Below are positions 1 to 64,000 of a stretch of 64,000 nt of DNA, piece after piece. A program made the translations under genes and the position numbers. The stretch spans positions 57,746,547-57,810,546 of the forward strand of contig CM040741.1 of NCBI GenBank assembly GCA_022829145.1, given 5' to 3'. The notes below the pieces were generated by a model. That model saw only the letters and a list, made by a program, of their open reading frames with translations. It was not told the origin of the DNA and did no database searches. This stretch comes from Albula goreensis (Eukaryota; Chordata; Actinopteri; Albuliformes; Albulidae). Position 1 is the stretch's first letter. Each line of letters opens with the position of its first letter.

Positions 1-385
1 ACACTAACTTGATCCCACTAAAATTAAAAGCAACTGATGAAATAAAATAAAATAAAAGTCAACTGTGAGCTACACTGCTACCTGTAACTCCAATTTACCA
101 GTTTTCTCCAAAAAAAAATGAAATAACCCATCAGGGGAAAACGTGGCATGCAAGAGTCAAGCAATTTTAGTTATCTGTTCAATTATTTTGTGGCTATCAG
201 TAGATGAGACATTAAAATCCTGTTTATTCCCCTTCTTCCGCTGCTGATGTGCCTCACTTCCTGAACAACAGTCTCAGAGGATCCCAGACAGGCAGACAAA
301 GAGGCTTTGTGAGACCACAGTTCAGCACTGAGGCAGGGGCTAGCTGATGAGTCCGTTCAGGACACATATGGAGGCCGCTTCTTAC
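1..385 (-). other. ITGA1: ITGA1 intron 3, 5' part (window edge)
   Basis: Non-coding sequence downstream of the exon 3 donor. It is AT-rich with short A-runs at 40-60 and 110-120. No further exon, repeat family or regulatory word stands out before the window edge. Confidence 0.8.
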
Positions 386-498
386 CAGGCAGCTCCAGCT
401 TTATGCATTTTGGATTGCTTTCTTTGCCCACAGGGCATTTGTAGACGTCTCCAGTCCGTTTTGCCGGCTGGCCAACCAGCGGAGAGCCGATGAGAACC
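386..498 (-). CDS. ITGA1: ITGA1 exon 3: first FG-GAP beta-propeller repeat
   Basis: This is a 113-nt exon (1 + 37 codons + 1). The acceptor is TGCTCTGTTTAAG next to 498 and the donor is GTAAGA at 385-380. The first base completes the Trp codon from exon 2. The exon then encodes VLIGSPLVGQPAKRTGDVYK followed by CPVGKESNPKCIKLELP. The GSPLVGQP and RTGDVYKCPVG words are the outer strands of blade 1 of the integrin propeller. The two Cys (after VYK and in KCIKL) match the conserved blade-1 disulfide of this family. The exon ends in phase 1, as expected before the Val-Asn-Thr stretch in human ITGA1. The next exon lies outside the window. Confidence 0.97.
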
Positions 499-3400
499 CT
501 TAAACAGAGCAGTAACAGAGGGGGGTAAAGGGTGGAGGGTTAGAGAGAACAATTTATTCCAGGCCACACCAGCAGCTGCAGTATGATATTTATGGGAACT
601 GAGATTCAAGAACTGAAGACCGTTTAAACAAAGTGGAGGCAATTGATTTTGTGCCTTCAGAATACACTGCCTTTGTGAATTACTGAATACAGTAAAGGCT
701 AACTGAAAAATGGCACTCTACTGAGATACTACAATTGCATTTTACACTGCATGTTTTGCATTTATTTTTACCATGTGTAGTAACTGGTCAAGCTTTTTAT
801 CCATGCCTGATTGCTGTACTAATATACGAGGTGCAGCTATTAAATAACGAGATTGGGCTCATGTAAGTCGAACCACAGTGTGCATGTGTGAACCACGTGG
901 TATACATTGACCAATGGTCAAGCATATACAATCCCTGAAAATGTCCAATCACTCGCGTCTTCAGTTCGCTGTTACACACTGCTTGAAGTGGATGTGTTTT
1001 TCTTGAGAATTAGTCTTATTATTTAATAGCCACACCTCAAAATAGTAATACAGAATTAAACTTGGTGTAAAGAACCAAAATTCAATTGTACCACTTCAAC
1101 TCTGATAGGTTGGAAGAGGCAAAACATGCTCACTTTTCCTAATCTCACATTACCACATTAAAACAAGTGGCATACGCCTGCCAACAAATAAACAGCATTG
1201 GTGATTAACATTCCTCTCCTGTAATGAACCTTGATCATCAAGGGAACTACTATGGACACACACTGAACTTGCAATTACTAATTCTGCCTGTATGTGTGTG
1301 TTTACTACTTATTGAAAAACCAGGTATGGATTTCTATTCTCACAGCTGCTCCCCATGTCGTAAAATACTACATTAAAATAATTGATCCCATATGAGCTTT
1401 ATGCACTGGAGTAGATTGGGACAAGTTACTACTTCCTACTAAGGTTTTCTAGGAGAGCACAGAGACTGAAAGAATGCATTATGTTTCAAAGAGTAAGGGG
1501 ATGCCTTTTACAACAGACAAAAAAGTATACTTAACCAATTAAGAACAAGACTGTGGATGGGTAGGTTTACAGCACATTTATTAGAAAGATTACAAGATAT
1601 TTTAGTGAATTGTTTTCTTCAAGAAGCTTAATGAGTAATTTTAAATTGTACATGGTTGTTTCTAAAGAGGAATCTTTACTATTTATCATTTTTTAAATTT
1701 ATTTTAAAGGTCTTTCTTTGAAAATGTTTTAAATGGGGTAGTACTGACCACATTGTTTTAATCTGAAAAATAATCAGAGGATTTATATGTGCTAATAGAT
1801 TAATGAATGAAAATGAGAGCTCCCAAAGGTGCTTACCAGAGAAGCAGGCCAAGATCCATAGACTAGATCTTGGGATTGGTTTTGACTTTGCTTGGAACAT
1901 AACAAGAGAGGGACACAAACTGTAAATTCACAGTTGGAATTACATGAATTTCCTCAATATTATGTTACTCACTGCAGTTTGTATAGCCTGTATTACTGTA
2001 ATAGTTCTTGGAATTTAGGTGATTATACTTAAGAGGGGCAAATACTTCAATTGCAATGGTCCTTGAATGTCACTGCAAAAACACAAGAACCACTTAGTTT
2101 CCTTTCATTTTTCCTACTTTTGTCTTTGTCAAAGCTGGTGTCTGTGGTCTTGTTATAAGCAGTAGGTGTATTTGCATGGCATGTATTGTTTGCTTGTCCT
2201 CCTTACTCATTAGCTCTCTCATTGATTATAACAATAGCGCAATGTTAAACAGTCTCAATCCTGAAACACACACTCCGGCATTGTTCTGTAGAATCTAGTC
2301 ATTGGTGTCAGAGACAAATCTGTTTGCACATCCCTCCTGTATATATATACATATACTAATATATGAAACTGCCATTTTCAGTCCCCTGCCCCCTGCTCAC
2401 AAACGTCACATGATCATACGAGCACCACCTGATTTCGGGTCAGTCGTGTTCACATGCAACCTTCCTTGAACCCACTCCTCCTGTCCCTCATATCTACAGA
2501 CTCTTCCCACTAGTCAATTTTCTCATGCTTGCTATCTTCTTTTCCTTTTCCTACATAGCTGTTTTCTTTCAGTCTCTATTTTCCATCTCAGTTTCTATTT
2601 TCTACATGACAGGAAACGCACTGCAAAGCAGTATGAACATTTGGAAATGAACATCCTCTTGGCTAAGAAGCTGGGCTTGACAGATTTATTGTTCATTAGG
2701 AAAATTGGTTGAGGACAGAGTTGTCATTGATCGCATACTAATTAAAACACCATAGTCACATCAAGATTATGTTGTGTGTAGACAGTGGACACGTATCATT
2801 GGATACTGGGCATACATTGTCTATACGGAACACAGACTATTTCATATAGCCTTCAATGAGTTCAGATTCACTGATTCTGTGGCATTGTTGATGCTTCTAT
2901 GGGGTTTGAGGGGCTATACATTCTAGACTGAATTAGTTAGTCTTAAACATATTTAAATTATAGTGAGTTCTTCCACTACAAATGAGATCATCAAGCCTAT
3001 GTATGCATCAAGCACATGTACTAAGCCCTCAGACCAAAACTGATGGGTCAGAGACTAGACTCTATGTTTGCAGCTTGTCAATCTAAACCAAACACAGCAT
3101 GGCAGCTGTTGCAGGGAAATCAAATTTGACATTAGGTGGTCTTTCACTTCATTCAAATAATGCCCTAAAATAGAGCAGGTACACAACACAGTTGTGCTGG
3201 CTAGCATCATCTGGAACACTAGCACTTCCTAACCAGTCCATCTACAGACACATTAGGCCAGCCAAGTGATGACTTAATACAATACTGAACATTTATCCTG
3301 GACACCTAGCCATGATTAATGCTTTGCTCATCTTTACCACATATTTATTAGCTAGCTTGTGTTGGAGGTGTAATTTGATTAATAATTTGACATTAGACTG

Positions 3401-3740
3401 GAATATGTATATCATTTGGGTTGTTATATATCATATAGGGTCATGATAGTGAGTAATGAGTGATGTGCCACATGTTTGAGTCAAACTTTAGTGTAGCTAA
3501 AATGCCAGTGACAATAAAACGTTTCATGAGGCATTGATCAGGCAGCCAGACTGTTGGACAGTTATTTGAAAACTGTTAACCTCAGTCCACTACCCAACTA
3601 CCCAACCCCCCAATTTTCATCAACCCCACCCTCCCCTTAGCAAACTTAAGCCTTCCCAAAGATTCCAGTCACCCCTGGTCTCCTGAGTACATTACTAGCT
3701 CATAAAACTATCTGACTACGTATTATTGGCTTCAGCTTAC
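499..3740 (-). other. ITGA1: ITGA1 intron 2 (3242 bp)
   Basis: A phase-2 intron with GT-AG ends, between exon 2 and exon 3. It holds a mariner-like MITE at about 827-1039. The rest is AT-rich unique sequence with a short alternating TA tract near 2340-2362 and a pyrimidine-rich stretch at about 2470-2600. No extra exon is seen on either strand. Confidence 0.88.
827..1039. mobile_element. Mariner-like MITE (about 213 bp) with ~20-28 bp terminal inverted repeats
   Basis: The left end reads GAGGTGCAGCTATTAAATAA from 828. The reverse complement of the right end reads GAGGTGTGGCTATTAAATAA from 1038. The two differ at 2 of 20 positions, and similarity continues weakly inward (ACGAGA against TAAGAC). 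A TA dinucleotide precedes the left end (825-826); the right flank has no clean TA. The interior is too short for a transposase and no transposase motif is intact. Size, TIR form and the A/T-rich ends fit a non-autonomous Tc1/mariner element, but the family name is inference. Confidence 0.75.
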
Positions 3741-3861
3741 CATTTCCCTTCACTGTTCTCAAACTGCTGGACAGTGTATCCAAACAAGTCATCCACTGAT
3801 CCATTGAACGTCATGCCATTTTTCTCATCCACATTAAATGACAACAAACAGTGAAGGAGAG
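3741..3861 (-). CDS. ITGA1: ITGA1 exon 2: end of signal peptide and first beta-propeller strand
   Basis: This is a 121-nt exon (2 + 39 codons + 2). Its acceptor is a long T-run followed by GTTGCAG, just above 3861; its donor is GTAAGC at 3740-3735. It encodes the last signal-peptide residues (LLHCLLS) and the mature N-terminus FNVDEKNGMTFNGSVDDLFG, then YTVQQFENSEGKW. The FGYTVQQ word and the trailing EGKW are hallmarks of integrin alpha-1 in the first FG-GAP repeat. The Trp codon is split TG|G across intron 2. An NGS sequon in the FNGSVDD stretch is a possible N-glycosylation site. Confidence is high because frame, phases and protein similarity agree. Confidence 0.96.
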
Positions 3862-6800
3862 CTGCAACAAAAAAAAAAAAAGATCAGATTAGACAGCACA
3901 ACAGTGTGACATTTTCACCTTAACCCAAAAAAGGTAAAAAGTGGAACATTTACATTCAAGTACAGTATTTCTTTATTAAAAATTTACAATCTAATACTGC
4001 CAACAAAAATATAAAACCCAAATATTTACGTATTCACTTCTAGATACCCTGAATTGATAACATGGTGGATACAAAATTCTCCTTTAAACAAGATTTTGCT
4101 TTTCAAGTGTCAAGTCACCAGCTTGTTGAGGAGCTGGGCCACAACAGGAGACCACTTAAAAGGGCCCTTTATATCTTCAAAAACTGTCAAAAATGCCAGC
4201 ATAGCTTCATAAAATAAATTAAATATTGAGGGCAAAGTGTTTTTTTTATTTCTTCAGAGACTCTATTTAACAGTGTCCAGTGACCTCTGATCCTCTGACC
4301 TCTTGTACAAAAGGCTGTTCAAAAAATCTGACCATATTTTACATTTCAGTGTGGAGGACTGTAAATTAAAGTCTGGCTAAATATAGTTTTCATGCCTCAT
4401 TGTTTTTTCTACAGTCGGTCTTTTCATTTTAGCATACCATTGATTGCTTAATGTCATTCATTAAATTCCTAAAATTTCCATAAAGAACAAGTTATTCAAA
4501 GATGTTTCAGAATCAAGTCCTTGTTACAAGTCAGTTTTGTGACAACACAGAAAGCTCACACTCAACCCTTCTCCATTCAACACCCAGCTGCCCTTTTCAT
4601 GGGCTCAGTTTATTATTATTGTATATACACTGATAAGATATATCCGCACTTACAATGTAAATGGATAAAAAAGTATGTTTGATTGATACTTTTCCCTGAT
4701 AAGCCAAGTTTCTGGAATTATGAGATGTTGGGTACTATTCTGACACTCCAAACTTGGGGCACAATGATAGACAGTCCATAAATTAAATACTCATTTGTCA
4801 TGTTATTTGTAAGCATTTCACTCTACCTATAAGATGGTGATGCCATACGATTTTTTAAATGAACATGGCATTAATTAAGCGAATGCACTGTATTTTGGCT
4901 GGTGGCCCATGAGTTTGATTTATTAAAATAGACCCATAATCATTACAGTGAAAACATCTGTCAAAGCATTAACGTGTTCATATGAAAACATGGAATACTG
5001 CTAATGAGTCCACTGCAGGTACTCCACCCTCACCCAAGCTTGTTTACAGCAATCTCAGTGAATCCATATCTGATCTATCCCCCCACCTTATTTACTGTAA
5101 TTATGACTATTGAGGGCATTCTTTTTCCAAATCACTCTGTTGTGTATTAATAATTCAGAAATATCTGCAATTAGGAGTTATAAAGTCATCTTCAGGGCAC
5201 TACGGTCATGATGAAGAGCTCATGCATGCATAAGTCTCACACTTTGACTGAGGAGCAACTGAGAAGTAACTGACAGTTACTGTTTCAGACCAGAAACGTG
5301 TTTGTTTTCTACGGATTTGGGAGTAAGATAAACAGACAGGGAGTTTCCTTAGTAATCTCTGATGGACTTGTAAACACATACACAGGCCAAAGAGGCTACA
5401 GCTACCCCACACTTCCGAATCCAAATCCTGATGCACTTGGCATGCCGATGTTTCAAGGGAAGGAAATCCCACGGTCATGTCTGTAGAGTTATTTTTCAAT
5501 GGTACCACAAAGCCAGAGTGACACACTCATTTATTCATGCAATTTATCATTTCCTACTACAGTTATTGCTGCCAAAACATTGTGTCTCACTAACGATTTA
5601 TTAATAATAACCCATCATTACATGTTCTGAAAGTGTGCTGAGTAGTGATTTAATATTTTTACATTTTACCTATATGTACAGAAAATATTTAAAACTTAAT
5701 TAGCTGATTCAAAAATGGAGGACAGCCAAAGTACCTATTGATCACTAGCACAGGAAGTTTATAGAAGCGCAGCCTGCATCCTCTAAATAGTCCATATGGC
5801 ATCCCTACAGATGGCGGTACGCTCTACAAACAGGTGATGGTATCTCTTTGTGTCTCTAGTCTCTTTGTGTGACATTTCCAGTCCCAAACTAAATGTGGTG
5901 ATACTAATGACTGACAACAAGCAGAATCCATGAATCACAGGAGCTAACACGTGCAGTGGAGTCGCAGTCCTGCACTTAAAATTCTACTAATTTAAATTAG
6001 TCATCACTGAATAGTTGCCAGCACAGCTGGACACTAGCCAAACTAAAGCTAATATTTTAAGGAAAGAGTTTGATTGCCCAGCAGAAACACTAGCCATGGA
6101 TTCTGGAATATCAGCACAATGCAGCTTTTAACAGGCTAAGGAATATTAATCTGGCATTCAACCAAATGATAAGAGATAGCAAAAAAAGCTCTCAAAGTAT
6201 TAAGTGCATAACGAGTTGAGCTGATATTCTCAATGTGTTTTTGGCTGGCCTGCTCCTATCTGGGGTATGTGGGTATACTGTTTCCTGTTCTGTTAACAGG
6301 TTCTGGGAGCAAGCTACGCCAGATACATCAGTGAAATGAACAATCTGCGGATGCATGCAGCTTTTGAACGCAATGGGAAATGACACTCTGATTAGTTTAT
6401 TTAATGTTTTACCCAGGACAGATCTACAAGTAATTAAACCACAAAGTCCAACCTTTTTGACACTTCTACCTGCAGGTTTGCCCTAACGTACCTCTGTATG
6501 ACTAACAAAAATGGATCTGGACACTCCTTAACTTCACCTGTGCCTCAGGCCATATTTTAAAATCCTATAAATATACCCACACAAAGATACAAGCAACTGT
6601 TTTGTTATGCCTGATGAAATCCATTTTTCAATGTGGTGAACATGTGCTTCCATGATATATTTAGTTATTTACCCCTCCCTGGTGCATTAAGTTTCTGAAT
6701 TGAATCACTGAATGGAATGTATGATCTAAGCACCTATTTCAAACTGTTCTCTTTCCAAAAGTAATAGATATTCATTTAATAAAAACCCATTGGATTAACA

Positions 6801-9800
6801 CAGCCTTATCTGCATATTTCTATTACTAAATGTAACAATTGATCCAGTCGTATTTATTTCCAAAAAAACATCCAAGATTAAACTTAATGGTGAGAACAAG
6901 ATTTGTTAACTTTTCACTGCGAAAGACAAAAAAGGACAGCTCTTAGATACAGAGACAGTAGCTGCTACACTAGCTGTGGAAATTCCTGAGCTGATACAGT
7001 ACAGTGTTTCTAAAAGAATGGGACACTGTCTCACATAAAACCAGAACAGCGAACATTACACTCCAGTTATGCCATGATTATGCAAGTTGAACTGTTCTTG
7101 AAAATCAAGCCCATCCAGCAATTTTGTCTTGATGCAACAGGGACACAGCATTCTCCATAAGTTCCAGATGTATTCTCAGGAGCTGAAGTTTAACTGGCCT
7201 GAAAGCAGACACCAGCCACCCCCAGAATGACATAATCTTTTCTGCTGGCTGTTAAGTCTTTCATTGAGGATTCTCCCAGTTGGTATGGGGTGTTTTTTGA
7301 TGATATTTTACAGAACTGTATCCCAAACCACTGCTCAAACATTTTGTCATTAGCCCTATAGACAGCTGGGAAGAGCCTGCTGTTGATTAAATATCTCATG
7401 GAGAAACTAAAGTTATAAATAGATATGGGGTTAGCTAGTTCATTTCCTGTATCTTTCCCCATATATTAAAAGCATCTACAAAGGACATTTGATACATTTT
7501 TAGGAATAAAAAAATGTTTAATCATATCATCTATTTGCTTTTCTGTATCAAGAATCGGATAAACGCCGCTAAATCTTACTTTTACAATTACCATGCCCAT
7601 TTTCCTGAATTTAAGAAAATTCGTATTCTTCCGCATCCAGCTAATAAGGCACACGCACACTACTGTAGATCTCTCCTTGTTTTTAGAATACCAGGCCTGC
7701 AATGAAAAAAGGATCTGAACCTAATACTGGTTTTTAAAATTTAGGTCATAAAATGTTTTGGAGAGATGGTGAAGGGCTTGTGAAAACAGTCCACATCCCA
7801 CCCATCCCTCTGAGGCTTTTACACACATTCAGAAACAAAATTTCCTGCCACTAATCAGTGTATTACATGGGCTTACTATTCCTTCTGGAAGGAGCTCAGA
7901 TGCTTATTATATAAGTCAGATTGGTTCCAGGGTGAATGATAAAACAAGCTGTTTCGCAGTTCATTGATCCCTGACATGCAGCGCATCATTATGATCCTCT
8001 GTTAAAATGTGAATAAGATGTAATATGAACATTTCTTAATGACCATATAGACTATCTACCAGTCCTGTAAGTGTTACTGAGGGATTGACATTATCTTCTG
8101 GTGGTCTTCCCTTACTGACAGTTATTAGGCATTAGGATGCTATCCTCCAACAGTGAGCGGCATCATGTCCACTCTGACTGCTGATTTCCTGATTCACAGA
8201 TGTAACACAGTCTACATACATCATTTAATAGATTTTCTTCAATTTCCTTCAGATCCCTCATTACATTTTTGGATATAACCAAAGTGCAGTATATGATTTC
8301 CCCTTGTTGCTGCCATCAATTTAGAAAAATACCACAGAAGTTGACAGTGTCACATTATGATGAATAGCCAGCTGCTTTGTGCTAGTAGGCCCCGTCATGT
8401 CTGGGCCACAGATGATATTGTGCTATAACTCTTCTGCGCCAGGTGTTAGGCTTTTGGATGGTTGGCTATCTGGTGAAAGCCTTAAGATTTCTCTGGTATT
8501 TGAAGCCTCCAGATGGGCACGTAGCTTGACTAACAGCAGGGCTAGAGGAGCTAGGCAAAACAAGCGGTGGACAGTTGACCGTGTGTATTTTGCTAATGCA
8601 CACATCATGAACATGAATGAAATGAAACGTAACAAAGCAACAAAAGAAAAAGAACTGGGAAACAAACAAAATTGCCTTAAAATTGCATTAAAAGACAAAT
8701 GGACACAACATATGACAATCCTTCAGCAAATATATAAACTGGGGATTTCTTACAATTGTAAATTGCCAAGTTTGTAAAGAACACTGAGGCACTGTTTGGA
8801 CAGTTCCCTGGCCTTGTTTTGGGCCTTTTGGATGATTCTGTGCTTGTTGTTGTGTGAGAGTGAAGATAATGTAATCACTCCAGTTCCCTCAAGCTTTCCT
8901 GACGCCCTGCTGGAATTGTGAACCATGTCACAAGTCACATGCTGGAAAAAAGTTTGAGAAGTATATATACCTTCAACTTCAAGTTGAATAACAGTAAGAA
9001 ATGGATATATTTCTTACTGTCTCCAACAGGAAATGAAAATGATTGTGTTTTTTTACATCCAGTATCACTCATATTCTCAGACACCTAGCAACCTCAGTGA
9101 ACCTGGTTTTCAGCACCCATTGGGTCAAGGGTCACTGCCAGTGTGTGCTTTACAATGTGAAGTCACCATGCAGCTGTCCCAGAGAAAGTCTGGGTTGTCC
9201 TTTAAAAATGTTTTATGGGAGTTTTGGGCATTTTCGCTATTAAGTTTCATCATAGGGGGATTATTTGAACACATGCTATGTTCAGATCCTGTGTTACTCC
9301 CAGGAAAGTCTATTTTTACATTCTACTGGGAACCCTAACAACATTCAGATGAAAGAACTGTTTTCTTTGCCAATCTGATCTGAAGAATGGCACAACGATT
9401 ATAACTCAAGCTTCTAAGAACTATAAGATGAAAATACATCTCTTCTTGCACAGTATAAAGTACTGTGCTCACTGTTACCATGTCAACAATAGAAGTTACT
9501 GCATATTTGCTTTACATTAACAATGAACATAATGGTAACAGGATCTGACCACAACAAAAACTGAACATACATGGGTCCTGAAAAAGAGATTGCACTATAG
9601 CAGCTCCCGGTAACTGTACAGACTATAAGTAAATTAAATCCACTGTTTTATTACTTTGCATGTCACTGTTCCCTCTGACTGTTTTTCTGTGCTCAGCTCC
9701 TGGTGTGTACCATGCTTGATTTTAGGACATAATGTCATTCTGGTTCCAAGCAGGAGTCAATGGTGCACCTCTGACCTTAAGCACGGCGGAAGCCGTGGTC

Positions 9801-10789
9801 TCCAGGGTTGTATTTTTTAGCAACTTGCAATATTTCTTCCCAAGTTGTGTGGCAATAAAATACACCTGAGACTAATATCAGGACTACAATCATAGAAGCA
9901 GAACATCTTGTTTCAGTGACCCTTTGTCTTGTAGAAGTAAAACTCAGAGTTCAGGTGACACTTCCTTCCTGAGTTTCTAGACGAATAGGCCTTTTTGGCT
10001 GTTGTTCTTTTGAGATTACTAGCTGAAGGCACTATGAACAATATGCATCTTTAATTTCTTGCACAATGTTAACCACTGTCAATACCACAGTACCTGCATA
10101 TGCATATAAGAAAGCACCATCAGCCTGGACTACATACAGAATTATGGCATGAAATGCATGTGTTTAGATTATTAGCTGTGGAATTAAATGGCATGCAGAG
10201 AGCCACATTCTGCAATATTGTGCAGGTCTTAACTATGGTCTGGGCTGCTCCTCAAAACATAATACATGTGCTTGTGGAATCAATGGAAAATTCTGCCACT
10301 GCCATATCTGATACGGCCTCACTCATGCTGTACCAAGAAAATCACCGTGCATGGTAAACATCTAAAACACATTTTCACTGGCTACATCTGTACCAAAAGG
10401 TGGGGTTTGTACATACAAGGCATGGAAAGCAAGTCCCTCATCTTTCAGTAAGCCCAAAATGAAGACCAATTCACTGATTGTAATACTCAGTAAACAAGTT
10501 GAGTAGAGGAGGTTCAAAGGGTTTATTCACTGAATTAAATCTGTCATAGCATTTCTTTAATACTTAGCACTGTTCTTTAACCCTTAGCAAGTGAAACCAA
10601 AATAAAATTAGGGTGCTAGTATGCCAAATCTGTTTCACTCAGGTACATGATCAAAAGTACACTTCACAGCTCATGTGAAAACATTGCACTTATAACTCAA
10701 AATCATTTCAGCCAAAAGGTAAACCTTAAAAATAAAGAGCATATGCTTACAGTCCATTGTTTAGTTCATCACATTTCCTGCTGTATGCA

Positions 10790-11190
10790 AAACAGTCTTT
10801 TCTTCCCCCCTTTTTCCCACCTGAATTGTACCTTAGCTGGCTGTCAGCCCCACTGGCTATCTTCTCCCACACACTCAGGAGGAGGTGACTGCACACGTGA
10901 CTCCTCTGATTCACGTGGCAACAAGCCCCTCCTTTTTTACCCACTGCAGATGGGACACCAATCACACATTGCATGTGGCTTCCAAGGAGCACAGGGTCAA
11001 CACATGATCAGCTTACTGACCTGCAGGCATCTTGCTGGCCAGAGAGGCTGCTGGGAGAATATTCTAACCATCTTAACTTCTATTTTTCCCCAGAGAGACC
11101 GAGCCAGTTGTTACGTTGTCAGTGTGGACCTCTGGCCATGGCTGGTAATGGAGTGAAACACTCACTGCCAGCAGACACAGCCACACCATG
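10790..11190. promoter_or_regulatory. GC-balanced block in ITGA1 intron 1, possible regulatory element or old repeat
   Basis: This stretch departs from the AT-rich surroundings and contains ACACGTGACT near 10892, TTCACGTGG near 10911 and CAGCTTACTGACCTGCAGG near 11007. It could be an intronic enhancer. It could equally be a decayed interspersed repeat, because I cannot compare it with other copies. There is no coding support. Confidence 0.25.
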
Positions 11191-12967
11191 AACCATGTGA
11201 ACCATGTTTTTTGCCATTACGCACCCGCTGGCCCCCAACAACAGTTTTACTTCTGAACATCACCAGAAATTCTTCAAGCTGTGTAGAATTCAGGAACATT
11301 TTGTATGCTGTTTAGCACATTATCAAATCAGGAAGCTTCCTTTAAAAGCACTATCCAGTGGTAAAGTATGCCTTCTTCAATCTCCACACATGAGGAGTGC
11401 TGCTCAAAGCCTGGCTTGTATGGGTGAAAGTGCCAGGAGAAGTTCTAAGATTTATGACTGGGCTTCACAATGCCAAGAAAGCATGTTTAGGAGGGCACGC
11501 CTGCAAGGTTATGGTTGGTATTCATCTCATTTCAGTTCAAAAATACCACACTGACAGAGTTCATAGCCGGGACAGTGATATACAAAAAGCAAATAACCAT
11601 TAAACCATTTGCATTGATTTGACTTCGTTAATTTTGTTTTAAGAAACATAACATAATAAATACAACAATTGTAGCAATACTCCAGATAGCCCTGATTAGA
11701 GGTAATGTGGCTGCCAAATCAATCAAGGATTCAAACACCAAGGCTCACTGAGTCCAAAATCAGGCCCATAAATTAACCAAAGTACATACTTTAAGGAAGG
11801 AATTGCATTCCTCTATGGATCTTCAAAGAGTGGATGAAAGAGCCATCTAATCAAATTAACTTCTTCAACATTCCTCAAACAGAAAATTGAGAAAGATGAT
11901 TCTCAATAAAATGAGTGCCATCATTAAACTCATGCTTTACAGAAAGCTGCCTCATTCTCTGAAAGCTTACTCGTTTATACATCTTTCCAGTTTTCTAGAA
12001 ATCTTTTGAATGGACTGGGGATTTGTATGTGCAAATACATCTGTTATGTTCCAGGAGTATTAAATATCGCTACATAATTATACTGTAGATCTGTTGAGAA
12101 TACCAACCCCCTTTGAATGATTGCCAGTACACTCTAGTAAGTATGTATTTGTGCGTATTTATGTATTTTAAGATGTCTTTTAAAAATGCTGCTTCCATCC
12201 ACTTGAATGAATGCTAATGCACTTCAGTAAAGAGCACATCAAAGAGAAAATACATAGTACAACCACATTATGCATGAACATGCTGTGCAAAAACCAGAGG
12301 GTAAAGAAAATCAGCTGATGTGTAGCTGTGAAAAATCTCGATAATCTGCATGGCCAAATGGCTTGATGCATGGTGCTTCAGTCACAGTGTGCAGCTCTAC
12401 AAGATTCTTTCTGCCGTATTTTTTTAAGTTCCATATTAAGTTCACTTGTCCCATACACACTGATTGAAGCCAGATGGGATTCGAGCCTCAAACCGAAAAC
12501 ACCTGTAGTCCCATCTCCGTAAGGAATTTACAAGGCTTAAATGCTGCCACTACAATAACCACATGTGGGCCCTGGGGTACAGAAGAGTAGTTCTGTTGCA
12601 CAAAATGGGATTTCTCAGTAACATCCAAATGTTTGGTTATAAACCAGTCCTCCTCTCTGATTTATAAACAATTGACTTACAGAGGCAGACAGTACCATAT
12701 TTGGGCAGATCCTGACAGTTAACAGTGCACATCACCAAAGTGAAAATACATTTCCATAAAGCTCAGGGACAGATATGCCATGATGTCAGCACAGTTTTTC
12801 AATTCCAGGATAGATTCAGGCACAACGCAGATGTCTGAATTAGGGAAGCTGAATAAACTTGGTACACGGAGATGCTACTAGTGAACTGCTATCAACAGCT
12901 GCATCTCTAACTCAATTCAGCTATGAAGGTCACGAGCATGCATCACATGTAGAGAAGGAATCTGAGT

Positions 12968-12971
12968 GAGA

Positions 12972-13026
<55 letters not shown>
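12968..13026. repeat. (GA)n microsatellite
   Basis: About 59 bp of nearly pure GA dinucleotides with one GGG interruption near the start, followed by CGACTCTG and then a (TTA)n run. It lies in intron 1 about 1.4 kb downstream of the ITGA1 start codon and is likely length-polymorphic. Confidence 0.97.
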
Positions 13027-13029
<3 letters not shown>

Positions 13030-13036
13030 CTCTGTT

Positions 13037-13061
13037 TTATTATTATTATTATTATTATTTA
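13037..13061. repeat. (TTA)n microsatellite
   Basis: About eight TTA/TAT trinucleotide units, 10 bp beyond the (GA)n run. Together they form a compound microsatellite. Confidence 0.95.
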
Positions 13062-14363
13062 TCAGGGAATATTTGTATGACATATGTTCCATATTCTGAC
13101 AAAAACAATCAGCTCTTTAATCTTATGTTTACAATTCTGGAGGAGTAAGTCTATAGAGTACCAAAGCCTACCAAAGAGATTCACAGACCAATACATGACT
13201 GGTCAAAGAATCTATCCCAGAATACACTTAATTTTGCCTAATTAAAAATCTAGTTAAATGCTTCCTTTTGAAGAACGATACTCAACGCTATTTTCAATGG
13301 CTATTGATAATGCACCAGGACCTCTGTGGTGCATCAAAGAAGTTAGCAGTGAAGATCCCAGGGACGACAAAAGAATGAGATGGTTGTTCCTGGCACAATG
13401 TCTCTTTTACATTCTCTTTTTTCTCAAAGGGAAAAAACACGCCCTGGAGAAATATGTGAAAGTATAGGTTTTTCTATTTATTGCTGTTATCTGCATGTCA
13501 TAGTAAGTTCACTCGAGCACATGCACACAACAGACACCAGCAAACACAGAACACCAGACAGACCTTAATGATACGATCATCTCAAATTAGAAGTGATTCT
13601 GTTCAGTGTTGCCTCTGGTTTTGATGTACTCCACAAAACGACTGGCAAAACATCACTCAGTAAAATTTATAAAAGCCTGACGAAACACATACAAATAAGA
13701 AACCGATGGGGCTTAAATTTATTGTGTCAGACTTAGCGAAAAACGTATCTAATTTACTAATTATCAACTTAATACAACATCCTTACATGGTAAGTGATGA
13801 AGTATGTCTGATCATAAAAGACCAAAGAACACTAGGTGTTTATAATATTGCGTAATTACGAGTCAATAGCCTACATAGCGCAAAATATCTGAAATATGAA
13901 AAGATTTCATTTATAAATAGTTTATATTAGCCAGTTTAAGTTCTTAAGACTAATTATAATCAGCAATGTATTGCGGTAAATTTAATTACTTTTTTATAGC
14001 CTAACTTCAGCACATGAGCTCAACACTTACCGTGCCACCTAGAACCGTCTGTGAAGCATCCAAGTTTTAACTACAGCAGGACTCTATATCTCTGCAGATC
14101 GTATCATAGAGCGTAATGTATTGAGAGCGATTGCCATAATAAAAGGGAACGTTTACTAACGGTTTTACACTTTCAATAAGCTTTCGTTGCTTCGACGTCC
14201 AGTATTGAATAACATACCACGTACAGTGCCTGTACTTTCCTGTAACACAGAGGGGCTTCTGCAAACTTCTTGCAGACTGCTCACTGACATACCCCTGCGA
14301 CATTTCCGTATTATGTCCTTTTTGGTTAACAATATATAAACACATTGCCAGTAATTTACTTAC

Positions 14364-14406
14364 CAAGTACTATCAGAATGCTGAAATGCTCCACTCTGGC
14401 GAACAT
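14364..14406 (-). CDS. ITGA1: ITGA1 exon 1: start codon and signal peptide
   Basis: The ATG is the reverse complement of 14404-14406, with A at position -3, a fair Kozak context. The exon encodes MFARVEHFSILIVL plus one base (phase 1) and ends at a consensus donor, GTAAGT, at 14363-14358. The missing two bases come from exon 2 and restore an Ala codon, extending the hydrophobic run to ALLHCLLS before the mature FNVD start. This gives a signal peptide of about 22 residues, in line with human ITGA1, whose mature chain also begins FNVD (family knowledge). The start is supported because the frame is short, joins exon 2 in phase, and no other in-frame ATG in this exon would give a signal peptide. 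The 5' UTR start is not visible. Confidence 0.9.
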
Positions 14407-14980
14407 GTTTAGTCCTCCCTAATTTCCACCACAGGAGCTCAGATTCTTCCACCCTCCCAGTCAAACGCAAAACGATCAACTGAACAGCAGCGTCTCAAAG
14501 TCTCCAGAGGCGATGGGGTTGATTGAGCTACAACGAGAATTCGCCAGGCATTTCCTGTATGCTTGTATCTTGCGTTTGAAATATTTCACTGTGTCAAAGT
14601 GCCTCCTTGACAGTGATTATGGATTTATTCACGAAGAAGACGCAGTAGTTACAGGTTCTGCGTTTTAACAGAACAGCATCAATGTCGTGTATTTCAATTG
14701 AGTGGATGAGGCTGCAGACAGATATTATGGGTTTGCCCAGTGGGCAATGCAGATTTAAAGTAGGAGTTGACAAACAACCCATGGGAAAGTCTGACTTCCA
14801 GAGAGCCTCAGCTCAGTGATAGACGTCTGGAGATCTTATTTTAAATACTTTAAGCTTTGGAATGGATGCACGCTCTTCTAGCACGCTTTACCTCATGCAA
14901 TTTCATTTGTCATGCAAGATTTCATAGTCTTTCTACTTTACTGGAAACTGCTTTATATAACGATGCACGTTTTACAGTCT
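14407..14980 (-). promoter_or_regulatory. ITGA1: ITGA1 5' UTR and promoter-proximal region
   Basis: Sequence just upstream of the ITGA1 ATG. Between 14460 and 14590 there are more CpG dinucleotides than in the flanks, but not a clear CpG island. On the minus strand an ETS-like ACAGGAAATG lies near 14548-14557. A TATA-like word, TTATATAAAG, lies at 14960-14951, about 550 bp upstream of the ATG, and would imply a 5' UTR of roughly 500 nt if used. No initiator can be picked with confidence. The region is called by position; the motifs are only suggestive. Confidence 0.5.
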
Positions 14981-17526
14981 CATTACTTAAGTAACATCAG
15001 GTGGCACAGACACTGAAAAATGACAAAAACAACAACTTAGGTAATATAAAATGTTGCATCAGTTTGTTGCACATCAATAGTAAGAATCAATGGCACTGCA
15101 TGCAGAATTGCAATTTGGATTCATATGACAAATATTAACTCCCTCACTAGCTTTAAGACCAAAATGTATGCTCATAAATTCTGAATTTCTCTGCCTGGAA
15201 ATGCTAAATTAAGTGTGGTCTTAGACGACTGGTTTTAAAAAAAGTTCAGATGTATGGTCAAACCATCCCAGATATCCATACCAAGTTTCACTTAAGTGAG
15301 TGCTTGATGATGATTGGCTCAATTTTGGCACAGCTTAACTCAGTATTGCTGTTACATGTGGCATGTTTGTATGTGCAATGGAGTGTAAGACACAGTACCT
15401 CAGATTAAGTGTCGTCCATTCTGACCTCCTGTACTTCAACTCTGAGGTGTGGTGGCACTTGCCAGCCGCATGGGTTGGTCCCCTGGGAGTTTTGATGAAG
15501 GACAGGGTCTTAGATTGCAGGATTGAATTTCTGTCACATGACTAAAAGGAAAACAGAGGTTAACCCAGCTATGCTATATAGAGTGACCATCCATCCCATA
15601 TTTCCCAGAGCAGCCACATAGTTCAGCTTCTTCTCAGGTGCCCTGACTTTTTTGGGAAAAAGGTAAAATTGCATATATTTTCATTAATCTGTAAAATGTG
15701 GATAGTTCTTTTCCCCCATGGGTTCAGATTTTGCATATATCACTTTTGTACCCAGTTTTTACCCATTATTTGTGTGGGTATAGAATTGACATTAACTTTC
15801 TTCCACTTGGTTGGTCATGGCAAAATAGAAAGCTGGCAGTCCTATTGATATCCTAAAGTAATCCTCTGGAAATATTGTCACCTTATTGCCATAGTACTGT
15901 ATTACATAATTTGTCTGTTTTTAAAAGGCCATTTCAGGTCATTTACTATCTGTGGTGGAGTAGTGCCTCCCTCAACCACTAGCCACTTTACTAAGAAAAT
16001 ACAGCACCTTTGATACTTTAGCTGTGTGAATGTGCGGTACAGGCTTGCCAAATGATACGCTGTATTTGTAAAACTGCCCTTGCGTTAACTATAATCTAGT
16101 TATGGAAATGAAGTTGAATATAATGCTAATCAGTGATATGATTTTATAATTTTTGAATAAATCATTTAAGTAAGTGCTTCTTAGATTCTGAAATCATACC
16201 ACAAGTGTTTTTCAGAATATGTTGCTGAAAAGGTTGTTCTTTAAGATTGATTACAGAGTGCACTGTTTGGTGTTTTTGTGCGTTTACATGTATGAATGTG
16301 TGTGCATTCTTTTTTATGGTCACTGTTTACTAGGGTTGTAAATGTAACATGCTGTTGTCTACACTGTGTACAACATTATGGGGTGTTTTTCTAAACAGAA
16401 CATGCTCCAAAATAACAAGACCCTTTTATAGAGATGCATGTCTGTAAAAGTACAAATCCATTTGTGTAATACAGAAACATACATTTTTTATAAACCATTC
16501 AGAGAGTGTGTGTCAGAACTTTGGTAGGAGGCCCACTATAGGCATGATGGATTATGGACTCCAGTACTTACTATGAAATAACGAAAAGCTCTGTTAGTTT
16601 TGATTGGTTTGAATTGGTTAGTACATCTTAACCAATTGCCTCATAAAAGAAATAGTGTCTATATTGAATTTTGAAATGTACTGTTCCTTGCTTAATCTGA
16701 TGGAAAACATTTGTACGAATCAAACATTGTATTTTACTACATGTTCAAACAAGGAGTAAGATCTATTCTAGGACAGGTTTTCTCTCAGAAATCCAATAAA
16801 AAGGGGAGCAGAATTTTGTAAACACTTAAGTTTGGCCATATATAATGACTCATGCAGTGACTCTCCCCAGAATATAAAGTGGAATATCAGGGAATCTGAA
16901 CACGATGAAGTACGTTTCTTTTGGAGTCTAGGGTAGGCCACTAGTCACATTCCACAAAAAATGTTCCATAGTCTTACAAGCAAATATCTGTAGTTGGATG
17001 TGCACTTGCCTCAAATTTCTGCCACATTTGTAAGCAGAGTCTGAGATCCGGGATCCGCACCTCCTCGGGTGGTCTCCAGTGATAGTGTTAAGAGAAACTT
17101 CCTTTGGAATCTGACTTTTAGTCACATGGTAAGTAATTACATCAGAGGTCATAGGGCAGGAGGGCTCGGGTGTCTTTCTGACAACTGTCATTGCCAACAC
17201 ATACATCTGGAATAGCAGTTTGTTTATAATGTTGTGGTAGCGTTTTATGTCAAGTAACTGTGAATCATTTTCTTATATACCCAGGGATTTATTGAATCTT
17301 ATGTATTAATTTAGGCTTCTCCTTAGTTTCATTGCCCCCGTTATCAATCTATATTGACAACATAAAGGTTCTATCTATTGTACTATGTATCATGAGAATG
17401 CACCAAAGTTTTTCTTTAGTGCTTGTCCCATTTCTCTCCAGTTTAGAATACCCAATTATATTCACAAGCTTTGCTCATTGCTGTATCCTTTGCTAAGAGA
17501 GCATAGATAAGCACATGCTGTCCTCT

Positions 17527-17685
17527 GAAACACATTATATTAGCCACTACTTCATTTGACACCATAGTCCACAAGTTGAGCTTACACAGACATGAGGGGG
17601 AAGACATGTCATGTGAAACATTATGCAGGCAGAGTGTGGACACCTGACTGACCAACAGGGGTCACTGGTGAGCAATGAGACAAGA
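17527..17685 (+). repeat. Ancient interspersed repeat, copy A
   Basis: Aligns by eye over about 160 bp with 21069-21231. The shared core is CACAAGTTGAGC followed by a similar spacing of a GCAGG(G)CAGA word, a GACTG.CC/GGG word and TGAGTGAAGACAA/TGAGCAATGAGACAA. Identity is moderate, so the two are old members of one dispersed family in the same orientation. The family is not identified; no terminal repeats or poly-A tail are visible. Confidence 0.5.
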
Positions 17686-18144
17686 CTTTCAGTTCTGACT
17701 TGGCCTGCTCCCTCCTGGACAATGTCATTGACAGCTAAACCTGGAATGAATACCCATGGAGAGATTTTTTGGTAACTGAAATAATTGTAATACATATAGA
17801 CAAAGGAGATATTTACCATTACATGCAACCTATGATTGAATTGTGTTCACTGAACTGAACTCTCTTTTGTCTGTCAGCGAGACTCATTCCCCAAAAATGA
17901 AAAAGAGGAGAATGCTACAGTGTAAAGCAATAAAGAGAAACTTCATCTGCCTGATTTACATGTTTTTAATCTGCCAAAATAAATGAGGGATGTTACCGTT
18001 ACTTGTGCCACTATCTGATGTCACTGAAAACATTTCCTGCATTTTGTGATAGTGTACATGGGATACATGGTATCAGAATGTGCCTGTCACCAAAGGTTGA
18101 TCTGGAGAAATGCAGACTGAAAACATCTTTACTATAGTATAATG

Positions 18145-18174
18145 TTAACATAAGACAGCAAAGTCTTATGTTAA
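18145..18174. repeat. Perfect 12-bp inverted repeat with 6-nt loop
   Basis: TTAACATAAGAC, then AGCAAA, then GTCTTATGTTAA. The arms are fully complementary. No transposon ends, oligo-T tract or gene lie next to it, so a role is not implied. Confidence 0.8.
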
Positions 18175-20160
18175 GTCTTAGTAAAAAGAACTTTCATTTT
18201 GTAAAAGTTAATGAATGTAGTCAAAATGTATGTATGCAGCAACAAACAAAGAAACAAACATACACATTGAAGGGGCAAAACTTGGCAAAAGGAATATTCT
18301 TGTCAGTTAAACAAAATGCAATGTCCTCATTACATTAACATATATATGTATAATCAGTGTCGTGAAGACAGAGTCAAATGTGCTCCACCGATACTATTTG
18401 TTTTTCAGAACAAAGAATTTCAAAACAATGTTGCTCTCATATTTAAGAATTTTATTGCCACTGAAGTTTAATTTTACCCAAAAGGTGAACCTAAACCTTT
18501 GCTGGCCTTTCAGAGCAGGCTAAACCCAGACTGATTATCCTGCTTAAAAATGTTTATTATATGGATTAAAGATATTGATAAACATGAGTGATACCTCAAT
18601 ATTTTATAGGTGTGGTGGTGTCAGATGTCACTTAGATGTTTGTTGAAGGCTGTATTGAAAACTACCAAATTCCTTGTACTAATTTCCTGTGAAACCATGC
18701 TTTTCTATTTTCCAGAACTTAATCTTTACCTTATCTCAGTAAACATTTACAAAGGGGTGAAATGCCAAGAGGAATCCAATGGCAGACTAAGCAATGTTTC
18801 CAATGAATCTACAATCATAGCTGACCCTAAGTGTGCAATATGTACCTACTGTTTTATAGCTATAAATAGTATATAATTACATAAGATCCATGCAATTGCT
18901 TGGACTTAAACTATATTGTATGCTTATTTTTGGTGTGACTTGTTTTATAAAGTGCAATTAAATTACATTTTCATTTACTCTATTGATGAAAATATGAAAT
19001 TGACAGGAAAAAATGGAATATACTTACTTTCATGCATATTTAGCTGTTGCATTTTTCCAACTTAATTGTCTTTCAATACACGTACCTGGGCCATACCAAT
19101 ACTGAGTGTTCATTCTTTCTTTGTCAAGCAGCCAACCAGAAAAGACAGCTTATATGTACACAACTTAGCTCAGATTATAAAGTTAAAAAGCATTTATTTT
19201 TCAAAAGTGTACAGCATACAAGCTTATATGCATTAAATGCCTCCAGTCCCATCCCATTTCTGCCTGCAGTGTCATGTTAAATTTCTGCTTTTTCTGTGTA
19301 TCTGACTGTGACAAATTTAGAAACTGCTTATTAAAAACCATCTGAGATTTCCTCACCACGGAAGTGTTGCTGGGCAATAAGCCACTTTTCAACACGTAAG
19401 TCCTGTTATTTTGGATCTGCAAACATAAAATGTGTTTTAGTTCAACACAGGAGTCTTAGTTACTGAAATATTCAATATTCCTGTTCATATTTTCAAGCAC
19501 CGACAGTGATGTGAGAATAGAGATGTCCAGCATTTTGTAAGATCTATATGTTTTAACATCTTATCTGCAAAATCTATTAATAAGAATATTTATAATGTAA
19601 TTGCACTCATTTTCACATTAAAATTGACTGTGTTTCTATGGTTTGAAATATAATACTTAACTGATTATGTGTTTTGTGTAAAAATAAAGGCCCATAAATG
19701 GCTGCCCTTCATAGAAAAGTGAACCAGTTTCATTCTGCAAGTTTGGAAGTAGCCTCTATTGTTACATACTTCCTGGGTTGATCCATACTGAGTAAAAGAA
19801 AAGGAAAGGGAGTAACACATATTGTAGAAATTGGCAGCCAGTTACAAAGTACTGTTTATAATTAAAAAAATGTAAAACACTGCTTGGATTGAACAAAGCT
19901 GTATTTTTTACAGTCTGTCCAGCACACATGTTACATGTTGCATGGTCACACCCATTTAATATTTAGGTGGTGTATGGTTTAGGTTATGTAAGGTTTCAGG
20001 ACTTTATCTTTGTGGAACCTCAACCTTTTTTGAAGTTCCTTCAACAAGGGGCAGCTATGAAAACAGAGGTGCTTTTCAGTGTCATAACCCCTTTATATAG
20101 TGACCATCATGATCCACTAACCTTTGTGGAAACATTGAAAATTGACATAACATTGGAAAG

Positions 20161-20162
<2 letters not shown>

Positions 20163-20251
<89 letters not shown>
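20163..20251. repeat. (TG)n microsatellite, 89 bp pure
   Basis: About 44 uninterrupted TG units, the longest simple repeat in the window. Such purity implies recent expansion and length polymorphism. The frames of HTH and CVCV residues read across it are artefacts. Confidence 0.99.
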
Positions 20252-20253
<2 letters not shown>

Positions 20254-23200
20254 ATGTACCTTGTAACTGTGCCTTGCCAAACTGATGTCAGTTGTGTTGT
20301 GGTTACTTTGATACTTTGATGTCAGTGGTTTGTATCTGCACACCTGTGGGTTTGGGTGCCAGGTGTGTGATGAATGTCCGTTTGAATTACTTGAAAGCAA
20401 ATTCAGAAACATCATACTTATCTGGAATTGCCTCGAAGTCTGCATTCATACTTAATATTTGTTTTCCCATATTTACAGTCATATAAATTGTGTATCGTTG
20501 TTACACTATGTCATGGGGGTATGTTGGTTAATAAACAGTGATTTCGTGAAATTGTACTGTAAAGGTATTTTAATTTATTTTTATTATATTGGAAAGTGTT
20601 TGCTATGTGTTTTAAATGTATTCCAAACTATGTAATTTTCTATTTAACTAATACTAATTCTAAACACAGCTGTTCCAGGCTGTTTCAATGAATGTGAATT
20701 GACCTTCCCTTAGAAAAAAAAACCCAACCAAAGATTACATCAGGTTAATTGTTGTCCTTACTGTGAGCGTTCATTGGCTTGGAGTGAGGCAACAGCACTG
20801 AACTTCCTTTGATTGTGCTCTCAAAGAACACATGTTCTCACTTATTTGAATTAGACTAATGTCATGGATGTGTGGCTTTTTTTGGAATATGGTGACAAAT
20901 ACATTTGTCCTTGGCAGTATACCATAATGGGTTGCTTCCTATTTACTGCTCACGCTTTTAACACATTTTAGTCAGCCCTAATAGCCTCAACAGAACAGTT
21001 TTTTGTGCTTATTGCTGTGACCTTTGCTACGAGTCCACAACAGCACAGATGAGCATGCTCCATGCTCCGAAACCCTAGATGGCAATTACCACTTGTTTTT
21101 GCACCACAGTGCACAAGTTGAGCCTCCCCAGATGCAAGTCAGAGGAAGTAGCCTGTTGCACAATGTGTGCAGGGCAGACAGTGTGTGCTTGATTGACTGG
21201 GGAAAGTTGCTGATGAGTGAAGACAATCAAGAGGTATAATGAAAATGAGTTGCACATCTTCAGTAATGTTATAACCTGAGGGTAAGTTTCATACTCTGGA
21301 CAACTGTTGCCTACAGTAAACATATGATTTTAATTTTTTTTAAATCTGCAAAAAAAAAAAAAAAACAAACCCAAACATTCTTGCACAATATTTAAGGTCT
21401 ATCTCATATACAAGACTTATGGAGGCAGAATATAGAGCAGTTAGATCAAAATGACAGCAACCATGTCTTTAATACCATCTATTAGTTCATGTTTTCGTTT
21501 CTAAATATACCATTACGGCCTATGTAGCAATGCAATATAATCAGATAACACTGAAGCTGTGATTCTCTGGTCCACTCTGTATTCAAAGGACATGTGAGTT
21601 GCCTGGAAAATGTAACCAGATATACTGCAGTCCCACAAAACATGCAATCTTATGTAATCATGAAAATTTAATCATGTGTAACCATGGAATATTATTGATT
21701 TGCAAAGTTGTTTTCTGATTAACTAACAGCCATACTGTATTGGTGCACTTTAAAATATGCTTTCTACGCTAAATAATCACTAGTTTCAATCCCTGGGCAA
21801 ACAACAGATTTGATTATGTTCTTTCCATTTGAAGGCATGCCAGCCATTGCTTGTGTGGGCTATTTTTGCAAGAGAGCGTTTTTGTCATTACAAGATTGCC
21901 AGATCACCCTCAGAATTAAAGAGTACTTGACTTGGATTCTGTCCTTCTTATAGATATAGTATCATTAATTAGTATAAAGTGTAAAGTATAATGAATACAT
22001 AAACACAGCACATTCAAAATATGAAATTGCGTGGAACTCCAGATATCCACCTTCATGTGTATACCCAATGTTGCTAAAAAAGGAAACATAAACAGTCATC
22101 CATTTGTCACAATGTAAACGCATATGCATTTCACAGAGACATTTCAAGGGCATAAAGGAAAGACAAATGTTACAAGTGTCTGTGTTCTACTGTGCTGTAT
22201 GGATTTCTCTCTCTTAATTGGTTTACATTATCATTCAACTATTATCCATCGCTGGTGTCTCCTCCTCTGGTTCTCCAGTAACTGCATTTATAATAATTGA
22301 AAATCCATGAAGGTCCTCCACACAAAGGCATAAGCGCAATGCAGACAGAGTGGTGGGATCTTAGGAAAGGCAAATGCAGGTTAGATCATTATTGGTGTCT
22401 GCGCCCTAAATATACACCATTATAAATGAGGCCACTGTTATCCGATTGTTTCTTAGCCATGTTCATGCAAAGCCTGTTGAAAAAAGCTTTGTTTACTATC
22501 ATTTCAGACATTATTCCATGCCAACTAGACATGGGAAAAGTTTTGACTACCAGGCCTGTTCTACAGTATACACATTTTTGTCCACAGTGAAGCCTGTAGA
22601 GTGCAATCAATCATACGGTAAATGAGGTATGTACCCTTTAGTTTTTATCATAGGGGAAGAATTGAAATGTTTGAAGGGAAAGGGAAAATGCCAGTCAAAA
22701 CACAGATGTAGATAGAATTTGTTAATGAGCATTTTACGTTGTTTTTGGATGACCAGAGAAATGAAAAAATAGTAGAAATGTTTCAGATTCCAGAGCTTTT
22801 CCAGGGTTTGCTGGGTATGATCATGGATGAAGCTCACACTGTGCTTCCATGGTAATTCTCTTTTGATTAACTGGTTATTTGGTATTTGTATATCTTAGAG
22901 GGCAATGATATCTCACAGGCTTTTTAGGGCAAAAACCATTTTATGGTAGCTGGACAGTTCACTGGAAACCACTGGGGTATGAACGTGAAACCATTGCATT
23001 CAAATGGACAATTGAAAAGGGCCTTCTCATCTGTAACCAATAGGTCCTACTTTATGCAGCTATATTATTTTCTCCTTCCAGAAGAATAATGTTATCAATG
23101 TCAGAGTTTCTTTATAACTTTTCCGAACTGTATGTATGGATGAGAAAGCACAGTCCATTTGAGTTGTGCGTTGGTGGTAGGAGTGCATAAATGAATCCCA

Positions 23201-26200
23201 TGTTGCCTAATGTGGGGATATTGTCTTTAACAGGGGTGTCTGTTTTGGGTTTAAAGGGTCGCCCACTCCTGAAACAGGAAATGGTTGCAATATGGTTAGG
23301 ACTGTGGCTAGTTTAAAACCCAAGGGTGTGATTGAAGACTCTGCTGGGGCTGGAACTGGGGTTCAATGAGCAAAAATGTGTAAAGTGAAAAGTACAGCTG
23401 TTTTTCAAATGATATCTTGTGAAGATTCTTGTTATTTGTGCATCATCCGGTCTGCCAAAAGCTGACATCTTTCATGGGCGAACATGAGGCTGACATTTAT
23501 CAGAGTGTCAGGGGAAATTTAATCTCTTGAAAAATATCTAATACTGGGTTGGTGGCTTTTGCATCACAATGTGGGTATATACCATATGTGTACAGTTATG
23601 TAGTATGTTATTTTATTTTATGCAATGTCAGTATCAATGTTTCCTGTTATAATGGGGATGTCTTGTGCAAATAAATATAGACTTATGTTACATACAGAAG
23701 TACATACAAGTTTAATTATTATACTGTCAGTCGAAAGGAAGCAGAGAATAAATAGTAATTTTGTATGGAAACACAGGACACAGGCTACCCATAGAAAGTT
23801 CAGAGGAGAGTATGTGTCTTGTCATCTTGGAGAGTGTACAAATATGTTACCAACATGGTCAGAGAAGCAAGGCTCTTGGCTGGAATTGTCTGTGCAGGGA
23901 ATTGTTTGTATAAGACATATCTGAATACCTTTTGGGGATAATTTCTCTAGGGGCTTGGAAGACTTCAGAGTTTTCCTCAGAAACTCAAAGGACCCTGGAT
24001 GTAATTATTCATCAGGCCTTTAAGTGTTCATTGGTTTGTCTTTATGTGATATTTTCAACAGTTTTTGTTAGCTTTGCTGCACCACCCAGAATAAAGGCCC
24101 ACTCAAAAGCTTGTTGTAGTCTTTCTCACAAAACTTTATATGCTCATCATCATCAGTTTTTAGAAAGCTTCCCAGAAAATTCCTCTGGCCAAAGCGGTAC
24201 ACAGGGAATTAAATATATTTTTATTCTAAAACAGCATGTAGGGAACAACTGTGTCTCCCCACTGTTTTCTCACACTACTACTGAGGGGATTTCTTTGCAT
24301 TGTTAAGAGAGAGGGCAAAAGGGCAACTGTTTTTCCCCCGAACTGGGAATTGGGCCTGTGTGTGATCCTTGACATGACTTATGTTGACTTATGCCTCCCC
24401 TGCAAATTCAGATTCACTGCACTGGGAACACTGTTTTATCATGAAGATGTATTAAGCTAACAAAGTTTAACTGGTTCATAACGCATACCAGCAGGCCAGT
24501 GATTAAACAGGGAATACTCGCCATACAGTCATTTACGAGAGAATGAATTCTGAGCCATTGGTCACAGAACTGAAGCTATTTTTCTTCTCAACCAAGATGA
24601 TAGGAAGAAAGGAAATGGAGGTAAGATTTATCTACCTCCTTATCACTATCCAATTATGGTAACAATTTTTGGGAAATGTACCAAAAAAGGCAAGGGTTTT
24701 CACAGTAGTTAGATACTGAGAAAGTTTTATAGTTTGTAAACAATATGAACTAATTCATGAGCCATATATTTTAAAAATAAAATGGTATGTGCTCAATTTG
24801 AAGAGGTTTTTCATTCAACATTGGTGCCATTGAGGCATTATTAATAAAGTATAGCCCTTTACCCCCTTACTTATCACTATAACACTTTACACCATTTTAT
24901 TGGATTTCACCACTGATTCATTACAATCATTTTTGTTATACAAGCAAAGTGGGTTTCAGTTCCCTGGCCTTGTGCTGATTTAATACGACAACCTCATATT
25001 CAAATTATATCTTACGCTTGATTGCACCGCTCTACCTGACTGTCTGCACTGCTAAGGAGGAACCTGCACTACATAATGACAGCAATCCCTTGTGCAAACT
25101 GGAACTATTACTCGTTGTTAACACAATAAAAATCAATTAATGGAAACCCATACTTTAACTGTAAATGCCTGAATCCCCTAGTAAGACTTTTGGTCTACCA
25201 TGTCATGGGCATGGACATGCTAATAGAAATAGTATGGGATTGTATCCAGTGCAATCTGAATTGTAACCAGTTGAGTATTGTGTGAATCTCCCAAAAGAGC
25301 TGTTGAAATGTACATGCTGAGGGACATTACTCTTCAGAAGAGAGCTGGAAAAAAGGCAAACAGCTGCTGTACTGGATTACATTTCCTTTCCTCTGGAGTA
25401 AATGTGCAGTTATACCTGATTTATAGAGGCAGAAAAAAGGTCTATGTACATATTGCAAAACCCAGTTCTCACTGCAGGTTCTTATTATGTACTGGAGCTT
25501 ATCTTACCCTTGGTTGAAAGGCCACCTTCCCTATTGGCTAGGTCAATGGCGATATGAAGACTGAAGACCAGAATGATAGCTGCAGATTCTCATTGTGCCA
25601 GGTAGCAGAGTAATTGATATTTAACCTACTAGATTTTCTCAGTGACAGGTAGTTTACCATTTTCTTTGTACAGATCCAAGTTCACACCAGCCAATGATAT
25701 CAGAGCACTTTCATTTCTCCTGTTGGTTGCTCTTTTTGGACCATAGACCATGCCCTGTAAGACAAATATAGCTCATTAATACACATATTAATACACATGA
25801 ATGTGGCAAATAAAGAAGGTATTAAATTGCTTTCAAACTGTAAAACTACCTTTAATGGAATACTGGAAAAGCAACCCAGTGAATCAGTTCTAATGTAAAA
25901 TTAATAATTCTGTCCAGAAGATGGTGCTGTTTTCCAGAAAAGTCTTCCATAGGGATAAAAGGTGCATGACAGTAGTTGCGAAGAGCACAAACATTGTTAG
26001 AGCAACTGAAAATCAAACAAAAGTTGTTTCATTTAACTAGGTGAGACACATACTTGAAGTATTTACATTTGCACCCTTCTAAAGATATTCCCTCATACAA
26101 AGGCAATTAATGTTTCAGAATTTTACTGTAACATCACTTGCAAAATACACAAACCGACTGCAGACCCCTCCACCCGTCACCACCATTTCCTTTGTGTCCT

Positions 26201-26880
26201 ACTCCTCCAGACAGAACACAGCAATAGTAATGACAGTAACCCTCAAGTGAACATTCCAGTAGGAACAGACTGTATTGTCCTGCTCATCTCATTACACTGT
26301 TTACTGGACAGCAGGCACATTTTTGTCGTCCACTGCCTTCTGTAAAATGCCTCTACCCCCGCTTTTTATTAAAGATGAAAGAAATGCATGTTAGGCAGTA
26401 ATCCTCCCTTTTTGTCAGGTTTCATTGCCAAAAACATATGTCACATTTATTTCATATTAAGATAAGGGGTTTCATTAAACAGGACCATAGATAAAGAAAG
26501 CCCTCTATTGTCACTGAGCCTTTCTTCTAAGTCTTCTGTTGGTTCCACAAAGTCAAGTAACATTATTTGATGATGATATGTATAAATGATTCAATCCAGT
26601 GAAAATGACAGGATATCAGATGCTGGAAATCTGCCAACCTGGTCAGTTTAAATGTTTGAACATTTGTACAACATAATGTTATATATTTTCAATTGAATAT
26701 TTTATTTTGAATTCCATCAGTATGACCCATGACCAGTGAGGTTCCATGTGAGCATGTTTGATGGGCAGATACATAGGGAATGTCAATAAAAGTGATGCAG
26801 AGTGCAGAGAGCATGAATAGACAAGGGGTGGCCTTAGTTCCCCTTTGTGCCATTGAGCTGCCAGGCTTCTTTATGGATAA
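20252..26880. other. Intergenic AT-rich sequence
   Basis: No supported gene. Contains repeat copy B (21069-21231) and an A-run at about 21350-21364. Frames near 23625-24460 and 25278-25517 were inspected and show no domain or splice support. Confidence 0.6.
21069..21231 (+). repeat. Ancient interspersed repeat, copy B
   Basis: Partner of copy A at 17527-17685, same orientation, 3.5 kb away. Shared words include CACAAGTTGAGC (21111-21122) and the GTGCAGGGCAGACAGTGTG stretch, against GCAGGCAGAGTGTGG in copy A. The family is unknown. Confidence 0.5.
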
Positions 26881-27480
26881 CGAGCCTCTTGGCCGCTCTG
26901 AGACTGTCACCTAAGGTGGCCCTCAGTGCGTCAGGATTTCTGTTTCAAAAGCTGTCTTTGTTACCATCAGTATACTCTCAGCCTAAATGAAGCTCTGGTT
27001 CTGCAAATCTCATTGTGGTGTCACTCCTGCACTGGAAATGTGATAAATTGTGCACTGCAGCAGAGGGAGCAGGGTTTATGCAGCTGCATGAGGTTTAATA
27101 GCTGCTTGGGTGACCTCCAGGCCCAGCCGTACCAATTACCAAGAGAAACGCATGCCTGTCATTCTGGGGGTGTGTCGTCTTTCAGGACTCGTTTAACACG
27201 CAATCTCCGCTGAAGAGACCCATCACGTAATGGTTAAACACACTTATCTAAATTGTTGGCAGGACATCTACAGGAAGTTGGAAATTCCGATGTCATGTCT
27301 TCCTCCTTCTATGTGAACAGCCTGCGGAGGCAGCGCAGGACAAAGGGACAAACATAATGGCGGAATTCCATTGAACAGGCCCAGCAAATTATTGGGGGCT
27401 TCGCAGTGGCATTGATCAGAGTGTAAGGCAAAACCTCTGGTGCATCTCAAGGATACAGTTTCTCTGGAAAAACATGAGGA
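26881..27480. promoter_or_regulatory. Candidate conserved non-coding element / enhancer
   Basis: About 600 bp of base-balanced, repeat-free sequence amid AT-rich DNA. Motif-like words are an E-box CAGCTG at 27081-27086, CCAATTAC (homeodomain-like) at 27132-27139, ATCACGTAATGG near 27222, a GATA word CTTATCT near 27243 and ATTATTGGGGGC near 27390. Frames across it (26926-27213 plus, 27268-27450 minus) have no domain. In vertebrates the desert upstream of ITGA1 carries ISL1 enhancers, so an enhancer is plausible. Conservation itself cannot be tested here. Confidence 0.4.
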
Positions 27481-28539
27481 TGATCAATCAGTGCCAGAAG
27501 CAAGGCAGAAGCAGGTCAATAGCAGAGGGCCCTCAGCACCTCCAGCAGCAGCTCCTGATGGATCTGTCCTGGTCAGGAGCAAAACTCCACGTAACCACCA
27601 CTAGACACTGAGGGGCTCTAGGGAGCAGATGGAGACAACTATCAGAACTGGACAAACTTTATAAAGCATGCTGTAAGTATGCATTTCAGAGGCCAGTTTC
27701 CTCTTTATCTGACCAGAAGGAAGTTATCAAGAAGTTGGCAGGCACATGTCCTCCTTGAGGATAATTGTGCCTCAAAGAATAGTCTGTTTACTTAGTTTTC
27801 TCTTAGAGACTATGATTGCTGTAATAGAAGCCATGATTCTGTGGATTCCACTTGGTAAAACAGTTTCATAATCTTCTGAGGTATTTTTCACTTCAGTTAA
27901 GTTTGTTTACATTTTCAGTAATCTGTAACCTAAGTGTAAGAAAGATTTGAATTACAAATTAAAGACAGATGAGAGGTAACCTGTATGGATTTTCAATTAT
28001 CTTTATATTACAGTAAATCTAAGTGTTTAAGGTTTGCTGTAAACAGTACTATTGTACTTCATAAATTCAAGGCTTATACTCAATAATTTCAATTTTTCTC
28101 AACCAGAGGGCCATTATCCCAGAGTAACAACCTGACAGAGTCAAGCTTACTTCACTAGTTCATTTTGATGTTGCTTATCAGTCTTGAGTCTCTTCTTTCA
28201 GGAAGCTGGTGGTTTTCCAAATGCAAAAATAGATGAATGACCCAAGTTCACAGCTAGACTTCCTTAGTTCTGCTGTGTTGTTGATTTCACACCTTTTGTG
28301 CTTGCTTTTGTAAGTGTTAAAAAACCTTTGAAGATATTCTGGGGTATGCCTGATTAAAAAAAAAATTAAACCAACACAAAACATACAGCTGTACACCCTC
28401 CAAACAAAAAACACAAAGAGCAGGAAGTGTTATTTTACGTACACTCGTTTATACTTTGCAGATAACAGTGAGGGTATAAGCATAGTTTTAACTGTGTATA
28501 ACTCAAATGAGGAGACTTTAATCTTAGCTCCCTCAGCTG

Positions 28540-28880
28540 GTATCACAGTTAGACATTGCAGTTGAGACTGGGCTGTAGAGTCTTATGAGAAGTGACAGGC
28601 TGGCTGTACGGGGCCTGGTGAAAGAGGGGAAGGGGAGGGGGTGAGTGGAGCCGTGTTATGAGGGTGTGGACTGAGAGTGCTGCCCGGGAGTGACTCCTCA
28701 GGGCGTGTTATTTCGGCCAGCCCTGACCTACTGTGAGCAATTTCAGCACTCTGGGACAGATAGACTCAGGCCTCAGCTTGTGCCATTGATTTGATTCTAA
28801 TCCGTGTGCCAGAACAGCACTGATTCACGATGATTCATTAAAAAGCAAACGTTTTTTAGCATGGGTGGCTGAGCTTCACT
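28540..28880. promoter_or_regulatory. Candidate conserved non-coding element
   Basis: A composition-balanced block ending in a homeodomain-like segment, with TAATCC (OTX/PITX-type) at 28798-28803 and GATTCATTAAAAAGC near 28830. It also holds a purine-rich stretch at 28624-28642 with three G-runs. It lies immediately left of the G-rich tract. Enhancer-like by appearance only. Confidence 0.35.
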
Positions 28881-28897
28881 ATAGGGTGGAGAGTGGC

Positions 28898-28947
28898 AGG
28901 GAGGCGGGGGGGCAGGATGGGTGGGGAAGGGGGAAGGGAGGGGAGGG
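28898..28947 (+). other. G-rich tract, predicted G-quadruplex
   Basis: From 28923 five G-runs of 3-5 bases are separated by only one or two A residues (GGGGAAGGGGGAAGGGAGGGG, then AGGG). This satisfies the usual four-run G-quadruplex rule with very short loops. More G-runs lie at 28899-28920. It sits between two candidate regulatory blocks. Confidence 0.75.
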
Positions 28948-29029
28948 AGTAGACTGGGGTGAGAAACTCTCCATGCAGTGGGTGCCTTTTGCCCAGAAGG
29001 GAAAGAGATGAAAAAACATTAGCTATTTG

Positions 29030-29310
29030 TGTCTTGCTGAGTTTTGACAGTTCCTGCTCCGGGGCCTGGATTTATACCCCATTACTACAGCCTGTCCAGG
29101 CTCTAGTTGGTGCATTATGTTCCGTGTCGTATCCCATTAGTCTGGAGGTGCGTGATGTCCATTGAGAGAAATGGTTGTGCTCCAGAAGGCCTCGATGGAG
29201 CACAGCCGCTGTCGCAGTATGGACTGTGATATTGCATACACTTTCTGGTGCATCCACTGTTACTCATTCCGTCACAGCCTGTTTGGAGGAAAATATCAGA
29301 TCCTGTTAAA
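29030..29310. promoter_or_regulatory. Candidate conserved non-coding element
   Basis: Repeat-free, base-balanced sequence with CCCATTAGTCTGG near 29134, GTGCGTGATGTCC near 29149 and a tight cluster of CpGs at 29180-29275 (CCTCGATGG, GCCGCTGTCGC, TTCCGTCAC). Overlapping open frames on both strands have no domain and are probably chance. This may be one unit with the blocks at 28.5 and 28.9 kb. Confidence 0.35.
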
Positions 29311-30915
29311 CCCCCAGCTGGGATGTTTACCTGTTTTTAGGACAAACTGACTCCTGGAATAAGGTTAGGGTTAATTTATTGGTCTGGCTCGCTGTGCGTC
29401 TGGAACACAGCACAAGCAGTGGAGGGGTTGTGGAAAATAGGCCAGATGTTTTACTGACATTTGCTCAACTCCTGAATCTGTGCTATCTTCTCAACTGGCA
29501 GAGGAATTATTAGAGATCTTGTTATTTTATCCAGACTCATGAACTGATATATTCTGAGCTATAATATTTTTTGATACTTTTCTGACCTTTTTTGAGGTCT
29601 TGTTACATATGTATATATCCAAATGTTACATATTTCATATCACTGTCTTTCAACAATGATCATGGATACTAATGTTATAAATGAAAGGAATAAAGCATTG
29701 GTGACATGTATGATACTAATTAGCAAATGGTTACTGCTTGTAAAATGATGGCCATAATTCTTCTCTTTATAACTCTTCAAGTTTTTGTTATTCTGTAAAC
29801 ATAGTTCACTCAAACATTGTTTTCCTATTGAACTTGTGTGATGTGTGACATGACGGTCTGAAATGCACTGGCTTGATGTTCCATTAAATGATCGATGTGG
29901 ATAAGTGACTTCTGAATGCGTGCTCCTGGACTTCAAAAGGTCAGTATTTGTTAGTTCATCGGCAGAGTGATTAATCAATCAATACTGCAGGCTGAGGGGT
30001 GGGGGGTGGGGAAGGGGTGCAGGAACCAAATGATTCTTCTGTTTACAGAGAAAGGCTCAACACAGTTACTGAATGTTTGAAAAAGCTCTTAAAAAAGGTT
30101 AAAACGTTTAAATCTTCAATCAGCATCGATGCTTTCCCCATTGTGTTCACATGAATAAATTATGCAAGAGAGCCAGTTTTATGCTCTGAAATCTTTATCC
30201 CCCTCAAGACCACCATTACTGAAATTCACTCTCACCTCTTTTATGGGAAGGATCTAGGGTGGGCTGATCTCTTCTACAGTTTGTGCAATAGTATTTATGA
30301 TTAAATATGCATCATGTGTAATGGCATACAGGGTCAGCCATTGTGCTACAGTAGACTGCACAAAGAGAGGAAAGCAGTCTTATTGGTGCATAACTATGAT
30401 AATTAACATTAACAGGCCTACGGGAAAAAAACACAAGGGTACAGAACAGACATTGCCAAACTCCCATGAGGATGCATTACTTTGTGATACAGACTAAATT
30501 AAATAAATGTTACTATTGATTTAATGATGTTACTGGACTTAATGAACAGAATTCTCAGAGTGGAGAATACTGTAATACTGGGTGATTCTCTAATAAAGAA
30601 TTTTTGTTTTTCAAAGGGGAATCTCTGTAAATATTTATTCATTCAAAAAAATATATAAACATATATACACACACACATCCATGTACACACACACATCTAT
30701 ATATAGAGTAGTTTTTTTTAAAAAAAAAATCATCAGCAGAGTGAAACCTTTGTTTTTTAGAAGGCTTTATCGGGTGGCTGTTTCTGGGTATACATACTAA
30801 TTGTTTGTTTATATGAACATTTGTTCCTTAATACAAATACAGAAATGAGCCTGCTTTAACAGCACCATATTTGTGTGCACACACTAGTCCATGTGTACTG
30901 GAGACTCCACATATT
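29311..30915. other. Intergenic sequence with a second G-rich tract and AC/AT simple sequence
   Basis: Contains a G-quadruplex-type tract at 29996-30017 and an AT/CA-rich low-complexity patch at about 30643-30708. No coding support. Confidence 0.6.
29996..30017 (+). other. Predicted G-quadruplex
   Basis: GGGG, T, GGGGGG, T, GGGG, AA, GGGG: four runs of at least four G with loops of one or two bases. This is among the strongest forms of the motif. It lies about 1.05 kb right of the tract at 28.9 kb on the same strand. Confidence 0.8.
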
Positions 30916-31200
30916 TAAACACGCTAAAAGATCTCTCCAACTGTGATGAAATACAGAGCGCTAATCCATAATTAGCTCAAAGGAAAATAATGCACTCTCT
31001 CACAATTAAGAAACAATATACACAGAGGCCCCCTGCTTGGGATTCCTCATTAAAAATCTAATCCTGGCTGCTCCAGTAGTTAATATTTAATGGAACGAAG
31101 TTCTCTGATCTGAGTTGGTTGCCATTGACATCTAATCAAGACTTTATTTTGCTACATGCAAGCTTTAATAGGTATTAAATGAATAAAACTAAATTCTGTG
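30916..31200. promoter_or_regulatory. Candidate homeodomain-rich enhancer
   Basis: Dense homeodomain-type words: TAATCC at 30962-30967 and again at 31059-31064, TAATTAG at 30969-30975, CAATTAA at 31003-31009, plus TTAATATTTAATGG near 31080 and ATTAAATGAATAA near 31172. CATCTAATCAAG near 31128 also fits. In an AT-rich background some of these arise by chance, but the grouping within 250 bp and the mixed-composition spacers resemble vertebrate neural enhancers. Confidence 0.35.
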
Positions 31201-34200
31201 CATAATGAAGGAAATTAAGTGATGCAAGAAATTAAGCATACAGGGAGGATAACAAGAAGACTGGGGGGTTTGGCCATTAGTTTATTTGCTGAGACATGAA
31301 AAGGAACTGCAGATACTTCCTTCACCAGAGGGTGGCAGTGTTCCCTTATTCTCCTGCATATTTGTTATTTGTACCACAAGATAATCCATACAATATGGAT
31401 TTTGCACATTCACATACATTATATGCATGCCATGACTTGTTTAAATGAATTGAATGCAGTGCCTGTTGAAAACCCTGTTTCTCCTTTTTTAGTAATGTTG
31501 AGTGTTAAAAGCTTTTGGGATAATGCTAGTGATGACAGGGTTCTTTCTCTGTAGCACACAACTCACTTTGAGTTCTGCTACACTTCATTTCTGGTTGAAA
31601 ACTTTATCTTAGCTGGCATATTGATAAGAGAGACTGTTTTCACTCTTGTGTTTCAAAGACGAATACATTTCCTCCTTAATGCCTTCTGTATTTGAATAAC
31701 CCATGTGTTTATAACCCTCAGGCAATACAACATAATAAGATTAATTATCCGGTATGCAGGGGTCAGAAATGTTGGATTTCAATGTAAAGACAATGGGCTT
31801 TATCAGCCCTGCAGGTGCGGGGCATAACTGGCCATAGTACTGCCCAGCCATGGGGAATCTCAGGAGCCAGGACTGGCTTATCCTGAAAAGAGCTTCAGAT
31901 TGAACCTCAGATTGAGAACTCATTACATCTGCACCGACAGCACACAATGTGGAAAACCCTGACACAATGACAGAACAGCAGAACCAATTAAAGATATTTC
32001 AGCAATACGATGAGCTAATGAATGCAGTTAGAATTTTAAAACTTTAAATGAAAATTTAAATATCTTGCTCCAAAATTAAATAGATCTTATATGAATTCAC
32101 ATATTACAATTTTATAAGAGGATAACACAACAAAGGATACTCTATTTGAAAAGATTTTGAGACACAACAGGCTGGCAGAAAAAGTAGCATTGGATGTAAA
32201 TCCAGCTGGAGATGAATGAACGTTCCCTCCTGTTTTTGATTTCATTTGAAAGCTTAGCTCCTCAGGCTTACCTTCCAATCAAGTTCCTACCAATCACCAA
32301 TCTCTGGAATCATCAACATCTTTCACTAGAGGATTATTTCACTTACATAGGTGTTTCTTGGAAAGAATGTGACTTGATTTCCTATGATTTCATGTTATAC
32401 ATTCAAAGTAAACAGCTAATGACTGCCATTACAAAAAGTAATGCTGCATTAAATGTATCATTAGTGTTGATGTTGCTGGTGATATGGACTGAATCCATGT
32501 GTAGTCACCAGACAGAAATAGCAAAAGTGTTCTGATTGGCTGGTCCTGTTCTGCCCAGGCTCCACCCATCACATTTAGGCACCATGAATGGGACCAATCA
32601 TTACATTATCAGGGCTTATCCAATATACCAGGAGGCCAATTTATACCACACAAACCACTGCTGAGGGTCATGGTCTTTCTCAGAGTAATTAAAATGAATT
32701 GATTTTAGTTTTCATTTACTTTGAAGAACTATTGGGCAATATAATTGTCAAAGGAAAAGCAGCTACTGAATTATTTTTTTTCCCAATATGGCCAATAAGA
32801 ACACTATAATAGTTTAATAACATATAATATGCAAAACCCTTTGGTGGTGAAAAAAGATACATAACTTTGTATTTAGTACATAGTATATAAAGCCTTTTTG
32901 CAAATCTCCAACAAATGATAGTGTCAAAGTTAAATGATTGTAATTGGTGAATACAGAATGAACAATATCTTAGCATGATAAATTAAAAATGTACAATATT
33001 TGATATTCACTTGACATAAATCACATCATTGACTTGATCATATCTGCTCCTGTGCCAATAGAAAGATCAGATACTGAAAAATCATTCAAGCCACGACGAA
33101 GCTGCTTACTGCATGTGTTTTATATGAAAATATAGTTTTTGGAAGGAAGTAGTCAGAAAATAAATTAAACAAAGCTTTTATGGGGTGTTCGATGAAACTG
33201 AACAGTCTATCCCAGCCATTTAGTGCACTGTGCATAAAAGTATATACCTCAATATTGGAATGACCCACGATGAGCTAATCTGTTACTCTTAAGCCTTGAG
33301 TTGCAGGAAATGATATGGAAATGTATATAGTTTTACAGGTGCCATTTGGTATGTATGGAACTGAACACTATATGTTGTTCATTTCAATGAACTGTTCACC
33401 AAGAGCAATTAATCACAAGAGAAAGACCTTGGCACAATAGGCAGTGTTTGAGAAAGGCAGCGATCAGCGATTTAGAGTTCTTTGTTGAGTACAAGTTCCA
33501 CGTAATATCAACTTCAAAGAGATGGCACAGATCCCAGGACATGTTGCCAGAGGGAGATCTCTGCCATATCACAGCCATAAAATCACATTAATGCTATTCT
33601 ATGCATGACAGGCCTTGGTAACAAGACCCATTTCTGTGTTACCGGGTAGTAAAATACCACAGAGCAGTAAATGTTATATGTTCATATAGTTTCATATAAA
33701 GTGCAGGGGAGATGGACAGATAGTGCTTAATTAATATTGATTTATTCAAACGTCACTCAATATTATGCATTGGGTATACAGTACCTCTCTTAGAGGGTCT
33801 GAATTCATTCAAGCTAAAGTGAAATACAAATGTTACTCCACTTGAAAAACATCTGATTGTATTTATTTGCAAATACAGTCAACAAAAAAATCTTGAATAC
33901 AAGCAAAATAACAGTCAGAATAGAAAGGAAAGTATATTTCATGTTTTGTTACACTGTCCACTCCAAAAGGTCATAAATAATCTACAAACTAAAATGAAGA
34001 ACAGTAAAGATTTAGCTGGTTGTTTATCACCCTCTGGACCATGCATGGCAAAGCTTGCATTACTGCATTGTTCCGTAGGTGTTTGAAATAAAATGAGGGT
34101 TTAAAAGTAAACGGTTCAATCTCTTTGGGAATGGCTGAGAACTTTTGAGAATGTGCTTGACTCAGATAATGCTCTTAGATCGATGAAGGCCACAAAAAAT

Positions 34201-34639
34201 GGTTTGGACAGGGATTCAGTTCTCATTCTCTGTTTCTCCATCCTCATTCTCCTCTTACTTGACTGGATCCTACGTGTATGTCTAAAAAAGCTAACTCAAG
34301 TGTGAAATCCATGTTTACTAAAACCAACTGAATTGTGACTTGCCATGGTACTTGAAATCCCTTACACACACTGAAGCATTCAGCAAATGTATGAAATCAC
34401 ATAATATAGTCAGCTGCAATTTAATCAATTGCATTAAAGAAATGTTGTACCTTTTGAATATGCATTTCTTCCCCAAGTGTCTCAAATTACATAATTGTCC
34501 AGACAAATTTAAAGTCATGTGCAAGTCATCAATCCATCCTGATTAGATGAGTCTTGCTGATACCAAAACCTGATACACATAGGTGTTTAAAGACTAAGTT
34601 TTAGAAACACTGATTACTGTATAGTACAGTAAACATGGT
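31201..34639. other. Intergenic AT-rich sequence
   Basis: No gene, transposon or strong motif cluster recognised. The open frames of 60-107 codons (for example 32212-32535) lack domains or splice support. Confidence 0.55.
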
Positions 34640-35098
34640 TCTGTCCCAAAAACCTGTTTAGAATTAGATCTTCTCCATGCCAAACCCTAAACTTTGGAAC
34701 TCACTGCCAGAAAACATCAGAAGGGCATTGATACTCCCTACCTTAAAGTCCCTTTTAAAAGCCATCGGTTGAAACTGCTTTTTATCCTTTGTCATCATCT
34801 AAATTATATTTTAATGTTGTTCATGTATTTTGAATTGCACAAGCCTCATTTGAACCGTCTGTTTTGATTTTTGGCCGTATTTTAAGTGCATTTCTTCTGT
34901 CTTGTTAAATTACTCTTTTTCTCTCTGATTGTTATTTTATGTTGTACTATTTGGAAAGGTCTTTGAACACCATGAAAGAAAAGTACTTTTTGATTTTTAT
35001 TAGTTTTATTATTTAGTTCTGTTTTGATCGCACAATATGCATCAGCACTCCCAAGTTGAAAATAAATTAATAAATACATACATACATAAATAAATACA
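34640..35098 (+). mobile_element. 5'-truncated non-LTR retrotransposon (LINE), 3' end
   Basis: From about 34674 to the TGA at 34770-34772 the plus strand encodes MPNPKLWNSLPENIRRALIL and then PTLKSLLKAIG. The KLWNSLPxxIRxA word followed by xLxxFKSxLK-like sequence is the classic C-terminus of the reverse-transcriptase ORF of L2/CR1/Rex-type LINEs. A 3' UTR of about 285 bp follows, then a simple A-rich tail (AAATAAAT, CATACATA, 35058-35098) as found on such elements. The 5' part is missing. Exact family not determined. Confidence 0.7.
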
Positions 35099-38000
35099 GA
35101 GTGGGCAGTCTGATTGGTGCTCCACAGACACCTGGTCCCAGTTGTGGTCCTCATCCTGCCCCCATCTGGGCCGCTGCAGGACAGATTTGTGGTGTCAGTT
35201 GGAGAGGTCTGCCAGCTCCTCTTAAAGGAGATCTGTGTTACTCCACCACTTGCCTGGTGCTGTGATCTGGCCTTGTACCATATGGGGGAGGTGAGCCATG
35301 AGTGAATGTGTGGTGTCCTTTTCCTCGCAGCCAGCTGGCCAAGGAACTGCTCTCAAAACCGAGCAGGAGTCGCACAGCACATCTCACTCTGTGGTCTATG
35401 CCATGCTTCTGCTGGATGATTGTACTCTGTATTGTAAATCACAACAGGATGATTTCATCCTACCCATGTTGGTACTTATGGGCTTAACTCTCATGACTGC
35501 AAATTACTTCCATCATTGGCAATCAGGGTTTTTAATAAAGTAAATCAGACATCTAAGTGTATTTACAGGTTAATATTCTCATGGCTAATTGGGCTCAGTA
35601 TCCATAACCCGCAACAGACTCCCACTTTTTTTCTATGCCCCAGCTAAATGTTTATGAATACAGTACGGTTTCTAACTACTCAAAAGGTGAACTTGTTCTT
35701 TGCAAATCTGCATAATGCCAATTACATCTGAAGATTAAGAGTTTGGTTATGTTCTTGCATATTTAATTCATATTTGCATACTACTTACAGTTAACAAACC
35801 TGCATCAGTCTGTGGCTGATTCTGAAACTAGTATGCAAAAGTGAACAGGCACAGAAATATCCTCAGGGCTTTCTTCCATGATTGAGAAGACTGATAAGCA
35901 TTCAATGAACTGAGGAGTGCGTCCATGTTGTTATTCACAGAAAAGCATATTTGTTTTGTCAACAAATAGCACTTGTTGTAAAAATATGATTAGAAATACT
36001 GATGGCCTCTTTTCAAAATGCTTCAAGCTTCAGTAAGCTTCATACATGTATGCAGTATACGAATAAAGTCAACGTTCATGGCATAGCGACCAAAAATCTA
36101 ATTATGAAATCAATTTGTCTTTTACACATTGGTACAGTAGCTAGTTATTGCTAAATTTTCTCTGAATGATCTTTGGAGTATAGCAAGGTAAAAACCAAAG
36201 GAGGTCCTGGGTCTGTAATCTTGACATATTTCAGACCATATTTGGTTTCTGGATTAGGATTTAACCCAAAAACACACTTAGAGCTGCTCAGCAAGCTGGC
36301 AGTGAGAGCAGAGAGACAGGAGTGGTACTCTTAGTGCATTACCAGCAGGGTTTTATAAGGGGTTTTAAGGGGGATTTATTTGCTTGAAGAACAATTTCGA
36401 ATTTTAGACAATAGCCTGTGCAAATGGGTTATCTGTGGGAGGGAATGTTTGTTGATAATTTCATAAGAAACTTGTTTGTTACAAAAGAGAAATACATCAC
36501 AAAAATTAATTCCAAAATATTATACTCCAGTTTTTCTATTATTGTAGAGAAGAATATACCAATTTTAGATTATTATCTGAGATTGTATTATATTATGTTT
36601 CAAAAGCAGACACAATTTATTGATTGTTTGCTTTCCCGAAGAGAGGCTATATCCTAAGAGCACTCAGATTGATTTGTTTAAAAAAGAGAGGTAATGATTT
36701 CTCTCCATGAGGAAAATAGGTAACCTGTATAAAAGCTGGAAGCTCAGGCTAAAGATTCTGCTATCCAGAGAGCCACAGATTCAATAGGGTCAGCCTCACA
36801 GGATTTCAAAAATTATGACTGTGGGCCTTAATGTTGGCTATAGATAAACAGACAGCAAAGAATAAAGAATACAATATTCACATGTTACTAGCATCTGTGA
36901 CATAAACAGAGAGTGAAAGGAGATTATTCAAGCATAAATGCAGCTTTAACTTTCTTAATTCCTGTAGGCATAATCTAATCGAATCTTCTTCAATCCAATT
37001 GTTAATGCTGGCTACACATGGGATTAAAATGGTGCTTTGCTTTGTGGGCCATTTGGCAGTGAGGTAGCATATGTGGTGGATATTCGTGGACTGGCATGAA
37101 GAAGAATGAGATGAGAATCAGAGAAAAAGTGAACATGCTGGTTTTTGATCAGCCTAAAGCCTGAATTGGCATTGATTTATTTGGGCTTGATCATGGCGCG
37201 GCATGGATCTAACTATTACCAAATATAATTTTCATCTAGCAATTTGTGGATATTTTGTGACACTTAAGTAAAAGACCCCTTTGTGTTGTCCATAACTTTT
37301 CACAAGACATTTTAAAAGTAACATATTTCATCAGATCAAATTGTTTCATTTTATATACTTTCCAACTCATTCTATATGAGTATACATTAGTTATAAATGA
37401 ATGAATATAGTTTTTCCTAACATTTACCAAAATGTTTTACTGGGTACACAGGCTTCCCTTGATCATTCATGCCACCATGGCATTAACAACATTATTATCC
37501 ACAAATCTTTATTAAGTCAAATGAGAGCATTTGTAGGGTAGACAGCTTAGACCGCACTGCTCTTTTGCCCACTATGCCTGGCTTGGTTATGTGATTGAGA
37601 TTGATTCTGATACCCACCATCTTGGCCCACCTCTGACCCGAAGCTGTGGCTTTGTCACTGCCGATGCCTGTGTCATGATCACAGTCATGTTAAATAGGAA
37701 ATGGGTTGCTTGCGTAAGAGCTTTACCCTAAATGGGGATTCAGGCTATAACATGGAGATGGAAATGTTTGATAGCTGGATTAGACTTTCACTGACTAGAA
37801 GAAAATTGCAAAGAGCTTAAGTGTGTTAATACACCATTATTACTGATCCATGCTATGTCACTGGGAAGGCATATATTGATATGATTGCTCTCATGCCATT
37901 GTATAATATCCTATTTCCCTTGTCGACATTGCTTCACAATGAGTATATGTCTGTATTACAGAATATATATTTGTGTGATATTATAATTCTTAAAGAAATG

Positions 38001-38560
38001 CTGAAATGAAAAAATATATACTTTTAAATTTTACATTTTTAATGACAGTGGGTCTGACAAAGGAGAGTTTGATTACTGGTTGAGCACAAACAGCAGGTAA
38101 CATCAGCTCAGATTACTACATCTTAAAAAACACCAAATAGCCCTTATTTTAGGAACAAATCTGAGGAAAAATTAAATTCTTTCTTGCACTCATGAGTTTG
38201 GGGCCAGCTGGTGCAGGCTGTGTTGATTGCGTTTGCATTAAGTATGTATTCAGTGATAAGGTTGTCCTGTGTCAGATTTCCATAGTAGACAAATATTTGA
38301 AATGGGTTGGATGCCATGTGTTCATGACACCATTAAGAGTGTGGGTCTAGTGAATCCTTTGACACTGAGTTTCACATTCCCTGGTGTCATAGCGCTTATC
38401 TACCTCTGGCTTTCAACACAGTCTGGGGATGCATAGCGGTAGCATAGTGTTAGGCTATGAGCCCTGTCCCTTCTTTCCTCAAACCTGCAGTGCTCAGTGA
38501 TGGTCTGCTTAATAGCTATATGAATGTGACAGCATATTCTTTATGTTGCATTGAAAACTT
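35099..38560. other. Intergenic sequence; first 250 bp GC-richer
   Basis: 35100-35345 is more GC-rich than what follows and ends in a plus-strand acceptor-like TCCTTTTCCTCGCAG near 35335, without coding support. The rest is AT-rich unique sequence. A mixed-composition patch at about 37560-37700 is unremarkable otherwise. Confidence 0.5.
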
Positions 38561-38730
38561 TTAGCATAACCTGTCAGGATTTTTGCTCTCCACTGATCCA
38601 TGGAGAGGCCTCGGAGTGATCAGCTCACATTTCTACAGATCTGTGGCCCATAGGCCAATCAGTGACTCATACTGTCTTGTTCAGAAACCATATGCTGCCT
38701 GTCTGTGGTCTTCTTGCTCTGAGCAACTTC
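38561..38730. promoter_or_regulatory. Weak candidate regulatory block
   Basis: A short base-balanced stretch with CCATGGAGAGGCCTCGG near 38598 and CCAATCAGTGACTCA near 38656, which contains a CCAAT box next to an AP-1-like TGACTCA. Supported only by appearance. Confidence 0.2.
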
Positions 38731-39229
38731 AAAGTGTATTTGAAAAATATTAATGGTAGGATGTGCAATAGCGCCAATGGGAGAAAAACCACAAGGAAAA
38801 CTTGGCCATATGCTACCCTGTAAATTTGCTGGATTTATTTTTATTTAGTAATTCCATGCAAAGACCTGTCCTCTTAATTTTAAGTTGTGAATTATGGTAA
38901 ATGGATAATAAAGAAAGAAAGATCTGTAGATTCTGCAGCTACTGTTATATGTACTTCTATATATTTCAACCAGGATTTTAACACCCAAAGTTAGCCTGTT
39001 CCTCTAACAAAGTTTAAAAAAATTTCTTTCATGTACATGCAACCTTTCTCTCTGATACTAATTAATCACTTATGAAGCATTATAGTCAATATGTATGATA
39101 CACATTCAGATGCAAATCTGGAATATATTTTGGTTACAAAACAATATTGAATACCATAATCCACACAAGCCTAATGTGACCAAATATTGAAAATGAGCAA
39201 AACAGGAATAACAAATCAATAAAATACTG

Positions 39230-39610
39230 TGTGCTGGACTTGCATTTAATTAAAAAGGAGAAAGTGGACCCAGCTCCATCCTTTGTGGATTCCTTCCCTT
39301 TAAACCCACATGATGTCACTGAGCTACTGCCCCACTGCTCTGCTGAGTCACCTACTCTCTGCACCGCACCGCACTGCAGAGGAAGTGAGCCAGCTCACAG
39401 GGTACAGAATATCACTAAGTGGAGACATCAGAGCAGAAGTGTAAACATCCTTTGGACACGACAGTTTTTCTGCTTAAATGGGTTTGATGTTGATTAAGAT
39501 GGACTTTCTTTGAAAGTGCAATGATCTGCAATGCGCTTGATCGATGGTACCGGGATGAGTCGAAATTACGGTCCTGCTGAGGGGAAGCACTTCCTGTAGA
39601 TCATTAAAGT
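39230..39610. promoter_or_regulatory. Candidate conserved non-coding element
   Basis: Contains TTTAATTAAAAAGG near 39245, a CRE-like TGATGTCA near 39311, the AP-1-like TGAGTCA near 39343, and GATCGATGGTACCGGGATG near 39539. Composition is balanced and no simple repeats intrude. The plus-strand frame over it (39231-39497) has no domain. Confidence 0.35.
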
Positions 39611-41015
39611 TTTTTCATACTAATGCATCCAGTTTACAGCATTTGTGATATAGAGTGTGTAATGTTTCAGACTGTTGAGACAGGCCTGGAGGAGTGCTTA
39701 TACTGAGGGAGACATGGTGTTACTGCCGGTATAGTGTCAACATAACCTATTTTATCATTGGCTGGGACCAAACAAATCTGTTTATTTAAACGCATACATA
39801 ACTCAGTCAAAACAGTACAACATCACAAAGTTTCTTGAGTTTTTATATCTATTGGTCACAAGCAAACATGTCCTTTAGAATGTGTTCCTTTGATTCTAAA
39901 CCAGAAGAGCAAATACACATAAAAATACTAATGTTTTGGATGTCCACAGACAGCAAACCTTAGTATTTACTACAAAATGTTTGAAACTTATGTTAAACCA
40001 GAGGAAATCTGCCTGACAAAATGCAAGAGGTCAGACACTTAACCTCAGGAGAGCAATCCCTCACAGGTCAAACGACCACCATGGCCCCAGCCTTCTCATG
40101 ACGTAAAGCCCAAACAATCTCTGGAGCACATTTTCTCATCTATTCAACATCTATTCTAGGAGCCTGTAGTGCTTAATCAAAATGTACAGCTCATCCTGTT
40201 CATCTTGGAATACATAAAATTAGTCCAGTCCTGAGTATTTTCCTGCCATACTTTTGAAATAGAGTACATACGGTTTCATAAATGAGTTGTTATTTCTAAA
40301 AATAAAATATTTTCTGTGGGGAAACCATAGAGATGGAAATACTGTATTCTTGCCAACATTAGCAGTATGTCCTTTGACCCAAACAAACTTTCACACAAAC
40401 AATATTTGGACAGCAGGATTATATCTGTACTCTGTACTCAATCTTGGCTGTGCCTGATAAATGACTACCAATTCCATTACATTCAATTCAATTGACCAAT
40501 TAAATTTTATTAAATATTTATGTTGTCTGATTTCAATCAGTCTGATGGAAGACAATATGGCTGAAATACATGTGGGGAGACACATCTTCATACTGGTTAA
40601 GTGAAAGTATGATTGAAGCATTAGTATGCATATGAAACACTGTTGTTCACAGTACAGGTGTACTCAGTACTATCCTGCACACATTGCAACTCTTGTAATG
40701 TTTATACAAGTCAGGAAGGGCTACATTGTACTCTGTCAGCATTCATTTCAAATTTTGTTATTTACCACAACTTGTTTTGTGCTTCATGGAACATGCATGG
40801 TGGTTAGGATGAAAAATTACCAAAATTGTGTGCCCATGTTTCCAACTATTTCATTTCTATTCTATTTCATATTATTTTATCAGTGTGTGTGGGGATGGGA
40901 ATAGAAATAATTAAAATCTTCTCAAGAGTGTGCACATTGCTTTCTGCTGTGTCATCTCAGCTCGGGGTTCACTTTTCCATAACACGTAAAAATCAAGTCA
41001 ATTTTATTTAATCAG
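39611..41015. other. Intergenic AT-rich sequence
   Basis: Nothing recognised beyond AT-rich unique DNA. Confidence 0.5.
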
Positions 41016-41170
41016 CTGAAAAGCAGAGTGTTCCAGGTCATTAATCAAGTGCACTTTCTCCGTAGGGCCTGTGTGTTCTGCAAGCTGCCTTCTAAATCAT
41101 TAAAAACAAAGGGGTGGAAAGATTTGAATTAAAGGGCTCCAATCATTTTGAAGAGCCCAGCAGCTACCAA
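41016..41170. promoter_or_regulatory. Candidate conserved non-coding element (short)
   Basis: About 155 bp with GGTCATTAATCAAGTGCAC near 41036, where a homeodomain-like word abuts an NKX2-like CAAGTG, then AATCATTAAAAACAAAGG near 41093 with a SOX-like ACAAAG, and GAATTAAAGGGCTCCAATCA near 41127. The spacing and mixture are typical of vertebrate non-coding elements. Untested. Confidence 0.35.
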
Positions 41171-43500
41171 TAAAAAGTTCAAGTACATTATATTCTATAA
41201 CCTTTCATACACATTCAAACTGATTATACAGATTTGCCAGGTTGTTCTCATAGCAGACTACCTTCTTGGTTGTGCTAATTTTACAATGAACTGATACATA
41301 CAGTCTTTGTGGCTTTGACAGTGAGATCAATACATTAAAGATTTTTGTTTGCAATTGCATATATAAAAATGATTAGCTATATATATAAAGCATATATAAA
41401 TTAACATTGTTATCAATTTCACATTCCATGATATCTGATTTCAACTACTTCAACTACAGGTATTAAAGACAACATTTTTCCCTAAAAAATATCAATAACC
41501 ATGCTCAATCATTACTAATTATGCATTGGCAGTCTGAGTCAGAAGACTTCTGACTCTATTAGTCATGTCATGTCTGTATAATATTTAGGGCACTCGGATG
41601 GAGTGCCTAACACTGAGTGCCAAAAAACTCACCTTATTTCAGCATAAAATCCTGACAGCTCCTATATGTTTGGCAACCCAGTTGGATGACTCATAATAAC
41701 CTATTGGGTTGGCCAATGACCAAACATTGGAAGAGGTGTTTCCTGTCCCCTTGTGGTCCAGCAACTCTTCTGGTTGACTGGGTTCCTGCAATATGCATAC
41801 CTCAGCTTAAAATAAATACAGCCATCCATTGTGCACAGCTCAGTTACCTGACTGGTGAATAATACAAACTAATACAGAGCAATTTCTGTTAATTATTCAT
41901 ATTTGATTTCAGTTTATTTAGAGTTCTGTTATTTGCAGAATTAACTGGAGGTTGCTTGAGGTTTTGCCTTGTCATTAACATTTCTAGTATGCGTTCTGTT
42001 GACCTCATCTTCTGCAAGTTGCGATTTCTAAATAAAGTTTTACCTGTTTATCAATTCTTTTGGTTTTTTCCAGGAAGCCAAAGCTAAGATGCAGAATTAA
42101 AAAATGTCTCAGCTGGGAGGGCTCAGTTCCAGGATCTAAGAGAGAAACAAAGCAGAGCGTGTCGGTGATTTTGGAAAATGGAGACAGGAACTAACTCCCC
42201 CTTGTTATTTTCCCATACACATTGTACCTATGGTGAAACAGGAGTGGGACACCCCATTTCCTGAGTCTACTCATGCGAGGCACTTATAACGTCTCAATGT
42301 CTCTATTGGAATTTATGTAACTGGCAATATGACAAAAATATGTATTATTTCAATGCTTCTGATCCAGCAATATTCACCTGTTGTTCTCCATATGTTTCTC
42401 ATTACATTCAGTGTTTCAAGTCATTAATCAGCCATTGAAATCTGCATGCTTTCTGGACAGATGTGCATTAGTTTATATTTGTCCATGATAATTTATTTCC
42501 CTCACAGTTTCCCTTGGAAATAAATTATGGGATTTTTCAGTCCACTGTAGGAACTCTAAACAATACACATCCTGCTTTGAAATGCAATTGAACATCTGGT
42601 CAGCACATGAAAAACATAAATGGGTGCAATTAAATGAGAAAAACAGATTATATTGTTTGTGAAAGCTTAGCTGTGAAAACTGAAATCCATTATGCTAAGC
42701 GTGAATTAAATTATGTTATGAAACAAATCCATCTTTTTCTAAGGATGTATTGAGCATATCCAATAAGACAGGCTCTCCAAGAATGGTCATGTTATTATAT
42801 TGGTACTGGATACTTTAACACTTGTCTCTGCTTCACATAAGAATTACTGCTAAGGTCTTTGGGCCTTTGAGCTCTTTGATTTTGGGTCTGAAAATTATAG
42901 TGCTTTTGTTCCTCATATCACACATAGTTTGACTAAGTAACAGTGTGATGATCATTTTTGAGGAACATCTAAATGTTTGCTACTTTATATCTTAAGTTCA
43001 TAAGTGAATTTTGTTTTTCCATGTTTCATGTGTAATATGTTTAACCAAAATATGTCACACCAAACTAATATATTTCTATACAACTATTAACCAATAATAT
43101 AAGGAAAAAGCAATAGACTGTCTATTAAAATAGTACAAAAGGGTGGAATGATTCAAATATCAATTGAATCCAAGTGATTGCAGAAGCAGGCATTTCCATT
43201 TATTACAAGAATACTTGAGACCTATTATTTCAGCCACGGTTTTTTATTATGTGCATATATTAGCAAATGAGATGGAGGGGGTAATTGAAAGCTAAGCAAA
43301 AGCCACATTTGCCATATAAAATGTCATACTATAACACAGTAGAGTCTACCACATTGTATGTGTGCCAAAAGAAAAAAACTATTAAAATTGCATTTATTAT
43401 CTAACTGTATAATACATATGGCAGCTTTCTGTACATGTGAGAGAAAGAATGCTTATTGCTTATTGTATCCTATTTTGTGACACTCAGCATGCTCCTAAAG
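41171..43500. other. Intergenic AT-rich sequence
   Basis: No gene seen. Includes a perfect 13-bp inverted repeat at 42488-42528 and TA-rich patches near 41360-41400. Confidence 0.55.
42488..42528. repeat. Perfect 13-bp inverted repeat with 15-nt spacer
   Basis: ATAATTTATTTCC at 42488-42500 and its exact reverse complement GGAAATAAATTAT at 42516-42528. No transposon features or target-site duplication are visible. Confidence 0.75.
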
Positions 43501-44243
43501 GTAAATTTATTTAGAAATATTTCTGCAGTTTAAATATCCCAAAGACGGACACTCTATTCTTGTGTGTCCGAGCGATTCTCACAGTGTAGTTCTCACTGTG
43601 AGTGTTACTCTGGTCATGCCTCATTTCACCTTGTCTGTCTCTGAGAGTAAACACAGCTCCAGTGTTGGCTGATTCAGGGGCAGAGCCTGTTGTCTGCATC
43701 ACTCTGAGAGTCAGAGGGAACTGGGTCAGCTTTAGCTGAACCAAGGGGAGGACAGTCATGACATCTGCTAAACACAGCAAGGAAAATAGTTCAATAGACA
43801 TGTCAGTACCAAAGCAGTGGTACTATAGTGTTAACTGTCTTACTGTGGAATTTGCCAGAAACTGTAGCATCTTCCTGTCCAGCACAATTCCCAGTCTGGC
43901 CTCCCTTTTGATGCTGTGTCTCCCACCCATTCTTCCAACACTCTGCTGCATTCCTGGTCCTCAAGTTCCCCTCCAACTCCCCCACTTATATGAAACCCCT
44001 ATCTCTCCTCAGCTCCCTCCGCTGGTGACCAGATGTAACCTGCAACTTTGTGAAGTTAGTATTAACATACTGTGCCCTAGACAACACTGCTCCTAATTCA
44101 TCTCCTCCTACGCCCCTGCCTGCACTCTCCACCACTCTGATGCCGGCCATCTGTCTGTCCCTCACCTCAACCGCCCCAGGGCTCAGGGTCACATATTTCC
44201 ATCTGTGGTTCCTAAAGGGTGAAAGCAGCTGAGGATATTCCCT
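43501..44243. other. Unusual pyrimidine/C-rich block, function unknown
   Basis: A GC-richer island in AT-rich DNA. It begins with a perfect 9-bp hairpin, CTCACAGTG/CACTGTGAG, at 43578-43586 and 43594-43602. From about 43870 to 44190 the plus strand is strongly C/T-rich. Open frames occur on both strands (43511-43801 minus, 43758-44096 plus, 43986-44258 minus), but none has a domain I recognise. It runs directly into the 60-bp minisatellite, so it may be part of an old repeat or a decayed gene. Confidence 0.4.
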
Positions 44244-44482
44244 ACTGCCAAAACACAAGAGTCATCTCTCTGACTCCACCGAGCCTTCTGCAAGTTATTC
44301 ACTACTGCCAAAGCACAATCGTCAGTCTTCATATCTACTGAGGCTTCAGAATGTTATGCACCACTGCCAAAACACAAGAGTCGCTCTTTGCCTTTACTGA
44401 GCCTTCAGACAATTACTCAATAATGGCAAAACACCAGGGTCAATCTTTCATCACTATTGAGCCATCTGAAGATTCCTCCCAA
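44244..44482 (+). repeat. Degenerate ~60-bp minisatellite, four units
   Basis: Units start at 44244, 44304, 44363 and about 44423, with lengths of 60, 59, 60 and about 58-60. Each opens with ACTGCCAAAACACAAGAGTC or a variant and contains a GAGCCTTCTG/GAGCCTTCAG word. A partial, more diverged unit flanks each side. The period is close to 20 codons, but frames shift between units and include stops, so a protein repeat is unlikely now. Confidence 0.8.
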
Positions 44483-46540
44483 CAACCAGAACAATCTTAC
44501 TCTGGTTTTACTTTCTTTAATAACTTTTTTCCCCTATTTTTCTCCTCCAATGTGGCATGGCCACTCACAGGAAACTGTTTGGTTAACTATGGAGTGTGCA
44601 TGCACTGAAGGAAGGCTGTTCAGCTCATGTGGCTGTTTCAAGGTGGCCACAATCAACCCGAGAAGTCACAGCAGAGACATGAGACAGGGAAGGCATTACT
44701 GGTAAAAGATTATCTTCTATGGGGACACCTTTTCCACCCACTGTACCTCACTGGAGGATGATGCATGATTTATGTAGAAAAGGCTGAGTAATGTTAACTT
44801 CCATTACGTTCTGACAAGCTAAAATTGACAATGTCCTAAACTGGATTCCAAATTCTCCACTACAGTCAATGGAACTATAAGAAGCTATAGGGCATGTTGA
44901 TGCACTAAGAACAAGTGCTTCAGCTGAATGTCACTGGGGACCATCCACTCTGAATGTTACTCAGTTATAACATCATAGTTAGTTTTGTCCTCTAATGAGA
45001 ATTGAAATAGGGATGTGTATTATAACTAGTTTACAATATTCTAAATGTGGAAGGTAACTTCAAAAGTGCTTTTTAATTCTTTGCGCTAAAACCTCACAAG
45101 TAGTGCTTTTAATTATATGACCAACATCAACAGTCACTGGAACGCTGGTTTAAAGAAAATAACGTTATATAATATACACAAATTATTGAGCAGTAGGAGT
45201 GTGTTGTTATCGTTTTCACACAATGGTGACATCATGAATCAAACTGACCATTCCAATTGAACAGCAGGCCTGTTCTTAATCATGCATGATTGAACATCCA
45301 TGTTCTTATGTAAGATGGAAGATAATTCTTGTGTGATCTGAATTTCACAGACTACAATGGGCCAGCCCTGCCTATGAGAGCAGCATCAGGGAGCAATCAG
45401 AACTGAGTCAGGACTCACGAGGAGATAAAGGTCATTAGAAGGAATGAAGGTCTTTACAGGAATCTCTCACGCTCTTTCAAGTATGAACACATTTAGCAAC
45501 TTTGAGATGGTGTCATCTGATGAAACATCCAGTGAAAATGCACAGGGAGAAGAGAATTTATTTCCAGGAAATTTGAACATATAAAGTGAAGGATGATGTA
45601 CCCTCTGTTGGCCATTGCTAATATCAATTGTAAATCCTAACTTAGAACACCTGTTCAACGATGTTGAACAAATAACAGCTGCTGCTCTGACCTAAATCTC
45701 AATGGTTCACCTAGCAAGTTTATAACCATTCTCCTACATTGATGTTCACTCTCCCTTTTCCCCAAAACTGTGGGCTCATTACTCCATAACTACACCCCTC
45801 TGTATGTGCCTCATGACACTGTGCTAAGAGCCTGTTGGTGCTACAGTGGAAGAAGCAATTTTGCAAGCAGGCGGAATATCTAGTTTGCTTACTATAATTC
45901 AACAATAGGTTATAGTATGAAAACATGGTCGTGAGATAATGAAACTACTGCAGTTCCTTAATGTCAAAATCACTACACTCAGCTTCACAGCAATCACATC
46001 CCTGAGCTGTTCCTTACATACAGCCTATAGCTATACTGGTAGTTAGCTAGCAGGCTACTGTCATCAAGGCATCTGAATGTCATTTACAATTACCATATTT
46101 TTTTACAGTGTACATTTTAAAAATAAATAAGACAGCTGTTACATTTTATGTACATGGGCACAAACAATACCAATGCCAGCAAATTGTTTATTTAAAAAAA
46201 AAAGCATATTTATTTTGGAGCTTTGAAAAGGTGCTATAAAAAAGGATAAGGGTTCGTTTTTAAACAAACCAGCCAGATATAAATATTATCCCTGTTAAGT
46301 TGTTTTCCACCCAACATGACATTTTCTTTTCAGGTGAAGAGTGATTCCCAAGGAAAGAAGATGAATTCATCTAAAGACATTGAGTTTCGTTCCAACTCTT
46401 TCTGCTTACACTGTGAAGTCAAAAATAGTAATATGTGCAACAGCAAGATCAGAGCGACCAGCCAACCGAGCAACCATGAAAACACTTACGGATCACTGAA
46501 TCTCATGGATGAGCTATTAGTTTAATTCTCAACTCTTCAG
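44483..46540. other. Intergenic AT-rich sequence
   Basis: No coding or transposon evidence. A plus-strand acceptor-like ATTTTCTTTTCAG near 46321-46333 precedes a 60-codon frame without a domain. Confidence 0.5.
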
Positions 46541-46980
46541 GGACCTTTCACACATTTAAAAGAACCACGTATCTTTGAAAGAAAGGTCATTGATTGCGGA
46601 TGTGTTCTTTTAAAAGCCGTCCTCTAGGAAGATTTCAAAGGCCTCCACATTTTCGTACATTTCTCATGTTTCTTGAAATGGCTTTAATGTTACAGCACCT
46701 GCTTTACAGCCGGGATCTTTGAGAGCATTGGCTCGAGTATCCAGCTACAATTTTCCTCATTAGTGAATATTCAATTAAGGCTGCACATGGCCTGCATTGT
46801 TGAAGGAATTGGGTTAAAGGCAGGGTCACTTGATTGTTTGTTTGCATATTTTCCAGACGATTATTAAAGATTCCGCCTTTGATGTGAGCATTGAATAAAG
46901 GAGCCAGGTTTAAGATATCGAACACTTGACGCAAAATTAGTTACTGACATCAAGGCCTCGTACCAATTTGTCATTTTGGA
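46541..46980. promoter_or_regulatory. Candidate conserved non-coding element / enhancer (strong appearance)
   Basis: About 440 bp of mixed composition packed with recognisable words: TCF/LEF-like ATCTTTGAAA at 46571-46580, PBX/MEIS-like TTGATTG near 46590, E-box CACCTG at 46696-46701, CATTAGTG near 46759, CAATTAA at 46772-46778, FOX-like TGTTTGTTTGCAT near 46834 overlapping an octamer-like TTTGCATAT, and ATTATTAAAGATTCCGCC near 46860. There is no coding potential. Among the candidate enhancers in this desert it has the richest motif content by eye. Confidence 0.45.
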
Positions 46981-47893
46981 TTTCCCTTTTTTTCTTTATA
47001 CACTGTACCGTGATTGTTCTTCATGCAGAACTGAACCCTGAAGAGCCATGTTTCCAAAACTATTCTTGCAGCATGCAATGCTATTCCAGGAGATACAAAC
47101 TATTACAGAATAACTGATATGACATAACTTTTTATTCTAGAATTTGAAATAATAATTTCTTGTACAGTATCATGTACACATTTTATTTGCAAAATTACTG
47201 CTTAGGAGTAATAAATACTAATAAGTAATAAATAGATAAACTGTTACAAAAGGAAATGTATCTCTTTAATTTGAACTTGTTATACAGATGGAACATTGTC
47301 AGTAAGATGTCATGGTGGCTGCATTTTTAGATTTTTTTTTCTTTTTACAGTATACATTGGGAACCCACAAAGTTACCTCCAGGAAAGACTAAAGGAATAC
47401 CCAACCATGTTTTGAGTAGACAAACTTTATTTATCACGGATATAATACAACACCCACCAACTGTATACAATAGCTACAGTATTTTCAGTTTTCTTTATTT
47501 CACCAACAGAATGAAGAGGCTAAAATATCTTAATTTTTTAAACATGCAACATTGTTTTTAATTTACATTGTGTGTTGTGAACAAACTGTAGCTGTTACAT
47601 TATTACAACTGTTTCATTATAAACAAATGTATTTTTCCTGTTTATATATGTTGGGCATGTTGCTCTCAGTCAAAGGAATAACATGTATTTGTTTCATTTT
47701 TCTTCAGAAGCTCAAAGTGTGTCAGTATGTTTCAGTAAGTTTGTGATGTGTACTCTTTTGTTGTTGTACAGTTTAAATGTCACCAGTGTAATCAACAATG
47801 TATGTGACCACATTTACAGGATATATCTTTTCTAATTTCAATACAAAGATGTAATTTGTGCATGTGTGTATTTGTGTGTGTGTGCGCGTGTGC
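46981..47893. other. Intergenic AT-rich sequence ending in a GT-rich tract
   Basis: Unique AT-rich DNA. From about 47858 it becomes an imperfect GT/GC dinucleotide tract (GTGTGTGTGTGCGCGTGTGC), which leads into the tandem duplication. Confidence 0.55.
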
Positions 47894-48962
47894 ACGTGTG
47901 TGTGTGTGCGTTTGTGTCCCGCTTCATAGATCATTGGCTCTTTAAAAGTGAGGTTACGTTCTGATGCCAATGGCGCATAGTAAAGCCAAAATGATACCCT
48001 TATGAGACCATACGGTAACAGAGGGCAGTGACTCTTCCCTAAGGTCTTGTTAGGCTTAGCCACAATCTATTGCCAGGCACTGTTGGTGAAAAATGATACT
48101 CCTTCAATGTGGCTTAGGAGAGGGAGCTGAGATGATAGCGACAGGATGATGCAGATTACAGCAACTGTCCTGTAGCCATTGGTTTTCATTGTACCTCTCA
48201 TTACTGTCACATGGTTACTCTGTGTGTATATATAATACACATATTCAGGGAGACTGCTCTGAGTTTTATATTGCTTTAGATAGATCAATTAATGCCTCCT
48301 TTCATTGTGATACATATTTTACTTAGAAAAATGGAGAGTAGCTCTGCACATAAGCCAGCAAAGCATGTTCTTATGCATGTAATGTATGCTGCACTCATGT
48401 ATGACACTTCACTGAGCATGCTGATGAAAATTGTGAATACATTCACAAACCAAATGTGACAATGAGGCGAACTGGTCATTAGTTATAAATGTATTTACTT
48501 TGCCCAGTCACGAAATATTTAATGCAATCCACAAACAGATGCTGACTTTTCCTGGATATATAATATTCCTTCATATTAATACAGTTGGCTGAAAATGTGA
48601 CTATGCTCAACCTTCCTGGAATCAATTACCCTCAGTGGAATTTCAGCTCTAATAAAGCAGTTAAATGAGGCTTTATGAAGATGCAGCATTCACAATGTGC
48701 CAGCTGTGATTCCCATTATAAAAGACTGCATACAGCAGGTCAGATTGGAGCAAAGGCCACAGCATGACTGCGAACACGTCTCAGAAGCCGAAATGAGTTT
48801 CATTTCAAAACTGAGCGCTGAATGAAGACTAGCAATGTGAATGCATGTGAAAGGCATGCAAGAAATGCAGATTTAAACTGACTCAGGAGTGTGACGGAAT
48901 ACTGTAAACGCTGCCTTCTAACTGCTTCTTAGAAGCCAGTGATCAAATATTGTGTGTGTGCG
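47894..48962 (+). repeat. Tandem duplication, unit 1 (1069 bp)
   Basis: Begins ACGTGTGTGTGTGTGCG and ends AAATATTGTGTGTGTGCG. It repeats head-to-tail in unit 2 at a 1071-1072 bp offset. By eye I count four substitutions and a few small indels: C/T in GAGACTGCTCTG, T/C in TTGTGATACAT, C/T in ACTGGTCATT, G/A in AGTCACGAAA, a single C insertion in GTGTGACGG/GTGTGACCGG, and a GT-count change at the left end. The unit holds unique AT-rich sequence and an enhancer-like block (about 48590-48880). No coding potential. Confidence 0.97.
48590..48880. promoter_or_regulatory. Candidate regulatory element inside duplication unit 1
   Basis: A base-balanced segment with GGAATCAATTACCCTCAG near 48618, CTCTAATAAAGC near 48646, E-box CAGCTG near 48702, GAGCAAAGGCCACAGC near 48748 and CGAACACGTCTC near 48771. 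It looks like the other candidate non-coding elements. Its exact partner lies at about 49662-49952. Confidence 0.35.
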
Positions 48963-50034
48963 ACGTGTGTGTGTGTGTGCGTTTGTGTCCCGCTTCATAG
49001 ATCATTGGCTCTTTAAAAGTGAGGTTACGTTCTGATGCCAATGGCGCATAGTAAAGCCAAAATGATACCCTTATGAGACCATACGGTAACAGAGGGCAGT
49101 GACTCTTCCCTAAGGTCTTGTTAGGCTTAGCCACAATCTATTGCCAGGCACTGTTGGTGAAAAATGATACTCCTTCAATGTGGCTTAGGAGAGGGAGCTG
49201 AGATGATAGCGACAGGATGATGCAGATTACAGCAACTGTCCTGTAGCCATTGGTTTTCATTGTACCTCTCATTACTGTCACATGGTTACTCTGTGTGTAT
49301 ATATAATACACATATTCAGGGAGACTGTTCTGAGTTTTATATTGCTTTAGATAGATCAATTAATGCCTCCTTTCATTGTGACACATATTTTACTTAGAAA
49401 AATGGAGAGTAGCTCTGCACATAAGCCAGCAAAGCATGTTCTTATGCATGTAATGTATGCTGCACTCATGTATGACACTTCACTGAGCATGCTGATGAAA
49501 ATTGTGAATACATTCACAAACCAAATGTGACAATGAGGCGAACTGGTTATTAGTTATAAATGTATTTACTTTGCCCAGTCACAAAATATTTAATGCAATC
49601 CACAAACAGATGCTGACTTTTCCTGGATATATAATATTCCTTCATATTAATACAGTTGGCTGAAAATGTGACTATGCTCAACCTTCCTGGAATCAATTAC
49701 CCTCAGTGGAATTTCAGCTCTAATAAAGCAGTTAAATGAGGCTTTATGAAGATGCAGCATTCACAATGTGCCAGCTGTGATTCCCATTATAAAAGACTGC
49801 ATACAGCAGGTCAGATTGGAGCAAAGGCCACAGCATGACTGCGAACACGTCTCAGAAGCCGAAATGAGTTTCATTTCAAAACTGAGCGCTGAATGAAGAC
49901 TAGCAATGTGAATGCATGTGAAAGGCATGCAAGAAATGCAGATTTAAACTGACTCAGGAGTGTGACCGGAATACTGTAAACGCTGCCTTCTAACTGCTTC
50001 TTAGAAGCCAGTGATCAAATATTGTGTGTGTGCG
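48963..50034 (+). repeat. Tandem duplication, unit 2 (1072 bp)
   Basis: Second copy, abutting unit 1 with no spacer. It ends at the same GTGTGTGTGCG word as unit 1, after which single-copy sequence (TGTTGTTGTTGG) begins. Very high identity means either a recent duplication through the GT-rich ends or a false duplication in the assembly. Confidence 0.97.
49662..49952. promoter_or_regulatory. Candidate regulatory element inside duplication unit 2
   Basis: Identical or almost identical to 48590-48880. If the duplication is real, this organism carries two adjacent copies of the putative element. Confidence 0.35.
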
Positions 50035-50469
50035 TGTTGTTGTTGGTCTCTTGGACTGTAGTTCAGGTATTGTTGATTGTTGAACGTAATTAAGTCCCTT
50101 TGACTAATAATCATATCTAAATTCTGGCCAAATTGTTTCTAAAATTGGAAACAGTTGTGATACAAGTGGCCATCTGAAGCGGATTCTAGGTATGGGCTAA
50201 TTTATATGAGAGATACAGTCATATCTGAGAGAGGCATTTTAATGGTTTAATTTCCTGTCAAATTAGTCTCAAATTTAAAATAACAGCTGGTAAATGACAT
50301 TGAATAAAGGGTCAAATAAATATTATGCCTAAAATAAAGAGTACGTAACATAAAAGCTCTCATAATGTTACTGCATCTGCACTGAAAGGGTCATGTTTCA
50401 GAGAGGGTGATCTCCCTGTCAAAAAGCTCAGGAAAATGACTCTAAATCTGACTGTGGACTGTGCATTTC

Positions 50470-50576
50470 GGGCCTAATTCAGACGTGCACTTAAGTGTTT
50501 TTTCCACGATTTTATCATTGCGAGAATGGGAGACTTACGTGGAAAATGCACTTAAGTGCATGTCTGAATTTGGCCC
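50470..50576. mobile_element. Foldback MITE (107 bp) with 39-bp inverted arms
   Basis: Left arm 50470-50508 starts GGGCCTAATTCAGACGTGCA. The reverse complement of the right arm 50538-50576 starts GGGCCAAATTCAGACATGCA. The arms differ at only a few of 39 positions around a 29-nt centre. TTC directly flanks both ends and may be a 3-bp target-site duplication. Ends of GGGCC and a 3-bp duplication would fit a PIF/Harbinger-type MITE, but TTC is not the usual TWA target, so the superfamily is inference. Confidence 0.75.
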
Positions 50577-51630
50577 TTCATCAGCAGCAAGTGAAATATC
50601 AAATATTATAAATGTGTAATAAAGTACTTCAATATATCACCAATTCACTTCTCTTAGGAATCATTTGCCAACATATTAGAGAAACAGGACAAAGAGAATA
50701 CTGAAATACTGGAAACCAATTCAAAATATATGTATTACCCGTAGAAAGAGCTGAAACCAAAATCCACAGATTACCAGTTGTATTTCTGATATCTATAAAG
50801 TAAACAGATGGATACTGTTGCAAATATTCATAAGGAAGTAATAGGAACAATGCTTTGAAAGGATGAAACTAAAATTCAGCTCAGACATTCATTTAGCCAC
50901 ATAAATACACATATAACGTTTATTTTGACATTGCAAGTATTTTTTTTCATATCATTTGTTTTTGTTATACTATTGTAGATTATCTAAATAGATATTTGAA
51001 TGTCAAGGACTGCAACATGCCATTCCTCAATGTTTTCAATAGGTGGCACTTTCTTCAAAACAGTTTCAGCTCTAAGTACAGATTTACTGGAACTTTGTAT
51101 TTGATGCTAGCAAAAGTGGGAATAATATCAGGCAGCATCCTGAAGAACAACAGGGAAGATCCCATTTAAGACAATCAAATCACTTCACATATATTTTTAA
51201 AATGGATTTTCAAATATTGCTTTATTACATATTTCATACATGAGATAAACTTTCTTAAATTACCTCATGGCAAGTGGGCATTTCCCTTCACTCAAAGCCT
51301 AGGGACAGAAATGCATTATTCACATACAGCATTTAATCTTATTTAAATTTATTTAAAATATTACAACCTGCAGAGTGCAGTAGTAAGTGAGTCCCTCAGC
51401 AATGACACTGCATTGACAGCCATGCTTTTTGACCAATGTGAGAAGAGTGTATGGAGGGGGAGTGAATTGAATATATACTGTACAATGGCAACACTTGTGT
51501 CTTGTTCTGGGTTCAACCTGTCCCTCACAATCACACCTGGATTAAAGAAAAGATTTTCAATGAATGTAACATCATTATGCACTTAATATGTCAGGCGCAA
51601 AAACATGTCAATCTAAAGATCATCCTCTGG

Positions 51631-51631
<1 letters not shown>

Positions 51632-51663
<32 letters not shown>
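51632..51663. repeat. (CA)n microsatellite
   Basis: About 16 CA units, followed to 51730 by looser ACAC/ACAT-rich sequence. Confidence 0.97.
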
Positions 51664-51665
<2 letters not shown>

Positions 51666-51769
51666 GTCCTACGTACACATTCACAAGCATGTACATACAC
51701 ACATGCACAGACAGGGACACACACACCTACTCACATGTATGCACTCAGAGAGAGTGGCAAAAAGAGCAC

Positions 51770-52200
51770 AGGGGCATTTGTAACAGCTGCCACTCACGCA
51801 GCTCTGCAGAAGTCTATTTGACAGTAATATTTTGCTCGGCATGACATCTCATTTATTCCCAGTAATCATCATTTCTTTTACTCACCCTTCCCTTCCCTCC
51901 CTGTCATTTGTGATCTGGGTGGAAACTGGTCCTTCCAGACCAGTGCATTTTTTATCCTGCAGACTGGCGATGCCCGGGGGACCGGAGTGGGGATTTACAT
52001 CTTGCCGCCGAGTTTTCCCCTCCATTTGTTGGCATGCCAGGTCACTGCGCTGCTCCGCTGTCGCAGGGAAGATAATGGCTGCCGCACTCCCTCCCTCTTA
52101 TTACACACTCAGTGCCTCTGACCTTGCACAGGGCGCTGGAGGCTTTCTGATTTCTGACAACCGCCAGCTACCACCATTAGCCCTAACCTGAACCTGCCAA
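51770..52200. promoter_or_regulatory. Candidate conserved non-coding element, GC-rich
   Basis: The GC-richest block of the desert, with CpGs in GATGCCCGGGGGACCGGAG near 51968, TTGCCGCCGAG near 52002 and GCTGCTCCGCTGTCGC near 52049. Also GGAAGATAATGGCTGCCGC near 52067 with a GATA/YY1-like word. An open frame of 119 codons (51832-52191) spans it, but its residues look like chance and there is no domain. An enhancer or an unannotated promoter are the two main readings. Confidence 0.4.
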
Positions 52201-54335
52201 TGTATTTTGCTTAAGGTTTTTTTTATTATTCAGGTCTCTTATTGGTCTCTTTGTATACTGTGATTTCTTTCTTTTTTTGCAATTTTGTGACTTGTAGATA
52301 TATTGTAGATATATTTTAAAGTCATGTTTTTAAACTGTTATCACGAGTACATTTGTGATTGATTGGGGCATTCATTATTTTGAAATTATATCAGAGAAAT
52401 TATTTCTGTTAAAATTGTGGTGACATATGCATGATAATTTCCCTTCTCCATCCATTTTCTCCCAATACTGGTATCATCTAAAATGTGCAGTTTATCTGTA
52501 ATCACAAGGTGCACTGCTTTTGCTAAAGTTAATGTCTCCCAATGGCAATGGATCTATAAATTAATGAAACATCCCAAAACCTCTTCCTTCCACATTCTAG
52601 ATTTCAAATTAGTTCCCACCCAAGCTGCTTTTTGCCTTCAGCTGAAAATGATTCAGAATTGGTGCACACAACAGGGGCATTATGGGCTACTTATGTGCCA
52701 GGATTGTCAGTGCTGTCACATAAAGTACCTGATCTGCTGTACTTCCAGTTCCATATCAAGTTCATTTTCTGTTGTTTAAATAAATGCCTTCTAAAATATT
52801 GCCTAGACAATCTAACTTCAATATATTCCACCATCAAAAAAACAAGAATTCCCACTCCAGTACATTTTGAATTCTACTCAGTAACAGATAAGTTTTCACT
52901 GCCCCTAGTGTACATTACTGTGAACACTCTATGCCCACAGATCAAATATGTTGCCTTGAAACACAAGCAGTTTCAGTTTATGTTTGTTGTGAGGGGATAA
53001 CATTATTATGTAGATACATTATTGATCTTACATTATTTCTATCATATTTCCAACAAAGGAATGATAGTTATTTTCCATGAGCTCTTATAGAGCAGGGACA
53101 ATTATGGATAATCTGGATGAAATAGATTTAAGGAAAAGATCTGGATTAGATTGTCTTTATTGAAGCCAGCAAAATCCATAAAGTATCCATTTAATCTCTC
53201 ATAAAGATCTTACGTGGACAATCTGTGCTGAATCTCCAAGTGTTACAGCTGAGAGCAGAATTTTGCAAAAAATTTGCAATGATCGCTTGATGGTTTATTT
53301 TCTTAAATCTTGACTTTTGCTTTTTTGCAGAATGATCTAGCATTCGTTAATACACAAATTGGAGAGGGCTGCTGGAAGTGGAAACACCCACACATTGTGA
53401 ATGGGACTCAAAGTGACTCCTGTGAGAGGTGCACACCCATGATGGTCTCTCCATCACTTCCAGTGTACGGAGAATGCAAGCAGCATGACTCTGCTACACC
53501 AGAGGGCACTATTCCCACACCTGTCCTTTAACACGCTTCCAAGAAGCCAGTCCTTGCACAGGCTTTTATCTGCATTCTTAAATGGTTGTCTGAGATTGGG
53601 GAACGTAAAGCATGGATTTGAAAACAGTAAACAGGGCCTAATTTAGGGCCTAAATTCAATTTCTGATTATGTGTTGTTACACATTAACTGAACCAACCAT
53701 TTTCAAGAAAATTTCAATTATTCAACTGTATTACAAAATGTATTCAGTTTAAATACTGGAAATAACATCTTTTTGCAATGAGGGGCTCATTGCTGTTTAG
53801 AATTCATACACCCTAGCAATTATAAGTGAATAAACAACCCACTGGTGCATCTGAAGCTGAATTTGTGAATTTTGTTTGTTTTCACCTTGTGGTTATTGTA
53901 CATCAATTATATATAAAATGACTTACAACTTAACATGACTACCTGCATATATAGTTTAAAATAAATGTAAAACTCAAGGTGAACAATGATTAATCTTGTA
54001 TTGTGAATCTGCATTTGAGGCGCCATTTTCATTGTGCTTTTTCTGTGTGCCATATTTGATACCGAAATAAGTTGTATAAGTTTTTCACCAGATACAGCAT
54101 CAATCTGAAGACCCAACATCTAAATAGGTAGTAGCAGATTGTCCTAAGAATAATTCAGTGAATTTCCAGTGACTGATAAATCTGGGGGTGTTACATGACA
54201 GTGATCTCTCTTTTCCAATTATTGTCAGCACTGCGGCCACTTCAGGTATTGAAAGTAGCTAACCGTTTGAATGTCAGTTCTCCCTAGTATTGTCATAATT
54301 GCCAAAGATCAATACGTTTTTATGTCAGGGACACT
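52201..54335. other. Intergenic AT-rich sequence with one exon-like segment
   Basis: Mostly unremarkable. A segment from 53331 follows a good plus-strand acceptor and is described separately. Confidence 0.5.
53331..53534 (+). other. Exon-like segment after a splice-acceptor signal, uncertain
   Basis: TGACTTTTGCTTTTTTGCAG ends at 53330, a pyrimidine tract plus AG of good quality. An open frame then runs about 67 codons (NDLAFVNTQIGEGCWKWKHP and on) to a TAA near 53529, and the sequence is more GC-balanced than its flanks. AATAAA occurs at 53829-53834. It could be the last exon of a non-coding RNA or an unrecognised gene. It could also be a non-coding element with a chance AG. No domain recognised. 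Confidence 0.2.
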
Positions 54336-54650
54336 TAACGAAACAGCTTTAAATATGCACCTTGTGAACCTAGCAAGGCCTGCTTTTGAATGACATTTTC
54401 AATCGGCCTACCCTGGCTTCTCTTATCCTCCCTCGCTCTCTGCTAAAAGGAGCACAGGAGGCCTTTTCATTATCTTATGGCCAGTGAGTCACTTCAAACC
54501 CATGCTGGAAGAGTGCCTGCGCTGTACAAAATGCTATCTTCAGTTTCAGATAGAGCAATCTGCGCTGCCATGGCACTGAAGAAAACAGCCTTCTCTGGAT
54601 CTCATGGCTGTAAATATGGACAATTGTTCAGCTGATAAATGGATTGAATC
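54336..54650. promoter_or_regulatory. Candidate conserved non-coding element
   Basis: Mixed-composition block with TTTAAATATGCACCTTGTG near 54349, TTATCTTATGG near 54471, AGTGAGTCACTTC near 54484 (AP-1-like), GCTATCTTCAGTTTCAGATAG near 54532 and ACAATTGTTCAGCTGATAAA near 54619. No coding support. Confidence 0.35.
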
Positions 54651-54855
54651 TCTATGCCAACAACACAAATGTTAGTCTGTGTTATATTCAATTCCATCTT
54701 TTTGCAACTAGGATGCATATATTTAGAACATCGTAAGAATCACACAAAAACCCTGACACAGACTTCCCCTTCCAAGTGGCTCTCACCAGTATTAAGGAAA
54801 GGGAAAGAGAAAAGGACGTTTACCTGGGTCAAAGGTCACCTCTCTGGTCTCACTT

Positions 54856-55110
54856 GACATGCAGTTGTTAGTTTCCCTGTGCAATTTAGCAAAAGCGGGC
54901 ATCTTCACCCACGGTGTGGAGACAAGTGTCCACAGACTCGTTGGCATGGAGACTAAAATGCCCTCTCATCCCACAGCTGGTGGTCTGTCTACTGGCAGGT
55001 TTAGGCAAATCAGTCAGCCATGTGGATTAAATCAGCCAGCATCTGACAATACACTGCCTGATCTTTCAGTTCAAACAGAGAGAAAAAATACTTTATTGCC
55101 ACATAAATGG
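54856..55110. promoter_or_regulatory. Candidate conserved non-coding element with RFX-like site
   Basis: Contains GTTGGCATGGAGAC near 54940, close to an RFX X-box, CACAGCTGG near 54973 (E-box), and CATGTGGATTAAATCAG near 55019. Composition contrasts with the AT-rich sequence that follows from 55140. Confidence 0.3.
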
Positions 55111-56571
55111 ATACAGAATGAAATTAATCTGTAGACAGGCAGACCTGCTTAAAATAATTATTTTCAATGGATTGTAAAATACTCCATATTTAAATAAAAA
55201 GGTTAAATTGTGCTGTTCCATGCTGTCATAAAGTATTGTAAATATGTTTGCATATACATGATGTATGTGTATGTCATTATCAATTTACATAAAAAAGAAA
55301 AACAAATTACACAATTGTCCTTATTAAAGAATGCATGCAAAATGATGATACTCCTATGAATAAATAAATTCATAAGAGGATTTCATATTGAAGACAGTCA
55401 CATGCTTTGCAAATAAAGATATATTTGGGTCATTTTCTCTGTAATGAATGCATACAATTTACAGAAAACACCAATATGTGATTCATTGTCACAAAAATAC
55501 AAAAAAGTTCAATCTTGAAAAATTACCTAAAAGCAGAGAGTCACATATAGAAGAGAAATATGAGAAATCACTCCAACCATCAAATGATCTTTTTTGTCTT
55601 CAGGACTCAATATGTTTTGATATACGGTCTACTGTCTGTCCATAATTTAATACATGACTGAGATAAACAATATACAATGAATATACAATTAACATGATAC
55701 TTTTATAATTATGTGTTCAGGTGTGCATGTACATTACCATAAAAATAATGAACTCCAGACATAGTTAGTTTTAGTTTAGTTTTGATGAGAGACTGATTTA
55801 TACTTTAGCAGTGTTGTTTTGTGCATGCAATCTGCTTCTCTGCAAAATGTTGTTTGCACATCATCTCTGATCTAAATGGACTAACATTAACGTATTATGC
55901 ATTTGAGTCGTAAATGAGGGTTTTACTTTTAAAACACATTCATATTCATTCAGCCTTTGTGTCTTTTTCAGCACTTTATGCAATGAAGGACAAAATAAAT
56001 GAAAAGCGGATTCTGCCCATAGGGGCCACAGCTCATGCCCTGTCTTTCTTCTGACCACTTAAGAAGTACCAGTGCTTGACACAGTATACAAAATGAATCC
56101 CAGAGGTGAGGCCCAAGTACACTAAAGGTGAGGGAATAATAACTCAATTTAAGAGGTGATGAAACCTTCAAAGGCCCAAACATCCTTTTGACAGATTATT
56201 CTATTACAAACCACTTCTAATTAGGCATTTGTGAAATCCATTGCTTTAGAAACCATTATCTTTTTTGTATCAGCGTGTTCCACAATTTAACATATGAAGA
56301 GTATGTAAATCATGCCACTTTGTTGAAACATGTTGTGTGTGGACCAATGAATATTCAAGCAGGTAGGGAACAATCACATGTTTATTAGTTTTAACTAATT
56401 AAGTGCACTGAAAAAGGTTCCCAATAAATGTAAATGCAATTACTGTAAAAAACACAGTTGTGTACATTGTTAGGAAAAAGGTGGATCCATTTATTTATTA
56501 AAAGCTTTCTATTTCTTCCGGAGCGTGAACTATATTAGGAGTAAAACCTTGTTTAAGAGTAAAAATGTGAA

Positions 56572-56609
<38 letters not shown>

Positions 56610-59600
56610 TGGGGGGTTAAAGTGGCTTGATCAACTAATGTTTTCAAATATTGTTTTGAATAGTCATACTGTAAGTCATATTGTAAGTCCATGTTATGTC
56701 CGTACTGTATCATACAAGGCAGATGTATTATTAAGATTATCTTGAAATAATTTGACTTGAGATGTCTGCAGTGTGATATAAAAATGACACAAAATTGCCA
56801 TTTTCTCCTACCGTTATCTATAACTATCCTGTGGTTCTTCAAAGCACATCCAGTGTCACCATATGAGAGAACACAATAATGCTATTCACATCAAAGGCCT
56901 GGGGACACAGAGCAACAAAGAATTCTAATATATATAATTTCACCCTGTTGACAATCCAATCTCTCGCATCTACCTTTTGATCCCAAGTGAAAGCTTGAGT
57001 TATGCATAAAACACAGAATTGTCTTTGTGTATAGTACTTCTTACAGATAATTTTGATTGCTTGTGAATTGTTTGGCTATTTACAACATCTTGTTTGTAAA
57101 ATAGAATATACATACATTCTTTAAATTCATACAACTGGGTTTATACATTGATTTGTTTTAGAACATTACAAAAAAGCTTGCAAACAGTCAAAAAGGATAT
57201 TAAACAAGGAAATGTTTCACATAGAGGTGGAATATGTCAAGCCATTTTTTCATCACACAACTGGAAATTTAGTGTTGGAGTAGCTAAACTTACGGCTATG
57301 TTTTCATTAGATTCATTAGATTATCCCACTTCATATGTATGTTATCTCTGATTTACTTGTTGCAGTGTTGTGTTTTCAATTGCATGTCTTGTATGCGTAT
57401 TCAATGAAATATTTTGTTCTAGTCTTGTGCTTCAAGATTAGCTAGATTACTGCAATTAATTTATTTTTTATCATGACAGAATGTTGAAACTCTGAATAAC
57501 TTTTAATCATTGAAAATGTAAAACTTTTTCATACATTTTCTTCCCAAAATGCTACGTAGTTAAAAATAGTTTAGGTCAGTTTAAAAAACCATGCTTGTGA
57601 AATCATTCCCAGGATTTATGTGATGCTGTTCTATCAACCATACACCTTCTCTCAACAAACATTCACAATGGAGATAGGTGGGGCCAAAATAAGATAACAC
57701 ACAGGTACTATTTTGTTTTTGTCCTTGAAGCAAAACAGACTGGTCAAATCAACAGCTGCTGAACTAAGCGACTTTGCTCGTGTAAAATTTAGTTTATGAA
57801 TTTTCAGGTCAGTAAATATACTGGAATTGCTTTCTTGTTGGCTTAAGGCGACTATTTAAGGTCTGCGTTACAGTTTTATTAATCACAGGTCTATGTTTAA
57901 CCTGGGCAAACAAATCAAGTTATTTGGTTGGTAGTACAATAACACATTGTTTTCCCCTGCATATCTCTGATAAGTGTTGCATACGGTATGTGTGTGCTCT
58001 GTGCAAGTATTCACACACAAAACACGGGTGCACGTGTCCCATTAATCAACTATTCTGAATGTAGAAGCTTTGATGTGAACAATCAAACATCGTTATCTGT
58101 AACTCCGCACTGTTTATAACCTTGGGTGTAGGTACGGATCTGTACAAGGAACAGGACCCCTCCCGACATCAGTACGTCATACAATAAATTCATTAAAAAG
58201 TGCTTAATAAAGAAGACTCAACTTTACATACACTTGTATGTATGGAAATATTATCAATATCAATGAAAGTGATGAATATGAGTTTAATTGATTCCTATTA
58301 TTTACCTTGAAGGCAGTGCATACGGAGTTGCACTACATACACTGCATGAGACTGAAGTCATTCCTAGTACATCCTTTCAGAGATATTGATACTGTGGAGG
58401 CTGGAAAAAATGCTGATTGTAGTCTGTATTGCATTGTGCATATCCTGAACTGTCGTCCAGATGCTATAAGATTACTCTAGTAAAACACGAGCAAACATAA
58501 CACTCACACATTCCAGACACTGAGTTTGAAATATTCGTTAGCCATAATGTCATTATTTAGACATTAGAATTATTTTCAGGGCAAACAAGCTTAACTACAG
58601 TGAATTTCAATGTGTCCATTCTTATATTGCACATATTCTGTTAATCCATTTATTCAACTGGATTTCAACAAAAGCCATTAGAGTAACATTAGAGTAAGCA
58701 CACCGTTTAGAAGAAACAGCTGAGGTTTGTTCCCTTGGGTTGTAATGATGCTCCTCAGAATCTACAGCTATAGACTGCTGACCCTGCATTAAAATTCATC
58801 TTTAAACCATTGTTGAAATGTGCCTCAGGATAGTGAAGACAAAGCTCAGAATATTGTGATTACTCTGATTCAGGTAATATTCCAAATATTCTCTTAACTT
58901 GTAATGAAGGACATTTCTTGCTTAAGTTCTCATTTACATGCATACAGAAATTAGATGGGATACCAGCTTTATACACACTCATCTCCACAACATATTGTCT
59001 TTTTGAAACACATTTTAGAGCCTATGTAGCCCTTGTAAAATATTGGTGGGAGTTTGTATTATGGTTCTCCAGACTGTCTACTGGTGGACACTCATTGAAG
59101 CAATTTAAAAGACATTATCTTATTTACTGCAGCTGAAAAAAACTGGTTTGAACAGGTTATTAATCAAAGACGACAAAGGACCATGCATATAAGAGAACCG
59201 ATTTAATTATTGTTGTCAGCCACTTTACCCTCTATGTTTTTATAATTTGCCATTTCATACTGTATAATGAATACTTGTCATCAAAGGGCTACAATTTGGT
59301 GGATATGGAACTAAATGACTCCTGAGGTAGTGGCACAGGCAGTATTTGTGTATCAAAAGCATCCACTTCCTTCACAGACACATCAGAACTCTGATCCTGG
59401 AGCAGAGCCAAAGTTTGGGTTCACTAGTCATTATAATAGATAATCTCATCAATATCATTGAACCCAGGTGAGCAGACAACCCCTCCTAGCCAAAGCACAT
59501 CACTCTATTATTGTAGATATACTGCAGCCATTCTGGTTCAGACCATTCACACATCTGTGTATTGTCAAATCAGTGGCCCTGTTGAATCAGAGTACTGAAT

Positions 59601-60480
59601 ATGCCTGTCTGTGCTCCCTGCACTACTATACTATTATTAACGGTATTAATCACATACAATCACAAACAATAAAAGTGGTCCTGATTTAAAAAAAAAGGAA
59701 AAAAAACACAGTAAAAAACATGTTCAATCAGAAATCTGCTCATGTCATCGATGGCCTTCCCCAGCCCAGATTGTAAACGCTGGCTGATGCTCCAGCGTGA
59801 TGTTGAGTACTTACATGGGGACATCCCAACCTTAGTGAATGCAGGTCTCTTTTGTGCCACAGTAATCCCAGGCTTGGCTAGGGTAGGCCTGGTCTAGTGT
59901 TAGAATTCTCAAACCAGTGAATATTACATCTAAAATCAAATCTACACAGGTACCCCCAAAAAAAAAAAAAAAAAATGTTGGATGCATCTTGCCCCTGTTA
60001 GCTACATCACTTTTAGGCTTGATAAAGTTTATTGGGTAAAATCAGGCAGACACACCTATTAGGAGATTTACTGAGTCATCTGATAGCCTCAGAACAGGCC
60101 AAAAGTCTGATATAAATCCTTCAACAGTGTAATGATCACATTTGTTTTAGTTTACTAAATGTGAGCCCTGCTTCTTGACAGGTATAATTGGAAAATAATG
60201 GTAGGTATGGTATAGTGATAATTCAATCAGTGTAGAACCTGGCACTAGCCTACACCTGCTCATGGGATTGGAAAAGGGCCAAAAAACTGAATTGTACATG
60301 ACTGGGATAACTTTGGGGTTATAGGAAAGGAAAGTGAAAGCATGATAAAATTATATGATATACAGCAGGATAAAACATTTGATTTCTATAGGCCATGGTT
60401 TGGACATGTGAACAGGTGTCATCTTATAGTTCTTGCAAAAGAGGAGGATAAAAGGCCAAGGTCCCTATTACATGTACACA
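55111..60480. other. Intergenic AT-rich sequence
   Basis: Long AT-rich stretch with a (GT)n run at 56579-56604 and an A-run at about 59958-59975. No exon, transposon or clear motif cluster recognised on either strand. Confidence 0.55.
56579..56604. repeat. (TG)n microsatellite
   Basis: About 13 TG units followed by GGGTGGTGGGGGG. Confidence 0.95.
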
Positions 60481-60496
60481 GTTCTCTCTCACTCTA

Positions 60497-60515
60497 ACAC
60501 ACACACACACACACA
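60497..60515. repeat. (AC)n microsatellite, short
   Basis: About nine AC units in AT-rich DNA. Confidence 0.9.
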
Positions 60516-61850
60516 AAACTAGAAAGGTAGCTAGCATTAGGTAGCAAAGAATAGCTAGTGTTTCACAATGTGCTTTCTGTCACCTAACATTACCAGTTCA
60601 GAACAGAAGAAATAATGCCAGCTCAGAGTCAGTTTTGAAGTTCTCTGGTGTGCTGATGTGTGAATGCCAAATCCGATGTTCACACTTGATTTCATCAACA
60701 AATTGCAGAAAGGTAATAACTTTTCTTATTCTGCTCTTCTCCTCTTTGCAGGAAGATGAAGCTAAGAGCATGAGTGTGTCGTGGGCTCCTAGCAGAGGGG
60801 AATTCCTATATATTAGGTGCAGCAGACTCTTTATGGCCACATTGCAGTGATTTTGCATCGCTGCCTTGTTATTTATTGTACGGTATTCATACTGGCCTTC
60901 ACCAATGGAGATAAATCAGAGACTTTAAAAGCTGATTCTGCTAAAGCATGATGTGAAGTGGTGCATAAAGTGTGAAATTACTATCTGACGTACAGATAAT
61001 CATGCTAATAGCATTAGAAGATGGTGAGGCTAATGCATTTGCATTTGGAAAAGACTCAGGGTAGGTCTCAGAACATAGCTTCTATTTGAGTGGCGCACCG
61101 GACTACCATAACACAGATAATGCTTCTCCATTCTTTTTTTTTTTTTTTTGGTCAAAATACAAACAAAACAATAAATACATAGCTGGAATCAGCAACTGGT
61201 TACCCTCTCAGACCCCCTATGCTGTAGCACTAAAGACCAAAGCATTATGGGTAAAATCGGAACAGAATATAACAGAAATCTACTCATGACATCGAGCAAT
61301 AAACATCAACCATAAATATTTGTCTGGTATATCTGGGTTAACACTAATATTGTAGATATCTCTTACATTTGACTATTTAAAAATGATTTACTGCAATTTC
61401 ATTTGCATGCCTCGTTTAAATAATAATTGGTTGAAGAATTAATCACATAGTTTATGATGTAATGACCAAAGTAAATTTAATATCTGCACATGTAGAGGTG
61501 CGATGTCAGTTACAGTAATGGTATGATTTAAATTGGCTGGGCAAGATTCTCTCAAACACAGTCGATTTAAAGGCACACAAGTTCAATAATAACAGACTTC
61601 ACATTACAGATCATTTTCTTTGAGTATGTTACATTTGATTGGAAACAAGCAAACATGTCCTTATGTTAACATGTCCATAAAATTGTGCTCTTTGCAGTTT
61701 TAATGAAATTGAGGCATATGACGTTAAAACACCATAATCTAGATGATGGTATGGGAAAAAAATGAAGAATTGTAGACAGTTTCCATCTGCTGGGTAAAAA
61801 GAATGAAAGGCAGTTGATCTGTGTGCCTACTATGTATATGGGCTGGCTGC
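60516..61850. other. Intergenic sequence with an acceptor-like signal and a T-run
   Basis: A strong plus-strand pyrimidine tract ending TTCTCCTCTTTGCAG at 60751 precedes a 33-codon frame that stops at about 60850. A T16 run lies at 61134-61149. No gene is supported. Confidence 0.4.
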
Positions 61851-61883
61851 TCTGACTGTTTCTTTCTCTTCATTTCCTTCCAG

Positions 61884-61929
61884 CATCCTGCGGGAGAGAA
61901 GAAGGCCTGGAGTGGGTATCGGCCCACAG
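61884..61929 (+). other. Possible 46-nt internal exon of an unknown (perhaps non-coding) transcript
   Basis: Preceded by a long pyrimidine tract ending TTCATTTCCTTCCAG at 61883 and followed by a donor, CACAG|GTAAAG, at 61930. Both signals are good and the enclosed segment is GC-rich. No partner exons with clear coding potential are seen, so this would be an exon of a non-coding RNA or an unrecognised gene, in the opposite orientation to ITGA1. Confidence 0.25.
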
Positions 61930-62200
61930 GTAAAGCTCCAGTCAGACAATGACGTTGGTGATAAATAAGCTTCCCCTCTTTGCGCTGGAGTCAGTGAACC
62001 TGCCGCTCTTCCTCAGGGGAACGCACAGACACTTCCATGGTGTCTCTTGCACAGCTGAGATGCCACTCAGGACTTACAGGGACATTCTGTAACAGGATCA
62101 CCATTACGCTGAAGGGCCGACAGTCTGGGGATAGGCAGGCGTCTGTGGTTTACAGAAGAGACAAATCAAGCACAACCTCTATCTAACTCAGACAGATATG
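61930..62200. promoter_or_regulatory. Candidate conserved non-coding element
   Basis: Base-balanced block with AATGACGTTGG near 61947 (CRE-like), CTTTGCGCTGGAGTCAG near 61978, CACAGCTGAGATGCC near 62050 and AGGATCACCATTACGCTG near 62094. It adjoins the possible small exon, so the two may be one conserved unit. Confidence 0.3.
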
Positions 62201-64000
62201 GTTTGCAGGAATGTACAGTTATATTTAACCCATTACGGTCATTTTGTCAGACCCCATGTTAAAAAACCTTTGTTTTGTATGGACACTCTTTTTCTTTTAA
62301 AAAATCCCCCCGTTGCCTTTACCTGTAGCTGAGAGACTCCCCAGTGCACTCAGCTATGAGCCAGTGAGTTTCACACTTTACCAATCACACAGTAGATATT
62401 GGGTAGCTACTGAATGCCTTAGAAGGCAAAATATTGGTTGAGATTCTAATCTTCCACTAAAGACATGTTCTTCGGAGGGAAAAAAGCCATAGAAAGCAAA
62501 GTATATACAAATATGGGAATGTGAAAGATTCAGATGATGCCATATAGGACTAGTCCCTTTGCAGTGATGGGATAGCCTGTGGCACGAGAGATTTGAAGGG
62601 ATGAACTTAAGAGTTGAGCAAAGAAGGGTAATGTGTCCATTTTAGGTATGAAATTTCAACAAAAAAAAAAATTATTTTCAGGTAGCTGTGTAGCTCATAC
62701 TGTTGGGGCACAACCCTATTGTGTGGATAGGCCTTGATCCAGGGAATGTTGGTGCCAGTTGGAGCCAGCAGACAATACATTTTGCACTTGATAACTATAT
62801 TGAATGTATGAAGCTACACTGGGTATGTTTTTAAAATGATCCACATTTGGGAATATTATGTTCAAGATTAATTTATATGTGCTTACAGCTACAAAATATT
62901 TCAATAAATGTATTTATTGTTATATTTTGAATTGGAAATGTTGTTTGTAATTTGACCATCATCAGGATTGTCAGCTCAAACATTTCCCACAGCACAGAAA
63001 CCATTTCAACAGTGAAAAACAATTTTATCTTACTTTCATCTTCGATTGCATTTCCTTCTTGCAGAGTCTGTTCCTTGGAATTTGGTGACCCATACAAATG
63101 ACACTTTCCATTTTATAACATGTTGCTTCTTTCCCTTATCCAGTTGCTTCCAGTAGTAGCATTTCAAATAAAAGTAAATTGCTGTGACTTATGTAGTGTA
63201 TATTTGAATGATACGTTAATTGTACATCTTGTGAACCTGGAGGGAAATCATTATTACAACAGTTGATTTGAGACAAATTAATTTCAATAGCAACAATGCT
63301 CCTTTTAAAAAGCCAATCATTTCTTTATCAAGATAATGTCATTGCTTCACAAGGTTAAGTATCCAAAGGTTAAAGAGCCCCCTCCAACCCCCAAAGCACT
63401 CACAAACCTAAGACAGAATCTGCATAACTCTAGGACCAGGCTCAAAACAGATTATTGATATTCAGCCCTAGTCATTCTCTCAGTGGGTATAGAGTATCCA
63501 CAGCCTCAAAGGTTGGCGCCAAGCTCTGTCTTCCAAGCACCACAAACCAGAATTAATTGCAAATCAATCGGACAAAGTACAACTGATCAGTAAACCAATT
63601 AGTAATTTCAGCTGGTCACCCTGCCTTTGTTTAGTTGAAGGATTTTATTATATTTTTCCATTATTGCATCTATTTTCAGCAGCATATACTTCTGTTTAGT
63701 TTAAAATGCATTGCGCAGAATCCTTCACCTCTTACTGAATGCTTTGGCAGCTCAATAGATGTAAGTGAGATGCTTGGGGGCAGTGGATGGGAAAATAACC
63801 AGAATAAAACCCTCACTTATTGTAGTTGCTCAGTATACATTTATTTATATTTAGAAATCTATACGCACATATTGCCTGACAGATATTGCTGTTGCACTTG
63901 CATGGTGTTTAAATGCAACATGTTGTGTATGTTATATGACACACCTTTTCAAAGGACAGGTCCCATTTCATTTTTAACATTTTCTTAAAATTTTAAAATG
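62201..64000. other. Intergenic AT-rich sequence to the window edge
   Basis: No supported feature. An A-run lies near 62658-62670. The frame at 63635-63988 has no domain. Confidence 0.5.

Follow-up and report, generated by a model that had tools for sequence, protein, structure and literature searches.

Recent tandem duplications on the kilobase scale are frequent among structural variants. Those that are non-recurrent and end in microhomology are described by the terms MMEJ, FoSTeS/MMBIR, and serial replication slippage in the abstract of PMC3597517. According to PMC9516828, a false duplication in an assembly can be recognized by halved read depth, a gap separating the copies, discordant linked reads, and one-copy k-mers. 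PMC4598079 prints the sequence of the gel-shift probe for the mouse isl1 enhancer E1 (CREST1), which contains a Phox2 site. We analysed a 64,000-nucleotide stretch of Albula goreensis DNA (the window) that carries a duplicated block downstream of isl1, and compared the block with these systems.

Alignment and a direct-repeat search revealed that the block consists of two near-identical, abutting, head-to-tail copies on the plus strand, at 47896..48962 (copy 1; alignment, direct repeats D1 and D4) and 48967..50034 (copy 2, with one extra base near 49966; alignment, direct repeats). The near-perfect head-to-tail duplication of ~1.07 kb proposed in a first-pass annotation was thus borne out; its unit lengths of 1069 and 1072 bp hold as two ~1.07-kb units, with exact values that depend on the point at which the GT tract is cut. 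The start-to-start offset of the copies is 1071 bp and then 1072 bp. The same annotation had counted about four substitutions and a few small indels, and the copy bodies indeed differ by four substitutions, all of them transitions, and one 1-bp indel; the remaining small indels are confined to the GT-rich junction tract. The substitutions (copy 1/copy 2) are 48257 C/49328 T, 48311 T/49382 C, 48477 C/49548 T, and 48512 G/49583 A, and the indel is an extra C in copy 2 at ~49966. The last 68 bp of the two copies are identical.

Substitution divergence between the copies was ~0.37% over ~1067 bp (Poisson 95% range 0.10-0.96%). Under assumed per-site substitution rates (2e-9, 5e-9, or 1e-8 per year or generation), which span the range used for such estimates, the point estimates of age are 0.94, 0.38, and 0.19 million (years or generations), respectively. 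These values would be lower bounds if gene conversion had acted. The four substitutions are clustered within 256 bp, with no difference in the first 361 bases or in the 382 bases from the last substitution to the indel, a pattern that might be left by an older tandem duplication kept similar by gene conversion. However, the clustering is weak (P 0.044 for random placement, judged post hoc) and no other sign of age was found; we consider such an origin quite improbable.

When the whole unit was used as a query against the 932-Mb assembly (208 contigs), both of the matches obtained were the two copies themselves. A 351-bp inner piece, searched assembly-wide at E up to 10, again matched the same two places and no others (2/2). 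With a 3-kb query around the block, the other matches, among those listed, fell on GT-rich parts of the query (350-421 and 1452-1489; 40 of 383 candidates scored). The body therefore has no other place among the assembly matches listed, and a transposable element or dispersed repeat was rejected on this ground. The tandem array contains two units only; a satellite or minisatellite array, for which at least three units are expected, was ruled out by this count. A search of the window against 4227 Rfam families gave no match, which ruled out a structured RNA at the block. Seven reading frames of the window were compared with Pfam, including one (48070-48288, minus strand) of the three frames that overlap the block and are 70 aa or longer. 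Six of the seven had no family at E 0.01; the frame at 34885-35352 had one match, Cep192_D8, at E 0.0065, far under the curated cut-off. With one of the three block-touching frames checked in this way, a coding duplication at the block is unlikely.

The background for tandem duplications was taken from the 264 kb around the block and from four 10-kb pieces of contig C4, which carries a second isl1 locus. In the 264 kb, we surveyed direct pairs with a minimum length of 60 bp and a maximum separation of 20 kb (E up to 1e-10). The duplicated block was the sole pair both longer than 150 bp and more than 95% identical; the other five of the six rows comprised four simple repeats and one 139-bp pair at 83%. 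Two of the four C4 pieces gave 20 self-match rows, all low-complexity repeats of 78-90% identity (21-51 distinct 4-mers). The window also holds a diverged tandem repeat at 44244-44470 (59-bp unit, 3.8 copies, 69% matches) and an inverted repeat at 50470-50576 (39-nt arms, 90% complementary, 29 nt apart), which may represent either a hairpin or a short, old transposon. CpG observed/expected over the whole window is 0.23, a low value for a fish.

Both outer ends of the block and the junction between the copies lie in GT-rich tracts, as the first-pass annotation had indicated for the starts and ends of the units. The left tract, at the outer end of copy 1, extends over 47857..47911 (plus strand; tandem-repeat rows 47857-47917); the junction, read by eye from the sequence, over 48950..48982 (plus strand); and the right tract, at the outer end of copy 2, over 50022..50036 (plus strand). 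The 13-bp sequence TGTGTGTGTGCGT is common to the left and right outer tracts exactly and in the same orientation, in keeping with the annotation's suggestion that short GT tracts had taken part in unequal exchange or template switching. The right tract has exact matches of 13 bp and 12 bp to two parts of the left tract. The junction is GT-rich, yet it matches neither outer tract exactly: by eye, it has 7 bp fewer and one GT more than the left tract, with a GT run of 14 bp versus 12 bp. It is compatible both with a join via the first part of the left tract followed by a 7-bp loss and with a homology-free join. In the 264 kb, 0.32% of positions have a 10-bp GT tract on the plus strand no more than 15 bp away. 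Of the pairs of positions separated by 1071 bp, 0.038% have a GT tract at both ends, with the duplicated block itself counted in; the expectation for two independent breakpoints both at such GT tracts is ~1e-5.

These tracts suggest that the duplication would have arisen between two GT-rich sequences ~1.07 kb apart with 12-13 bp in common. Homology of 12-13 bp is a poor substrate for classical unequal crossing-over. The most likely route would be replication slippage, template switching, or microhomology-mediated repair, and the junction tract may have been altered by slippage during or after the duplication event. As judged from sequence, slippage, template switching, end joining, and unequal exchange would all fit and are not separable.

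The block sits in a 72.1-Mb contig, and there is no N in the surrounding 264 kb. The first-pass annotation had treated a recent duplication and an assembly artefact as both live. The artefact would be a false (heterotype) duplication, in which two alleles of one locus were put in tandem by the assembler. The allele-like divergence it had pointed to stood: 0.37% is within the allelic range, given heterozygosities of 0.22-0.95% for three species in PMC9516828. The same paper places 61-92% of newer assemblies' false duplications on the same scaffold. The ends of the block also lie in low-complexity tracts. On the other hand, gaps are given in that paper as a primary sign of false duplication, and no gap separates the copies. 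The copies end precisely and within short stretches at matching GT tracts, in line with a molecular event, and no haplotype contig was matched in the assembly search. The sequence leans to a real duplication (72-Mb contig, no N, 4/4 transitions, no match on another contig), and we regard a false duplication as unlikely.

We infer with reasonable confidence that the duplication is genuine and recent: ~1.07 kb of non-coding DNA from a single locus, in the itga1-isl1 interval, is present as two tandem copies that arose between GT-rich tracts. It is probably neutral, and its copy number may be polymorphic.

The position of the block was established from neighbouring exons. A follistatin-like exon lies ~68 kb left of the window, and an integrin I domain ~45 kb left of it; of the solved structures, alpha-2 is the closest to this domain. 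The I domain of a second integrin, closest to alpha-1, lies just left of the window. Its first piece matched integrin alpha-1 at E 4e-14 versus 4e-9 for alpha-2; by whole-sequence score, the first-ranked row for this piece was a collagen VI alpha-3 chain (6e-18), in which no single stretch passed. A search with an integrin alpha-1 query placed itga1-like N-terminal exons at 360-491 and 3740-3838 (minus strand). In the human gene, mature integrin alpha-1 begins in exon 2, and exon 1 was not located here; the block is thus either in the first intron of itga1 or in the region that separates itga1 from isl1. The islet (isl1) homeodomain exon is at C1:57910375-57910551 (163829-164005 in window numbering; minus strand), and the block lies ~114 kb downstream of it. 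The order follistatin, itga2, itga1, isl1 is the same on human chromosome 5.

Four near-identical islet homeodomain exons were found in the assembly, at C1:57.9 Mb, C4:13.0 Mb, C1:25.7 Mb, and C15:16.8 Mb. The residues after the homeodomain are of isl1 type at C1:57.9 Mb and C4:13.0 Mb and of isl2 type at C1:25.7 Mb and C15:16.8 Mb. In DNA, the C4 exon is the closest to that at C1:57.9 Mb (87-90% in two pieces, versus 72-82% for the other two). Two isl1-type and two isl2-type loci would fit a teleost. A fifth, diverged islet-like homeodomain exon is present at C13:19100994-19101164 (67% to the query).

The second isl1 locus was compared over 40 kb, in the four 10-kb C4 pieces, which lie downstream of its isl1 gene. 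From 33.3 to 56.9 kb of the window, 12 pieces, together 2834 of 23677 bases, matched the C4 locus at E up to 1e-5. The conserved pieces of the two loci are largely collinear, the exceptions being GT repeats and one local inversion. The pieces on either side of the block (42549-52193 versus C4:13109404-13112577, which is 4405-7578 of C4 piece L032) are inverted relative to their neighbours, and the window at 33-41 kb and 54-57 kb matches C4 on the opposite strand from them. The block thus lies within a segment that is locally inverted at one of the loci. The two inverted pieces are 9.1 kb apart at the locus of the block versus 2.5 kb on C4. The strongest conserved piece near the block, 51785-52193 (73% over 458 columns with L032:7125-7578), adjoins a CA repeat at both isl1 loci and has GC and CpG above its surroundings; the one reading frame of this piece searched against Pfam had no family.

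This interval raises the possibility that the block is an isl1 or itga1 control element whose doubling was favoured. That the two isl1 loci have many conserved pieces in common here would agree with such a role, as would the strongly conserved piece, 1.75 kb from copy 2. However, the block (GT ends removed) had no match beyond chance in the 40 kb of the C4 locus (best E 0.33), although the pieces compared include the counterparts of both flanking conserved pieces, 42549-42725 and 51785-52193; this counts for little, because most of the interval has no match there either. A control element here may be lineage-specific, or may have been lost at C4. The mouse E1 probe also speaks against this role, with no match in the block. 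Its best alignment there was 24 of 43 bases, and a duplicated CREST1/E1 was rejected; to the right of the window, 39/43 bases matched at 144422-144464 (window numbering, minus strand), and 40 shuffled probes reached at most 29/43 in the same 264 kb. These values indicate the presence of an E1-like site; it lies ~94 kb from the block and, relative to the isl1 homeodomain exon, ~19 kb downstream. Overall, a favoured control element is very doubtful. We would give still less credence to the block being a lineage-specific control element of the isl1-itga1 landscape whose copy number varies in the population and affects the expression of isl1 or itga1.

Most likely, the block is unremarkable non-coding DNA that was recently and really duplicated in tandem. 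The duplication alone means little; it is a tidy example of GT tracts marking both ends, and the block is a possible copy-number marker if it is segregating. The surrounding interval, with two isl1 loci and conserved pieces in order, is more useful than the duplication itself.

Among the described systems, the isl1 enhancer CREST1/E1, as presented in PMC4598079, resembles the block in lying in the same region downstream of isl1; but the E1-like site is ~94 kb away, outside the window. The false heterotype duplications of PMC9516828 are similar in having adjacent copies with allele-like divergence; unlike them, the block has no gap between its copies. Compared with non-recurrent microhomology-mediated tandem duplications (MMEJ, FoSTeS/MMBIR, serial replication slippage), the block differs in that its common sequence is a GT tract, its junction is slightly changed relative to the outer tracts, and its origin is read here from the sequence. 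It shares with them a short common end sequence, two direct copies, and the lack of a long flanking repeat.
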